A stretch of DNA of 64,000 nucleotides from positions 25,399,001-25,463,000 of the forward strand of contig NC_133064.1 in assembly GCF_048771995.1 (NCBI RefSeq), given 5' to 3'. This DNA comes from Taeniopygia guttata (taxonomy: Eukaryota > Chordata > Aves > Passeriformes > Estrildidae). How positions within the stretch are numbered: the first letter of the stretch is position 1; every line of letters begins with the position of its first letter. The notes under the pieces were generated by a model. That model was not told the DNA's origin and did not search any database. It saw only the letters and a list, made by a program, of their open reading frames with translations. This document shows, piece after piece, positions 1 to 64,000 of this stretch. The position numbers and the translations under genes were made by a program.

Positions 1-1529
1 AATGTAGCTTTAACCATATTGGCTTGACCTACGTTTGTCCTGTCCAGCACCCCCTCATATTATAAGAAGTCCCTGCTTTTCTTTTCCTTTTCCACAAGTC
101 GTTTGGCTTGAACAATTAACTCTCATTTTGGATTCTGATAATCTACTAGTACTTTTCAAAAAAGAGAAAAAAGAAATTTACTAGCATCTGTTGGTGTGGG
201 TGAGGACAGTGGGAACAGGAAAAAAAACTTAGGTTTCTTAGTGGTGAGTACAGAGGCTAACTTGGTCTTGCCATTTAGTCTCTGTTGTATTAAGAGACAA
301 CTGAGGAATGACAGAGGTCTGGTAATGCTTTTTCTTTTTTCAAGCCTGGTCTTATAAGCTCTCAGAGATAAGCATTATACCCTTGATAGCTCAGCTACCT
401 CAGGTGGCATAAAAGAAGCAGGATGGCTCCTGTGACCGTGTTGGAAACAAAAAGTTTTAATAAAAGGCAAAAATAAAAAAGCTCTTTACAGAGAAAAGCG
501 TAGCCGGGGCAAGAGGTTATTGCATCTGCTAAACCACTTCACAAAAGCGGTTAACTTCTTTTGTTCTCTTCTTTTCTAGGGAATTGCTTAGGCAGGACTT
601 TTTGGCTCCTGTCCAATTAGCTATCCTTAAGTTTGATGTGAAGTGCCCAAGGTCCTATGAGGTGTCTTTTAACCAAATTGAGGAGAGAAACTTCTGGGCT
701 TTTTTCCTTTTTAAGGGGACAAAGGGTAACTTGTTTACTTCGTCAACATGGGGCACATTCCCACAGTCTGGTATGGTTTTCTTGCCCCAACCTTACTATG
801 CCTACAGGGTTGCTGCCCACAGCAGGGTTATAGTCTTCTCAGTGGCAGGCACAGGGGCCAATCTTGCTCTCTAGTTTCATTCTTACTTGTCAATTCTTAA
901 GTGAACTATCCCAGTACCTCTCACTGTTCCCTGTGTATTTCCCTCAACAGATACTTGTAATCTTCATCCATTTAAAATAGGATAATTACATTAATGACTA
1001 ATACAATTTAAATTGTCTGCTCAAAATATTACTTAAACAGTCATCTACAGCATGTGGACTAGCCCTGTGATGCCTTCACCTGTCTTTCAGAAAGCACAGC
1101 AACAGGAGGACAATGTTAGTCCAACAATCTACAAGAATGAGTTCACATATTTGCAAGTTCTAACAAGTCTACAGCATAATTAAGGCACGAGGTAAGAATA
1201 TAAATCACAGCAGTTTGAGTGGGTTGGTTTGTAGGCATTTCAGTCTTCTCAGAATGGCTTAGTGGAAGCAATCTATCTTCTTTATGATGTGTCAGTGTAC
1301 CCAGTCTTCGGGGTTTTGCAGAACCTCTAGGATTTCTGCTTCTTTCAAGCTCTCTGGTGGGTTGTGCATGTACTCTCACTTTGCAGTTAGTGGTAGAGAC
1401 ATAAGAATGCTTTTGATCTTGGTGTCAGGAGGCCACACTTTGTACTTCTGTCATAAACTAAGTTGAACTCTACATATTGTAACAGAGTGTACTCAGGGAG
1501 CTAGGGGCTACTCTGGTCAGTAGAGCTCA
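1..1529. other. No recognised gene; AT-rich sequence
   Basis: I recognise no gene or repeat family here. The longest open stretch is on the plus strand at 584-874 (96 codons); it resembles no family I know and has no supporting splice structure beyond a pyrimidine-rich tract ending in AG just before it. Several AATAAA-like words lie near 455-475. It may be an old, diverged LTR remnant, but I cannot support that. Confidence 0.4.
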
Positions 1530-2160
1530 GTAATGATACATACACAGACACATGTACACACACGTCTGTTTTCTCAGGTGGGACAGCAACTGAATGCACA
1601 GAGCTGTGCATCCAGAGCTGTGGCTCCGGCTGTACCCAGCCCATGTGTGCACCCAGGGGTATGTGCAGAGCTAGTACACACACAGGTACTTGTTTAATGG
1701 CACAGAGCCCTGGTGTACAGCGGTACCTGTCAGCAGCACACACCTGCACACACACATGGAGCTGCACACGTTCAACTTGCGTACACTAGCACACATGTGC
1801 CGCAGAGATACTCACTTATGTACAGTCTCTACTAATGCACACATGCTCAAAAACACAAGACTTGCTCAACACACATATCTTACACAGGGCCATGCTCACA
1901 CTTGCAGAGCCTGTGTGTACTCACAAACAGAGCTGTGCACAGTCACACCTGAGAGGGGGCAATTTAACACACGTGCACACAGTAGTGCACTCAACACATG
2001 TACACCTTGGCACCTGTGTGTGCACCCAGAGCTGTGCACACTGGCCCACACAGGTATTGCATGTGCAGACTCACACACCTTGGCACACATGTGCACATAG
2101 ACACACACTGGCACATACATGTAAAGCACTTCCCAGAGCTCTTCTGGAAAGACAGTAGTA
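1530..2160. repeat. Degenerate CA/TG-rich tandem repeat
   Basis: About 600 bp are dominated by CACACA and TGTGCA words with recurrent GAGCTGTGCA blocks, so both strands give long Cys/His/Thr-rich open frames of no coding value. The repeat is imperfect, as expected of an ageing microsatellite or minisatellite. Alternating purine-pyrimidine tracts of this kind can adopt Z-DNA; that is general knowledge and is not shown here. Confidence 0.75.
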
Positions 2161-2599
2161 GTATGTGACATTCACATTCTCTGGCCAGAGAGACATAATT
2201 CTGTCTCTCAGAAGCACAGAGAGGAGAGAAAACAATCTTTATCTCTGCTCCATTGTTTTCCCCATGTAGAATTTGGTATGGAGATTGCTTAGCTGAAGTG
2301 ATTGCTTGATTGGATTCTGGTGAAGGCTGTTTGGGTTCAATGACCAATCGGATCTAGCCGTGTCTTGGACTCTCAGCAGGCAGTCACCAGTCACGAGTTT
2401 GATGGTTGTTGATAGGTAAGTAAGAAGTATGTATGTAAAATAGGATAGTCTCTCTTTAAATAGTATATTAATGTCATATAGTATAGTTTTAATAAAGCAG
2501 ATCATTCAGCCTTCTGATCTGGAGCCAGACATCATCATGTCTTCCCAGTCGGGGTTGCCCTTTTTTATTATAGTAGTACATCTACTGCTTGCTACCTCT

Positions 2600-2619
2600 C
2601 CCCCCCCCCCTCCCCCCCC
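2600..2619. repeat. Poly-C tract
   Basis: A run of cytosines is broken by a single T near 2611. Its length is likely unstable and prone to sequencing error. Confidence 0.8.
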
Positions 2620-2685
2620 AGCCCCGCCAAAGACTGTGCTGGATTCTTGCCTCTTGCTTCTTACCCTACAATGGCAGGAGGGCAC

Positions 2686-3254
2686 TGTTCTGGTTTGAAA
2701 GCAAAACCAGTGAAAGACTCCAAGTCAAAAATACAATTTATTAGGAAAAGGGAGAAAGAAAACAAAATACATGCAATAATACAAAAGAAAAACCACTGAC
2801 AGAGTCAGAATACAACCTGACACCCTTTTGGTCAGGGTGTTGGTAGCAGTCCAAATTGGAATGGCTGCAGTCCTCCTGGAGTGGCAGATGTGGTTCTGAC
2901 AGAGCAGTGATCCTGTAGAAGGGTGTAGTCTTCCTTTGAAGAACCAGTGGAAAAACCCAGCTGCTCCTCTTGGGAATCCAGCAGAAAAATCTGAGTCTGG
3001 TGTCCCAAAAACTCAGATTATATCCAGTTAGGAATGCTTGGCTCCTCCCTCTGGGCGGAGCATCTCGCAATGGGATGCTGTAACTTTTATCAGTTATTTG
3101 GTGACCTTCAATAGGCCATTAACAGCAGATGTCTCTCCTGGAAGAGGACTGGATTGTGGAAGAGATAAAGAAAAGCTGCCCAATTAACAGAAGATAACTG
3201 CCACACCTCTAACAGATGGCAAATAGAATACATCTTGCCTTGCAATCTAGGACA
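2686..3254 (-). mobile_element. ERVL-like solo LTR, copy 1
   Basis: The element begins TGTTCTGGTTTG and ends CTAGGACA on the plus strand; the poly(A) signal AATAAA lies on the minus strand, so the LTR is minus-oriented. Flanks GGCAC (2681-2685) and GGAAC (3255-3259) match at 4 of 5 bases, consistent with an aged 5-bp target duplication. It aligns by eye with the copies at 39286-39775 and 58445-59013. No internal retroviral genes adjoin it. Confidence 0.8.
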
Positions 3255-3716
3255 GGAACAAAACTGAGCACTTTTTGCTGTTCTGTGTTTCCTTGGGGCT
3301 TGATCACCTCTTACCCTTTAACTAAACGGGGAGTACTTGTGGTCCTTATCATTGTGGAGGGCATCTCAGAGTTCCCCAGGGATAAGACACACATGGTAAG
3401 AAAAGCTCCAGGCTTCTTGGTAGGGGTGGGAAAATTTCTCTTTGTTTTTAATGACTGCAGATTTTCATTTTTTTAAGCTCAAATCTTTTTGACACACAAC
3501 GTAAAATATAGAAACACTTTAGTTCAAAACCTGAAATGTTTGTCTTTTGGGAATTATATTTCTACATAAAGTGTGGCTGGATTAACACTACTGAAGCACA
3601 GAAATACTCTTACAAACTGAAGAAATTACTGAAAATTCTCTCCTACTGGCAGTAAGAGTAAACATGTCTAAAGGTGTCTTTGTAAGGAGAGCAGCTACAA
3701 CGTATGGTTTTGAAGT
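3255..3716. other. Unassigned spacer
   Basis: No convincing gene or repeat boundary. Open stretches are short and unrecognised. Confidence 0.4.
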
Positions 3717-4333
3717 GACTGACGGAACCTGGGCTAGCTCTCAGAACTCCAGCACCATGCCACGAGTGGGGAACTGCCTCGGTATGGGTATTTACCAGAG
3801 GCAGAACATTTAGAGCCACTTGCTCTACAGTGCCAGACACAAGCCCTGACAGGGACCAGGCAGAGGAGAAAGGAGGAGGCTCTCTGTCTTGAGGTTCCAC
3901 AAGGAAGGGTTTATTCCCGGTGAAGGGAACAGGATGAAAAGCCCCTTGCTCTATTGTGCAAGGAGTCATACAGATACAAGTCAGGGGGTGGATACAAGCA
4001 GCTAACCAATAGGGAATCCTCAGGGAAGGAATGAGGGGATTACATCAAGTGTCTGGGGCCAATTGGGATAGGAGGGTGGAGAGGATGGGTCACATGGGCC
4101 AATGGGGCTTTGAGGAGTAGGGGAATTCCGAAGGGGTGTTGCAGACAAGGATTGGCCCAAGGTTTAAGTTGCAGAGAAGGTTTGGGAATAAAGGGCTGGG
4201 TTGCCTTGACAGTCAGGGAAAGAGCTGGAACAAGAGGCAGGGAATGGCATGAGACCCAGCTTTGAGGGAGGGTAAAACGCAGGGGTAAACCAGCTCGGGG
4301 AGTGTTGTATTGTATTTTTATATTTCTGTAACA
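3717..4333 (-). mobile_element. Putative gammaretrovirus-type LTR
   Basis: Read on the minus strand, the stretch runs from TGTTACAG (4333) through several CCAAT-like boxes to a GGGAATAAACCC poly(A) region near 3909-3920. That promoter-to-poly(A) order resembles a gammaretroviral LTR. The outer edge near 3717 is approximate and no target duplication was found, so this may be a truncated 3' or solo LTR. Confidence 0.4.
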
Positions 4334-4337
4334 GTTC

Positions 4338-4555
4338 TGTAATGGTTTGCCCCTCCAACCCCCATTTTCTCCCAATGGTTCCACCCCGAGTTTTCCCGCC
4401 GTTCCCTCAATGTCAATCTCCCTGAAAATGCTTAGTCACTTCCCCCTCCCCTCCCTGGTACCCATTTGGGTCCCCATCCCATTCTTCCTGAATCTTCTAC
4501 CCTGGGCGTTGAGATATTGGATGAAGGCCTGGGGTCCCTTCCTTAAGTTTCCCCT
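4338..4555 (+). mobile_element. G-family LTR, left part (split)
   Basis: This starts TGTAATGG and parallels the LTR at 16834-17471: a CCC-rich start, a CAGTCACTT / GTCACTCGG block, then a GAATCTT-CC block and a GGCGTTGAGAT / GACGCCGGGTGAT block. It is cut at 4555 by the LTR at 4556-5214 and resumes at 5215. Gammaretrovirus-type by promoter layout. Confidence 0.6.
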
Positions 4556-5214
4556 GTCGGAATCTGTGGGTATTGGTGATTCCGAGATTGTAGAAAGTCT
4601 CTGTCTTTCTGCCCTGTTGCCAAAGAAGAAGCCATAATTCGTCTGTGCTGTTTTCAAGGTTGTTTATTTTTTCTTATCTATAACAAGTTCTGCTGCCCTG
4701 CCGCAGGTCTGTCCTGCAGGGCAGTGTGCGGGGCTCTGCCCCTCAGTGGGATGGTACAAACATTATATACCAGAAACTACATGTGCTATATTTACAATAA
4801 TGTGCCAATATCTATCATCTACGTTGAACAGTGTGTCCCCAGCCTAAACCAATAGAAAAATGCCAACATCACCAAGAACATGGAGGTAAGGAAGAAGAAG
4901 GAGGAAGAACAGGATCAGGCCCACTTTCCTCCATCTTAGAACTCCTGACCCCCATGTACAAAGTAAAACCCCCCTGTACAGGTACTAAAACCCCCTTGTA
5001 CAATACTAAAAAATTTTCCCCTCTAATTTGTGACTACTTTTACTATACCATCTAACTCTCTGTGACCGCTTGTTCCACCTTCAAAGTTGGTAATTCATTC
5101 CATGGTTCAAACTCAAGATCACAGCTGTTTTCAGCTGCTTGCCAGGGTCTAAAATGCTTTTGACCAAGGCCTGGAACCTCTGAAAATGTCTGAGGGACAT
5201 TTTGAGTTCCGACA
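4556..5214 (-). mobile_element. Solo LTR nested in G-family LTR
   Basis: The termini TGTCGGAA and TTCCGACA are inverted repeats, flanked by the exact 6-bp duplication TTCCCC (4550-4555 and 5215-5220). A second copy of the family lies at 29250-29952. A 6-bp duplication is usual for betaretrovirus/ERVK-type integration. A TTTATT (AATAAA on minus) near the left end suggests minus orientation. It is younger than the LTR it splits. Confidence 0.85.
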
Positions 5215-5630
5215 TTCCCCCATTGGTTTTTGTATCTGTCTATCCTTTAACCTTGCACTCCCCCAAATCCCCCCATTGGTCAGTGGGCGTTCCCTTCCCC
5301 TTGTTACCGCCCCGGTATTTAAGATGTTGCAAAAGCCTTGAGGACACTTTTGGCTGCTGGATTCTCTGTAGCTCTGAGCTCCCCAGAGCCTGGATTAAAA
5401 CTGAAACTGTTTTCCCAGCCTTGAGTCGACTCCCTTATTACCTCCTCGGATGCCGCCTCTCCTCCAAACAAGGCAGACAGTGTAACTTTCTGCCTTAGAC
5501 GCTCCCCAACTCTCCTCGAGATCCAGGGGAGTGACCCCTGCAGCTGACTGTGCTTCTGCCGGGCAGCAGAAGCCAAGGGGCTTCAGATTAGCACAGCGGC
5601 AGAGGAGAACATGCGGGTACAACAGAATGA
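5215..5630 (+). mobile_element. G-family LTR, right part
   Basis: Continuation of the LTR begun at 4338, starting with the second copy of TTCCCC. It contains ATTGG boxes, a GGTATTTAAG TATA-type box near 5310, and a downstream poly(A)-like GGATTAAAAC near 5390. The right edge is uncertain and lies near GGGTACAACA. No outer target duplication could be confirmed. Confidence 0.55.
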
Positions 5631-6215
5631 ACCACTTAACAAGGAATCAATAAAATAAATTCAAACCGCAACATGGTTTTAACTGGAAAACAACAATTTG
5701 ATATGAAGTGTTTAAAAATTAACATTGTATTTCAGGTATTTTTTTTGTACACAAACTAAAGTGCTCGAGGGCAACAGAACATTTCAGTGCCCTGAAGATT
5801 CAGCTTTTTCAGGGAGAGGAGGGAAGAGCAGAGGCTTAGCAAAGCTTTGCTAACTTTCTGTTTCTTCACAGAGAATTTAAGTATTTAGAATTAAGCATTA
5901 TTGGTTTAACATAAAAAATGATTGCAGTGATGACTTACTGGTACTACTCAACAGTATGCCACAAGAGCAGATTGAAAATTAGCATCCACAGAGAGAGAGA
6001 CAAGAAGGCAGAAAGTGGTAAAAGGAAGGAGAAAAACAAAGCCCATTCTAAGCTAGTGTTTTTCTCAAGCTTAAACCTGTTGACATATTTGTATTTCTTT
6101 TCTCTTTTTGGGGCTTCTTATGTGTTCTCAGTCTTATTTTAATCATTTTAACTACAGGCACTCTAGACAGAGGCTGCCTCTCTGATTAGCTAGAAGGAGA
6201 AAGAAAGGAGAGGGG
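5631..6215. other. Unassigned AT-rich spacer
   Basis: Nothing recognisable; low-complexity A/G-rich stretches and short frames only. Confidence 0.4.
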
Positions 6216-6853
6216 TGTGAAAAATGCATATTATATGATTGGCTCTTCATAAATATTAAAATGAATACTATATGTGTTATGTTGGAAAGTTATGCTGTAT
6301 TAATTTTTTTAGAAGTGATGTATTCATCTTTTTAAGTAGTGTGGTAAATATAGTTTTTAGGCTATAGCATAATATTGAAATAGAAGCTATGTGATGTAAG
6401 ATACTTTTTGTAACTAGCTCAAGGAACGGATAAGATAACCAAGAAATTCTTTGCATATAGATAACAGCAACAAGACACCAAGATCTAAATAGAAGAATTA
6501 CTGCCTCCTTATCAGGACAGAACAGACTTCTAGGAGCCAAGAAACTGATTTACAAGATGAAGAGGGGAGCAGAAATTAAGCAGAAGACACCCTTTGTGTG
6601 AAAGGAATGTTTGAATCATGTATGAGATATATGAATATGCAATAGGCTATTGCTTTTAAGGAATAATCCTCTGTTAGCAAGGTGTGCTTTTTGGCAGAGT
6701 GCCAGGCAACTGGATGTCTGTAATTATTTGCTTTTTATTGTCTTTTATTGTCCAAACTTTTATTGTCCAAATTCTTATTGTCCTAATTTTTATTACTATT
6801 TTATTACTATTAAACTTCTAAAATTTTAACACAAGTGATTGGCGTTTTTCACA
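6216..6853 (+). mobile_element. Non-coding LTR with inverted termini
   Basis: The element begins TGTGAAAAATGC and ends GCGTTTTTCACA, giving 9-bp inverted ends, with GGGG on both sides (6212-6215 and 6854-6857). Near its right end it carries repeated TTTTATTGTC words. Pieces of the same family lie at 10633-11010. The family is unnamed here; orientation is by analogy only. Confidence 0.6.
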
Positions 6854-7048
6854 GGGGGAAAAAAGGGAGAAAGAAAGAAGCTTTGCCTTCTTCTTCTTGG
6901 AAAATAAAAGTAAATGAACAGCTTATGCTCTCGGAACACCAGAGGAAGCACCTGCCAAGCTGCTCTTGTGGTGCTGCGTTCGTGCAGCTTTATGCCAATG
7001 GGAAAGCAGGGAAACCTCTGCACCTTAGTGCCCCAGTCCCTTTCTCAT
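6854..7048. other. Spacer with a module repeated at 7640
   Basis: No gene. A stretch near 6950-7000 (containing GCACCTGCCAAGCTG and TGCAGCTTTATGCC) resembles another at 7640-7700 (GCAACTGCCGAGCTG and GCAGCTCCATGCC), suggesting a diverged repeated unit or paired LTR-internal segments around the LTR-like block between them. Confidence 0.35.
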
Positions 7049-7465
7049 TGTGAAAAACATGTTCACTCTCCTGTGAAAATTTAAAAAGTTTAATAAAGGA
7101 CAATAGGAGACAAAAGACAGTAAAGCAAAGATTGCAGCTGGGTGGATCTTGGCACTCAGCCAAGAGCACACCTTCACCTTTGGGGATACCCCTTAAATAC
7201 CTTTTCCATTACATCAGCCCATTGCATATTCATAGACCCTTATGCATATGCATAAACTAATTGACATTTTCCAGGAACTATTTTACATGGCCCCTCCTTG
7301 GGTCTTCCTTTTTAGAGCATGCGTGTTTCTTGGCTGTGGTTTTGGCTCCTTTTCCTTATTGCTTCCAGTTTGGGCCTTGGTCCATACTTTCTTCAGACAG
7401 CAGATGTTGATAGCTGGCCTATCAACAGCAGGGTCTTCATTACATGTTCACTAGATGTCATCACA
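7049..7465 (-). mobile_element. Probable LTR remnant
   Basis: Starts TGTGAAAAAC with a TTTAATAAAGG region just inside, which on the minus strand reads as a late poly(A) zone, and contains ATGCATATGC-type U3 words near 7220-7250. The right edge at ATCACA is a guess and no target duplication was seen. Confidence 0.35.
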
Positions 7466-8268
7466 ACCAAAGAGACAGTTCACTCCTAACTATATCAGCT
7501 ACCACTACTACTATGTCTAAGTTTTTGTTAATAGCAGAAATAAAAGCATAGTTATTTTAACATTATACATATAACATTCATCCTAATGTTTGTGAAAAGT
7601 CAACAACATTATATGTATTTATAACATTGTCACACTAGTGCAAGCAACTGCCGAGCTGTTTACGTGGTCTCCTATGGTCGCGCAGCTCCATGCCGACGGA
7701 CACTATAGGGGAGTCTCTGCAGCCCAGCACTCCTGGGCTAGCCCTGCCGGGTGCCAGTGCTACCAGAACTCCTGAATCACTGCAAGCAGTCCTGTACAGG
7801 TGAGCCCACAGTTCTCAGCACCCCACTAAGACGCACCGATCGCCCGTTGGGCCATGAGCAACTGTGTTCCCATGTCTCTAAGCCACCATCCTCTCCTCCT
7901 TTCTAATGCCTTTTTAGCTTGTTAGCGTGGGACGACTGCTGAAAAACTGGCTATGTGGCACCTCGGCATTCCCGCACCCGCCTGTGTCTGGGCTGCGGAG
8001 TAGCCCATGCCTAACCAGGAGATCCTGCCACCCTCCCACAGCTTTTTATGCAAACTGTACCTCGTGTTGCCGCTGGGTCAGTGACTTCCACAGTCTCTGA
8101 CACCCCTGGCACAGTTAAGCCAGCCTCTTACTCTCGGCAGTGCTGCGTGCAAATCGCGCCCAGTGCCGCCACTGCTGCTGCCCATGGCCGCCGCCTGGGA
8201 AACACTTCTTTCATTCACATCCCACTAGCCATGGGTCTCTCACCTCCTTCACCTGGGAGACTCTGCAC
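7466..8268. other. Unassigned, GC-rich in its right half
   Basis: No recognisable gene. Frames across 8048-8431 are open but show no family resemblance and run into the LTR at 8269. Confidence 0.35.
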
Positions 8269-8560
8269 TGTCGCTATAGGACACGAGAAAGCACAACGCG
8301 AGCCACCTGCTATTTTGCAAGGTAAAAGAGGAAGTTTATTTTCTGACTCCAACTTTTATACTTTTCCAAAGGTGACAGTGGATTGGAGAGTGAATGAGCC
8401 ACCTCTCCAAAGACATTGGACAAACCACTAGTACATCAAGTTTCTCCACCCCCATGAAGGAATGCAAAACAATATGTTATTTACAGAAATTGTGTGCGAA
8501 AGTTTTCCAACAGAATGTAAACTCAGAAGGCTTTAGAAAAACTTAAGAATCAGGGCGACA
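8269..8560 (-). mobile_element. C-family solo LTR
   Basis: It matches the LTRs of provirus C (33935-34259 and 38415-38748): a TGTCGC start, a TTTATTTTCTGACTCC block, a GTGACAGTGGATTGGA block, a CCACCTCTCCAA block and a GGGCGACA end. Flanks CTGCAC (8263-8268) and CCGCAC (8561-8566) agree at 5 of 6 positions, an aged 6-bp duplication. Poly(A) AATAAA lies on the minus strand. Confidence 0.75.
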
Positions 8561-8850
8561 CCGCACAGCCCTCTGGGATCGGTTGCATCACCGCGCTTGG
8601 CTTCTGCTGCCTCCCCCCACCCTTGCTGGGTTAGCACGCACTGGGAACTTACTGCACCTGGCGCGACTGCAAGCGCTACTTTATGCAGACTATACTCCCT
8701 GGCCTGCCCCCACTGTGGTGGGTTGGGAAACCCCGCCTACCTCCTCCCCATGTTCCTTGCTCAGAAAACCCCACATACTCGGTTTTGTCTGAGTGGTGGT
8801 CTCCCCAGCGGTGGCCTCCCCCACCCTCAGGCATCTCACTATTGGGTCAG
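8561..8850. other. Short unassigned spacer
   Basis: GC-rich, no recognised gene; overlapping open frames here have no family match. Confidence 0.35.
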
Positions 8851-9176
8851 TGTTGCATTGCTCTCAGGCAATGGTTGTTCCCTCCCCACTGGGACCCCTG
8901 TAACTGGGATCTAATAGTATGATCCTCTCCTTCCTGCCCCAACGGGGTTGGCGGAGGGCCAAAGAGCCCTCCCTTTCCTGAGCCTAGATAAGGCTCTGTC
9001 CCCTCTGGGTTCTCTCTTTTTCCCCCTTCATCTCATGGAATAAATAGCTTAACCACATCGGAGGATTTGAAGCCTCTTTGGAATCTTTGCCCAACTCCTG
9101 ATCTGCCTTCCCTCAAGGCCCCCCGTATATCTGAGCTAGTCTGGTGATTTGGGGGCTGCTAGGGATAGACGTGTCG
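8851..9176 (+). mobile_element. B-family solo LTR
   Basis: Homologous along its length to both LTRs of provirus B (20179-20499 and 28120-28440), sharing GGGACCCCTGT, GGGGTTGG, GCCTAGATAAGGC and CATGGAATAAA blocks. An exact 6-bp duplication GGTCAG flanks it (8845-8850 and 9177-9182). The terminal dinucleotide reads CG rather than CA, a likely mutation. It is plus-oriented by the AATAAA signal. Confidence 0.85.
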
Positions 9177-9315
9177 GGTCAGCCTCACTGGGCTCTAACG
9201 TTTGGTGTCCCCAAGCCATCGCGGGCAAGCACGAGTGCACAGCCCCTGCGGTCCCCCCAGCCGGGAAGCCCTGCACCAGTGGGCTAGTCCAGACACCCCT
9301 GTGCCCAGTGCTCCC

Positions 9316-9932
9316 TGTTATGAACAAAAGGGCCTTCCTGGTTCTCATGGGGACACTGCTGAATTGAGCTAAGTACTGATATTGAAATGTTAATTAGCTA
9401 ATTGCTCCTGGGTATCACCTACACCCCCCACCCACATTGCTATTCTAGGACTGGGATGCAAAATAGAGGGACCAGTGGAATCATGGGAGGGGGTTTTGGG
9501 AATGAAAACACCCCTAAATGGAAGTCTGGACACAGTGGAGGGGGCTGGATGGGTGTGCTGGTTGGGGAAGAGGGAACCCCATCCCTAGTCTGTGTTTGAC
9601 CTGTCACCATAGCCTCCAGAGGACTGGACTGGGCTGGGCTGTGAGAAGCAGAAACAAAGAAGCAGCTCTTCCTGGTGTTACCAGCAGGGAAGGAGAGGGG
9701 ATAGCTGCCGCTGAACTTTAGCAACAAACTCTGCACATCCCCTCACCCTGCGGCTACCAGTGTGCCAGCAGGAAAGGAGAAAGGATGGTCTGCTGATCGG
9801 GACTTAAGATACAGACTGCACACCTCTTCACCTCCGGCTACCAGTGTGCCATGAAGACTTCAGGGAAAGACTCTGCACGCCTTCTTCCCCTTTGGCTACT
9901 GGGAAAAAGCTGCATAAGCCCTATTCATTACA
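9316..9932 (+). mobile_element. A-family solo LTR
   Basis: Begins TGTTATGAACAAAAGG and ends CTATTCATTACA, flanked by exact CTCCC repeats (9311-9315 and 9933-9937). It shares the GATATTGAAATGTTAATTAG block and the CCACCC and CTAGGACTGGGATGCAAAATA blocks with other A-family LTRs in the window. The 5-bp duplication agrees with that of the A-family copy at 25989. Confidence 0.85.
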
Positions 9933-10067
9933 CTCCCCGGTCGCTGCCGCTAAGTGGTAGAACTTACCCATAAGCCTTGGCCGGTAAGCTCTGGAAGCCA
10001 TCATGAGGAGTGCACACTGGAAGCCCACTGCCCTGAGCGCTGCACACACCGCTGCTCCATGTGGAAC

Positions 10068-10623
10068 TGATTCGTGGTAATAACTCCACAACCAAGAGTT
10101 GTAAAGTAGGTGCGTATTTTATTCAGCGCTGGACACAGGGGGGGTAGAACCTTCCCAAATCCTGTGTACCCCAGCTTCCCCAATCCCCTTATTTATTCAC
10201 AAAAGTCATGCATATTCTATAGTGCCTATACATATTCAATAATTCTTCTGCCTATTCTCTGCATGGTATGGAAATTAGCTGTGACTGCGTAGTTCGTTCT
10301 TTTATTGAGTCAGTGGTCTCAGAAATGAGGCTGGGGTCCAGTGGGACGAAGCTTCCATAGTCTTCCTCACTATTGAAGTTTCGAATTCAGAGGTCTTCAC
10401 ATGCGCAGTTGCCCTTTTGCTTTGCATTTTTAGGAAGCTCAGCAATTTCCATCAGAGGCCCCCCTTCTTTTTGCAGGCTCAGCATAATTTTAATAGATAA
10501 CAGATTTTCTTCAGAGGGTCCCCGTACAGGTGGAATAATGTATACCATATGTTCATATATCGATTCCCGAAATAATTCTAAATTCCTTATTAACCCTTAA
10601 ATCCCCTGTTTCAATACCTTACA
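10068..10623 (-). mobile_element. K-type (betaretrovirus-like) LTR
   Basis: On the minus strand it ends with a betaretrovirus-style R-U5: AATAAAATACGCACC, then a short hairpin around ACTCTTGGTTGTGGAGT, then CCACGAATCA. U3 contains ATGCATATTC words and GAGGGGCCCC-like segments seen in the K-type LTRs at 18270 and 27031. Edges are approximate and no target duplication was found. Confidence 0.6.
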
Positions 10624-10632
10624 CTGACTGCC

Positions 10633-10767
10633 TGTGAAAAATGCATATCTTATAATTGGCTTTTTGCAAATATTAAATTGAATACTATATGTTTTTTGTT
10701 ATATTAATTAGTAGTGTTATGTTAATATTTTAATAGTATGGTAAATGTAGTTTTGCAATTAAAAGAG
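10633..10767 (+). mobile_element. Fragment of the 6216-type element
   Basis: Copies the first ~135 bp of the 6216-6853 element (TGTGAAAAATGCATAT, then TATTAAA-TGAATACTATATG) and stops where the inverted fragment begins. Confidence 0.55.
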
Positions 10768-11010
10768 TGTGAAAAATGCCAATCGCTTGGTTTTTAAAAT
10801 TTTAAAAGCTTAATAATAATAAAATGGTTATAAAAATAGTAATACAATTAGAGTAATAAAATTTAGAGTTAGGACAATTACAAGACAATAAAAAGCAAAG
10901 AATTACAGATGTCCGGATGCTCTCAGACACTAAGTCATGAAAAGCATACCTTGTGAACAAAGGAATAACCTTAAAAGCAATAGCCTGTTGCATATTAATA
11001 TATCTCATAC
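10768..11010 (-). mobile_element. Inverted fragment of the same element
   Basis: Starts TGTGAAAAATGCCAATC, the reverse complement of the 6216 element's right end, and continues through repeated AATAAAA/GACAATAA words to near AATATGCAAC. With the preceding fragment it forms a head-to-head pair, so an internal deletion plus inversion or two separate insertions are both possible. Confidence 0.5.
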
Positions 11011-11325
11011 TGTCGCTGTCGAGGCAGGACGGGAATGAGAAGACTCTGATTCAGAAGGCTGTGAGAGTGAAGCTCCGATTTATTCAAAATACACTGCTCT
11101 TTTATACAGAGCTTCGCAAAGGTTAAATCCATTGGTCCTAAAGTGAAAACAACCTACAACATTGGTTCAGAGTGCTTGACGCACAGTGATAGAACTTAAC
11201 TATAAACAATGTGAGAACAAGAGAGATAAAGAATTATTTACATTCCTTGCCATCTCTTTCCCAGGCTTTTGACTGGCTAGAAACTCTCAATTTCTTTCTT
11301 TGACTGAATCTGAGACCTACAGGAA
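11011..11325 (-). mobile_element. LTR inserted beside protease fragment
   Basis: Begins TGTCGCTGTCGAGG and has TTTATT (AATAAA on the minus strand) near 11090, with a TTTTATACAG promoter-like word further in. It ends about where betaretroviral protease coding sequence starts. The right edge is approximate. Confidence 0.55.
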
Positions 11326-11562
11326 TGGCCATCACATTGGGAATTGCAGAATGTGGCCGGATGTGTCCAGGGTATAGAGGGCATTCAATTGGCCAAACAG
11401 TCTAGGAGTGTTATACAAATTGAGGGGCTGGATGAGCAATTGGCCTCAGTATGCCCATTTGTATTAGATTATACGGAACCCTTGTGGGGAGGAGATCTGA
11501 TGGCCCAGTGGGGAGCCAGAATTGACATTCCTAGGACCCCCCAGATTAAGACAAGAATATAA
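11326..11562 (+). pseudogene. pro: Betaretrovirus-like protease C-terminal fragment
   Basis: An open stretch of about 79 codons matches, residue block by residue block, the end of provirus B's protease at 23720-23950: HWELQ, VAG, QGI-G, Q-AK, VIQIEG, LASV-PFV, PLW, and QWG followed by IPRTP. The catalytic Asp-Thr-Gly region is missing upstream, replaced by the LTR at 11011-11325. It is a dead internal piece of a betaretrovirus-like provirus. Confidence 0.8.
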
Positions 11563-11650
11563 GAACTCTTTGATTAAAATAGTCCTGATTTGTTGCATTG
11601 TGTTATTGAGTTTGTTCAGTTTGTTAAGTGGTTTAGTCCTGCACCCCCAT
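11563..11650 (+). pseudogene. env: Env membrane-anchor remnant
   Basis: Encodes a short hydrophobic run (IKIVLICCIVLL followed by SLFSLL) directly before a G-family LTR, the position of an envelope transmembrane segment. It directly follows the protease scrap, so pol and most of env were deleted or two elements abut. Too short to assign to a specific virus group. Confidence 0.5.
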
Positions 11651-12205
11651 GTAAGTGGTCCTGCCCTCCTTTGCCTCCTCCCATCCCTATGTCAATCCTC
11701 CTTTCCCTCCTACCCTGAAATGTCGCCCTTTTGAGGACCCCGCCCCTGGACCCGTCCATCACTCGGCAGCCCTTCCTTTCTTTCTGGAAGGTTCCACCCC
11801 GGACGTTGAGTGATAGGCCGAACAGCCAGGTCTCCTTCTACCCTCTTTCCCCATTGGTGTTCCTTCATGTATGTCACCTTGATTTCCACACCCCTGTTTG
11901 CTCTCATTAGCCCACTGTAGGGCCATCCCATGGTTACCACCCACTGTTATAAGCCTGTGCAAGAGGCTGCTTGTTGCTCTTGCAGGCAGCTTACCCTCCA
12001 ACCCAGGTAGCTCTTCTGAGCTGAAAAATAAAGTTGGATTACAAACCCCTGCAGGAGATGACTCCTTGCCTTTGTCATTGTCGCCAAGGTCTCCCTGGGG
12101 CTCGGGAATTACGAACCCAAAGCTGCCGTCCTTACCTCCCGAGGTTTGGGAAGGTGGCCCATGCTGACCTCGGTGTCCAGCTGAGCCAGGCAAGCATTTC
12201 CAGGA
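11651..12205 (+). mobile_element. G-family LTR (probably a 3' LTR)
   Basis: Shares with the 16834 copy the order CCATCACTCGG, then TTCCACCCCGGACGTTGAGTGAT, then an ATTGG box, a TTATAAGCC promoter-like box near 11949, and AAAAATAAAG poly(A) near 12025. An env-tail-like hydrophobic frame precedes it, so it is likely a 3' LTR. The right end is uncertain. Confidence 0.55.
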
Positions 12206-14492
12206 CAGACACCATGGCACTGATTCTCCTGTTTGAAGTGGCAGTATTCCTCTCCCAAGGAGGTGTTGGAGGCATCTCAGGGCTTATTCAGGCAGTGCTT
12301 GAAACCAGTGATGTAAGCTTTGCCTTATTTCTCAGTTAGGTGTTATTCTTTGTACCTTCCTTGGTTCATTTGGGTCTTCCCAAACCCTTATCACCCAGTC
12401 CCAGTTGAAAGTCAATTTGGTATCACCCGGTTTTAATATGATAGTCCATTATTCAAGGTACTTCACAACTTTTTTGATTTTGCTGGCATGAATTCACCCT
12501 TTTCCTGCTTTTTTAGTAGTACCTGGAATGGACTTCTTAATAATGCAGTGTTAAAAGAAAGACAATACCGCATTAACTTTTACCATTAGTTTTCTTCAAA
12601 ACTTTCTGGGTTTAATTAAATTCTTTTTCTACAGCTGCCTCTTCTTGTATTCAGCTGTGTTAGTAGCTGCAGAGGCCAATTCTTCTTCCTGTGAGTTAAA
12701 TAAGAAAGACCAGGCCAATTTGAACACGAGATGTATCACATCCCTTGCTTTTTACTTTTTGGTCAACATTTAACTGTTTTAGTCTTACAGACCTATTCTT
12801 CAGAACAAAAGCCTCTTCTTCTTAACAACAAAAAACCAGAAAGCAAAAAGAAATTTTGCTTAAAAAAATAAACCACTTTGTGAGAGTCAGCTATTTCTGC
12901 CTTGATCTTATCTCTAGCAGGGTTCCCTCTCTCCCTCTTTTCACAGCCTTGCATTTAACTCTGTCCTTCGCCTCTCCCCCCCTGTTGTCACTCTTCCTAG
13001 CAGGAATGGAGGAGAACTTACAGATAGCTATGGGTAAGGGGACCTTGGAGGCTTATTTTTCTCTCCCCTTTGCTCTCTGTATTTTTTCTCTCTTCACATT
13101 TCAACATCCGCTTTCCAACATCAACCCCCTTTCTAACATTAGTCCAACATCCTGGAGAGGTGAGTCTGCCAAACACCCCTCCCCCTTTTTCAACTTCTTT
13201 ACAAATTAAATTACGTTTGTTACATGTGTTCTGCAGGCGTGCAATTCACGGCACCCTCCACCAAGGCTACCAGCCACTCACAGCTGACACAGTGCCAAAA
13301 CTTAAGACTTGCTTTGCTATCACAATTTTTTCTATTCACAAGCTTGAAAAGGTTGCAGGAACAAGGTAAACAACAACTTACTTCAAAAGTGACCCTGCCT
13401 GCACCAAAAAAAATTGGAGGCAATGCTAGTTAGTGCAATGCAATTTGCAACGAAGTTAACGTTTGAATTGGAAATGGCATCTGAGGACACACAGCATGAG
13501 TTTTACAAATATATAATTTGAAGAGGGAATAGACAAAATATGAATGCAGGGGGGGGGGGGCAGCAAGTAAGGAATTTGTCTCTGTAATACCTTCTCTTTG
13601 ACTGCTAGGAAACACTGTCCAAAGAGGTTCCTGTGGTACAAACAATAACTGGATGGGAAGAGGCACTCTTGAATTCGAGCTTTAATGTCAAAATAGGAAA
13701 CTGCCCCTGAGCACTGCAGTGGTGAAGCACCCTGCCTGCAACTCACCAGAGGCAAGCCACTGATGCCATGCTGCAGCGCTACCTGCAGCACAGAGGGAAT
13801 CATGGCCAAGCTCTCCCTGCAGGCCTGGATAAACCAAACAAGGAACCCACAACTTCCTCATAGCTCTCTAACTCATTCAAGAAATAGAACTACAGCAAGC
13901 AGAGATCCCCCCACCATCTTTTTCATATGTGTGTGTCACACACCCACAGTGACGCTGAAAGTAACAAATTAATAGCTTACATTAGAAGATACTGAAACTT
14001 TTTCCTCATCTAGCTTTGTAGGTTCCCTTTTATATATGTAGCCACCTCCAATTCTGGGAAAAAAATGACCCCTATTTTTCAGAAGTGCTATGCATGCACA
14101 ACTCTACTTGCTGTTCCAGGTGTACTGCAAATAGTTAGCACTTCCAGAAAAACTAACAAACAAACAGAATAAAATCCAAGAAAGCAAAACACATTTGAGT
14201 ATATGAAAAAGGACAGGCAAGAAGGAAAAATGTTTATCATTGACCTACCAAGCAGCTGGTGTTACCTTTAGTTTAACTTTACACACTGAGAACCACTTGA
14301 CTGAACAGCCTCGCATCGACTCAAAATAAAATAAAAAGCAGGTTTTGCTATGTCACAGCTGTAAACTAGTTTTTCAGTCTTAGAGTACAGCAAGTTACGT
14401 ATTTCAAGATGAAAAATCACAATGAAAATTGGAAGAAATAATTTAAACTACTTATACATATCAAAGGGAAAAGAATTAGCTGAATCAACAGC
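12206..14492. other. Unassigned 2.3 kb
   Basis: No recognisable gene. Short open frames on both strands have no family signal. A poly-G tract sits near 13550-13560. Diverged repeats are likely but not identifiable by eye. Confidence 0.4.
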
Positions 14493-14990
14493 TCAATGAA
14501 GACATCTGCTCAGCATGAAGCATCCTCCCCTATTTCCTTCCCCAGCCCAAACTTCCTTGTTATTTTTTTTTTCTTTATCCACTTGGCCTAATTTTAAAAC
14601 TCTAGCTGTCATCTTCCCATCTTCTGGGATAACCCCTATTTCTAATTTCACTTGTAAATTTTGTCCCAATAAGTTGCTACCCTCCCCTGGGACCAATAAG
14701 ACATCGTCCATCCAAAATTTAGTTTCTCCCTCAATTACCACATTTTTAATGACAGAACTGTGAAACTCTCTCCTTTTGCTCCTGTTACTTTACAGTATCT
14801 TTGTTCACACTATAACCTTTTTGGAATATTTAACAGACAGGTTCTTTCTGCCCCTGTGTCTACTACAACTTCTAATTCTTCTCCTTGGGGACTCAGTTTT
14901 AAAGTTATTGCCAGCTCCAGATGGTATTTGTCCCCTAAAATATAGAGCTTATGACTTCTCTATTCCTCTTCTGAGCCCATCTGTCAGAAG
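14493..14990 (-). pseudogene. pro: Gammaretrovirus-like protease fragment
   Basis: On the minus strand a Val-Asp-Thr-Gly-Ala-Glu-Arg active-site block lies near 14844-14863 and a Leu-Leu-Gly-Gln-Asn-Leu block (the position of LLGRDL in provirus F) lies downstream within the 14493-14741 frame. Stops and frame changes separate them. It follows the gag remnant at 15005-16503 in the normal gag-pro order and ends without reverse transcriptase. Confidence 0.7.
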
Positions 14991-15004
14991 ATTTTCAGAT
15001 CTTT

Positions 15005-16503
15005 TTACCCATTTCGGACATTTCTCCTATAATGTCCTTTGCCTTTACAGTAAAAACAGATATTCCTGCAATGCTCCTGAGACTTGGTTTGTATTGGGGT
15101 TTTATTATTTCCTGTTCCCCTGTCTCTACAACTGTCATATCTAGGAGTAGTGCTTGTATGTTTTTGGGTTTTTTTCTTGGAATTGTTTTCTCGCATGGTG
15201 ACTGCCACAATCCGTGCTTTTAGTTTGGCTTTGGCCACAAACTTTCTGAGCCCCCTTTAATAAACTGTCTAATGATTTATCATGCCAATCTTCAATTTTT
15301 TCCATTTTTTTTCCTAATATCTGGCCAATATTTCAGACCCCAGGTCTAACCATGTATGGCGACGCATTGCATTTCTTAAATGCTCTAGAAATTTAGATGG
15401 AGTCTCGGAAGGCCCCTGCTTAAGGGAATATAGGGCAGACTAGTTTATGGTCTTGGGAATAGCTCTTTTCACTCCTGTTACTATTCACTCTTGATAATTA
15501 GTTAATTTTTTTATTTCTGCTGATATGTTAGGGTTCCATTTTGGGTGTTGGAGGGGAAAATATTCTTTTACATCCAGCTGCTTGCTTTTGCAGTAATCTT
15601 TTGCCAAAGTTCCTGCCGTTTTCAAGATTAACTGTTTTTCTGTCTCAGTAAAAGCCTCTAATAGTAACTGCATGTTAGCCCAATTTGGATTGTGCTGTTT
15701 GATAACATATTGTAAATGTTTGGCAGTGAGTATTGGATCAACATGATAATTTCTAGCAATCCTCTCACATGTTTTTAAGTCAAGAGTGGTGAATGGCACT
15801 TTAATCATTAGTTTTTTCCCTTCTGGTCCCACTGCCTCTCACAGAGGGGCCTGTAACACTTCCTGCCTCTTAGTTCTGGATGAAATTGGGCTGGCAGGAG
15901 GGGGATAGATCTGAGTGGATGTGCCTTTTCCACTTGAGTCCTCTTCCTCTTTTTTTGGGAAATCCTCTTCATCTTGATTATTATCTCTCTCATCCCTCCA
16001 TCTCCATCTCCTAGAAGGAGTTTTTACCAGATGAAATGTATTTTGTTCTTGCTCCTTAGTATGATAAACTTTATCTGATCTCATATATTGCTGTCCTATA
16101 TTGCATGCTGAACAACAGCATTTGATTTGTCCTCTCTTTGCTTTGTTTTCTTTTTTGAGAGCTAACACCCGTGGGTCAGAAGGAGCTCTGAGCCCACAGT
16201 CTCTCTGCTATTCTGGGTGATTTCTTAAAGTAAAAATATATCAGCATACGAAACTTCATCTCATTTACTTTCCTGTCTTAAGAATAATATTAGTTGCAGT
16301 AAGATATTATAATCTAAAGTTTCAGCAGGAGGCCACTTAGCCCCATCTTCTAACCTGTATAATGGCTACTAGCATGTGCAATATTGAATTAATTTTTTTT
16401 TTTTTATTTTCCAGCCGCCCCTACTGGCGACTTCCTTCCAGTGAGCTAAGATGTACCCCAAGGTGCTAGCCCGGGGAACTTCTTTATTTTGATTAGTTCC
16501 CAT
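15005..16503 (-). pseudogene. gag: Gammaretrovirus-like gag remnant
   Basis: The start near 16503 encodes Met-Gly followed by a matrix-like STLGYIL-HWKE stretch, parallel to the matrix of provirus F. A Pro-rich YPPPASP late-domain-like motif follows, then a capsid segment (15485-15832) with PFTTLDL and NPNWANMQLLLE. A nucleocapsid zinc-knuckle-like CFYCKGKGHYRRN at 15005-15238 appears to lack its last Cys. At least three frame breaks disable it. It belongs to the same broad lineage as proviruses A and F but is clearly older. Confidence 0.75.
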
Positions 16504-16675
16504 TACTTCCTTTTCCTTGTTCTATCTTGTTTCTACCTAAATCTTTTTTCACAGAGCTTCACAGTTTTTTCCTAATCTTCCTCCCACACACAACCTTAGG
16601 TGGCAGGTATCAAATGTGGTTTTTTGCACACAAGCTTTAAGATTTCAGGTTCTGAGTTAGCTTGATTAGGTACCC
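16504..16675. other. Leader-like non-coding stretch
   Basis: Lies upstream of the gag remnant on the minus strand. No primer-binding site was recognised. Confidence 0.3.
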
Positions 16676-16833
16676 TTAATTTATATTTGGGGCATATGCT
16701 CTGACGACTACTAGAGCAGTAATACTAGTGTCTTTTATAAATTTTACACTGCAACAGTACCTTGTGGAGTTGTGTTTTTTATGTTTTATTACATTTGTAT
16801 TATGTATAGGTTTGTTCCATGTACCCCCGGTTC
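16676..16833 (+). pseudogene. Env-tail-like flank shared with 22131-22320
   Basis: Immediately upstream of the G-family LTR, this stretch resembles the reverse complement of 22131-22320 (shared blocks ACATTTGTATTATGT and TTCCATGTACCCCC). The inverse copy also abuts a G-family LTR, so both are probably the 3' end of the G provirus (envelope tail and 3' untranslated region). No clean polypurine tract is visible. Confidence 0.4.
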
Positions 16834-17471
16834 TGTAACGGTTTTCCCTGGGTTTTCCCGCCTTTCCCCGCGTGTCCGTTATCCCCAAAAATGCTAAGTC
16901 ATCCCCCTGTTTACCCCAGATGCCTGTCTGTCACTCGGTGTCCCTTCCCATCCACCTAGAATCTTCCCCCCGGGACGCCGGGTGATTGGTAAAGGACCTG
17001 GGACCCTTCCCCTGTCTGTCCTTCATTGGATGCACCCCCGTATCCCACCACCCTCAAACCCCCCGCGGTTTTACCCCATTGGCTGCCCGGTTTTCCCCCG
17101 TTCCGTATTTAATTGGTTTGCGCGGTTCGTTCCGTGCTTTCTTCTGGCTGGCTCCAGGGCGTTCCGCCCCGCCCGCGCCTCTCCGGCAAATGCAGGCACG
17201 GCTTGCCTGGTCCCCTTCGAATTATTGTATTCCCCGTTGGATTACAATAAACGGAATTCGCCCTCAGAGAAAGACTCTCTTCGTAATTAGCCGTGGGGTC
17301 GCTGACTGCTCTCTTGAACTCCGATAGCGCTTCCCAAAGCCCCGCGAGGGTCCAGCGGGAAGCGCTAGAAACCTGCCCGCCCCTCTCCCCAGAGCTAGCC
17401 GGGGCAGAGGAATGGCGTCGGGGAGAGGAGCTTCGGCAGTACCTATGCAGGGTGCTAGCTTCTCGATACAC
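16834..17471 (+). mobile_element. G-family LTR
   Basis: Starts TGTAACGG and includes GTCACTCGG, CCCGGGACGCCGGGTGAT, ATTGG boxes, a CCGTATTTAATTGG TATA-type box near 17105, and ATTACAATAAACGG poly(A) near 17240. GC-rich with many CpGs. The same order is present in the copies at 4338, 11651 and (inverted) 21362. The right end near CTCGATACA is approximate. Confidence 0.65.
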
Positions 17472-18269
17472 TAAAAGCCCCTGGGAACTGCCCGCAGAGG
17501 CAGGCTATTCTGTTTGTCACTCTAGGGACTTCTAAATCTTCTATGGCAGGTTGTTCCTAGTTTAGACTTATAATATTATTACCTGAAGTCTGATAAAGCC
17601 CCCTTAATTGAACTCGTTGGTCTCCTCTATCTATCCAATAATCTACAAGGTTCACAAACTCCCAGGGATCAAGTCCAAACCACCGGGGCAAAGGAACTCC
17701 CTGAATTCATCTAGCCACTGTTAAAATACACAAATCACCACCTCTAAACACAGCATATCAACAAATGTCCTTTACTTGTCCCACTTCTCCACGGCTCGGC
17801 CAGCAAAAAAACCCCCCGGGGTTTCACCCGGTCACTTCAGACGCGAGTAGCACTTCACACTCTTCACCCCAAGCCACGGGTACCCTCACCGCGTACTCAC
17901 ACAACTACAAACACATCAGCCACACAGTATCCGGACACCACAAGCACACAAACTTTGGGTTCACTCGACTCACCCACAGAGACGCTAGCGGCCGCTCTCT
18001 CGGAACAGTGAACTCGTCTCCGCTCGCCCTAGCCACCCTATCGGCCAGGCTGCCTGCAGGCACAGGAACGAGGCTGGGCACTCAGACGTCTCTTGAGTGA
18101 CTTATTAGCAGTCCTGTATCTCTCTCTCCAGGGCCCTCTCAGTACATACCGTTTATCCGCACACCAGCAGGTCGTTGTCTGTCTCTGCAGGTGGCAAGCC
18201 GAGACAGAGCGGAGTCCCTCCAGGGGCTGCCCCTGCGAGGACAGAAAATATCCTGCCTGGCTCGCCAGA
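17472..18269. other. Unassigned GC-rich stretch with an unknown minus-strand frame
   Basis: On the minus strand, roughly 17571-17760, about 60 codons are open apart from one TGA and include VPLPRWFGLDPWEF and VDYWIDRGDQ. I do not recognise the family; a retroviral internal origin is plausible because ERV sequence surrounds it. The remaining sequence is CpG-rich without a clear product. Confidence 0.35.
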
Positions 18270-18788
18270 TGACATGTGGATGAAAAATTAAAACCCCACA
18301 ATTCTAAAAAAGATTTGTAGGGAATGGTAACTTTTAATTTTTTCAGCGCTGGGCACACACCGCGATTTCTCCTGCCGCAGGGATCCCCTTTAAAGGGCAT
18401 GTGCGCCCCTTGGGGATTCCTGATTATTTTTATTATTCTGCACTAATTTATATATATATATAATCTTATAATAGGTTCATGCATATTCATCCTGTTGATT
18501 TTGAGTTTAAATTTACAGTTGGCCCTTTGTACAGAGAACTCTCTAATACCTTTGTCCATTTCTGCAGACTTCTTATTTTCTTCATTTCAAAGTTCAAGGG
18601 GCCCCTCTTATCTCTTCACCTTGGAGATTACATTCTTTTCTCCTTGGCTGGGACAGTTTTACAAGCACAGCAGAGTTAAAAGACTAAACAGCAGATTTCA
18701 CTTATGTTAACAAGCTACTATGCAGTACACTTCACCTAAATCCAGATGGATTTTCTACCTTGTTAAATTTTACTCTGTTTCAGACCCA
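18270..18788 (-). mobile_element. K-type LTR, minus orientation
   Basis: Near reverse complement of the solo LTR at 27031-27543: matching TGACA-end, CACAATTC and AAAGATTTGTAGGGAA blocks, CAGCGCTGGGC, ATAAGAGGGGCCCCTTGAA (inverted) and GGTAGAAAATCCATCTGGA (inverted). GCCAGA occurs at both edges (18264-18269 and 18790-18795, one extra base at the right), a probable 6-bp target duplication. Confidence 0.75.
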
Positions 18789-18935
18789 TGCCAGAGAAGT
18801 TCACAGAGAACTGTCTCCTGTGGGAGGGACCCCATAGTGCAGCAGGGGAAGGAGTCCTCTCCCAGAGTAGCAGAAGAAAATCTCAGTGATGAACTTACCA
18901 AAACCCCATGCCTTGTCTCCCTGCTCTGTCAGTGG

Positions 18936-19515
18936 TGTAATGAACAAAAGAGCCTTCCTGGTTCCCATGGCAATACTAGGACCACTACTGAGTACTGATA
19001 TTGAAATGTTAATTAGGTAATTGCTCTGTTTGTTTTCTCTAATCTACCTGGAGATCCCCTCCCCCCCCCCCCCCCCCGCTGCCATTCTAGGACTAAGATG
19101 CAAATAGGTGAACCCGTGGAACCATGGGACTGTGTTTTGGGGGATAAAGACACCCCTAAATGGAGAACTAAACACAGTTGAGGGGGCTGGACAGGTGTGC
19201 TGGCTGAGGAAGAGGCAAACACATCCCCTGATCGACGTTTGACCTGTCACCATCACCTACGGAAGACTAGACTGGAGTGGGCTGCGGGAAGCAGGAACAA
19301 TGAGGCAAATTTTCCTGGCATTACCACGAGGAAAGGGGGGGGACAGCTGCTGCTTGGGACTTCAGCAACAGACTCTGCACGCCTCCTCCCTCCCCCTTCA
19401 TCTACCTGGAAAAAGCTACATCAGTGGGGGTGAGCTCCGTGTCTGCCCCCCTGTCCAGTTGATCTTTTTAATAAAGAGCTGAACATTAATAAAGGCATTA
19501 GCCCTGTTCATTTCA
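18936..19515 (+). mobile_element. Provirus A 5' LTR
   Basis: TGTAATGAAC start, CATTTCA end, a poly-C tract near 19053-19077, and AATAAAGAGC followed by AATAAAGGC near the 3' end. It differs from the 31910 LTR by only scattered bases, supporting a common integration event. Confidence 0.8.
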
Positions 19516-19517
19516 AT

Positions 19518-19535
19518 CGGGGGATCATCCAGGAT
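19518..19535 (+). promoter_or_regulatory. Provirus A primer-binding site, tRNA-Pro-like
   Basis: The sequence CGGGGGATCATCCAGGAT lies two bases after the LTR and matches about 14 of 18 positions of the tRNA-Pro-type site used by many gammaretroviruses. The mismatches are mostly transitions, as expected from decay. Confidence 0.65.
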
Positions 19536-19739
19536 AGCCATGCCCAAAGACAACCCCTGGACAGCTGGACAGTTCGGCCACCTGCTTCAAGGGACCCTCA
19601 GGAGTTGCTGGCTACCCCCGGACCCGAGATTAGCAACGCATAAGGGGGGCAAGTGAATGGAATAGAGGAGTGACTGAGGTGTCTCCTTAGAGGCAAAGCA
19701 GTCCCTCCTCTGGGCATGTGGAGGTTCTCTAGGGATAAA

Positions 19740-20130
19740 GTAAGTCCCTGGCAATCAGGGCAAGGGGAATTGTCCCCAGAAGGGCCGGTGGGATGTCCCT
19801 GGCAGGTGGGGCAGGATGTCCTGGCAGGCAGGAGCGGCAAGTCCTGCCAGGCAGAGGGCACGTCCCCAGCAGGCAGGATGGGATAGCAGGGCAGGTGGGA
19901 TGTCCCTGGCAAACAAAAACTAAAAGTCCCCAACCGAGCAGGTAGGGGAATGTCCCGGGCAGGGGAGATGTCCCTGGCAGGTAGGGCATATCCCAGCAGG
20001 CAGGGAGCATGTCCTGGCAGGCAGGCATGAACCTGAGTAAGCAGAAAGCCAAGAAGGCAAGTAAGTAAGCAAGTAAAGAAGCGGGCAGGAAGGCAAGCAG
20101 GTTAAGCTTAATAAGAAAAGCTGGGCAGGG
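19740..20130 (+). repeat. Leader minisatellite of GGCAGG-type units
   Basis: The leader of provirus A contains many imperfect units around TGTCC-TGGCAGG and CAGCAGGCAGG, grading into AAGGCAAGTAAG repeats. This yields Pro/Cys/Leu-rich open frames on the minus strand that I do not regard as genes. Repeats here could have affected packaging or translation of the element, but this is speculation. Confidence 0.7.
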
Positions 20131-20178
20131 GGGGCTTGGCAAGAGTTCAAGTGTAAGGCTGGGCAGGACATTTGACCT

Positions 20179-20499
20179 TTTTACAGTGTGCTCGGGCTAT
20201 GCTTTTCCCCATTTCCAGGGACCCCTGTGGCTCTGATCAGATAACTGGTCCTTCCTTCCTGCCCTGACGGGGTTGGCAGAGAGCCAGAGAGCCCTCCCTG
20301 TCCAGAGCCTAGATAAGGCAATGACCCTTCCTGTTTGCTCTCTTTCCCCCCTCACCTCATGGAATAAAGAAGCTGGACAACCACATCAGGGATAGAGCTT
20401 CTTTTGAATCTTTGCCCATCTCCTGACGTTCCTCCCATCAAGGCCTCATATCTCTGGGCTAGCCTAATAATTTAGGGGCTGAGATAGGTAGGCGCATCA
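20179..20499 (+). mobile_element. Provirus B 5' LTR
   Basis: Matches the 3' LTR at 28120 throughout; the start reads TTTTACAG rather than TGTTACAG. Poly(A) signal in CATGGAATAAAG near 20360. Ends GCGCATCA. Confidence 0.8.
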
Positions 20500-20501
20500 A
20501 T

Positions 20502-20519
20502 TGGCCCCCAATGTGGGTT
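20502..20519 (+). promoter_or_regulatory. Provirus B primer-binding site, tRNA-Lys-like
   Basis: TGGCCCCCAATGTGGGTT follows the LTR by two bases and agrees at about 14 of 18 positions with the Lys1,2-type site usual in betaretroviruses. This supports the classification from the gag-dUTPase-protease order. Confidence 0.65.
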
Positions 20520-20570
20520 TGCTAAAATCCCAAGCAGGAGCTGGAGCCTTTATTTAAGGGGTCTCAAAAG

Positions 20571-21080
20571 TGTTATGAACAAAACAGCCTGGCTGGGACA
20601 CTTGGCTTGGGCTAAGTACTGACATTGAAATGTTAATTAGCTAATTGTTCCTGGGAATCACCTACCTCCCCCCACCCTCACTACCATTCTAGGACTGGGA
20701 TGCAAAATAATCCAGTGGAATCATGGGAGGGGGTTTTGGGGATGAAAAACACCCCTAAATGGAAAAGATGGGCACAGTGGAGGGGGCTGGATGGGTGTGC
20801 TTCTTAGGGAAAAGGGAACCCCATCTCTAGTCTGTGTTTAACCTGTCGCCATAACCTGCAAGGGGCCAGACTGGACTGGGCTGTGGGAAGCAGGGGCAAA
20901 GCAGACACACACTGCCTGGTGCTACCAGGAGGGAAAGAAAAGAGGACGGTGTGCTGAGACTCCAGATACGGACTGCACACCTCTTCACCTCCAGCTACCA
21001 GCGTGCCCCTGGGACCCCTGCGGAGCTGACTTTTAATAAAGAGCTGAATATTATTAAAGGCATAGACCCTGTTTATTTCA
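20571..21080 (+). mobile_element. A-family LTR in provirus B leader
   Basis: TGTTATGAACAAAACAGCC start and TTTATTTCA end with paired AATAAAG signals near 21038 and 21053. It closely resembles the copy at 25989-26654. No flanking duplication (AAAAG versus CTTTC), so it may be a recombinant or part of a deleted A-family insertion. Confidence 0.7.
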
Positions 21081-21361
21081 CTTTCCAGCCTCCAGCAGCA
21101 CTGCTCCCCCACCCTCATCAACAGTTCCCTCCGGGTTGCCGGTCCCTGCACAGCTCCCACCCCGGAATGTTCCGGGGGGGGAGAGGGGGGTAGCCGAGTC
21201 CAGCCCACAGCACCGGTGGGGCAGTGCCCCACGGCACCCGCAGCCCGTGGGGCACCCGCAGCCCGGGAGAGGGGAGTCGACCTGCTTCTCACTGGGACCC
21301 AAGGAGTGAGGGGGGAAAAAACTCCTGCCTCTATGGACACTGGAAATGAATTAATGCCATC
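21081..21361. other. GC-rich unassigned segment
   Basis: Contains CACCCGCAGCCCG repeats (near 21235-21265) and no recognised gene. It may be leader of the A-family element whose LTR ends at 21080. Confidence 0.35.
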
Positions 21362-22320
21362 TGTAGCACCTGTTTGCTGAGGTGCTCTCTTTTTCCCCCT
21401 TTCCCAGCTAGCTCCGTGGGGGGAGGGGAGCGCGGGCAGTTTCTGTCTTTCCCACCGAGCCCCCGAGGGCGTCGGCCGGGGCTACGTGGGTCTGAGAGCA
21501 AGCGGTGAGTCCCACGGCGAATAAAAGGAGAGAGACTTTTCTCCCGCGGGCAGAATTCCGGTTTATTGCAGCTTGGCTGGGAAAGCAAAAACTGAAGGGA
21601 CTGCGGTTTGCCGTGCCGGAGTTTGTTTGTGCCGCTTTGCCGAGCTGGGCGGGGCGGCGCGCTCCGGAGCTGGCTAAGAGCCAGGAGAGGCGGCCGCGCG
21701 GGGCTGCGGCGGAGCAGAAAAGCCGCGGCAGGCTCACGCAGGTGCCGCGGAAGCAGCGGCAGCGGCGGCGGAGCGGAAAAACTGCGGGGGGCCGCCCGGA
21801 GCGGCGGCGGCGGCGGCGGCAGCAGCACGCAGGGGCCAGCCGAGAGAAAAGCCCGGGGCGTCTCCCACCCGCGGGTTAAGTACAGAACAGGGGAAACCCG
21901 GAGCAGCCAATGGGGTAACGCCACGGGGGTCTGAGGGCAGTGGGGTGCAGGGGTACACCCAATGGGGAGTGGCCAGGTGGAGGGTCCTAGGTCATCTGCC
22001 GACCCCGCAGCGTCCCGGGGTGGGATGCCGAGTGACTGACAGGCGGCCTGAGGCGTAAACACAGTGACTTTGCACTTTCTCGGGAAAACAAAGCGCGGGG
22101 ACAGATGGGAAAACCCGGGGGGTCGCTACAGAGCGCGGGGGGGTACATGGAACGAACTTAAACATAATACAAATGTGGTAAAACATATAATAACACAATT
22201 CCACACCTGTTGTATACCTATGTAGGAGAAACGGCACCAGAACCTATCAACCACTACCATATAGAGACAAAACAGAGATTTGTAAAATACAGAGAGAATT
22301 TGGGAGATCAAGCGAGATTT
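21362..22320 (-). mobile_element. G-family 3' end: LTR plus env-tail flank, inverted
   Basis: The LTR spans 21362-22130 (TGTAGCAC ... GTCGCTACA on the plus strand) and on the minus strand has the G-family order: GTCACTCGG, CGGGACGC, ATTGG boxes, GTACTTAACC TATA-type box, GCAATAAACC poly(A). The adjacent 22131-22320 matches the flank of the 16834 LTR, so together they look like a 3' end inserted backwards in provirus B. It is strongly CpG-rich, including GGCGGC runs near 21760-21820. A 243-codon minus frame over it has no family resemblance. Confidence 0.6.
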
Positions 22321-22328
22321 TCAAAGGG

Positions 22329-23087
22329 ATGATGAGGGCAACTTTTAATTCAAATGAGATTGTACCGAAGGATATTACTGATTTATTTAAATGTTTACTA
22401 ACACCTTCTGAATATGAGATATGGGAAAATAGATGGAAGTTGGCTTTAACAGCAGTTTTAAAAGAACTACAACAAACACCCAGTGAGGCCAATGATAATG
22501 ATGGTAACCCTATCACAATAGATCATCTATGCGGCACAGGTGACTGGCACTGTCCAGAAAAACAAACTTGAGTGCTATCTAAGTTGGTTTTAGATAGAAT
22601 CTGTAATGCTGCAGAAAAAACATTGTATCAATTACCAATAACTGAGGCTAAGGGCAGCTATCTTAACATTAAACAGTTTCCTTCAGAGAGTTTTTTACAG
22701 TTTGCGGATCGCTTGAGAACACAAGTTGAAAGACAGGTGCAAGATCCTATGGTACAGACAGAGCTGGTTAAAGAGATGGCTCAGAGCAATGCAAATGAGA
22801 CTTGCCGCAAAATTATCCTCAGCCTTCCTCTCGACCTATCACCTAGTCTCACTCAGATGATTGACGCCTGCACCAGGAGAGCAGAGCTGTTTGATACCCC
22901 TGACAGAAATACAACATCTGCACAACTACAGCCTACTGCCACAGCCCTACCAGGTCTAAGGAGGCAACTAATGTCATCAGACCAGCTGCAGCACATCATC
23001 TGCCTCCATTGCAGGAAACCAGGACACTTCGCCAGAAACTGTCCTCAAAACCAGAACCAGAGAAAGTTCAACAAACAAAAAAACTGA
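22329..23087 (+). pseudogene. gag: Provirus B gag (capsid C-terminal part and nucleocapsid)
   Basis: The frame runs from mid-capsid to nucleocapsid with one in-frame TGA (22569-22571). The major homology region is seen as FPSESFLQFADRL, followed by a helical region and the CCHC knuckle CLHCRKPGHFARNC near 23000-23045. Only one knuckle is evident. Matrix and the capsid N-terminal domain are missing, lost where the inverted G-family piece sits. It would have formed the viral core; in this state it cannot make a full Gag. Confidence 0.85.
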
Positions 23088-23278
23088 GTGTACAGCACGT
23101 GCCCTCTGCTAATACAATTACACACAAAGATATAAATATAGCGGGACACACACAGGAAAACACCTCTCTCTTAACAAATAAGGGGGAGAACAGGACTCAT
23201 GGTGCGGGAGGGCAGAAAAATAAAAATGTCAGATGTTCAACTAACAAGGTTTGGCAGCTGCTAGGCTGACCTCGCCTA

Positions 23279-23950
23279 GTGACTGCCAAAGGGTTTCATT
23301 TCAGATCCACTGATTGGGAAGTCATTATAGTGGACCTGTCAAACAGCTCACAGGACCGGAAGGCATACCAAATGGAACCAGACAGTGAGTATTTTGTCAT
23401 TGGAGATACAGCACACACACCTTCAGAGATGGAGATAGCTCCCACAACTACTAACGGAAATATATAAAACCTTATGCTGTTGACATGCTGTTCGCACCCA
23501 CCATTTTACCTAGAAAAGGGGCAAATTTTGGCCCAAGCCATTCCCATCCCAGTAGAAATAAGAGTAGAAGGAAAATCGCCAGAAGTCTACTGGGCAGAGG
23601 TAGTGGGAGATGATAAACCCTCGATGGCATGCAACCTAGCCCATGGGTCAGAGCACCTTCATGTAGAAGGGGTTCTGGACACGGGCGCAGACATCACGGT
23701 AATACCTAAGACCATGTGGCCATCACATTGGGAGTTACAACCTGTGGCAGGCAAACTTCAGGGCATAGGAGGAACCACATTGGCAAAGATTTCAAAAAAC
23801 GTTGTGCAAATTGAGGGACCTGATGGGAAATTGGCAAGTGTTCGTCCATTTGTTGCAGACTATAAGGCTCCTCTGTGGGAGAGAGACACCATGTCCCAAT
23901 GGGGAGTACAGTTGATCATTCCTAGGACACCCCAGGATTTTTGGAAATAG
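23279..23950 (+). pseudogene. pro: Provirus B dUTPase remnant and protease
   Basis: A dUTPase-type C-terminal segment (PFYLEKGQILAQAIP, about 23500-23545) precedes an aspartic protease with the active-site motif LDTGADITVIP near 23680-23710 and a later LQGIGG flap-like stretch. The dUTPase-protease order is typical of betaretroviruses. Stops at 23465-23467 and frame changes break the upstream part, while the protease stretch itself (23474-23950) is open. It lies between gag and RT, as expected for the pro gene. Confidence 0.8.
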
Positions 23951-23985
23951 CCACGATGGCGTGCCCTGCCCACAAGTTAAAGTGA

Positions 23986-24744
23986 TTGGATAACAGCCCA
24001 AGGTGGGTAGCACAGTGGCCTTTGAGTATCGAGAAACTTGAGGCACTTGAGAAACTTGTGGAGGAACAATTGGCTCAAGGACACATACAAGAGACAGATA
24101 GCCCTTGGAATTTCCCAGTCTTTGTAATAAAGAAACCTGGGAAGGACAAGTGGAGGCTGCTCCACAATCTTCGAGAAATAAACAAAATTATAGAGGACAT
24201 GGGTCCACTCCAACCAGGGATGCCTAGTCCAACAATGCTCCCTCGAGATCGGCAATTGGCTGTCCTAGATATCAAGGACTGTTTCTTCCAAATTCCATTG
24301 CACCCTGAAGATGCCGCAAGGTTCTTGTTCTCGGTCCCTACCATCAATCGGGAAGCCCCAATGAAACGCTATCACTGGAAAGTTTTGCCCCAAGGTCTAA
24401 AATCCAGTCCTTTCATATACCAACAATACGTAGCCTCGCTACTGTCTCCAGTACGTGCAGAGAGAAAGGATGCCATCATCCTTCATTATATGGATGATGT
24501 GCTTGTGTGTGCTTCCAGTGACTCTATACTCCAATACATGCTTGACCTAGTGGTTGAGATTTTAACCTCTGCTGGATTTCAATTGCAGAACAAAAAAGGT
24601 CAAAGGATGCCATCTTGGAAATACCTGGGTATGGAGATCTCTGCAAGGACCATTGTCCCCCAGAAATTGGAGATCAGTTGCAACCCCAGAACATTAGCAG
24701 ACCTCCACTCTTTATGTAGATTTCTGAATTGGGTAAGACCCTAG
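23986..24744 (+). pseudogene. pol: Provirus B reverse transcriptase, polymerase domain
   Basis: Open for 252 codons. It shows WPLS-EKLEALE-LVEEQL at the N-terminal fingers, a WRLLHNLREIN block, LDIKDCFFQIPL with the first catalytic Asp, LPQGLKSSPF, and the active-site YMDD (near 24490). Betaretrovirus/ERVK-like. It ends at an in-frame TAG (24742-24744) within the thumb. The polymerase fold looks complete up to that point, but no continuous Pol can be made. Confidence 0.9.
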
Positions 24745-25587
24745 CTAGGCCTCACAAATGAGGATCTAGACCTTCTCTTCAATTTATTGAAGGGGGAGAG
24801 GGAGCTGGCCTCCCCCAGGGAACTGACCCAAGAGGCAAAGACAGCAATCAAAAAGGTACAGAAGGCCTTGTAAGAGAGGCAGGCACATCGGTGTGACCCA
24901 AATGTGCCTTTCAAGTTCATTGTTCTAGGAAACCTGCCACACTTGCATGGGTTGATTTTCCAATGGATCCAGGAGCAGAAGGATCCACTCTTGATCATGG
25001 AGCGGGTTTTCTTCTCGCACCAAAGATCCAAGACCATCACTAAGCCACAAGAACTAATAGAAAAGCTGATTTGGAAGGCCAGGGTGAGATTGTGCGAATT
25101 AGCAGGGTGTGACTTTGCATGCATTCACCTCCCAGTCAGGCTTTCTGAGGAGGGAAGGAACTCTCCTGAGAGACTGACCAAAGGGATGTTTGAGCACTTG
25201 CTCCAGAGCAGTGCCAGTCTCCAATTATCTCTGGAAAGCTACAGGGGACAAATATCAGTCCACCCCCCATCTCACAAGTTGTTCAATGAGGAATTCCACC
25301 TTATTCCTCGAGAGAAAAGGAGTCGGACAGCACTCAAGGCTCTCACAGTGATCACGGATGCATCTGGGGCTTCCCACAAGTCAGTGATGATTTGGAGAGA
25401 TCCACAGACTCAGCATTGGGAAGCTGATGTCGAGCTTGTGGAGGGATCCCCCCAGGTGGCTGAACTGGCTGCAGTGGTAAGAGCTTTTGAGAGGTTCTCT
25501 GAGCCACTCAACTTGGTGACAGACTCTGCCTATGTGGCTGGAGTAGGAGTAGCGTCCAGGGCAGAGCAGGCTGTGCTCAAAAAATAG
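24745..25587 (+). pseudogene. pol: Provirus B RT connection and RNase H
   Basis: Continues the RT reading with frame breaks up to 24903, then an open run of 227 codons. RNase H signals are VITDASG (first Asp), ELAAVVRAFE (Glu) and NLVTDSAYVAG (Asp), spaced as in retroviral RNase H. It ends in TAG at 25585-25587. Integrase remnants follow. Confidence 0.8.
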
Positions 25588-25599
25588 AGAATAAACATC

Positions 25600-25988
25600 T
25601 CTTCAGATTGCTCTCAAGGCTGATTTATTAATTCTCTCATCGAGAGCATCCATTCTTTGTGATGCATGTGAGGTCACACACTGATTTGCCAGGTGAGATT
25701 GCAGAGGGGAATTTTAAAGCAGACTCCCTTGCTGCGCCAATCGAAAAAGCAGGTATCCCTGATGTTTTCCAACAGGCAAAGCTGAGTAACCAGCATTAGC
25801 ATCAGAATGTGCCAGGTCTGATCTGACAGTTCCAGCTATCACGGAGTCAGGCTCGATCCATTTGGTCGCCTTGAATGTGTTCATGTAAGTGTGGACACAT
25901 TCTCAGGTGCAGTGTATGCCTCTGCTCATATAGGACAAAAGGCTGCGCATGCCAAACAGCACCTAGTGCAAGCATTTTCAGTATTGGG
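25600..25988 (+). pseudogene. pol: Provirus B integrase, N-terminal and first core part
   Basis: Degenerate frames carry RNase H end motifs and then a core fragment around HVSVDTFSGAVYASAH (25870-25930), matching the first part of an integrase catalytic core. Multiple stops lie upstream. The frame is interrupted at 25988 by a solo LTR and resumes at 26655. Confidence 0.7.
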
Positions 25989-26654
25989 TGAAATGATCAG
26001 GGTCTATGCCTTTATTAATAGTCAGCTCTTTATTAAAAAGTCAGCTCGGCAGGGGGCTCAACGAGGAGCTCGCCCCCGCTTTTGAAGCTTGTCCGGTAGC
26101 CGAAGGGTGAGCAGGCATGCAGAGTCTGTCCCTGGAGTCTCCGTGGCACGCTGGTAGTTAAGAGGTGTGCAGTCCGTATCTGAAGTCCCAGCAGACCGTC
26201 CTCTCTCCTTTCCTCCTGGCACACTGGTAGCCCAAGGGTGAGGGGATGTGCAGAGCCTGCTGCCGAAGTCCAGCAACAGCTATCCCTCTCCTTCCCTCCT
26301 GGTAACACCAGGAAGTGTGTGTGCTTTGCTCCTGCTTCCCACAGCCCAGTCCAGTCTGGTCCTCTGTAGGTTATGGTGACAGGTCAAACACAGACTAGGG
26401 ATGGGGTTCCCTTTTCCCCAACGAGCACACCCATCCAGCCCCCTCCACTGTGCCCATCTTTTCCATTTAGGGGTGTTTTTCATCCCCAAAACCCCCTCCC
26501 ATGATTCCACTGGATTATTTTGCATCCCAGTCCTAGAATGGTAGTGAGGGTGGGGGGAGGTAGGTGATTCCCAGGAACAATTAGCTAATTAACATTTCAA
26601 TGTCAGTACTTAGCCCAAGCCAAGTGTCCCAGCCAGGCTGTTTTGTTCATAACA
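25989..26654 (-). mobile_element. A-family solo LTR inside integrase
   Basis: Starts (minus strand) TGTTATGAACAAAACAGCC and ends CATTTCA, with exact TTGGG repeats on both sides (25984-25988 and 26655-26659). The host integrase frame continues across the insertion. It closely resembles the copy at 20571-21080. Confidence 0.9.
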
Positions 26655-27030
26655 TTGGGGGTTCCAAAAACTATTAAAACAGATAATGGCCCAGCGTATA
26701 TATCCAAGGAGTTTCTGGAATTTCTCCAGCAGTGGGGATTGGCCGTCAATCCATGGTGAGCGTGCATACCAGATGCTCAAGCAGGTATTGAAAAGACAGA
26801 GCACTTCAGCTCTGTGGATGTCTCCACAGGAGAAGCTCTGCAAAGCCATGTTTACCATCAATTTTCTGAACTGTTCATTTGAAAACATGAGTCCACCAGT
26901 TGTACGTCACTTTAACAGTGGTAATCAGTTCAAATTGTCTCAATGTCCACCGGTCTTGATTAGGGATCCAGAAACTTGGAAGACCAAGGATCCCTGTGAA
27001 CTCGTGACCTGGGCTCGTGGCTATGTGTGT
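26655..27030 (+). pseudogene. pol: Provirus B integrase, second core part
   Basis: Resumes with VPKTIKTDNGPAY (second catalytic Asp) near 26665-26700. The glycine-rich loop and catalytic Glu region is degraded. A C-terminal domain stretch with PPVLIRDP and DPCELVTWARGY lies near 26955-27020. It is cut again at 27030 by a solo LTR. Confidence 0.75.
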
Positions 27031-27543
27031 TGGAACAGAAAAATTTAACAGGGTAGAAAATCCATCTGGATTTAGGTGAAGTGTACTGCATAGTGGCTTG
27101 CTAACATGAGTGAAATATGCTGTTTAGTCTTTTAACTCTGCTGTGCTTGTAAAACTGTCCCAGCCAAGGAGAAAAGAATGTAATCTCCAAGGTGAAGAGA
27201 TAAGAGGGGCCCCTTGAACTTTGAAATGAAGAAAATAAGAAGTCTGCAGAAATGGACAAAGGTATTAGAGAGTTCTCTGTACAAAGGGCCAACTGTAAAT
27301 TTAAACTCAAAATCAACAGGATGAATATGCATGAACCTATTGTAAGATTCTATGTATATGTAAATTAGTGCGGGATAATAAAAAGGATTGGGAATCCCCA
27401 AAGGGCGTGCATGCCCTTTAGAAGGGAGATCCCTGTGGTAGGGGAAATCCCGGTGTGCGCCCAGCACTGAAAAAAAAAAAAATTACAGTTCCCTACAAAT
27501 CTTTCTTGGAATTGTGGGGTTTTGATTATTCATCTGCGTGTCA
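27031..27543 (+). mobile_element. K-type solo LTR inside integrase C-terminal domain
   Basis: TGGAACAG start and GCGTGTCA end, with exact GTGTGT duplications (27025-27030 and 27544-27549). It carries GATAAGAGGGGCCCC in U3, ATGAATATGCATGAAC, and R-U5 features shared with the inverted copy at 18270-18788. The integrase C-terminal coding resumes directly after it. Confidence 0.85.
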
Positions 27544-27694
27544 GTGTGTAGCTACTCCATCATGCCCTCGGTGGATTCCCCAGAAGTGGGTGAAACCTTT
27601 TGTCCCCAAGAATCCAGGTCAGACAGAAGGGGATGAGAAGCAAGTAGCTGACGCTTCAAAGAGAAGATGCCGCCGAATGGAAGAATTTTCTTAA
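27544..27694 (+). pseudogene. pol: Provirus B integrase C-terminal end
   Basis: Encodes PRWIPQKWVKPF, the end of the integrase C-terminal SH3-like domain, followed by a basic tail and a TAA stop at 27692-27694. Together with 26655-27030 it shows that the LTR at 27031 landed within coding sequence. Confidence 0.75.
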
Positions 27695-27851
27695 GTGTGA
27701 ATTCCTTCCGGCAGAAACAGAAACTTTAACATGTTCTCAAAATGGTTTTTTTTTCCATTTTAGAGAAAACCTACCTCCCACTCAACTCTGTGACGAACCC
27801 CATCCAAGTTTTCATCTTGCTAATGAGGAACAGTTCAAGGGCTGGGGATTC

Positions 27852-28070
27852 ATGGGGTGGTGGACATCTGTTGTTAGATCAATTTTGTTACTTCTTGTCA
27901 TTCTGTTCCTTGTAACCTTGCCGTTCGGGATCCTGCATCACTTGATTTTCAAGGCTATCAAGGGTCTCATACCTTCTACCTCAGAAGTCAACCACATAGA
28001 GTTGGAAAACCTAAGGAGGGCTGACTACGCCACCAACTGTAGGTGGTGGGAAACCCATACTCAGGGTTAA
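27852..28070 (+). pseudogene. env: Provirus B env transmembrane anchor and tail
   Basis: 72 codons with a strong hydrophobic segment (ILLLLVILFLVTLPFGIL) and a short polar tail, ending about 50 bp before the 3' LTR. A pyrimidine tract ending TTTTAG near 27750-27765 resembles a splice acceptor. The surface subunit and TM ectodomain are deleted. Confidence 0.7.
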
Positions 28071-28106
28071 ATTGAGCCCAGTGAATTCCTGTAACCTTGT
28101 TAAACA

Positions 28107-28119
28107 AATAAGGGGGAGG
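28107..28119 (+). promoter_or_regulatory. Provirus B polypurine tract
   Basis: AATAAGGGGGAGG directly abuts the 3' LTR start TGTTACAG, the expected site for plus-strand priming. Confidence 0.8.
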
Positions 28120-28440
28120 TGTTACAGTGCACTTGGGCTATGCTTTTCCCCATTTCCAGGGACCCCTGTGGCTCTGATCAGATAACTGGTCCTTCCTTTC
28201 TGCCCTGACGGGGTTGGAAGAGAGCCAGAGAACCCTCCCTGTCCAGAGCCTAGATAAGGCAATGACCCTTCCTGGTCGCTCTCTTTCCCCCTTTACCTCA
28301 TGGAATAAAGAACCTGGACAACCACATCGGGGATAGAGCCTCTTTTGAATCTTCGCCCATCTCCTGACGTTCCTCCCATCAAAGTCTCGTATCTCTGGGC
28401 TGACCTAATTATTTAGGGGCTGAGAGAGTTAGGAGAGTCA
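28120..28440 (+). mobile_element. Provirus B 3' LTR
   Basis: 321 bp, the same length as the 5' LTR, ending GAGAGTCA. AATAAAG poly(A) near 28302. Provirus A leader sequence resumes after it. Confidence 0.85.
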
Positions 28441-28759
28441 CGACCATACCTTGGCAGGGACACCAAGCCTCCTAAGCCTAGTAAGAAGTTTGGGCAAAAG
28501 GCTAAGTAAGAGTTTGGGCGAGACTTAGCAGGGGTCCAAGCCTAGAAAGTCCAGCAAGAAGTCCAAAACTTAGGCTGAAGAGCAAGACAAAAGAAGACAG
28601 TGGATGTGAGTTTGACTAGTGATTGTCCTGGCCAAGACACAATGCAAAGTGTCCAGAGGGTAGTACCAAGAGTGGGAGTTTAGTTAAAAGAGATTAAGTT
28701 CAGTCAAGAGATTTAAAATACTAAGTTGTGGGAAAGGGCCAGATGAGCTTTAGTTGCCT
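28441..28759 (+). other. Provirus A leader, continued
   Basis: Purine-rich sequence with repeated AAG/GGGC-type words, resembling the leader before 20178, and no open frame. This supports provirus B lying within the leader of A. Confidence 0.5.
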
Positions 28760-29249
28760 GTCAGTATATTCCATTTTAGATAGAGGCACCATTTAAGGTA
28801 TATTTCTACTCCTGTTAACTCTCCTACAGTTTCTCTAGTTAATCCTTCGGTCCTTCCTATTGAGTCCCTGATTCCTTTCCCCTGTTTTCCCACAGTTTCC
28901 TCAACCATCTTCCCAACTCCCTCTTCCCCTTCTCCAACAGGAGTTTCCTTGCCTCCTCCCACTTGGGAGCTGAGACACCCTTGCCCAGTGTTAGTTAACC
29001 ATCTAACATGCCCCCTAGCCTCCAACAAGTGTCTGTCTCCACTACTATTTCCCCACCTGGTGTCTTAGAAGAAGGGCCATATTATAATACCCGATCCAAA
29101 GCACCAAGGGTAAAAAGGCTCTTTCCCCTTAGAGAAGTTCCTATGGGTAGAGCAGCTGGAGGAGTTGAGTTTGTAGATGCACCTTTGACAGCTTCCGAAG
29201 TCCGGGGATTTAAGAAAGAGCTAGGAAATTTAGTAGAAGGCCCTGTTGG
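28760..29249 (+). pseudogene. gag: Provirus A gag, Pro-rich linker and capsid start
   Basis: A Ser/Thr/Pro-rich region with frame breaks is followed (29008-29249) by GPYYNTRSKAPRVKRLFPLREVPMG and FKKELGNLVEGPVG. This parallels residues 178-229 of provirus F Gag. The matrix part is missing or unreadable. It is interrupted at 29249 by a solo LTR. Confidence 0.75.
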
Positions 29250-29952
29250 TGTCAGAACCCCGGCCTGGTTCAGGGGTTCTATGTGGTGGTAAAGTCTCTC
29301 CTCCAACCCGTGCTTCCAAAGAAAACTCAGCAGTATCTTGTGTTTCAGTCTCAAGGCAGTTTATTGCAAGCTATCTAAAAGATTGTCTTCTCTAGCTACT
29401 GCGGTTTGTTCAGCAGCTCAGGCAGAGGCACACACACTCCTGACACCCTCTCTGTCTGCTGTCTTCTTCTTCTCTCCCCCCGCCCCTGGCTGCTGCTATC
29501 TTTTATATGGTACATTATGTGATACATGTTTACAGTTTCCCCCCAATACCTACTACCTATATTAAATGCTGCTTTTCTATTCTAAACCAATCCATAAGTG
29601 CCAACATCATCAAGAACATGGAGGCAAGGAAGAAGAAAGAGGAGGAACAGGACCGGCCTACATTCCTCCATCTTAAAACCTCTGACCCCCATGTACAAAG
29701 TAAAACCCCCCCTGTACAGGTGTTAAAACCCCCTTGTACAATACTAAAAAATTCTTCCCTCTACTTTGTAAATACTTCTGCTATAATATCTAAACTTCTG
29801 TGACTTCTTGTTCTACCTGCAAAGTTTGTAAATCATTCCATGGCTCAAACTCAAAATCACAGCTGTTTCCAGCTGCCTGCCAGGGTCTCGAATGCTTCTG
29901 ACCAGGGCCTGGAACCTCCAAAAATGTCTGAGGGACATTTTGAGTTCCAACA
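29250..29952 (-). mobile_element. Solo LTR inside provirus A gag
   Basis: TGTCAGAACC start and GTTCCAACA end, with exact TGTTGG duplications (29244-29249 and 29953-29958). Same family as 4556-5214: shared GGACATTTTGAGTTCC end, repeated CCCCCTTGTACA blocks and GGAGGAA-type tract. AATAAA on the minus strand near 29360 sets the orientation. Confidence 0.9.
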
Positions 29953-30309
29953 TGTTGGAATATGTAAGCCGTTAGACCAATTTCTAAGGCCGAATATTTA
30001 CACCTGGGGTGAGCTGAACTCTCTCCTAAGCATTTTGTTCTCTCTAGAAGAGGTCTGGATGATCTGAACAGCAGGGATGAAGATATGGGAAAGAAAATAG
30101 ACTGGGTCCCCCAGGGGACCAAAAGATACCCTTAGTAGACCCCAGCTAGAATCCCAACCAAGAAGAAGGAAGGCAAAACATGAAAGACTATAGGGCCCTC
30201 ATGATAAGAGGGATCAAAGAGTCTATCCCTAGGGGAAACAACATGAAATTGGCCTTTGATAGTACTCAGGAGAAGGATGAGACGCCAGCAATTTGGCTTA
30301 ACTGACTCC
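29953..30309 (+). pseudogene. gag: Provirus A gag capsid, continued
   Basis: Continues with LDQFLRPNIYTWGEL, then after stops GIKESIPRGNNMKLAF and EKDETPAIWL (the major homology region zone), in the same order as Gag of provirus F. Near 30305 the sequence passes directly into reverse transcriptase, so nucleocapsid, protease and the first RT domains are deleted. Confidence 0.75.
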
Positions 30310-31597
30310 TTAATTTCCTAGGTGAAAACGACCTAAAAGTATCCCAAGAAAAACTACAATTTGTAGAATCTGAGGTGACCTACCTAGGTAGGTCAGATAA
30401 TTGGAGGAGGGTATAACAAACTAAGTCCTGAGAGAATCTCAGGTATCCTGTCTATCTCAGCTCCTAAGACCAAAAGAGAAATAAGGAAGCTACTAGGCCT
30501 GTTTGGTTATTGTAAGCTGTAGTTAGATCAATACACCAAAAGCATCAAGTTCCTTTATGATAAATTAGTAGACTCTGAGCCTGTAAAGTAGACAGAAGAG
30601 GATGAAGAACAGCTACAAGTTTTGAAAGATAAACTATCCTCGGCACCTGTTCTAAGCCTGCCTGACCTTAAGAAAGAGTTTAACATATTCGTGAGCACAG
30701 AAGGGGGAATTGCATATGGGGTGTTAACTCAGGAGTGGGGAAGACATAAAAAGCCAATAGCCTACCTCTCAAAACTACTAGACCCAGTAGCCAGAGGATA
30801 GCCAACTTGCCTACAAGTAATCGCAGCAGCAGCTATCCTGATAGAAGCCCAAAATTGACCCTGCAAGAAAAAATTAAAGTCCACACCCCCCACAATCTCA
30901 AAATAGTACTAAGCCAAAAGGCTCAACAGTAGTTGACTGACTCTAGAATATTGAGGTATGAGATCATCTTAGTGAATACAAGTAACTTAGTCACCTCCAA
31001 ATGTCTAAACCCTGCACAATTTCTTGCCAGAGAGCCTCTGGCTGGTCTAGAGCATGATTGTGGTAAACTCATGATTCTACAGACCAAAGTGAGAGAGGAT
31101 TTAGAAGATGTACCCCTGCCATACGGGAGATCCTTTTTATAGATGGGTCCTCAAGAGTAGTAGGAGGTAAAAAAGCCTCAGGAAATGCTGTTACAGACAG
31201 GGAATACATGAAAGTCACAGAAAAAGGGAAACTGCCCTCAAACTGGTCAGCCCAGTGTTGTGAAATCTATGCTTTAAAAAGAGGATTAGACCTATTAGAG
31301 GGAGACCAAGGAACTATTTACACAGAGTTGCAATATGTGTTTGGGGTCATCCATACCTTAGGAAAAATTTGGGAGGAGCGTAGCTACCCAAACTCCAAAG
31401 GGAAGAACCTGGTACATGAGAGGCTGATAAAACTTGTATTAGAATCCTTACAAAAGCCTGCAGAGATAGCTGTGGTGCATATAAAGGGACATCAGAAGAG
31501 ACACAACCGAAAAGGGAACCCGATTAGCATATCTGATAGCAAAAAAAAGAAAAAAAAAAGCGGCCTTAGACTCAAGAAATCCAGTAAAAGCTTTTAG
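30310..31597 (+). pseudogene. pol: Provirus A RT thumb/connection and RNase H
   Basis: Begins at LKVSQEKLQFVESEVTYLG, which parallels residues 347-364 of the provirus F pol reading, then RREIRKLLGL-type, FLYDKL and APVLSLPDL blocks. RNase H is recognisable as EIYALKRGLDLLEG, GTIYTELQY (Glu where a catalytic Asp is expected) and VVHIKGHQ. Many stops (for example in 30390-31130) disable it. No integrase follows. Confidence 0.75.
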
Positions 31598-31909
31598 AAT
31601 AGAAGACTTTAAAGACTTGCTAGATACTAATATACAGTAAAATATTAATAGCGATTTCTGAGTTAAAGTGCCATAGTAACAGTTTAAGTCCTTTGTAATT
31701 GTTTAATAAGAACAAGTGTCCTTTAGCCAAAAAAGTTAACTGAAGAATTTCTAGTTAGAATATTACTAAGTCTTACTTAGGTTCTAAAGACTCAATTTCC
31801 ATCAGACATAAGTAAAAGCATACAAATGCCAAAAGAAGTTAGCCCTCAAAAACCAAGGACTGTAAATTGATGCAGGCTTAAGCCTGATCAAAGAAATAAA
31901 GGAGGGATT
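31598..31909 (+). other. Provirus A 3' non-coding end with polypurine tract
   Basis: AT-rich, without env coding. AAAGAAATAAAGGAGGGATT at 31890-31909 directly precedes the 3' LTR and is a plausible polypurine tract. Confidence 0.6.
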
Positions 31910-32490
31910 TGTAATGAACAAACTAGCCTTCCTGGTTCCCATGGCAATACTAGGACCACTACTGAGTACTGATATTGAAATGCTAATTAGGTAATTGCTC
32001 TGTTTGTTTTCTCTAAACTACCTGGAGATCACCTGCTCCCCCCCCCCCCCCCCCCGCTGCCATTCTAGGACTAAGATGCACATAGGTGAACCCGTGGAAC
32101 CATGGGAGTGTGTTTTGGGGGATAAAGACACCCCTAAATGGAGAACTAAACACAGTAGAGGGGGCTGGACAGGTGTGCTGGCTGAGGAAGAGGCAAACAC
32201 ATCCCCTGATCGACGTTTGACCTGTCACCATCACCTACGGAAGACTAGACTGGAGTGGGCTGTGGGAAGCAGGAACAATGAGGCAAATTTTCCTGGCATT
32301 ACCACGAGGAAAGGGGGGGGACAGCTGCTGCTTGGGACTTCAGCAGCAGACTCTGCACGCCTCCACCCCCCTTTGGCTACCTGGAAAAAAGCTACAACAG
32401 TGGGGGGAGCTCCATGTCGGGCATCCTGTCCAGTTGATCTTTTTAATAAAGAGCTGAACATTAATAAAGGCATTAGCCCTGTTCATTTCA
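31910..32490 (+). mobile_element. Provirus A 3' LTR
   Basis: Begins TGTAATGAACAAAC and ends GTTCATTTCA; AGTGG follows, matching the base run before the 5' LTR. It contains a poly-C tract near 32039-32056. Confidence 0.8.
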
Positions 32491-32559
32491 AGTGGAAAGG
32501 TGGGACTGGGGGAAAAAGCTGGTTTAAGGGCTTATTTTACTTCTCATTATCCCCCTTTG

Positions 32560-32755
32560 ACTTTGTTAGCAATAAATTCACTTTGCAACCTTAAGCTGAG
32601 CCTGTTTTTCCCTTGAAGTGCTTTCTCCCTGTCCTTATCTCAACTCAGGAATCCTTTGTTAACATTCCTTTCCTTCTCTGCTCAACTGTGGCAGGGGAGA
32701 GTGAGTGAGAGACTCTCATGGGTGCCTGGCATTGGGCCAGTGTCAAACTGTGGCA
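32560..32755 (+). mobile_element. LTR 3'-end fragment (relative of 52602)
   Basis: AATAAATTCACTTTGC, then TCCTTATCTCAACTCA and GGGTGCCTGGCATTGGGCCAGTGTCAAAC, the inverse of the start of the 52602 element. It looks like the R-U5 end of a plus-oriented solo LTR whose 5' part is missing. Confidence 0.5.
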
Positions 32756-33649
32756 GGCCAAAAAGATTGGAACTGACAAAAGATCTTTTGAATTTATTAA
32801 TTTCAGAGTGTTTTAAGCCTTTTACACATGTCAAACAACCGCAATTAATTAACTTGAGAGTTTAGTTACTCCACTATGATACGCTGATACATATGGCACA
32901 TTGTCTTGTTCAGTTAATAATTTTTAGAAATATAATACTGGCTAATATCAGGAGATTGCTTTGTTCTAACACTTTCCACTACATATATTTAGTATTTTTA
33001 AAGATTGCAAATAGTTAATTTTCTACTAAGATGAAGACATTATTTTAGGAAACATTGTAAAATAGAGATCAAAGAATGAATAATTTTCTCATGACCTTAG
33101 GGAAACATTATCACTTATAACTTCCTAGATCTCACAGTGAGTAGAGGTGGCAGCAGTGGCAGCAGCAGCAACTGAGGTAAGTCTGGGGGTAAGTGTTAGA
33201 TGAGGCTGTACAGAGGGCTTCCTGTACTAAGGGACAACCAAACAACAGCCCAGAGCCCTGTCAGGGCTGGGAAGTTCACATCAGCCAATCAGGTGAGGAC
33301 GTAGCATAGCCAAGACCACCATGGGAGATTTTAAGTGGCTCTAGGGAGTGTGGCAAACAGTGCAGGTGCATCAGTCAGGGTGGCAGTTGGTGCAGGAAGG
33401 GTGAGCAGGAAGTTGAGCTCTTCCACCAGCTCGAGAGTTCAGGAATGGTTTCCACTCAGCTGGGTGTTTAGTCCTCTGTGTTTGTCAGAAAGGATGGGGC
33501 AACACTAATGGAGCATCTAAGGAAATATACAGGGGTCCAGGTATCAGGCTGCAGGGAGTGCCAGAACCTGGCACCATCATCAGAGGGTAACAGAGATAAC
33601 ACCTGTGTGAGGTTTGAGTACGTCAGTGATCTGCTCTGCTTGGTGGCAC
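32756..33649. other. Unassigned spacer
   Basis: No gene recognised. Short repeats of GGCAGCAGTGGCAGCAGCAGC occur near 33147-33170. Confidence 0.35.
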
Positions 33650-33934
33650 TGTTAGTGTTCAGGGACACATAATCATGGAATATGATAATATGCAGGTGCT
33701 TTTATTTGAAGAGCTCTGGAAGTCAGGGGTTTCAGACCCAAATCTGACTCAGACATGGTTTCGAGCTGAACATGTTTTATATCCTATCGTTATATAACTA
33801 CATATTAATTATTAAACTTCTATTGTATACATTGATTTCATACAAGCATGGATTTCTCGTGATCCCCCCCAAACCACCCAAACACAGTTCTCATGATTCT
33901 TGTTATGATCAAACAATAATTATATCTAATGACT
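33650..33934 (-). mobile_element. H-family LTR fragment
   Basis: Parallels 52970-53330: ACACATAATCA-GG-ATATGAT, TATGCAGGTGCTTTTATT, CCCAAATCTGACTC, and TTATATAACT-CATATTAATTATTAAAC. AATAAAAGC poly(A) on the minus strand. It is cut on the right by provirus C's 3' LTR. Confidence 0.6.
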
Positions 33935-34259
33935 TATCACACTATGACATGAAATAACTCACACACAGACACCAGATGCAAAAGAGGGAAGAAAAGAACC
34001 AAAAGAGAGGATTTTATTTTCTGACTCCACTATATATAGAATAGCAAAAGTGACAGTGGATTGGAGGATGAAATTGCCACCTCTCCAACCACATTGGTCA
34101 AACCAACAGTCCATTAATTCTCTCCACCCACAAAGAAGAATGCAAACCAATCATTGTTTATATGAACAGTGTGAGAAAGTTCCAGTGGAAATATGTAAAC
34201 ATCAGAAGGCCTAGAAAACTTTTAGAAGACTTTAAAACTCTCAAAAGAACAGGGTGACA
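33935..34259 (-). mobile_element. Provirus C 3' LTR
   Basis: Starts TATCACAC (mutated from TGTCAC) and ends GGGTGACA. Contains TTTTATTTTCTGACTCC and CCACCTCTCC blocks shared with 38415-38748 and 8269-8560. Confidence 0.8.
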
Positions 34260-34274
34260 TTTCACTGTTTTTCC

Positions 34275-34375
34275 ATTTAAAAAAAAAGAAAAAGGAAAAA
34301 GAAAAATGAACAATGTAAAAAGGGAAAATTTTGAACAATGTTAAAAGGGAAAATTTTGAACAATGTTCAGTGTCC
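34275..34375 (-). repeat. Short tandem repeat near provirus C 3' end
   Basis: Two consecutive copies of an AAAAGGGAAAATTTTGAACAATG-like 25-bp unit, preceded by A-rich sequence, between integrase and LTR. Confidence 0.65.
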
Positions 34376-35330
34376 ACTCGTGGAGGAATCATCAGAGTGA
34401 TCACGCACGTCATCTGCCTCTGAGTCATCACTCAATGATTCATCCACTTGATGACTTTCAGTTTGGTCATGGTTTCCATTTTGCCTGTCGGCCAGATTCT
34501 GTCTCTGTGGTCGCAGGTCAGGACGAACACACTTTGAAGGTACCCAGCGTACCCCAGTATCTGTGGATACACACGCATATCCATGCCCCAAAGCGATAAG
34601 GTCATAGGGACCTTCCCACTGTTTGGTGACTAAATTCCGCACTCGAACCTTCGCTCGAGGCTGATGTGTCTCGTCCAAAGTCTGCAATGAAAGGTCATGA
34701 TTCAAAATGACAGGGTTATTTGAATTCTGCTGCACCGTAAGATAATTGATAGTGTACAAAGCCTTTTCCAACCAACTGTGCGGGGTTTCATCCTGCATTC
34801 CCCGTTTTTGTTTTTGATGAATCCACTTCAGAGTACCATGAGTGCGTTCTACAATAGCTTGACCAGTTGGAGAATGAGGGATACCGAACTTGTGTGACAC
34901 ACCCCACGACTGCAGGAACTTCCACACCTGCTGCGATGCATAAGCAGGACCATTGTCAGTTTTCACAGCAGAAGGTATGCCCAGAACAGCAAAGGCCTGA
35001 CTCCAGTGGGCAAGGACATTGTGGGCCTTTTCTCCAGTGTGAACAGAAGCCCACATCGCAGAGGAGAACGTGTCCACATGTGACATGCACATACTTGAGC
35101 CGGCCAAACTCGGCAATCTGGGTAACATCGGTCTGCCAAAGCTCCAATGACTTAAGGCTTCTGGGGTTTACCCATGCCAGCAAAGGCGCAGCAAGTGCGT
35201 GACAGTCATCACACGACTTGACAATGTCACGAGCCTCAGTTGGCGTCAACTGAAACTGCTTCTGCAAGGTATGTGCGTTCTGATGGAAAAACCCATGTGA
35301 TGCCTTGGCCTGCGTGAGTGTATCAGGCTG
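34367..35330 (-). pseudogene. pol: Provirus C integrase
   Basis: The N-terminal zinc domain is visible as His-x3-His (HQNAH) and Cys-x2-Cys (CDDC), near 35290 to 35205. The core has TDVTQI (first Asp), VKTDNGPAY (second Asp) and QAIVERTH (catalytic Glu), and the C-terminal domain shows QWEGPYDLIALG and RWVPSKCVRP. One frameshift near 35080 separates the zinc domain and first Asp from the rest. Otherwise the 34367-35128 part is open for 253 codons with an Asp/Ser-rich tail, so the integrase is unusually well kept for an element of this age. Confidence 0.85.
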
Positions 35331-35780
35331 AGGTGCTACCCACACTGGGTTAGCTAACTTGTCAGCCCTTGCATTACCTTCCGCTAAAAACCCTGGCAAA
35401 TTGGTGTGAGTCCTTACATGCAGAACATAGTACGGATGAACCTGGGCCTGAATGGCACACCACAAGGTCTTCAGTAAATGAAACAAGGCAGGATAACTGA
35501 CCTCCTTCAAAACCAAATGACCCAACTGCTGTGCAAGGTCAGCCACATAGGCAGAATCTGTGACCATAAGGTTCCTGGGAAAATTTCTCAAATGCCATGA
35601 CAGCAGCCCTTAATTCAACCAAATGGGCTGATCCATCCTCATGACCTTCCAGAACCTGCCACTAAGATCCATCCCTCCAAGTAGCAATGCCCTTCCCTGT
35701 CCTCCCCGAACCGTCAGTGAAGACAGTGGGTCCTTGCACTGGCTCCTGACTATTTTTGGGCCGCAAAGAGATTTTTGTGT
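35331..35780 (-). pseudogene. pol: Provirus C RNase H
   Basis: MVTDSAYVADL and VRTHTNLPGFLAEGNARADKLA mark the third and fourth catalytic regions. Upstream the Glu/Asp regions are degraded by stops around 35600-35780. Confidence 0.75.
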
Positions 35781-35783
35781 ATT

Positions 35784-37000
35784 TCACCACCTGCAGTAGC
35801 TTATGGCTGGGCAGATGATAAGTGATCTGCCCTGAAATTTTTCCAGAGCACTTTGCAGGGACACACAGTGTGCAAAGCTCCAGTCAAAGTCCTCCCGCTG
35901 TACCGGGAGTATGATCTTTGCAGGATCCGCACCCATCAATTGCAAATACCGTGGCCAGCAATTGATTATTAAGTGAGCAATTAGCTCAAACAATGTGATT
36001 GCCATCTTCTGCGTCTGATGGGGCAGGAAAACCCATTCCAAGATGTGCAAAGAATTGGACCATTTGTCACTCCACTGACCAATGATGCCTGTGGGATGCG
36101 AATCTGGAGTGGTAATGAACACAGTGACATCAACAGAAGGATCAATGTGATTAACCTGGAAGCAGAAATAGCTTGCTGAACCTCCTCCAGCACCTGACGT
36201 GCCTCAGGGGTCAGTGTGCAAGGCAACTTTAAATTGGAGTCTCCCTTTAACAAATCAAACAGAGGAGATAGTTGTGTGTTGGTCAGTCCCAAGTATGGAT
36301 GTAACCAAGTGGTGGCACCTACCAATTTCTGGGCATCATGCAGTGTCTTCACCGAATGCACAAATTGCACCTCCTGGTGTCAGATTTTCCGTTCCAGAAT
36401 TTTGACCCCCAAATACATCCAAGGAGGTTGTTGTTGAACCTTTTCTGGAACCACCTGCAGCCCATGAGAATGCAAAGCATCGAGCAACCGAGGCTGTATC
36501 CTCAGCAACTCATCCTGGAAGGACGCAGCCACCAAAATGTCATCCATATAATGATATAGATGCACATCAGGAAACTGCTTGTGAACTCCAGACAATGCAT
36601 GGGCCACATACCATTGGCATATGGCAGGACAACTTCGCGCATTCCTTGGGACAAAAACTTCCATTGATATCGCTGTGCGGGCTCAGCATTATTGATTGCT
36701 GGCACCGAGAAGGCAAATTTTGGTCTGTCATCAGGATGCAAAGGAATTGTAAAAAAACAATCCTTCAAATCCACAAGGATCGGCCAATCTGCAGGAAGCA
36801 TGGTAGGCGATGGCATGCCCGCCTGCAATTTTCCCATGCTTTCCATCATGTCATTGACCTTTCAGAGGTCTTGTAACAACCTCCATTTCCCAGATTTTTT
36901 CTTGATGCAGAAGACAAGAGTGTTCCAGGGACTGTTAGAAGGCTCTAGATGACCCTGGTCCAACTGCTCCTGCACCAGGTTTCGAAGGGTGACTAATTTG
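35784..37000 (-). pseudogene. pol: Provirus C reverse transcriptase
   Basis: Includes [17 protein letters not shown] (first catalytic Asp) near 36755, the active-site [12 protein letters not shown] near 36540, LGVKILERKI, then thumb/connection with ATTWLHPYLGLT and LSPLFDLLKG. At least two frame changes (near 36640 and 36370) and several stops break it. The order and motifs are betaretrovirus-like. Confidence 0.85.
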
Positions 37001-37169
37001 TCTTGAGGGAGGGGCCACTGGTTCTCTCAGATGGGTTTGTCCACCAGCCACTGTAAAGGAGGCGTGGGACACTCTGCACCCTTCATCACAGTGGCCCCCA
37101 TCAAAAATCTGTCACAATGCGCATCCCCCACACGGATAGAACATACCTCCCCCAGAGGTTAAACCTAGT

Positions 37170-37424
37170 TTAAGTAACATAAGGCCGAATCATGGTCGTC
37201 TGTCCCTCTGGGTTCGCTATCAGCACAGGCTGCTGGCTCACGTAGCAACGCGCTGTTCCTCTCAATCCCACAATAGGCATCTCCACCAGATCCAAGGGCC
37301 ACTCCAGGGGCCAGGCGGCAAGGGAGAGAACTGTGATATCCACGCTGCTGTCAATAAGCCCACGGAGACGAATCTCCGGCAGCGACGCACCAGGGATGGA
37401 CAGGGTACACAGCATCTCGGGATG
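37170..37424 (-). pseudogene. pro: Provirus C protease
   Basis: An aspartic protease fragment with LRGLIDSSVDITVLS at the active site (Asp-Ser-Ser instead of the usual Asp-Thr-Gly), then PIVGLRG flap-like and NPEGQTTMIRPYV blocks matching the protease of provirus B. The active-site change suggests inactivity; it may be decay. Its N-terminal end is separated by the solo LTR at 37425-37864. Confidence 0.75.
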
Positions 37425-37864
37425 TGTTGCTGTGTGAGATTGGCTCTGGGAGGACGCCTGCGGGCACGCACGGTGGGGGGGGGGGGGGGGAGACGGCGGC
37501 CGCTTTCCCCTCGTCTCTGCGAGGCTCAGTCCACGCGGGAACAGACGAAATGGCGACACGGGGCTCGGGTGCAAACACGTGTTTATTGTGGAGCGTGTTC
37601 CCCGAGACGCCGGGGGACCGAGCGGGGGCCTCGGTTATACTCCATGCCGGGGGTGGGGGGAACCTGAGCCGCGGCCAATGGGACGGGAGGGGCAGGGGAC
37701 AGGGGCAGGGAAACCCCGGGGACCGTGACGGGAAAGCCACGGGGGGGGGCAGGGACGGACCGCGTGGTGAGGGGAAAGATAAGGGAACAAAGGGTCGGGA
37801 CAAGGGACCGCGGGGGGAAGGGGGAGTGGGGGGGGGGGAAGAAGAGAAAATTACAAATCCTACA
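37425..37864 (-). mobile_element. GC-rich solo LTR in provirus C protease
   Basis: Exact 6-bp duplication GGGATG (37419-37424 and 37865-37870). Termini TGTTGCTG and ATCCTACA. On the minus strand: GAGTATAACC promoter box near 37636 and CACAATAAACACG poly(A) near 37580. Long G runs near 37470-37490, 37741-37749 and 37831-37839. High CpG content suggests it has not been long methylated or is young. Confidence 0.9.
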
Positions 37865-37870
37865 GGGATG

Positions 37871-38230
37871 TTTTCCAGTCAGGACATCAGACCAGTGAAC
37901 TTGAGGCGGCCCAGTGGGTGATGGGGGGGGTTTGGGTGTGGAAACCATGGCACAAATCTGTCTCATGAAACCTGCATCAATGAGTCCCATGTGCGCAATG
38001 ATACCCTGAAGGGTGGCACTAGATCTCCTCATAAGGAGAGCACTCATGCCCTCACCCAAGGGACCAATGGCATCCAGGGGAACCTTGTATATTTTGCAAG
38101 AATCTATGACAACTGTTGCTGCGGTGCAGACATCAACACCTGCTGAGCCACAGGTGCTGGCTGCAAGACTGCACGGGGACGGGGCCGTCAGGCGCCTCAC
38201 TCAAAAGAGTCCCGTCTGGGATGCGAAATT
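37871..38230 (-). pseudogene. dut: Provirus C dUTPase and protease N-terminus
   Basis: Shows dUTPase motifs in order: GSAGVDVCTA (motif 1), MRRSSATLQGI (motif 2 region), and GLIDAGF (motif 3, with the catalytic Asp), followed by WSDVLTGKHP, which continues across the solo LTR into the protease. dUTPase in front of protease is typical of betaretroviruses; the enzyme lowers dUTP during reverse transcription. The last dUTPase motif is not clear. Confidence 0.8.
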
Positions 38231-38394
38231 CGACAGCGGACACCGCCTCACGGGGCTGAAGCGGGCCGGGCCGCCAGCCCACCAGGGCAGGGTCTGACAG
38301 AAAGTCGATCAATGTCCCGCCACAAGCACTGCAGGCAGAGAGAGAAAAAAAAAAAAAGAAAAAGATAATTAAAAGACCTCACCCACGGCTGTCC

Positions 38395-38412
38395 TACACT
38401 CGGCGATCACCA
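38395..38412 (-). promoter_or_regulatory. Provirus C primer-binding site, tRNA-Trp-like
   Basis: On the minus strand TGGTGATCGCCGAGTGTA follows the 5' LTR by two bases. It resembles the tRNA-Trp site used by some avian retroviruses but has several mismatches, so the tRNA assignment is tentative. Confidence 0.45.
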
Positions 38413-38414
38413 AA

Positions 38415-38748
38415 TGTCACACTGCGACACGAAATAATTCACAGAAGCAGGTTAGATGTAAAAGGGAAAAAAACCCCAAAAAACCCAAACCAAAAAAGTC
38501 AACTTTATTTTTTGACTCCACAATATATAATAGCAAAAATGACAGCAGATTGGAGGGTGAAACTGCCACCTCTCCATCCACACTGGTCAAACCAACAGTC
38601 CATCAATTATCTCCACCCACAAAGAAAAATGCAAAACAATCATTATTCACATGAACATGCGTGAGAAAAGTCAGTTGAAATATTTAAATATCAGAAGACA
38701 TAGGAACTTTTAGAAGAACTTTAAAATTTTCAAAAGAACAGGGTGACA
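38415..38748 (-). mobile_element. Provirus C 5' LTR
   Basis: TGTCACAC and GGGTGACA inverted termini, 334 bp. AATAAA on minus in the TTTATTTTTTGACTCC block. Primer site next to it on the left confirms that this is the 5' LTR. Confidence 0.8.
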
Positions 38749-38839
38749 CCTAAGGACATCCATCGAGGGCTGGACAACATAGTTACAAAGACAAGTACAT
38801 ATCAGGGGCAGAATGAGAAGAGATTTAACTGGAATGTAA

Positions 38840-39285
38840 GGAACAGGATTGGGAGTTTTTAATGGAATTGATTCAGAAATACTAATGAACAAGCTGACCA
38901 CTGCAAGTGATTTATCAAAACCAAAACGGCCCCTACAGTCATCTTTATTGGCATTAGGAACTAGTCAGTGGCAGGTTTCAAAAGTGTTACCAAAATGGGA
39001 AAAGGCCAGGGACCATGACCACAAGTTAATAATAGAGGCACTTTGTATGGTTCAAGATAATGTATCTTTAGCTTTTAGTTGCATACAAGCACATTTATGG
39101 ATGCAGGGAACAGCTGCCTTGATCATACTGGAAAGGAGGTGAAGGTGAATTTCTAGTTGAAATTTGAAAGGTTTTTTGGGATAATGCAATTGATTCTGAA
39201 AGAAAATTTCAGTCTTGGTGGACTATGGTAAATTTTATCTATGATCCTGCTTCTAATGTGGCCACTGCCTTTGTGCTTACTATAC
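38840..39285 (+). pseudogene. env: Element D env, first part
   Basis: An open stretch encodes GVFNGIDSEILMNKLTTASD, LQSSLLALGTSQWQVSKVLP and DNVSLAFSCIQAHLWMQG. This has the pattern of an ERV envelope transmembrane-subunit region with heptad-like hydrophobics. After a frame change comes KFQSWW and MVNFIYDP. It is interrupted by the LTR at 39286. I cannot place it more precisely than a betaretrovirus-like or unclassified avian ERV env. Confidence 0.65.
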
Positions 39286-39775
39286 TGTTCTGGTTTGAAA
39301 GCAAAACCAGTGAGAGACTCCAAGTCAGAAATACAATTTATTGGGAAAAGGGGCAAAAGGACAAAAATACATGCAATAATACAAAGGGAAAGACTACTGA
39401 CAAAGTCAGAATACAACCTGGCCAGCGTGCTGGTAGCAGTCCAAATTGGAGTAGCTGCAGTCTTCTTGGGATGGCAGATGTAGTTGCTGTGTCTTCTCGG
39501 AGAACCTGTGAAAAGGCTGCCCCTCTGTCTAGAAATCCCCAGTTTTATCCAGGTTGGAATGCCTAGCCCCTCCCCCCTGGGCAGAGCATTTCACAATGGG
39601 TCATTATGAGTCATGAGGTGTGTCCTTAATCACCTGCTCCTGGACAGTGTTATCTCTGAGTCATGTGGCAAGGCATTGATGGGGCTATTACCAGCAGATA
39701 AGGAAAACTGCCCCAAGGCAACTCCTACTCAGACTGTAAATAGGAAAACGTTTGGTTTTTCTTTAATCTTGGACA
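39286..39775 (-). mobile_element. ERVL-like solo LTR inside env, copy 2
   Basis: TGTTCTGGTTTG start, AATCTTGGACA end, exact TATAC duplications (39281-39285 and 39776-39780). The env reading is recognisable on both sides, proving insertion into a pre-existing element. Confidence 0.9.
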
Positions 39776-40590
39776 TATACGTAAAGCCACTGTTTAGGTT
39801 ATCTGCCCCATCATTGCACTAGGACTAAACCATGAGAGGACAGTGTTCTACCCCTCAGAACATAGAGCATGGGCACGAATGGTGAAGGAGAAGTGGCAAA
39901 CCATAAACTTAGACTCTTGTGTTACCTGGGAACAACTAGGGTTCATTTGTGAAAGTAATACTATTGATGCTCAAGATGTGTGTCTTGATACTGAACAAGG
40001 TATTTGCCACTTTGAGATTTATCCAATCACTAATCAGAAAACTGTGCTTGTGTATACTGGCTGAAGTTGCGTATGCTTAAGAACTGCTTGTGCTTTTGTA
40101 GAAATAGATAACAAAGATGTTGCTTTGCCTAGTAGAAATCATTCTAATTTTTGTATTTGTAATTTCTTTAAGATAATTTTGTGTGATTTTTCGTATCTGG
40201 CACCAATGACATCTCACCAGCAGATCAAAACCAATTACACAATGAATCACAGGTTATCATCTACTCCTATTGGAATGGACCTTACATTGGTCAGACAATT
40301 AATTAAACACCAAGACCTAATTGAAATTTTGAAGAAAATCCAGGAAAATGGAGAGAAAACTCTAATTCCTGTCCATCATGATACAAAGGATATAAGCAGA
40401 TTTCTGCAAAGAATAAAACAAGATGCAGATCATCACTGATGGGATGTAATTTTTGGATGGTCGCCAACTGCAACTGGGATTTTTAGTATGTTGTGTCACC
40501 CCATTGTAATTTTACTGATATTAGTTGGGATAAGTTTAGGGTTATCTTTTCTAGTACTTATTTGGAATCGGAGAATACGACAGTGAGTGG
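39776..40590 (+). pseudogene. env: Element D env, second part
   Basis: Resumes with HERTVFYPSEHRAWARM, then GFICESNTIDAQDVCLDTEQ, a Cys-rich NHSNFCICNF stretch, and a coiled-coil-like LIKHQDLIEILKKIQENGEKTLI, then a hydrophobic anchor (PIVILLILVGISLGLSFLVL). Stops at 40062-40064 and 40437-40439 among others disable it. The anchor lies about 110 bp before the LTR at 40703, the expected place. Confidence 0.7.
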
Positions 40591-40687
40591 CAGTGTTAAC
40601 CTCCTTGTCAAATGTACATGGTAAAGCATTGAGGGTTACATATTATCATAGAGATTTGCATTAAGTAAAATAATTTACTCATTTTCT

Positions 40688-40702
40688 AGAAAAGGGGGGG
40701 AA
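40688..40702 (+). promoter_or_regulatory. Element D polypurine tract
   Basis: AGAAAAGGGGGGGAA directly precedes the LTR start TGAGGCATGG. Confidence 0.7.
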
Positions 40703-41029
40703 TGAGGCATGGGGTTAGAAATTAACTTGGGGTAGAAATCAATTTCACATAGATGAAGTATATTGTTTTAACTTGTTTAGTCTGTTAACTTGCTGTGCTT
40801 GCAAAAGCCTGTAGACAAGAGAATGCAAAACTGCCCCAAACAATGTGAAAGGAATATGTGCTTGTAAGCTTGAGTGAGATAAGAGGGGCCCCTTGGACCT
40901 TGAAATGAGAAGCAAACAAAAACTGAGGCTGCCAAGATGCCAGGAAACAGACAGACAAAAACATTCTTCTCAGTGGAAATTATGCCCTCAGTACTCTTGC
41001 AGTTACCCAAGAACCTCTCTACCGCATCT
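40703..41029 (+). mobile_element. Element D 3' LTR, left part
   Basis: K-type U3: TTGTTTAGTCTGTTAACTTGCTGTGCTTG and GATAAGAGGGGCCCCTTGGA blocks are shared with 27031-27543. It is interrupted near 41029 by mitochondrial sequence and continues at about 41691. Confidence 0.7.
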
Positions 41030-41411
41030 TTGTGCCCCCTTTGACCTAACAGAAGGGAAATCAGAGCTAGTTTTTGGATTCAACATAGAGTACGCAGCCG
41101 GACCCTTTGCCCTCTTTTTCCTAGCTGAATATGCCAACATTATACTTATAAACACACTAACCACTATTCTATTCATTAACCCAAGCCTCTTTAATCTCTC
41201 TCAAGAACTATTCCTCGTAGTACTAGCCACAAAAGTCTTACTTCTATCATCAGTATTCTTATGAATCTGTGCCTCCTACCCACAATTCTGATACGACCAA
41301 CTAATGCATCTACTATGAAAAATCTTCCTCTCACTTACACTAGCCCTATGTCTGTGACACACCAGCATACCAGCTGGCTACACAGGCCTACCCTCCTATC
41401 TAAAACCCCAA
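41030..41411 (+). pseudogene. ND1: NUMT ND1 3' part
   Basis: Translates with the mitochondrial code to the end of NADH dehydrogenase subunit 1: [33 protein letters not shown] and LLLSSVFLW stretches. Non-functional in the nucleus. Some residues differ from typical conserved positions, as expected after transfer. Confidence 0.9.
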
Positions 41412-41482
41412 GGAAATGTGCCTGAACACTAAGGGTCACTATGATAAAGTGAACATGAAGGTTACCAGCCCTCTCATTTCCT
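41412..41482 (+). pseudogene. NUMT tRNA-Ile (GAT)
   Basis: 71 nt from GGAAATGTG to ATTTCCT, forming an acceptor stem, with GAT at the anticodon (near 41450). A mitochondrial tRNA copy, not a nuclear gene. Confidence 0.85.
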
Positions 41483-41486
41483 AACA

Positions 41487-41558
41487 CTTAGAAAAGCAAG
41501 AATTTAAATTAAACTAGAGGGATCAAAACCCTCCATACTCCCCTTATATTATTTTCTA
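41487..41558 (-). pseudogene. NUMT tRNA-Gln (TTG)
   Basis: On the minus strand TAGAAAA pairs with TTTTCTA as acceptor stem and TTG sits in the GGTTTTGATCC anticodon loop. Confidence 0.85.
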
Positions 41559-41626
41559 GTAGGGTCAGCTAAACAAGCTATCAAGCCCATACCCTGAAAA
41601 TGATGGTTCAACTCCTTCCCCTGATA
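41558..41626 (+). pseudogene. NUMT tRNA-Met (CAT)
   Basis: AGTAGGGTCAGC start, CCCATACCC anticodon arm, TTCCCCT near the end; follows tRNA-Gln as in vertebrate mtDNA. Confidence 0.85.
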
Positions 41627-41690
41627 GTGAACCCCCAGGCAAAAATAGTCTTTACTACCAGTCTCCTCTTAGGAATCACCAGTACAACAG
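41627..41690 (+). pseudogene. ND2: NUMT ND2 5' fragment
   Basis: Encodes NPQAKIVFTTSLLLG-type sequence, the start of NADH dehydrogenase subunit 2; the initiator reads GTG. Broken off after about 20 codons. Confidence 0.8.
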
Positions 41691-41954
41691 ACAGATGACC
41701 AGAGAGCTCTCTGGGCAAAGACTAATGGTAATGCAAAGCGGGGCTGGTAAATGAATATGCATAGACGTATTTCGAAACTTAATGCATATGCAACACGTTA
41801 GGGGAAAAAGGGAGGTATGGACTCTTGGAGGGGGGGAGGGAGGGGTGGGTGCACATGTTCTTTGAGGAGCGATCCTGCATGCCTCCGGTCCTGAATAAAG
41901 ATACATACCTACTTAACAACTTTTACGAGTTGTGGAGTTTTTTTCTGCAAATCA
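41691..41954 (+). mobile_element. Element D 3' LTR, right part
   Basis: U3 end with ATGAATATGCATAGACG and ATGCATATGC, then GAATAAAGATACATACC poly(A), and a R-U5 hairpin around CAACTTTTACGAGTTGTGGAGT. Ends TGCAAATCA. Matches the K-type LTR at 10068 in its R-U5 organisation. Confidence 0.7.
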
Positions 41955-42302
41955 GAATGAAATGGAACAAAATTGGGAAACAATCAAAAACCACCTCCCA
42001 GGAGCCTTTGATAAAACCCTAAGACTTACTTCACACTCAATTAAAAGATCAGCTCAGAGATTTGCAAACTCTGGAGCAACAAACGGTGCTGATAGACTTT
42101 AAAATTATCTTGGTTAAATCAAAATAACAATTTTTCAAGAAAAAATTTATGAGTTTGGGGTTTTACTGGATTAGGCTGTTTGGTGGTGATATATTTTTTA
42201 ATTTTCTGTCTTGTCCTTTTCAACATGATCAGAGCCGTTAAAGGCATACAAAAACAAGCTATGGTTGCACTTGCTTTGTACATGACCCCAAAAAATAGAA
42301 AA
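41955..42302 (+). pseudogene. env: Element E env transmembrane end
   Basis: In shifting frames encodes an ectodomain end (WETIKNHLPGAFD, LKDQLRDLQTLEQQTVLIDFK) and a membrane anchor (CLVVIYFLIFCLVLFNMI) with a basic tail. Frameshifts around 42060-42170. An A/G-rich tract (AAAAATAGAAAAAGGGGAAG) at 42291-42310 then abuts the next LTR, a likely polypurine tract. Confidence 0.6.
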
Positions 42303-42310
42303 AGGGGAAG

Positions 42311-42660
42311 TGTTTGGGTAACAGGTGGTGGTGTAAGGAAAGAGTTAAACAAAGACCAATGTCAGCAGCAGCAGCAGCACCTCCCTCTGGGCAGTTCTGA
42401 GACAGAACTGGACTAACCAACAAGTTTCTAGTTCAACATAGAACGGTACACTCTTCATGCTCTATTGGCTATGGCTTTGGAGACAACAACAGAAGATGTC
42501 AAGAGGACAGATGTATTGTAGAACCGTGATTAAGACTGTAAGCTGTAACAAAAAAAAAAAAGAGCTCTTTAGGTTTAGAGATCTATATACATAGCACTTC
42601 TAAATAAATTTCAGATTCACTCGCATTTCTGCTGGTGTCTCTCATTCCTTCATGTATCAC
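42311..42660 (+). mobile_element. Element E 3' LTR
   Basis: Starts TGTTTGGGTAACAGG after a polypurine tract. CAGCAGCAGCAGCAG repeat near 42363-42378. AAATAAATTTCAG poly(A) near 42602. Ends about GTATCACA near 42660, just before provirus F's target duplication. Confidence 0.6.
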
Positions 42661-42665
42661 ATTCA

Positions 42666-42669
42666 GGTG
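42666..42669. repeat. Provirus F target-site duplication, left
   Basis: GGTG, repeated at 51925-51928 on the other side of the element. Four bases is typical of gammaretroviral integration. Confidence 0.85.
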
Positions 42670-43262
42670 TGTTATGAACGAGCACAATAGGCTTTCTAAT
42701 CCAATTAAAAAGATTTATTAATGGTAGGAAACGAAAGCAAATCAGCGCGCTGGGCAGCAGTTATTCCAACTACCGCGTTTTCGCGCCCCATTCCCCCCCA
42801 ACTTATTGGGTCTTCTCCTCCGGAAGTGTGACGTTCTGGTGTCTTTTCTGCGCAGGTGCACTCTGTTGCTAGGTGGTCGTTTTCTGCCTCTTGGTGGTCG
42901 TGGGATGAAGGCCAGTAGTCTTCCTCAAGGTTGTTCCTGTGATCTGGGAATTTTCTCAAAACAAGAAATGTTATCTCTAGGCACGTTTACTCGCATTCCA
43001 CAAGATTACATGTTTTGCTAAGTCTGTAACGGAACTGTCCTTGAAGATATTCGCTCAGGTGCTTTGATGCCTAACAACCTCAACTCCCTAAATTAGTTTC
43101 AACTCCCTAAAACAGTGTGTAACGAAGTTGTCCTTGAGAGATATTCTGGAATGCCTGGCAAAATGAGAACATGTTCAGACAAGTGAAAACTCTAAGTGAA
43201 AATTCTATTTTATAGATGTGAAAACTCTATATTATGAACAAAAAGGCCTTATTTTCCTAACA
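42670..43262 (-). mobile_element. Provirus F 3' LTR
   Basis: 593 bp, TGTTATG ... CCTAACA. Poly(A) signal AATAAA on minus at 42714-42719. It differs from the 5' LTR only at 42784 (C) versus 51446 (T) by eye, a CpG-type transition. A clear TATA box could not be fixed. Confidence 0.95.
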
Positions 43263-43266
43263 ATAT

Positions 43267-43277
43267 CCCCCCTTTTT
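43267..43277 (-). promoter_or_regulatory. Provirus F polypurine tract
   Basis: AAAAAGGGGGG on the minus strand, four bases before the 3' LTR, immediately after the env stop codon. Confidence 0.9.
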
Positions 43278-43280
43278 ATT

Positions 43281-45374
43281 TTAAACCTCTTTTTGTTCAC
43301 TAAAGCGCTCTAATTCCCTTTTGCTTAATTCTAAATAATCTTCAGTTTCTACTTCGCTAAGTTTTACCATCATTAAATGTGCAGCTTCTAATCTATTTTT
43401 CACTAGTGTAATAAGCTTGTTAAGAATACATGGCCCAAAAGTAAGTACTAGAATTAGTAAAATTACTGGTCCTGCAAGGGTGGATAATAGAGTGGTTAGC
43501 CAGGGAGAATAGGTAAGCCAGGATTCATACCAGCTCTGCTGGGATTCTCTTTCTCTTTTTCGTTGTTCTATTTGTTTGCGTAATTCAGCCATCGTGTCTT
43601 TTACAATACCCGTGTGATCTACATAAGTGCAGCATTCTTCCTGCAAAGCAACACAAAGCCCCCCCTGCTGTAAGAATAACAAATCTAATCCCCTTCGGTT
43701 TTGGAGGACTACCTCAGAAAGGGATTTCACTGATTTAACTAGTTCACTTATGGCTTTATCTATTCTACTCAGATCTTCATCTACAGATGTGCGCAGAGCT
43801 TTCATACCCTGGTTTTGACTCACTAAGGAGGCAACCCCTGTTCCTACTCCTGCTCCTCCTAAGCTGAGCAAAATTGCTACCGTTAGTGTTGTAAGTGGTT
43901 CCCTTTTAGCCAGGTAGTGTTCAGGGGTCATTTGATGTTCTAGTACGTATTCTTTTGGATGGTATACGATTCTGGGGATTATTAGAACTTGAATGCAGAA
44001 ATCTGAATTATTAAAGGCTTTTACCGATAGGCAGGGTGTAACTCCAAGTTGTTGACATACCCATTTAGTATTGACTGCTGGCATAAGCCAATCAGAAGGC
44101 TTGTTTGTTTTGTTAATGCTTATTGTCGTGTTGCAGAGGTGTTGCATATCTGCTGGAACCTTCCCTACACACCTTCCTTGTCCACTAACCTGGGACAGTG
44201 TAATGCCTGAAACACTATCTCTTCCCTTTCGCCAGAGACACTCCTTTGGATTTGTACCATTTATTTCTCTTGCCTCAGATGTAATCCCAATAGCTTCATA
44301 AAAGGGTGGATTTATCATATAGCAAAGCCAACACCCCTTGGTTAAGTTAGGATAAGTATGATTCAAAACTCCAAAAGTAGCTTGCATAATTTTCCATAAG
44401 GTTGTATACTTCTGCACTAATATCTGAGGTTCTTGATCAATTTTGTTTGATTTTATAACATTATCTCTGGTTTTATTACTCTCCTTTAAATTATTGCTTA
44501 TTACTGGATTTGGGCCTATAGGACTAGGGTCATGTGGAGCTACCTCCTTTTTTATTTGTATCAGATTTCCTGGATCATGTCCTTCTATCCAATGCCTAAC
44601 CCCCCATGTTTTGCCTATTAACCATCCAGAATCACTTGGTTGAGTGACATTTAGGTAAAGAAAGGTGCAGTTTCCAAGTAAGTTTTTCCCAGTCCAAGGC
44701 CACTCTCGTGGTCGTTTACACCCTGCTGGTCCATGCCCTACCTTTAAATATTTGTCTAATCCTCCACCCGGAGCCCACGCTGATGCTATTGTTTCACAAC
44801 CCCAATAGGCGTAGTAATAATGTCTAGGGTAATTACAGTATTGCTTCCCTGGGTTCGAGGCAGGGCACATATAGAAGCTTGTTAAATTTAACAGCTGCCC
44901 GCATTTTAAACTTTGAGTTAAATCACAAATCCCAATCTTAAAGCTCGGTGCTCCAGGTCCCGTTATTGTCTGTAAAATATGACGGGTATCGTGATCCTCC
45001 CATCTGCTTAAGGTCCATTTAAAGGGTTCATGTATATTAACTGTGGCACTCTGGAGGGGAAGCCATACAAACATAAAAACCCGTAGGATTGAGTGATACG
45101 CACTGCAGGGGAGGATGTTACTTATCATGCTCAGTTTTACATTCCCATTTTCCCTCATTCCGTTGTCACCATTCTCATACCCATGATGATTTACATTCTT
45201 TTTCAAGGTTTGGGAGGGCCTCTCAACCCCACTACCTACCTCTCTGTCTCGCCTGTCAACTTGGTTGCTACAAGTTACAGGGTAAGCCATCTTCTCGACA
45301 GCAGAGATATTCTTCAGGGGTGGGATCGTTCCCTCTCTCCCACTTTGACCTCCGGGAGTTCCAGTTTTTCGCAT
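43281..45374 (-). CDS. env: Provirus F Env polyprotein (gammaretrovirus-like), intact
   Basis: 697 codons without a stop. The likely signal peptide spans residues 83-110, after an unusually long polar leader overlapping the upstream frame; Met83 (45128) or Met73 may be the true start. The surface subunit has many Cys and N-glycosylation sites and a CWLC motif (348-351) of the gammaretroviral disulfide-exchange type. A KR cleavage site (490-491) precedes a hydrophobic fusion peptide (about 498-517). The TM subunit has a CX6CC motif (574-582) after an immunosuppressive-domain-like stretch, a membrane anchor (about 625-650) and a tail with a YLEL motif (680-683). In the family Env mediates receptor binding and fusion. 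Expression from this locus is unknown. Confidence 0.92.
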   Translation of the reverse strand: MRKTGTPGGQSGREGTIPPLKNISAVEKMAYPVTCSNQVDRRDREVGSGVERPSQTLKKNVNHHGYENGDNGMRENGNVKLSMISNILPCSAYHSILRVFMFVWLPLQSATVNIHEPFKWTLSRWEDHDTRHILQTITGPGAPSFKIGICDLTQSLKCGQLLNLTSFYMCPASNPGKQYCNYPRHYYYAYWGCETIASAWAPGGGLDKYLKVGHGPAGCKRPREWPWTGKNLLGNCTFLYLNVTQPSDSGWLIGKTWGVRHWIEGHDPGNLIQIKKEVAPHDPSPIGPNPVISNNLKESNKTRDNVIKSNKIDQEPQILVQKYTTLWKIMQATFGVLNHTYPNLTKGCWLCYMINPPFYEAIGITSEAREINGTNPKECLWRKGRDSVSGITLSQVSGQGRCVGKVPADMQHLCNTTISINKTNKPSDWLMPAVNTKWVCQQLGVTPCLSVKAFNNSDFCIQVLIIPRIVYHPKEYVLEHQMTPEHYLAKREPLTTLTVAILLSLGGAGVGTGVASLVSQNQGMKALRTSVDEDLSRIDKAISELVKSVKSLSEVVLQNRRGLDLLFLQQGGLCVALQEECCTYVDHTGIVKDTMAELRKQIEQRKRERESQQSWYESWLTYSPWLTTLLSTLAGPVILLILVLTFGPCILNKLITLVKNRLEAAHLMMVKLSEVETEDYLELSKRELERFSEQKEV

Positions 45375-45927
45375 TTAACTGTGGGGTGTCGCACCTGAGC
45401 CTTTTGACTAATTTGCGACACTTGACTTGGACTATATCCGTGAGGAATGGACCTAGGGGTTCATTGGATGGGTAACAGTGGAATTCAGGGTTTATTCCTT
45501 TTACGAAAATCTCCCACCACTCAGGGGATCCTTTAATCAATTCCCGAGTGGCAACCTTGTAATTTAGTACTTCAGAGGTCAATTTGCGCTGCTCCAGCCA
45601 GCAGCGTTGACATACACTTTTTGGAGCTCTCCCCTTTCTGCAGTGAGCCCACCACAATCCTTTACAGATTTTGCAGGAAAAACAGGCAAAAGGGTAACAA
45701 TGACAATCTAACCAGCTACACTTTACTCTAATACTTTGATGTTCAGCATGGCCCTCCCCTTCCCAAGGTTTCTGCTCTTTTTCAAGTCGGATGAACCGAT
45801 AAAAGGGCTGCTGGGCTGAATCCTCTAGACGTTTACAGTATCCTGGGGGTTTTGTTTCTCCCACCAGTTGTACTTGCAGTCCCCAGTTATCCCCAACCCA
45901 AATGTCCTTAGAGTTGATAGTGTTCAT
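45268..45927 (-). CDS. Cysteine-rich 219-codon frame between pol and env, function unknown
   Basis: Open from an ATG five bases after the pol stop codon to a stop inside the env leader (107-bp overlap with the long env frame). It is not a standard gammaretroviral gene. There are sixteen cysteines, nine clustered at residues 70-109 (70, 75, 77, 82, 85, 88, 96, 106, 109) with His76 and His95, a pattern that could bind zinc. Basic patches follow (CRKLVKRLRC at 170-179; SRRSKWER at 191-198). There is no signal peptide or membrane segment. Its position resembles that of accessory genes in complex retroviruses. It could be a regulatory protein, a captured host domain, or a chance frame; its intactness beside a broken pol favours real coding, but the insertion is young, so intactness is weak evidence. 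Confidence 0.6.
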   Translation of the reverse strand: MNTINSKDIWVGDNWGLQVQLVGETKPPGYCKRLEDSAQQPFYRFIRLEKEQKPWEGEGHAEHQSIRVKCSWLDCHCYPFACFSCKICKGLWWAHCRKGRAPKSVCQRCWLEQRKLTSEVLNYKVATRELIKGSPEWWEIFVKGINPEFHCYPSNEPLGPFLTDIVQVKCRKLVKRLRCDTPQLNAKNWNSRRSKWERGNDPTPEEYLCCREDGLPCNL

Positions 45928-45932
45928 GAAAA

Positions 45933-46430
45933 TTATTTGTAAGTCCTTTTTACTGTTAACTTTAAATCCCCTGGCTTCCCATCAATTTTCCAGCTCGTTT
46001 CCCTGGAAGCTGTATGGAATTGAGTTGGATCCACCGGCCCCTTTATTCTGCTAGCATGAGTCCATCCCTTCTCTGCTGTGCGGACTGCGGAGTCAGTGGT
46101 GATTAAAACCAGGTATGGTCCGTCCCACTTTGGGGTGATTGAATCTTCCTTCCAGCTTCGGATGAGGACCCAGTCGCCGGGTTGTACCTGGTGTAACACA
46201 AGATCTAGGGGTGGTCTTTGGGCCCACATCCCCTTTTCCCATAACTGTTTTTTATATTTCATTAAAGTGGTTAAATATTTATTAATACTTTGATCAGTAA
46301 TGTTAGGATTAGTTTGAACTTTTTCTAGGGAATAGGGCATCCCATACAACATTTCAAATGGGGACAGTCCTATATCAGCTCGTGGCTGAGTTCGAACATT
46401 TAATAATGCCAACGGCAGACATTTTATTCA
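45933..46430 (-). pseudogene. pol: Provirus F integrase C-terminal part
   Basis: Starts after an in-frame TGA (46428-46430) and encodes the last helices of the core and the C-terminal domain: PRADIGLSPFEMLYG, QVQPGDWVLIRSW, KWDGPYLVLITTDSAVR and VDPTQFHTAS. Ends with TAA at 45933-45935. In sequence with the preceding fragment but separated by a stop, so full integrase is not made. Confidence 0.9.
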
Positions 46431-48156
46431 GGATAGTTTAGTTTCTAGTACTAATTTGGTGAGTTGTTTCTTAATTTCTCCATTCATTCTTTCTACCCTC
46501 CCCGAACTCTGTGGATGCCAGGGGGTATGTTGTTCCCATTTTATGCCCAGAGCTTGTGCTAGCATCTGTTATTTTTGAAGTAAAATGGGGGCCTTTATCA
46601 GAGTCTATCGTCTCTGGGACCCCATATCTAGGTATTACTTCTTCCAGCAAGGCTTTTGTTACTGTCCGAGCTGTCTCCCTGGCAGTGGGGATTGCTTCCA
46701 CATAATGTGTTAAATGATCCACTATAACCAAAAGATATTTCAGTCTCCCTACCTTGGGGAGCTCAGTAAAGTCTACTTGCAGATTTGAAAAGGGCTTCTT
46801 TGCCACTGGCCTCCCACCCAGGGGCAGTTTCCTTAGGTTTTTCCTGTTTACCCGTAGACAGGTTGGACAACTCCTAGTAATCCCTTTCGCTAAGTCATGT
46901 AGGCCCACCGTCATGTAATGGGTGGCAAAGTGATCCACCAGTCCTTGAGCGCCCCAATGCGTTCTCTGGTGTAATTTACTGAGCATCCGCTGAGCTATGG
47001 CTCTAGGTAGAACTTCCCTCCCATCCTTTAACAGCCATTTCCCTGATTTCTCTTTTATTCCTAATTTTGTAAGCTTCTCCTGTTCTTCTATTGTAAATAT
47101 CAGCTTATCCTGGGTAGTCGACTCAGGGTCTTTTGGGGTATCTACAAGGTCTTTCCTAACTCCTTCACTTAAGGTTAGTGTTTTAATAATTGCAGCTTTC
47201 TTTGCCTCATAATCTGCCGCATTGTTACCCCTACTCCGGTAATCCATTCCCCGTTGATGCCCTTTTAAATGGACCACCGCTATCCTTGTAGGGCCTCTCA
47301 AAGCCCTTAGGAGGGCTACTATTAGCTTCTGATGTATTAAGTCCCTTCCCTGTGAGTTCACGAGGCCCCTTTCTTCCCATAATTTCCCAAAAGTGTGTAC
47401 CACCCCGTACCCATATTTAGAATCTGTATAGATGGTCCCCTCTTTTCCTTCTAATAGTTCCAAGGCTCTTAGGATAGCGTATATCTCGCAGGCCTGGGCT
47501 GACCATGTTTTGTCTAGGGCTCCAGATTCGATTACTTCTAGGTCAGGCCCCCCCACTATGGCATATCCTGATCTTCTTTGACCCTCGACTACTCTGGAGG
47601 ATCCATCAACAAACAATTTCTCTCCAGTTTCTAATTCCTCTTCTTCTAGGTCAGGTCTAATTTTAGTTTGTTCTTCTATAGTGATTACACAGTCGTGCAT
47701 CAGTGATTCAGTTTCGGGCTCTCCGAAAAGGAAGGAGGCTGGATTTTGCAGAGTGGTGGTTTCTAAGGTAAAATTAGGGGTTTCTAATAAAATCCCTTCA
47801 TATTTCAGGAGCCTGGCATCAGATATCCATTTATCTGCTTTCTGTTGCATCACACTCCGTATGTTATGTGGAGTTAATACTTTTAAAGTAGCATTAAAAG
47901 TGATTTTCCGTGACTCTTCTACTAGTGTTGCACACCCTGCAATTATTTGCAGACAGCTAGGCCATCCCCTACTCACGGGATCTAGGATTTTAGATAGATA
48001 GGCAATAGGTTTCTTTTTCCCTGCCCAATCCTGAGTAAGTACCCCGTACGTTACCCCATCTGTGGTATTAACAAATAGAAAGAAGGGTCTATTTAGGTCC
48101 GGGAGGCTCAAGACTGGAGCGTGGACTAAGGTCTCTTTTAATTCTTGAAATTTAGA
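46431..48156 (-). pseudogene. pol: Provirus F RT connection, RNase H and integrase N-terminal part
   Basis: Continues pol after the TGA at 48157-48159. It contains APVLSLPDL and PIAYLSKILD in the connection, and RNase H with LFVDGSSR (Asp), ACEIYAILRALELL (Glu), GTIYTDSKYG (Asp) and a late NNAADYEAKKAA block. The integrase zinc domain has His-x3-His (HQRTH) and CPTC, and the core has VDFTELP (first Asp) and IDSDKGPHF (second Asp). A frameshift near 46565 moves the reading to another frame before the catalytic Glu; that frame continues to the TGA at 46428-46430. Confidence 0.9.
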
Positions 48157-49485
48157 TCATTCTTCTTCTGTCCACTTAAGATGACCATCCTGGGTGAGTT
48201 TGTGATATAAAAATCTTGCTTTCCCACTATAGTTTTCAATCCACTGTCTACAATATCCCGTAAGTCCTAATACTTGACGAATTTGTCGTTTATTTTGTGG
48301 TAGAGGGAGAGACAGAATTGCTTGCACCCGGTCTGGGTCAATTCTCTTTTCTCCCTTTTTCAAATAATGTCCCAGGTATTTAACTTCCTCTTCTACAAAT
48401 TGTAACTCCGCTTTGGAGACTTTTAACCCCTTGGATCCTAAGTAATTTAATAACTTGATACTCTCCTCCCGGACTTTGTCTTCTTCGCTCCCTGCTATTA
48501 ACAAGTCATCCACATATTGAATTAGTTTCACTTCTGAGGCTGTCTTATAATCTTGTAAAACTTGTTCTAGGGCTTGCCCGAATAAATTGGGGGATTCCGT
48601 AAACCCTTGGGGTAACACAGTCCACCGAAGTTGCTGCCGCCTTCCTGTATCAGGGTCTTCCCACTCGAAGGCAAAATAATCTCGACTAGACTCGTCTAGA
48701 GGGCAAGCCCAAAAAGCATCTTTCAGATCTATGACACTATACCACTCGTTCTCAGGTCCTAGTTTGCTTAAAAGAGTATAGGGGTTTGCCACCACTGGGA
48801 ACCGGGCTACGGTTCTCTTATTGATTTCCCTAAGGTCATGCACCAATCGGTAGGATCCATCTGCCTTTTTTACTGGCAGGATCTGGGTATTGAAAGGCGA
48901 CATACATGGTTCTAGCAGTCCTTTGTTTAACAGCCTTTCAACTTCAGGTTTTAACCCTTTCCTCCCTTCTAGTGAAATTGGATACTGTTTTATTCTTACC
49001 GGGACCTCGGGATTCCTGATTTTTACTGTAAATGGGGTTATATTTAATTTGCCCACGGTTCCTGGATTATACCATACTTCAGGGTTTATTTTCTCTTCGT
49101 CTTCTAAACGGAGGGGGCAGAGTCTAATCTTTAACTCTTTTTCTACTACTTCAATTTGAATTCCTAATTCAACAATCAAGTCTCTCCCTAACAAATTGTA
49201 GTCCGCTTCAGGAACTAATAGGAAATCACCCACCCCCATCTTAGTTCCTGATTCTACCATCACCTCTTTAATAATTTGTACTTCAAATGGTTCCCCCTTA
49301 GCCCCTATTACCGTGGCTGTCTGTTTTGATAAATTACAGCCCTGAGGCAGGAATTGAATAGTAGATCTCTCTGCCCCCGTATCAACCAAGAAATTTATTT
49401 CCTGGCTCTGGGGACCCACCTTCAATTTTATCAAGGGCTCTTTTTGATGTTTCCCGGTCCCCATAAAATAGAGCCCCTGACTCCC
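48157..49485 (-). pseudogene. pol: Provirus F protease and RT polymerase domain
   Basis: In frame with gag across the UAG at 49486-49488. Counting from the ATG at 49464, protease has VDTGAERS (27-34) and LLGRDL (91-96). RT has RLVHDLREIN (206-215), VIDLKDAFWACPL (244-256), LPQGF (284-288), active-site YVDD (317-320) and LGLTGYCRQWI (399-409). It ends at an in-frame TGA (48157-48159) in the connection region, about 435 codons in. In the family this region makes the protease and DNA polymerase of the virion; here only a truncated product is possible. In the family, readthrough pol needs no separate start codon. Confidence 0.9.
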
Positions 49486-49488
49486 CTA
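49486..49488 (-). promoter_or_regulatory. gag-pol UAG readthrough site
   Basis: The gag stop is TAG, followed in the same frame by GGG AGT CAG GGG and an uninterrupted protease frame. This matches the arrangement of gammaretroviruses, where a purine-rich spacer and a downstream pseudoknot promote about five percent readthrough (family knowledge). The pseudoknot was not checked. Confidence 0.85.
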
Positions 49489-50904
49489 TTCGATTTTGAA
49501 CTCCTCCTCGTCCTTAAGCCTCCTCCTGCACTCCTTTTTGAAATGTCCCTTCTTACCACAATAATAACACACCCTTTCTCCTACCTTTCCCTTGTCACCC
49601 TCCCTATTCCGAGTGACTCTCTTCTGTCCTTCCTCCGCTCGCCTGCTTTCCCTTACCGCAGCAACCATCATTTTCACCTGCTTCTTCTGACTTTCATCCT
49701 CTCTTCGGACATAAACCTTCTGTGCCTCTCGCAATAATTCCTCTAAACCCCTGTCCTGCCAATCATCCATTTTCTGTATCTTTCTCCTAATATCATCCCA
49801 GGACTTAGAGACAAACTGGACTTTAAGAATTGCCTGTCCCATTGGGTCATTCGGGTTTAACCCCGAGTACAGCTGAAAACTTTTCCTTAACCTCTCCAAC
49901 CATTCAGTGGGGGTTTCATCCTTCTTTTGTCTGTCATTAAATGCTTTATTTATGTTCTGGCCCCTAGGAACGGACTCTTTTATGCCATCAATTAATATGG
50001 TCCGAAAGTCCCGCATGTTAGCTCTATGGACCGGATCCTGGTTATTCCAATTGGGATTCTCGAGAGGCCATTTGGTATCGGCCCGCTGCTGGGCATGTGC
50101 AGGTTGAGCATCCCAGACCCGCATACCAGCAGTTCTTATCATGTTCTTTTCCTCAACCGTGAATAAAATGTTAAGTATAGATTGTAATTCCTCCCAAGTG
50201 TATATATTAGGACCTAAAAATTGATCCACCCGCTCTGCCACGCCCAGGGGGTCTTCTAACAAATTTCCCATCTCCTTCTTAAAGTCTCTAACATCCCCTG
50301 AACTCAAGGGCACCGAAATGAATCCAATCCCCGGCTGTGGTCCCCCCATGGGCATTTCCCTTAAAGGAAATAGTTTGCCTCGCGTCTTACTTCGGGTAAG
50401 AGGACCACGCGAGCCTGAGGGTTGATCAGAGTCTGAGTCTGATTCTTCCTCATCTGATTGTGGAGGAGGAGGGGGTGCATTCGGCGCAGGGGGAATGTAA
50501 GGCGGGGGTGCAATAATTACTTCTTCCGCTCGCCCCTTCTTTTTCTTTCCCCCTGAAACCTCCGAGAGTTTAAACACGAGCACCTCCGGTTTTTCTGTCC
50601 AGACTCGGGCATAGGCACTCTCCTCAGGGTTAGGAGGTTGTTTAGTGTTTATCCAACCATTTAACAGTTGCTTTACCCAGTCTTCTGAGGACCCAAAGAT
50701 GGGCCAAAAAACACCTTTAGAAATCTCTTGTCCTCCCCATACTTCTATGCAATAGTGTATCATCTTTGCCTTATCCTTCCCAGGTGCTCCTGGAAGGTGC
50801 TCCCAATTTGTCAGCATAAACCCTAAGGGACTATCCTTAGGAATTGGGGGAAGTTTTACCCCCACCGGGGAGGGGGATTTACTCTTACTCTTCCCCTGCC
50901 CCAT
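49486..50904 (-). CDS. gag: Provirus F Gag polyprotein, intact
   Basis: 472 codons from the ATG at 50904; an upstream in-frame ATG at 50928 would add eight residues. The 50904 start is preferred because it gives Met-Gly-Gln, an N-terminal myristoylation context. Numbering from 50928: matrix to about 130, a PPPY late-budding motif at 141-144 in a Pro/Ser/Asp-rich linker, capsid from about 185, the major homology region near 335-362, and a single nucleocapsid CCHC knuckle CYYCGKKGHFKKEC at 454-467, as in gammaretroviruses. A charged coiled-coil-like stretch lies at 395-445. Gag forms the particle; the frame looks functional. Confidence 0.93.
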   Translation of the reverse strand: MGQGKSKSKSPSPVGVKLPPIPKDSPLGFMLTNWEHLPGAPGKDKAKMIHYCIEVWGGQEISKGVFWPIFGSSEDWVKQLLNGWINTKQPPNPEESAYARVWTEKPEVLVFKLSEVSGGKKKKGRAEEVIIAPPPYIPPAPNAPPPPPQSDEEESDSDSDQPSGSRGPLTRSKTRGKLFPLREMPMGGPQPGIGFISVPLSSGDVRDFKKEMGNLLEDPLGVAERVDQFLGPNIYTWEELQSILNILFTVEEKNMIRTAGMRVWDAQPAHAQQRADTKWPLENPNWNNQDPVHRANMRDFRTILIDGIKESVPRGQNINKAFNDRQKKDETPTEWLERLRKSFQLYSGLNPNDPMGQAILKVQFVSKSWDDIRRKIQKMDDWQDRGLEELLREAQKVYVRREDESQKKQVKMMVAAVRESRRAEEGQKRVTRNREGDKGKVGERVCYYCGKKGHFKKECRRRLKDEEEFKIE

Positions 50905-50928
50905 GTCCTCCGGAGTACCTTCAATCAC

Positions 50929-51310
50929 TCACGACAGCACAATCGCTTCCCCTGGTTCGTGGCCCAGGCCCTCGCGAGCTCTGGAAAACGCACTACTTAA
51001 GGGTCCACAATCACTTGGAGAATCCGGCTGCCGGTTCTCCTCTCATTCATACACACACTCGCCGTACTCCGGGATCCCGAACCCCGCCCGGACGGGTCCC
51101 TCTATACTTACGCATCCTGTGTCTTCGTCCGGACTTTGTGCACAAAATTTAAGGGGTACCCTGGGCCCGCTTCCCTTTTTTTTTTTTTTGCTTTCGCTTT
51201 CTAGGCTTTTAGGTTCGTCGGTCGGGATGAGGGTAGAAACCCCGGTCTGAGTCCGCTCAAAGGAGCGGAATCGTGGCGCCCCTCTCAGAGAGAGATTCCC
51301 CAGATCCGCG
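50929..51310 (-). other. Provirus F leader
   Basis: CpG-rich leader between primer site and gag, with an A-run on the minus strand (T-run near 51177-51190). It should hold the packaging signal and splice donor; neither was identified with confidence. Confidence 0.5.
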
Positions 51311-51328
51311 ATCCGAGTCACGGCACCA
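51311..51328 (-). promoter_or_regulatory. Provirus F primer-binding site, tRNA-His
   Basis: On the minus strand TGGTGCCGTGACTCGGAT, three bases after the 5' LTR, is fully complementary to the 3' end of vertebrate tRNA-His as I know it. Confidence 0.9.
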
Positions 51329-51331
51329 AAT

Positions 51332-51924
51332 TGTTATGAACGAGCACAATAGGCTTTCTAATCCAATTAAAAAGATTTATTAATGGTAGGAAACGAAAGC
51401 AAATCAGCGCGCTGGGCAGCAGTTATTCCAACTACCGCGTTTTCGTGCCCCATTCCCCCCCAACTTATTGGGTCTTCTCCTCCGGAAGTGTGACGTTCTG
51501 GTGTCTTTTCTGCGCAGGTGCACTCTGTTGCTAGGTGGTCGTTTTCTGCCTCTTGGTGGTCGTGGGATGAAGGCCAGTAGTCTTCCTCAAGGTTGTTCCT
51601 GTGATCTGGGAATTTTCTCAAAACAAGAAATGTTATCTCTAGGCACGTTTACTCGCATTCCACAAGATTACATGTTTTGCTAAGTCTGTAACGGAACTGT
51701 CCTTGAAGATATTCGCTCAGGTGCTTTGATGCCTAACAACCTCAACTCCCTAAATTAGTTTCAACTCCCTAAAACAGTGTGTAACGAAGTTGTCCTTGAG
51801 AGATATTCTGGAATGCCTGGCAAAATGAGAACATGTTCAGACAAGTGAAAACTCTAAGTGAAAATTCTATTTTATAGATGTGAAAACTCTATATTATGAA
51901 CAAAAAGGCCTTATTTTCCTAACA
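51332..51924 (-). mobile_element. Provirus F 5' LTR
   Basis: 593 bp, TGTTATG ... CCTAACA on the plus strand, GGTG following at 51925-51928. Poly(A) signal on minus at 51376-51381. Confidence 0.95.
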
Positions 51925-51928
51925 GGTG

Positions 51929-52601
51929 CATCAGCATCCATCCCTGCTCCATTCCCTGTCACCACAGAATTCAATCAGATGCAGCCAGTGACTTTCTACA
52001 GCTCACAGTAGGTCAAGTCCCTTACAAACAGGGAGACACTAGAAGCAGCCTTGCTGTATTGCAGCTTGTTATGGCAGTGACAATGTTGTCTCATTGTGCT
52101 TTACCACAGGGTCTGATAAGCGTTTCTATTTTTAACGTGCATCTGTCTAGTCTTATAGCTATAAAACTCATGTCACAAATTCACTGTAAAAAGAAAGGAG
52201 GAGGGCATTTGTTATCACAATGTTTGTCCTTTGGAGCAACCAATACACTTTCTCAAGCCCTACTTCCTGGGATGTGGCTGGACATTGCCTGCTGATAAGA
52301 AGTAGAGAATAAATCTTTTGTTTTCCAGTGTTTCCCTGCACAGCCTTTGCTTTTCTTTATTAAACTGCCTTTATCTCAACCCAGGCTTCATCTGAGGAAA
52401 ACACAAACAGGGAAACAGAGGATGATACCCTGGGGGCTTCATGCTGGCCTAGACTGGTCATGTCTGAGGGAGGTGGAGGTAGGGACCACAGCAGTAGGTG
52501 ATGGTCAAAAACTGTTCACTGATTGAGGGGCACAGGTAATGCTTATAGAGCAGAAGCACTGCATGTCCAGAGAAACCTGTTAGGAAGCCAAGGTTTGCTG
52601 T
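51929..52601. mobile_element. Unassigned flank with an LTR remnant
   Basis: 52060-52400 looks like a plus-oriented LTR remnant: AACCAATACAC, GAGAATAAATC and CTTTATTAAACTGCCTTTATCTCAACCC. The ends are not defined. The rest is unassigned. Confidence 0.4.
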
Positions 52602-52981
52602 TTGTTGTGGTTTGACCCTGGCTGGATGCCAGGTGCCCACCAAAGCCAATCTATCACTCCCGTACTCAGTTGGACAGGGAGACAAAATATAATAAAAAGG
52701 CCCAGGAGTTGAGATAAGGGTAGGGAGAGATCACTCAGTGATTACCATCACAGCTAAAACAGACTGGAGTCCTTCACAGGCTGTAGGTGGATCTCTGCTC
52801 CCTCGTGGACCTCCATGGACTGCAGGACCTCAGCCTGCTTCACCGTGGTCTGCACCACAGGTTGCAAGGGAATCTTTGCTCCTGCACCTGGAGCACCTCC
52901 TCCCCTTCCATCTTCACTGATGCTGGTATCTGCATAGTTGTTTCTCTCCTGTATTCTCACTCTTCTCTGTGTTAGCATTCT
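52602..52981 (-). mobile_element. LTR fragment (TGTTGTGGTTTGACCC type)
   Basis: Starts with TTGTGGTTTGACCCTGGCTGG and GCCAGGTGCCCACCAAAGCC, a widespread passerine-type LTR start by my recollection. AATAAAAAGG near 52692. It ends against the H-family LTR. Its inverse 3' portion is seen at 32560-32755. Confidence 0.5.
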
Positions 52982-53340
52982 GGAACACACATAATCACGG
53001 GATATGATTATATGCAGGTGCTTTTATTAAGAGGTGTGGGAATCAGGGGTACTAACCCAAATCTGACTCCGACATGGCTTTCAAGCTGAATGTATTTTAT
53101 ATTCTATCGTTATATAACTTACATATTAATTATTAAACTCATATTGTTCTATTGTATACATTGACATGAGTCTCTCGTGATCTTTCTTAGGTCCCTGACC
53201 ACAGTTTCTCATGATTATTCTTATGATTAAACAGTAGTTATATTTAATTACTAAACAATCATCACATCTAACAATTATATAATTTATCATGTACTAGCTA
53301 CACAGGTGAAGTTCTAGTAAGGTACAAAGTCTTCCTGTAC
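52982..53340 (-). mobile_element. H-family LTR, second copy
   Basis: Parallels 33650-33934 block by block, with AATAAAAGC poly(A) on minus near 53025. Right edge unclear within AT-rich sequence. Confidence 0.6.
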
Positions 53341-53476
53341 TCAGGGTATTTATTTTCTTTTCAGGGCCTACTAAAGCTTAATTTTCCTTTTAACCCTAAA
53401 TCCCCATGATTTTAAACCCTTTTACTATCATCTGCCCGCAATTACTTCTGCCCAATAACTGTTTCTCCTTCTTATG

Positions 53477-54122
53477 TGTCCTGGAGTGACTTTATGATGC
53501 TGAATTATATCCCTATTTGTCTATTTAGCCCAGAAATAAGTTTTGAACCTTTAAGACTGGTTTTGAGAGCTAAAGGGCGGGGAGAGAAGGAGGGCGAAGT
53601 TTGTTTTCAGAAACTGCACTCACTCCTCCACATTCCTGCTCCTGGACTGTGTTGTCTGCAGTGGACAGTGGGAGAGAGCTCTCCTTTGCTTTTTAGTTAG
53701 TTTTTAGCTAGCTGAGACAGAGAAGTTCCCTGGACTGTGGTTTTTCTTTTTCATGGAACTGTTTAAATCCACTCTGGACTGAAAATCCAGAAGACCACCA
53801 GGAGCTCACACCGAGGCCTGGCCTGGGCTGTGGCATTTTCTAGCACCGGAGAGACTGATAACAGACTGAATGAGCTGAGCTACAGCCCACAAAGGGAACT
53901 TTCTGAGTTTGTCATCTCTTCAGGGCATTGAGAGGTTTTATTGTTTAATACTGTTCATTTTTTGTGCTGGTGAATGCTTTGCCTGTTAAATAAACAGTTT
54001 TTTTCCACTTTTCTCCAAGGAAATCTTTTCCCGAACCAGTTGGGGGAGGGGCCGCTAGAATTTACTTTCTAGAGGAACCCAAATTCAGAGGTTTCCTCCA
54101 AAATTTGCCTTAAACCAGGACA
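53477..54122 (+). mobile_element. ERVL-type solo LTR (TGTCCTGG ... CCAGGACA)
   Basis: 646 bp with perfect 8-bp inverted termini TGTCCTGG/CCAGGACA. AAATAAACAG poly(A) near 53990. Flanks TTATG and GTATG agree at 4 of 5, an aged 5-bp duplication. Confidence 0.8.
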
Positions 54123-55047
54123 GTATGCTATCACAGAGGTGTTACTACCATCACTGATTGGCCCAGCCTTGGCCAGCAGCACATCTGTCTTGGAGCTAGC
54201 TGGCATTGGCTCTGTTAGACATGGGAGAAGCTTCTAGCAGCTTCTTGCAGAAGTCACCCCTGTAGCCTCCTGATGCCTATTGATTTTTGCCTTTTTTTCT
54301 TTTATATATTCTATGTATTATTTACACATCTATTTGGAGCTCTGTAGCTTATTATTGCATTTGTAGCTAGTTTTCCCAGTAATTTTCCATGCCCTTTCCC
54401 TAGGCAGAAAGACAAAACATATTCCAAAGCTCCTATCCCATATTGGTTCTTGCTGGCTACCAAGGTTGTAAACAGCTTTTTGACACACATTTCTATAAAC
54501 AAAGTACATCTAGTACCAAGGGGAGGGCTCCAGAAAAGGGTTGAACCAGAAGGGGGACTTGCCTCAACACCTGTGCTTCTAATTGGGAAATCTTGTCAAA
54601 TATGCTAATTTGCTAAACTTAAAAAAACTGCATTCACCCTTTGTGGGTGGACTTTTGTGGACATTTTTCCATAACTGCCCTTGGAGGCTTCCAATAACGA
54701 TCTACCTTTATATTACCTCCTATACTAATATTATCTTGAAAGTGTGTGTTGTTTCATTTCTAGGTTGAAAAAGGTATCATTCCTTGTTACCAAAACCTTG
54801 CCATGCAAACACAATACAGCTGTAACTCTATGAATGAGCTGGATCTATGAGGTATCACTATGGCTATTATTCAAGAAATCTGTGGACACCTCTTTCAATC
54901 CCATCCTAGGAACCAGGAAAAGATCTAATTTCCTCCCAAACATAAAATATTAGAAATCAATATTAAACAGCCTTTAGGTGTGGGATGCCACAAATTCAAT
55001 TGATTTATTAAAACAATATGGATATTGATCTAGTATCAATATCCAAC
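54123..55047. other. Unassigned 0.9 kb
   Basis: AT-rich with short frames only; nothing recognised. Confidence 0.4.
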
Positions 55048-55693
55048 TGTGATGGACAAAAACTGTCTAACAATTTAAAGTTAGAAAGTGTATGTTTATT
55101 CGACGCCGGGCAATGTGCGGGATAGCTCCCAAATACACACCGCACCTTCCAGGTGATTACAGAGTCTTTTTATCCATACAAGTATTGAATACACAAAATA
55201 CAAATACATATTCATAATTTTGGTACATCCCATTCCCCACTTTGTATGCTAATCACTCCAAAAGCTATTAAGCATGTGTAGTTTGTCCCTTGAAATGGGT
55301 CGGTGGTCCCTTTCATGGGGAGGGGTCCCAAAATGAGGAAGTAAATGAAGTCTTCCTCGTTCTGACCTTTCTACCTTTTCAATGCAAATATGACAAATGA
55401 ACTCTTGGTAGAACTCCCATTCCTTGTCTTCAATTGGTTTCAGAACAGAGGAGGCCCACAATTGTCTTATCTTCCTAAAAGCTATTTGTCAGTTTCTATA
55501 TTCTTCATTATAAACCCAGCTAACTAAACATTGTTCTGACAAGCAATCAATTATTAGTTAACTACTAACTCCTAACTTCATCAAGGCCTACTCATTTATT
55601 ATTATTATTTTAATTAACTCTAGTAAGGCTTATTTCTAACTAAAATCTTAGCTCTTCAAAAATCTCTAAATGCCTTAAAATTTACGTTTCACA
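55048..55693 (-). mobile_element. K-type solo LTR, minus orientation
   Basis: TGTGATGG start and GTTTCACA end. On minus, poly(A) GAATAAACATAC near 55095. U3 has ATTCATAATTTTGG and TATGCTAATC. Flanks share ATCC only, so no clear duplication. Confidence 0.65.
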
Positions 55694-55861
55694 ATCCCTC
55701 ATTTTAGGTAGACCCAAGAGGGTAATTTTCCCATGCAATCTGAAATACTACACAAGCAAATTGAATTTATTAACAACACTAGTGGAAATAAAACTTCTCT
55801 TCAGCAGCTGTGTTGAGGAAAGAAACTTTTATTTGGCCTCTGGAAGCAGCAAGACAAGTCA

Positions 55862-56615
55862 TAGAATCATTAAGGTTGAAAAAGAAAGACCTCTAAGATC
55901 ATCAAGTCCCACCATTAACCCAGCACTGCCAAGTCCAGCACTAAACCATGCCTTTAAGCACCACATCTATATGTTTTTTTAACATTTCCAGGGACAGTGG
56001 CTTCACCATTTCCCTGGGCAGCTTGCTCCAATGTTTTAAAACTCTTTCTGTGAAGAAATATTTCCTAATATCCAATTTAAACCTCCCCTGGTGCAACTTG
56101 AGGCCATTTCCTCTTGTCCTATAACTCACTACATCCTCCTTTCAGGCAGTTGTAAAGAGCAAGAAGGTGTCCCCTTAGCCTCCTTTTCTCCAGGAAAAAC
56201 AACCTGCCTTTCCTAAATCCATGTTGACTGGGCCTAATCCCCTGGCTGTCCTGTACATGCTGTGTGATGGCACTCAAGATGATCTGTTTCATAACCTTCC
56301 CCCCTGACATCAAGGTCACACTGACAGGCCTGTAGTTCTCTGGATCTTCCTTCTGGCAGTTGGAGATGGGTGTCACATTTCCTCATCTCCAGTCAACTAT
56401 GACCTCCCTGGTTATCCAGGACTGCTGATACATGAAAGTGGCTTGATAAGTGCTTCCTCCAGTGCCTTCAGTACCCTTGAGTGAACCCCATCTGGTTCCA
56501 TAGACTTGTGTGCATCCAGATGGTACAGCAGATCGCTTACATTTCCCCTTTTCCTTATTGTTGAAGACATTTTTGACACTAAGCTCTCATCACTATTAGA
56601 TAGGTTTATTGGCAC
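55862..56615 (-). mobile_element. CR1 LINE, RT and 3' end
   Basis: The 3' end on minus terminates at ATAGAATCAT (55862), the usual CR1 end. The coding remnant has the C-terminal LDIRKYFFTERVLKHW and LPREMVKPLSLE stretch (55941-56129), the RT block [25 protein letters not shown] and [12 protein letters not shown] (56119-56376), and SDLLYHLDAHKSMEPDGVHSRVL (near 56480). Frames are shifted and several motifs, including the RT catalytic Asp-Asp, are absent. 5'-truncated at 56615 by an insertion. Confidence 0.85.
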
Positions 56616-57255
56616 AGATCAATCCTGAAATCTGACAGCTCAAGCTGGGTGCCTCAAAAGAGGGACCCAGAACAAAGAAACCCCTAAGCATTTATTCCCT
56701 TACAGTCTACACACCTGTTCTTTACACACTCTTTATGCACCTAGCACACACCTCTTAGTCCAGTGGTGATTTTTGGTCTGGGGTCTTCTAACACCTTATT
56801 GAATCCTTTCGCTGTTTCCTCTGTGTCCGTGCAAGCAGGCCATTTACAGTTATCTTGTCACATTACAGCTTCTGGTGATGACTGTAGCCTCTATCTTCTG
56901 GTTTGTACTTCTTGTGTATTAGCTCAGTTGGCAGAGCATGGGAAACTAAGAAGTCTTTGATTTTGAGTAAGCACTATTTAGAAACAATTAAAACATCAGT
57001 GTGTTATCAACATTATTCTCATTCTAAATCCAAACCACAGCACAGTACAGCTACTAGGAAAATTAGAAAATTAACTCTATTCCAGCTGAAAGCCTATCTA
57101 GGTGAAAGTTCACAACTTGGGGCCCAAGGCTTCAGCAAATCCAGCTACTCATGCCAAGCAAGTAAAGTTAAGCAAACAACATACTAAATCACACAGTATT
57201 ATAACTTAATGTGACTTATTTAAAATTTACCTATTAAGCCAAACAACTAATATCT
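56616..57255 (-). mobile_element. Probable LTR inserted in CR1
   Basis: Separates CR1 RT blocks. On the minus strand a poly(A)-like GGGAATAAATGC lies near 56690. Contains TTAGCTCAGTTGGCAGAGC, which resembles a tRNA A-box half but lacks a T arm. Boundaries approximate; no duplication found. Confidence 0.5.
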
Positions 57256-58052
57256 CTTATCATTCATCCTTTGTCACTATGTTTCCTCACACATACAATA
57301 AATAATGGAGATTCTCCTTACCCCTCCATTTGTTGTGAATGTATTTATAAAAACTTTTTAAACTGTCTTTTACAGCAGTAGATAATTAAGTTCTAGCTGG
57401 GCTTTGACCCTTCTAATTTTTTCTTGCATAACCTCATGACATCCTTGTAAGTCCTCCTGAGTTGCCTACCCCTTCTTCCAAAGGTCATAATCTCTCTTTT
57501 TCTTGTGTTCCAACCAAAGCTCTCTGTTCAGCCAGGCTGGTCTTCTTCACCATCAGCTCATATTTCAGCACTTGGGGACACCTGCTCATGCACCTTTAAG
57601 ATTTCCTTCTTGACGACTGTCCAGCATCCCTGTATGCCTTTGTCCTTCAGGACAGCCTCCCAAGGGATGCTGTCAACCAGGACCCTAAACAAGCCAAAGT
57701 CTGCCTTTCAGAAGTCCAAAGTAGCAGTTCTACTAACCATCCTCTAATTCTTTGAGAATTGAAAACTCTTATAATTTCATGATTGCTGTGCCCAAGACAG
57801 CCTCTGACAACCATATCACCCACAAGTCCTTCTCTGTTCACAAACAGCAGGTCCAGGGAGGCACCTTCCCTAGCTGTCCCACTCCCCAGATGTGTCGGGA
57901 ATCTCCTAGGCAGTTTTCTTTCTGCTGCATTGTGTTTCCAGCAGTCACCAGGTAAGTTGAAGTCCCCCAGGAGAACAGGGGCCAGTGATCACAAGACTAT
58001 CCCCAGCTGCTTATAGAATATTTCCTCTGCCTCTTCATCCTGCTCGGGTGGA
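57256..58052 (-). mobile_element. CR1 LINE, endonuclease end and linker
   Basis: On minus: REGLVGD, VVRGCLGHSNHEII (endonuclease catalytic His region), then a PAWLNRELWLEH-type stretch and RLCKKKLE. Several stops. Matches the CR1 layout, upstream of the RT piece. The other end, near 58050, reads PPEQDEEAEEIFYKQLG. Confidence 0.8.
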
Positions 58053-58405
58053 TGCAGCAATTGAAAGAAATAGACCATGCAGTGCAAGCAAAGCAAAGCC
58101 AGTTTTATTACACTGATTACCAGTATTTATAGTTCTCTAACTTCTACACAAAATTTTCCACTCAGACCCCTCTGCCCCTGTTTCCTTAGTAATACAATCT
58201 TTTTGGTTTTCAAGCCCCTGTTACATCTTCTTGCACCAGTGATGTCCTTGTCAACATCGTCTCTAATCAGAGAGGTCAGACGTGATGTTTTCACTTCTTG
58301 TTCTTGCCTTGAGTTTATCTCTCCCATGGCTTCCACTGTACTAGGGCCAGGAGGTCTGTGGTGCTACCCAGCTCAGCTTCTGTAGCTGTCTGATCTTCCA
58401 TGTGT
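58053..58405 (-). mobile_element. Second LTR inserted in CR1
   Basis: TGCAGCAATTG on the left. On minus a GTAATAAAACTGG poly(A) near 58105. CR1 coding resumes on both sides (PPEQDEE at 58050; RGKAKK at about 58430). Edges approximate. Confidence 0.55.
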
Positions 58406-58444
58406 CTCCCTTTTTCCTTTTTTAGCCTTCCCCCTGGTTCTTAC
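58406..58444 (-). mobile_element. CR1 endonuclease sliver
   Basis: Encodes VRTRGKAKKGK on minus; joins the CR1 endonuclease parts on either side of two insertions. Confidence 0.7.
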
Positions 58445-59013
58445 TGTCTGAGATTGAGAAGCAAGATGTTTTCTATTGCCATCTGTGTAGCAGTTGTCCT
58501 CTGGGCAGTTTTCCTTATCTCCTGTTAATGGGCCCATCAGTGTCTCACCACATGACTCAGAGATAACTCCCTCCAGGAGCTAGTTCTGTTTAACAGGTGA
58601 TCAAGGACCCACTGTATGACTCAGAATGACATCAGCCCATTGTGATATGCTCCGCCCAGGGGGGAGGAGATAAGAATTCCCACCTAGATATATTCTGGGA
58701 TTTTTAGACAGAGAGGCAGCCTTCCCACAGGTTTCAAAGAGGACACAACTGGGGTTTTTCACTAGACTGACTACACCTTTTCTACAGGGCCACTGCTCCA
58801 ACAGAAACCACATCTGCCACTCCAAGAGGACTGCAGCCACTCCAATTTGGACTGCTAGCAACATGCTGGCCAAAGGGGTGCCAGATTGTATTCTGACTTT
58901 GTCAGTGGTCTTCCTTTTGTATTATTGCATGTATTTTGTTTCTTTTCCCTTTTCCTAATAAATTGCATTTCTGACTTGGAGTGTCTCACTGGTTTTACTT
59001 TCAAACCAGAACA
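58445..59013 (+). mobile_element. ERVL-like solo LTR inside CR1, copy 3
   Basis: TGTCTGAG start, CCAGAACA end, exact CTTAC duplications (58440-58444 and 59014-59018). Poly(A) CCTAATAAATTGC near 58957. Inverse orientation to copies 1 and 2. Confidence 0.92.
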
Positions 59014-59300
59014 CTTACCCATAGATACTTGACATAACCATCAGTAAGCTCTAGACAATCAAAACACTCCCTAACATATAGGGCTACCTCACGGCCTCTC
59101 CTTCCTTGCTTGTCCCTTCTGAAGAGTTTATAGCCATCTATTGCTACATTCCAGTTGTGTGAGTCATCCCAACATGTCTCCATGATTGTAACTTTATCAT
59201 AGATTTCCAGCAGCACAACAGCTTCCAGCTTTTCCTGTTTGTTGCCCATTGCTGCATGCACTGGTGCATTGCCATATGGATCTCCATCCCCTACTTCCAC
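59014..59300 (-). mobile_element. CR1 LINE, endonuclease N-terminal part
   Basis: On minus, 95 open codons: GNKQEKLEAVVL, IMETCWDDSHNWN (the ET-W-D catalytic block of APE endonucleases), GYKLFRRDKQGRRG and VALYVRECFDCLEL. Standard CR1 endonuclease sequence. Confidence 0.9.
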
Positions 59301-59794
59301 TGAACTGGCAGACTAAAGGACCTCACTGGCACACTGTCCCTGAAACATTGCTGTGCTGTCCCCAGTCTTATCTTTAGAATGTCTGGTTTTATCCCTTTCC
59401 CTCTTCAAATCTAGTTTAAAGCTTTTTCAATGACCCCTACTAACTCCTGTGCAAATATACTTTTCTCCTTTTGAGACAGGTGTATCCAGCAGACTCAGTA
59501 TTGTGCAGACTGGCCATGATGAAAAAACCCAAAATTCTGGCAGTGACAACAGGCTGGGAGCCAGCTATTGATCTGCTGGCCCTTCCTGTTTCTTACATCA
59601 TCATTCCTTGCAACTGGAAGGATAGAGAAGAACACTTCTTGTGCTCCTGATCCCTTAACCAGTAGTCCCAAGGCCCGAGGTGTCTCTTGGTTGCCCTTAG
59701 ACTTCGTTGCAACTTCATTGCTGCCTACCTGAAAAGTCAATAATGGAAAATAATATAAAAGCTGTACCAGGGTAGGAAGATTTCTTTTCACATA
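59301..59794 (-). mobile_element. CR1 LINE, ORF1-like part
   Basis: On minus, 59495-59791 encodes VGSNEVATKSKGNQETPRALG, SGAQEVFFSILPVARND and QQINSWLPACCHCQNFGFFHHG, resembling the esterase-like region of CR1 ORF1 or 5' region. Stops separate it from the endonuclease. Confidence 0.75.
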
Positions 59795-59965
59795 GAATGA
59801 TACAATGATTTGCGTTGGAAGAAACCCTAAAGATCACCTAGTTCCAATCCCCCAGAACTGGGACACCATCCACTAGAGCAGGTTGCTCAAAGCCCCATCC
59901 AGTCTACCCTTGAACACTTCCAGGGATGTGCTGATGTTTAGAGAGGACATAGCCTTCTGCCAGCT
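59795..59965 (-). mobile_element. Second, 5'-truncated CR1 3' end
   Basis: AGAATGATACAATGATTTG, AAGATCACCTAGTTCCAATCCCC, AGGTTGCTCAAAGCCCCATCCA, and CTTGAACACTTCCAGGGATG: the characteristic avian CR1 3' segment, minus orientation, adjacent to the larger CR1. Confidence 0.85.
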
Positions 59966-60284
59966 GGATACCATTGCTCCCTGATCAATCCAGCAGAACT
60001 AGAGCATCCTTCCTGACAGCCATGCTCCCTAGAGGCTTCTTTCATATAGGGGGCAGGGTGGGGGAGTGGGGCTATGGTTGTTCCTGGCTGTGCCCAGGTC
60101 CCATCAGCTGCTATCTCAGCCTCCTGGTGGCTCTCTCGGCTCCCCCAAGTTTCCCTGATTCAGGAATTTCCCCTGTGGACTGCTTAGAGCAGTCTGTTGT
60201 GGATCATGCCAGCATGGGAGCTGCTTGCCTCAGCAATGTGGTTTTATATGGTGTTATGTCTGATACAGACCCTTGAATGTGCAC

Positions 60285-60690
60285 TGTGTGAATCTACACA
60301 TACAGGTAACCAAGGCAACCACCAAACCACAGCTGAAATGCAAAGAGTAGATTTATTTCATTACCTTGCTAACAATGCCTGGCTGCAGACATGGGGACAC
60401 AGGCTCAGGTCATCCTGGCGAGGGGCAGGCAGGGGGAGGGGGGCCTGCTGCTTGCCCCAGTATATCAAAGGGCTTTCCCCACCCACAGATTATTACAAGA
60501 CTGTGCTTTTATGATCTCTCTGTCTCTCCCAGCAGGAGGCTCAAAGCATGTCTGTGAGAGTGTGTTGACTCTCCACATGAATTCTACTTCTCAAAACAGG
60601 CAAAAGATGAAGAGCACTAGGCATAATAAATTGAGTTTTCACACACCAACATTCTTAGCATTTCCAGCTGCAAGGTCAATTTGAGTGAAA
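60285..60690 (-). mobile_element. Possible LTR fragment
   Basis: TGTGTGAATCTACAC start and, on minus, GAAATAAATCTAC poly(A) near 60350, with a GC-rich G-tract at 60421-60440. The right edge is unknown. Confidence 0.35.
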
Positions 60691-62735
60691 ATATCCCCTC
60701 CTCTTCCAGTTTTAACTCTTTCTCCCAAACATGTACTTACTGAAAATTAGGTGTTTTTTCATGCTGCTGAAGGAATACAGAAATGAGAACAAAAAGAAGT
60801 CATATCATAGTACATCATGGCAATGTTTTTTATCACAAGAGATAAAATTAATTTTTAGAATTTATTTTTCAGTTTCTAAATAAAGAATAGTTCTTATCTA
60901 GCATTTAAATAGTCATTGAACTTTTGAGGGAAAGCCCATATAGTAGGTAATCATGACTGAAGGAAAGGGAAAACTTACAAGTACTTACACACACAAAGAG
61001 AAGAAATGTCAGTACTGCTTTACTACTTTTGTATTTTTATTGTGGAACTGCGTTTTTTTCTTTTACATCAAATATGTTCAGTGGAAGAGGGGACACTGCA
61101 CACAAATATGATAAAAGCATTGCATATTACTTTCACTGGAAACTAATTTGCTACATTAGATATGACTGGATAGAAGTGATGCAGAATTATAAGACATAAT
61201 ACCATACACAGCTGCAGACTGACACAAACACCATTCAGAACAAGAGAGGAGGTGTGTGAGGTGCTTCTCAGCCAGCAACAAGACTATTTCTTTCCATGGT
61301 TTGGAAGATGATGGCTGCATGCAAATGTGTGAAAGCATATTTCAGATTTCCTCTTTTACAGTTGTGATTTCAGCCCAGTCCTGCAGACTTAGCTCTGCCA
61401 TCTGGATGTTGTAGCTAGTCTAGAGAAGAGAAGCTGTGTTTTTTCTCCTTTTTTTTGGTTTCAGATTTTTTATGCCATTGTTTTATCTATTTACTTTTTT
61501 TTTTAGATTTTTTTTTTGTAAAGTCACAACAGACTATTTTTTTAAATTGAAACAAACTGGCTCTTTCTCTCAAAACATCATAGCAAGAACCTCTTGCAAC
61601 AGATGAACAAAGAGAAGCATATTACAGAAATATCCTATATGAACAGTAAGTGTTCTTTGGAGATGACTTTCTTGTTGTAGGATGAAAATTCAAATTAAAA
61701 AATTGATTCAATCTTAGTAAATGAGTACCAAAACTCCCCTAAAATGCATAACCTATTGTAGACAATTAAAAAAACCCATTCATATATGCAGTTAGCGCCA
61801 CTCACCAGATTATGCAAGATAATTAAAAAATAAAAAATTAATTTTATGAAAGATGGCATGAAAAGTAGAGGGCAATGAAGTCAGACCCACCACAGGACAT
61901 TGAAAAGGCATGAAAGAGAGGCCCTGACTAAGTTCAGGAGTGGCGTGTGACCTCTAAAATAGTTCTTCATTGAATTTTATGAAGCAGTATAGTAATCGCA
62001 TGAAGATCATGACTGGGGATGCTGTTATGGGTAATACCATAATTTAAATGGTGTGTCCTATTGAATCTTTATAATTAATAAGAAACCATGCTTCTAGAAA
62101 TCTATGCTGATCAACAGTACTCATCGTTAATGTACACGCAACATTTGTTCTGACTGTTTCTAAACTGATTATGTAGTGATTAATACAGTTAGACTAGTTC
62201 CACAGGCAGGAAAGGCATAAAGGCAAGAGGAGCTAATGGAGGCATTCATTGCTGTGCTACACCCAGGCATGATTAACATTTAAAAGGGAATGGATGGAAC
62301 AGGCATTGCAATACCTCAGAATAGTAAGACTGGATTTTTAATATTATTGTAAAAGCAAAAGATAAATAAACATTTTAAGAACAGCTGTAACTGCCTAATT
62401 GTTATTTTTAAAGTAAAATAAATGCTTCACCCATCACAAACTTACTTGGAGAGATTTAAGTCTTGATTCTTATTTCATTTACAGAAGGACTTAACGACTG
62501 TAACTTCCCTGATTGTAGTGAAATTGCTCTTTATTCACAAGAATAAGTGGCATAAGTGAGATTAGACTTAGGACCATTGCTGTACTTATATTTTCTACCA
62601 AAGCAGAGGTACAAACCATTTCAGATATTATCAGAAAATCAGTTCCCACCCACTTAAAAAGTTTGAAATTAGACCTGTATAAGAATGTAGACAAAGCAGA
62701 ATTGTAGAAATTGTACATTTATGTGGATGCAACAG
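60691..62735. other. AT-rich sequence without recognisable gene
   Basis: Long A/T runs (for example 61495-61520). Nothing coding or repetitive could be recognised. Confidence 0.45.
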
Positions 62736-63046
62736 TTTAGAGAGAGAAACAGATAGCTTTCCCAGACATTGTCCTGGGGAAAGCTGTGAGAATGCTCAGA
62801 GAAAAGAATTAAAACAATTCTTATCTGAGTCTCTGCATCTGGTGTTTGTGAACATGTGGAATGCTTGTACGTGATGTTTATGGAAAGAAGGTGTTGTTCC
62901 TAATTAACCAATGGTGTGAGGGGTGTTGTTAACAACCGATCAGGTTCTGGGTGAATGCCTATAAAATATGTGAAGTTCCTAATAAAGCTCACTTTATGCC
63001 TCTTGAGTATGGAGTCAATGTTGCTTTCCTTCAGCTGTTCCTAACT
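62736..63046 (+). mobile_element. Probable solo LTR
   Basis: Ordered promoter features: AACCAATGG box near 62919, CTATAAAATATG near 62960, CTAATAAAGCTC poly(A) near 62981. CAACAG occurs on both sides (62730-62735 and 63047-63052), a possible 6-bp duplication, but the body then lacks TG...CA ends, so the edges may be off. Confidence 0.55.
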
Positions 63047-64000
63047 CAACAGTGACACAATTATTCTTCCAAAAATTTTGCCTATAACTTGGAAGACTAC
63101 GTATTACAAAAGCCATTTTAAGTGAATGAGCCCAGCAAACATGCTTTTTTCACAATGCATTTTCATCTGCTTTTTCTGCCATAGTCATTCTGAGTGAAGT
63201 TCTTCACAACTTAAAAGGTATAGCAATAAATAAAATAAATAAAATAGCATTGTTAGAGATACCTAAAATGAAGAAGACATTAAAAATAAATCAAAAACCT
63301 CAACAATGGACAAACAGTAATTCACAGCATTAAATAGGCCTCAGGAGCCCATATATACAGGGCCCTAAAGCAATACTAAAAAACCCCTCATAAAAATTAG
63401 GAGTGTAAACATATACCTATTAAACAAAAATATCCTAACAATGTAAAATTTAATCAATTTATAAGTAAAGAAAATAAAATTAGGTCATAGTTCACTACAC
63501 TGCAAAGCTTCATACCAGCCATAATGATGAATCATACAGACCAGCACATATTTTCATTTTGGATGCCTTTAGACCTTCTATAAATTCAGATTTGCAAACA
63601 TTCTACAGTGTAGCAAGACTTTTTAATTGAGATAAAACTTCTGAGACTAAAAAGTTCAAACTGTCTTAAATGACGTAACTGTTCTACATGCTGTTCTGCT
63701 GCAAGCAGTCTAAAGAAGGAAGGGAAGGGAGAAAGGAAGAGAGAAGGAGGAAAGGGACTTATTTTAGCTTATCATTTATCCTATCTTTTTTCAAATATTG
63801 GGGGGATTGAACACATAGATTGCACTCTTGTAAATATTAGGCAGTCAGCATTTCAAATCCCATTTTCTGTCATAATCAATAGGTTAATTTTTCCACCAGG
63901 GACCCCCTTCCCCCTTGTGTCCAAAAAAGCAGTTGACTATTTTCAACAAATCTTACTTCAATATCCATTCTCACTAGAACTTTAAATAACATTAATTTAT
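63047..64000. other. AT-rich end of window
   Basis: No gene seen. A purine-only tract (AGGAAGGGAAGGGAGAAAGG-like) lies at about 63714-63758. Confidence 0.4.

What the first reader, a model, noticed from the sequence alone, without database searches (positions are those of the whole stretch)
45268..45927. Uncharacterised cysteine-rich frame between pol and env of a recent gammaretrovirus
Simple gammaretroviruses have only gag, pol and env. Here a 219-codon open frame begins five bases after the pol stop and overlaps the long env leader by 107 bp. Nine cysteines within 40 residues and basic patches suggest a zinc-binding, nucleic-acid-binding or trans-acting protein. I recognise no family. Seen: the open frame, its spacing and composition. 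Known: complex retroviruses carry accessory genes at this position. Inferred: an accessory gene specific to this lineage.
Basis: partly seen in the sequence, partly recalled or inferred. Interest (0 to 1): 0.88.

Follow-up and report, generated by a model that had tools for sequence, protein, structure and literature searches.

The report
Conserved accessory gene in gamma-like retroviruses
A kind of virus usually described as carrying only three genes has, in this genome, a fourth, cysteine-rich gene between its enzyme and envelope genes, kept by selection across several old virus lineages, so it is probably a real accessory protein whose role, likely regulatory, is still untested.

Summary
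The frame is real: 219 codons, minus strand, window 45927-45268, in a young gamma-like provirus (593-bp LTRs, one mismatch). It is not a chance frame. The same genome holds 41 full-length copies of this lineage, 37 without a stop, and homologues in about six further lineages (27-41% identity). Of 20 loci re-read, the integrase end precedes it in 19 and Env follows in 14. Between lineages, dS is at least 1.4 or saturated in 42 of 45 pairs. Within the lineage this frame, and neither other sense frame, shows excess synonymous change (31 against 18.9 expected, P=0.001). A Cys cluster around YPF is kept, with C-to-H swaps at two positions, as expected of zinc ligands. Other lineages add an arginine-rich tail; the window's lineage stops before it. 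No relative was found in Pfam, NCBIfam, PDB, IMG/VR or GTDB contigs. Best reading: an accessory gene family of gamma-like retroviruses, probably a zinc-binding regulator of viral RNA. Function is untested, the host unnamed, and other vertebrate genomes could not be searched.

The parts
45268..45927 (-). accessory frame (called X here), 219 aa, ATG at 45927, stop at 45268-45270
45601..45720 (-). Cys cluster, residues 70-109: C70 C75 C77 (YPF) C82 C85 C88 (W92) C96 C106 C109
45268..45374 (-). stretch shared by X and the start of the env frame (env +1 relative to X in the window)
45232..45270 (-). remnant of the arginine-rich tail of other lineages, behind in-frame stops (CNL*QPS*QARQRGR*)
   Evidence: sequence
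45933..46412 (-). end of pol (integrase C-terminal part, MLVIN_C)
46471..49464 (-). protease, RT, RNase H, integrase; open pieces 49464-48157 and 48111-46471, broken in this copy
49486..50904 (-). gag (Gag_p30, zinc knuckle), ATG at 50904, pol in the same frame after the gag stop
43281..45374 (-). env, 697 aa, gamma type (TLV_coat); its C-terminal 239 aa match MLV-related Env and syncytin-2 best in PDB
51332..51924 (-). 5' LTR, 593 bp
42670..43262 (-). 3' LTR, 593 bp
51311..51328 (-). primer binding site TGGTGCCGTGACTCGGAT (tRNA-His by recall)
   Evidence: sequence; assignment recalled
51925..51928 (-). target-site duplication CACC, 5' side
42666..42669 (-). target-site duplication CACC, 3' side

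Best explanation
X is a true accessory gene of a group of gamma-like retroviruses that have endogenised in this genome. SHOWN: the frame is conserved at the same place (after integrase, before env) in about seven lineages of this genome, has been under purifying selection between lineages and within the young lineage, has a start codon that aligns at the pol end in several lineages, and keeps a Cys/His cluster. In one pair of element groups X and the start of SU are much closer at synonymous sites than the integrase end. INFERRED: the cluster binds zinc; the protein is soluble and goes to the nucleus or to RNA (no signal or membrane segment, net basic, arginine-rich tail in other lineages); it is made from a spliced mRNA whose acceptor lies in the integrase C-terminal region, X being an upstream cistron or an alternative product of the env message. 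MOST LIKELY WORKING: a small zinc-stabilised RNA-binding regulator that acts on viral RNA (transcription, export or splicing), in the manner of Tat, Rev or Rec but unrelated to them by sequence. The window's lineage has lost the arginine tail and would have to rely on its internal basic patches (VKCRKLVKRLRC, NSRRSKWER).
For:: 157 matches in the one genome searched (150 of 499 candidates scored); 41 full-length copies of the window's lineage at 95-100% aa identity, and many more distant matches at about 29-51%; 88 distinct loci fall in 9 best-hit groups and, on a tree of 46 of them, about 7 lineages; in 42 of 45 pairs dS is 1.40 or more or not computable while dN is 0.19-0.83; the best-measured pair (L016, L022) has dS 0.39, dN 0.14; over 40 other copies frame 0 has 31 syn / 35 non / 5 stop where 18.9 / 46.7 / 5.4 are expected (P=0.001); sense frames 1 and 2 show nothing (P=0.76, 0.82); the non/syn ratio against expectation is 0.40 in X (13 of 40 copies usable), 0.71 in the integrase end (35 of 40), 1.03 in the env leader and signal stretch (39 of 40); integrase end upstream in 19 of 20 loci, SU or TM downstream in 14 of 20; cluster found in 85 of 88 loci; C82 is H in 9, C85 is H in 5; the arginine-rich tail is open in 30 of the 34 other-lineage loci (of 45) whose tail matched the pattern; for L090 against L093 pS is 0.75 in the integrase end, 0.27 in X, 0.43 in the N part of SU; an acceptor-like site at -129 to -140 from the X start in 9 of 17 rows and at the aligned place in 3 more.
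Against: No transcript, protein, zinc or RNA-binding data. The arginine-rich tail lies behind two stops in all 40 window-lineage loci where it was matched (of 43), so not every member needs it. The acceptor coincides with conserved integrase codons, and the window lineage lacks that AG; the leader has no strong donor by a crude score. The within-lineage signal is modest, is as strong among changes seen in one copy only, and stops are not depleted (5 against 5.4); in the first count one antisense frame scored 0.62 beside 0.51 for X. Four of 41 copies carry stops. Structure prediction from one sequence was uninformative. The closeness of X and SU could in part be constraint on silent sites and not recombination.
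Confidence: 0.5

Rival explanations
1. X is real but counters a host defence (in the manner of Vif, Vpx or Bet, recalled), using its zinc cluster as a protein-docking fold, and does not bind RNA.
For: The place between pol and env is that of vif and vpr in lentiviruses (recalled). The N-terminal part varies in length between lineages while the cluster is kept. The arginine tail can be lost.
Against: Basic patches, and an arginine tail in most other-lineage loci whose tail was matched; no relative in Pfam, NCBIfam or PDB to suggest a target.
Confidence: 0.3
2. X began as, or still serves as, part of an Env leader: a cleaved or alternative N-terminal piece of Env with its own function, as Rem and Rec are (recalled).
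For: In some other-lineage copies (L019/L089, L022, L024) the X frame runs on without a stop into the region of the env start; in L089 it reads through the start of mature SU in the env frame. In one lineage pair X and SU are much closer than pol at silent sites.
Against: In the window X and env are in different frames. Among 12 other loci with an SU match its frame relative to X is +1 in 5, +2 in 6 and the same in 1, so a shared frame is the exception, though indels in old copies blur this. The env-frame leader and signal stretch of the window lineage shows no constraint (24 non against 24.8 expected). X has no hydrophobic stretch.
Confidence: 0.1
3. A captured host gene carried as a passenger or signal protein, like KIT-ligand in CrocERV29.
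For: Capture between pol and env is on record (PMC4299795, abstract and passages).
Against: No Pfam, NCBIfam or PDB relative; spread through several old lineages; no hydrophobic signal stretch. A search for a non-proviral parent gene could not be run (genome search not answered).
Confidence: 0.08
4. A chance frame kept open by the youth of the insertions.
For: The window provirus is young (1 of 593 LTR differences).
Against: Homologues at 27-41% identity in other lineages, near-saturated silent sites, frame-specific selection, kept Cys cluster.
Confidence: 0.02

Closest known systems
ERV-Fc / HERV-H / HERV-W group and other gammaretroviruses
   Same: gag-stop-pol in one frame, MLVIN_C integrase end, gamma-type Env, 4-bp target duplication; the primer site reads as tRNA-His, as in HERV-H, by recall
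   Different: [quoted passage not shown] Here there is a fourth conserved gene.
Lentiviral Tat (recalled)
   Same: Cys-rich cluster, and in other lineages of X a short arginine-rich stretch
   Different: 219 aa, other Cys spacing, a long second conserved region (C170, C179, C209, C210); no match among PDB chains by sequence or profile
HERV-K Rec, MMTV Rem, JSRV Rej (recalled)
   Same: small regulatory product encoded next to or within the env start
   Different: Those lie in the env frame as part of its leader; X lies upstream in another frame in the window and is Cys-rich
Snakehead retrovirus ORF1, ORF2, ORF3 and 3'ORF (PMC12193657, abstract and passages)
   Same: orthoretrovirus with extra ORFs on subgenomic mRNAs
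   Different: ORFs of 52, 94, 76 and 205 codons, the last overlapping the end of env. No sequence comparison was made here.
CrocERV29 KIT-ligand (PMC4299795, abstract and passages)
   Same: extra frame between pol and env under purifying selection
   Different: recognisable host cytokine in one lineage; X has no recognisable relative and spans several lineages

Membership tests
Gamma-type retrovirus (class I ERV) | gag and pol in one frame separated by a stop | tested here: met
   the frames at 50928, 49464 and 48111 are in register
Gamma-type retrovirus (class I ERV) | RT nearest to MLV-type RT among solved structures | tested here: met
   first ten rows, E 2e-80 to 1e-66, are MLV/XMRV-type enzymes (partly by recall of entries); the next group starts at 2.5e-30
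Gamma-type retrovirus (class I ERV) | gamma-type Env (TLV_coat) | tested here: met
   (E 3.1e-117)
Simple gammaretrovirus | only gag, pro-pol and env | tested here: not met
   conserved fourth frame
Lentiviral Tat family | sequence or profile similarity | tested here: not met
   no Tat match in Pfam or among PDB chains
Lentiviral Tat family | binds a TAR-like RNA and raises transcription | not testable with these tools
   no experiment; the Rfam scan of 42600-52000 found nothing
Rec/Rem/Rej-type RNA export factor | encoded in the env frame as part of its leader | tested here: not met
   X and env are in different frames in the window and in 11 of 12 other loci with an SU match; L089 is a partial exception
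Zinc-binding protein | spaced Cys/His ligands kept across lineages, with C/H exchange | tested here: met
   pattern only, and the search pattern itself required the YPF-like triplet and W92
Zinc-binding protein | binds zinc | not testable with these tools
   single-sequence structure model unusable
Captured host gene | recognisable cellular homologue | tested here: inconclusive
   no Pfam, NCBIfam or PDB match; host genome search for a parent gene not answered

The most novel reading that the evidence does not exclude
A whole clade of gamma-like retroviruses is complex, not simple: it carries an old, family-wide regulatory gene with a zinc cluster and (in most lineages) an arginine-rich tail, a Tat/Rev-like solution invented independently and handed between viruses together with env.
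Probability: 0.4. Interest if true: 0.9.

Novelty: new variant of a known kind. Interest (0 to 1): 0.8.

Why it matters
Gammaretroviruses are the textbook simple retroviruses. A conserved accessory gene in several gamma-like lineages would show that this simplicity is not a property of the whole group, and would give a protein family with no relative found so far for the study of retroviral gene regulation or host defence. It would also bear on how gamma-like elements stay active on the contig on which 27 of the 41 full-length copies lie.

Tried and rejected
Chance frame: rejected. Known domain: Pfam and NCBIfam gave only weak matches, each to one of the 10 members of A1 (best E 0.021 and 0.058); PDB by sequence and by profile gave nothing I would accept (best E 0.012, best 1whn at E 0.057). 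Relatives in IMG/VR by X of two lineages, by an alignment, by protease-RT and by the C-terminal 239 aa of Env: none confirmed. Relatives in GTDB contigs by alignment: none confirmed. These scans need short exact patterns and see close relatives best. Rfam on 42600-52000: none. Splice sites: a crude score gave no convincing donor in the leader and several weak acceptors, so no splice map is claimed. Which gamma-like elements of this genome lack X, and whether a host parent gene exists, could not be answered because the genome search did not complete. An earlier idea, that env lies +1 to X in most loci, did not survive a recount: 5 of 12. Nothing that I saw describes this gene, but most subscription papers are not held, and one avian ERV survey that I asked for was not held.

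Full report
WHAT IS THERE. It starts five bases after the pol stop and overlaps the env frame by 107 bp. It holds 16 Cys, nine of them within residues 70-109, 35 K+R against 26 D+E, and no evident hydrophobic segment. I call it X.

SURROUNDINGS. X sits in a provirus on the minus strand, 51924 to 42670. The LTRs are 593 bp with one mismatch and are flanked by CACC on both sides. At recalled bird rates of a few 1e-9 per site per year one mismatch means well under a million years; that is a rough inference. Gag has Gag_p30 and a zinc knuckle, protease and RT follow in the gag frame after a stop, the integrase end matches MLVIN_C, and Env matches TLV_coat at 3.1e-117. RT is nearest to MLV-type enzymes among solved structures, and the C-terminal part of Env to MLV-related Env and syncytin-2. 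The primer site reads as tRNA-His by recall. In this copy pol is broken by a stop and a frame change; X and env are open.

X IS A FAMILY. One search of the window's own genome (1.14 Gb, 41 contigs) with X gave 157 matches, with 150 of 499 candidates scored, so counts are lower bounds. Forty-one are full-length copies of the window's lineage at 95-100% aa identity; these 41, chosen because they match end to end, have no indels, and 37 have no stop. A few further copies of the lineage are partial or broken and were left out of these counts (for example L082, L083 and two short matches). Twenty-seven of the 41 lie on contig C41, 33.8 of 1141 Mb. That resembles the ERV density reported for avian W chromosomes (PMC8310711, passages), but neither the host nor the chromosome was identified here. 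I hold 88 distinct loci: 43 of the window lineage and 45 diverged ones. The nine other members of alignment A1 are 27-41% identical to the window protein. On a tree of 46 rows (40 window-lineage rows and two short rows left out) they form about seven lineages: the window's; L009 with L020 and L048; L039; L012; L027; L016 with L022; and L035.

SAME PLACE. Twenty loci were re-read with more flank. The integrase end lies upstream of X in 19 of 20 and SU or TM of Env downstream in 14 of 20; both in 13. The start codon of X aligns at the pol end in the window and several other lineages, not in all. In the window env is +1 relative to X; among 12 other loci with an SU match it is +1 in 5, +2 in 6 and the same frame in 1, and indels in old copies blur the original arrangement.

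SELECTION. In 42 of 45 pairs of ten representatives dS is 1.40 or more or not computable, while dN is 0.19-0.83; where a ratio could be formed it is 0.11-0.57. The best-measured pair, L016 and L022, has dS 0.39 and dN 0.14. Very recent pairs have ratios near 1 (L016-L013; L103-L104), as expected after insertion. Within the window lineage I counted changes in 40 other copies against the window copy over the first 549 bases, with expectations from mutations redistributed among like bases, CpG kept apart. Frame 0 gives 31 syn, 35 non, 5 stop where 18.9, 46.7 and 5.4 are expected (P=0.001); sense frame 1 gives P=0.76 and frame 2 P=0.82. Changes seen in one copy only show it as well (22 syn against 13.9, P=0.006); those in two or more are few (9 against 4.9, P=0.03). 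Stops are not depleted. In the first, cruder count one antisense frame also scored low (0.62, with 0.51 for X). In a third count the non/syn ratio against expectation is 0.40 in X (only 13 of 40 copies aligned to both ends), 0.71 in the integrase end (35 of 40) and 1.03 in the env leader and signal stretch (39 of 40).

ANATOMY. The cluster C-x4-C-x-C-YPF-x-C-x2-C-x2-C-x3-W-x3-C is found in 85 of 88 loci by a pattern that fixes the YPF-like triplet and W and leaves most Cys positions free; C106 and C109 follow it in the window protein. C82 is His in 9 loci of the L035 group, and C85 is His in 5 loci of two other lineages (L027; L039). Exchange of Cys for His at two positions is what one expects of zinc ligands; binding was not tested. 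A second conserved region holds C170, C179 and the CC-R/Q-E-D-G motif. In other lineages an arginine-rich tail follows: of 45 other-lineage loci 34 matched the tail pattern and 30 of these have it open. In the window's lineage the same DNA follows the stop as CNL*QPS*QARQRGR* (one locus with two residues changed), in all 40 loci matched of 43. So the window's X is a shortened member without the tail.

X AND ENV AS A MODULE. L090 and L093 differ at 75% of synonymous sites in the integrase end but at 27% in X and 43% in the N part of SU; L092 gives the same picture. I read this as recombination near the pol-X border, with X travelling with env; constraint on silent sites in X could contribute.

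EXPRESSION. In 12 of 17 rows an acceptor-like ...CAG lies at the aligned place in the integrase end, 129-140 bases before the X start in the 9 rows where that start was the anchor. It coincides with conserved integrase codons, so its conservation proves little. The window lineage lacks that AG; nearby weak candidates exist. I claim no splice map.

HOW IT MOST LIKELY WORKS. A soluble, basic protein with a zinc-type cluster encoded beside env of a retrovirus is, by analogy with known accessory genes (recalled), most often a regulator of viral RNA or an antagonist of host defence. The arginine-rich tail of other lineages tips me to RNA regulation (0.5) over host antagonism (0.3). The lack of that tail in the window's own numerous and recent lineage is the strongest point against it.

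WHAT IS KNOWN. In the held open-access library, a study of ERV-Fc states that those elements, as with other gammaretroviruses, appear to encode no accessory genes (PMC4798954, passages). Extra frames are known in snakehead and walleye viruses (PMC12193657, passages), and a host cytokine lies between pol and env in a crocodilian ERV (PMC4299795, passages). None of the ten searches showed me this gene. No profile or structure library gave a relative, and no viral or prokaryote contig did. The protein database was off, so relatives in other vertebrates could not be sought: the gene may be known under a name that I could not see.

VERDICT. That X is a real, conserved accessory gene: about 0.97. 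That it binds zinc: about 0.8. That it regulates viral RNA: about 0.5.

Noticed in passing
window 22572-25587 (+): Fragments of a second retrovirus of another class: Gag_p24_C, zinc knuckle, protease, RT with RVT_thumb, RNase H.
   Followed up: no
window 34367-38200 (-): Further retroviral fragments: integrase with IN_DBD_C and Integrase_Zn, and a dUTPase-like frame at 37583-38200.
   Followed up: no
G000 contig C41 (holds the window): 27 of the 41 full-length copies of the window lineage lie on this 33.8-Mb contig, about 3% of the genome.
   Followed up: partly
L019/L089, L022, L024: In these copies the X frame runs on without a stop into the region of the env start.
   Followed up: partly
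L090 against L092 and L093: X and the N part of SU are far more alike than the integrase end at synonymous sites, a sign of recombination near the pol-X border.
   Followed up: yes
window 45239 (-): The best donor-like site of the stretch 44950-46700 (GAG|GTAGGT) lies just after the X stop, in the remnant of the arginine tail.
   Followed up: no
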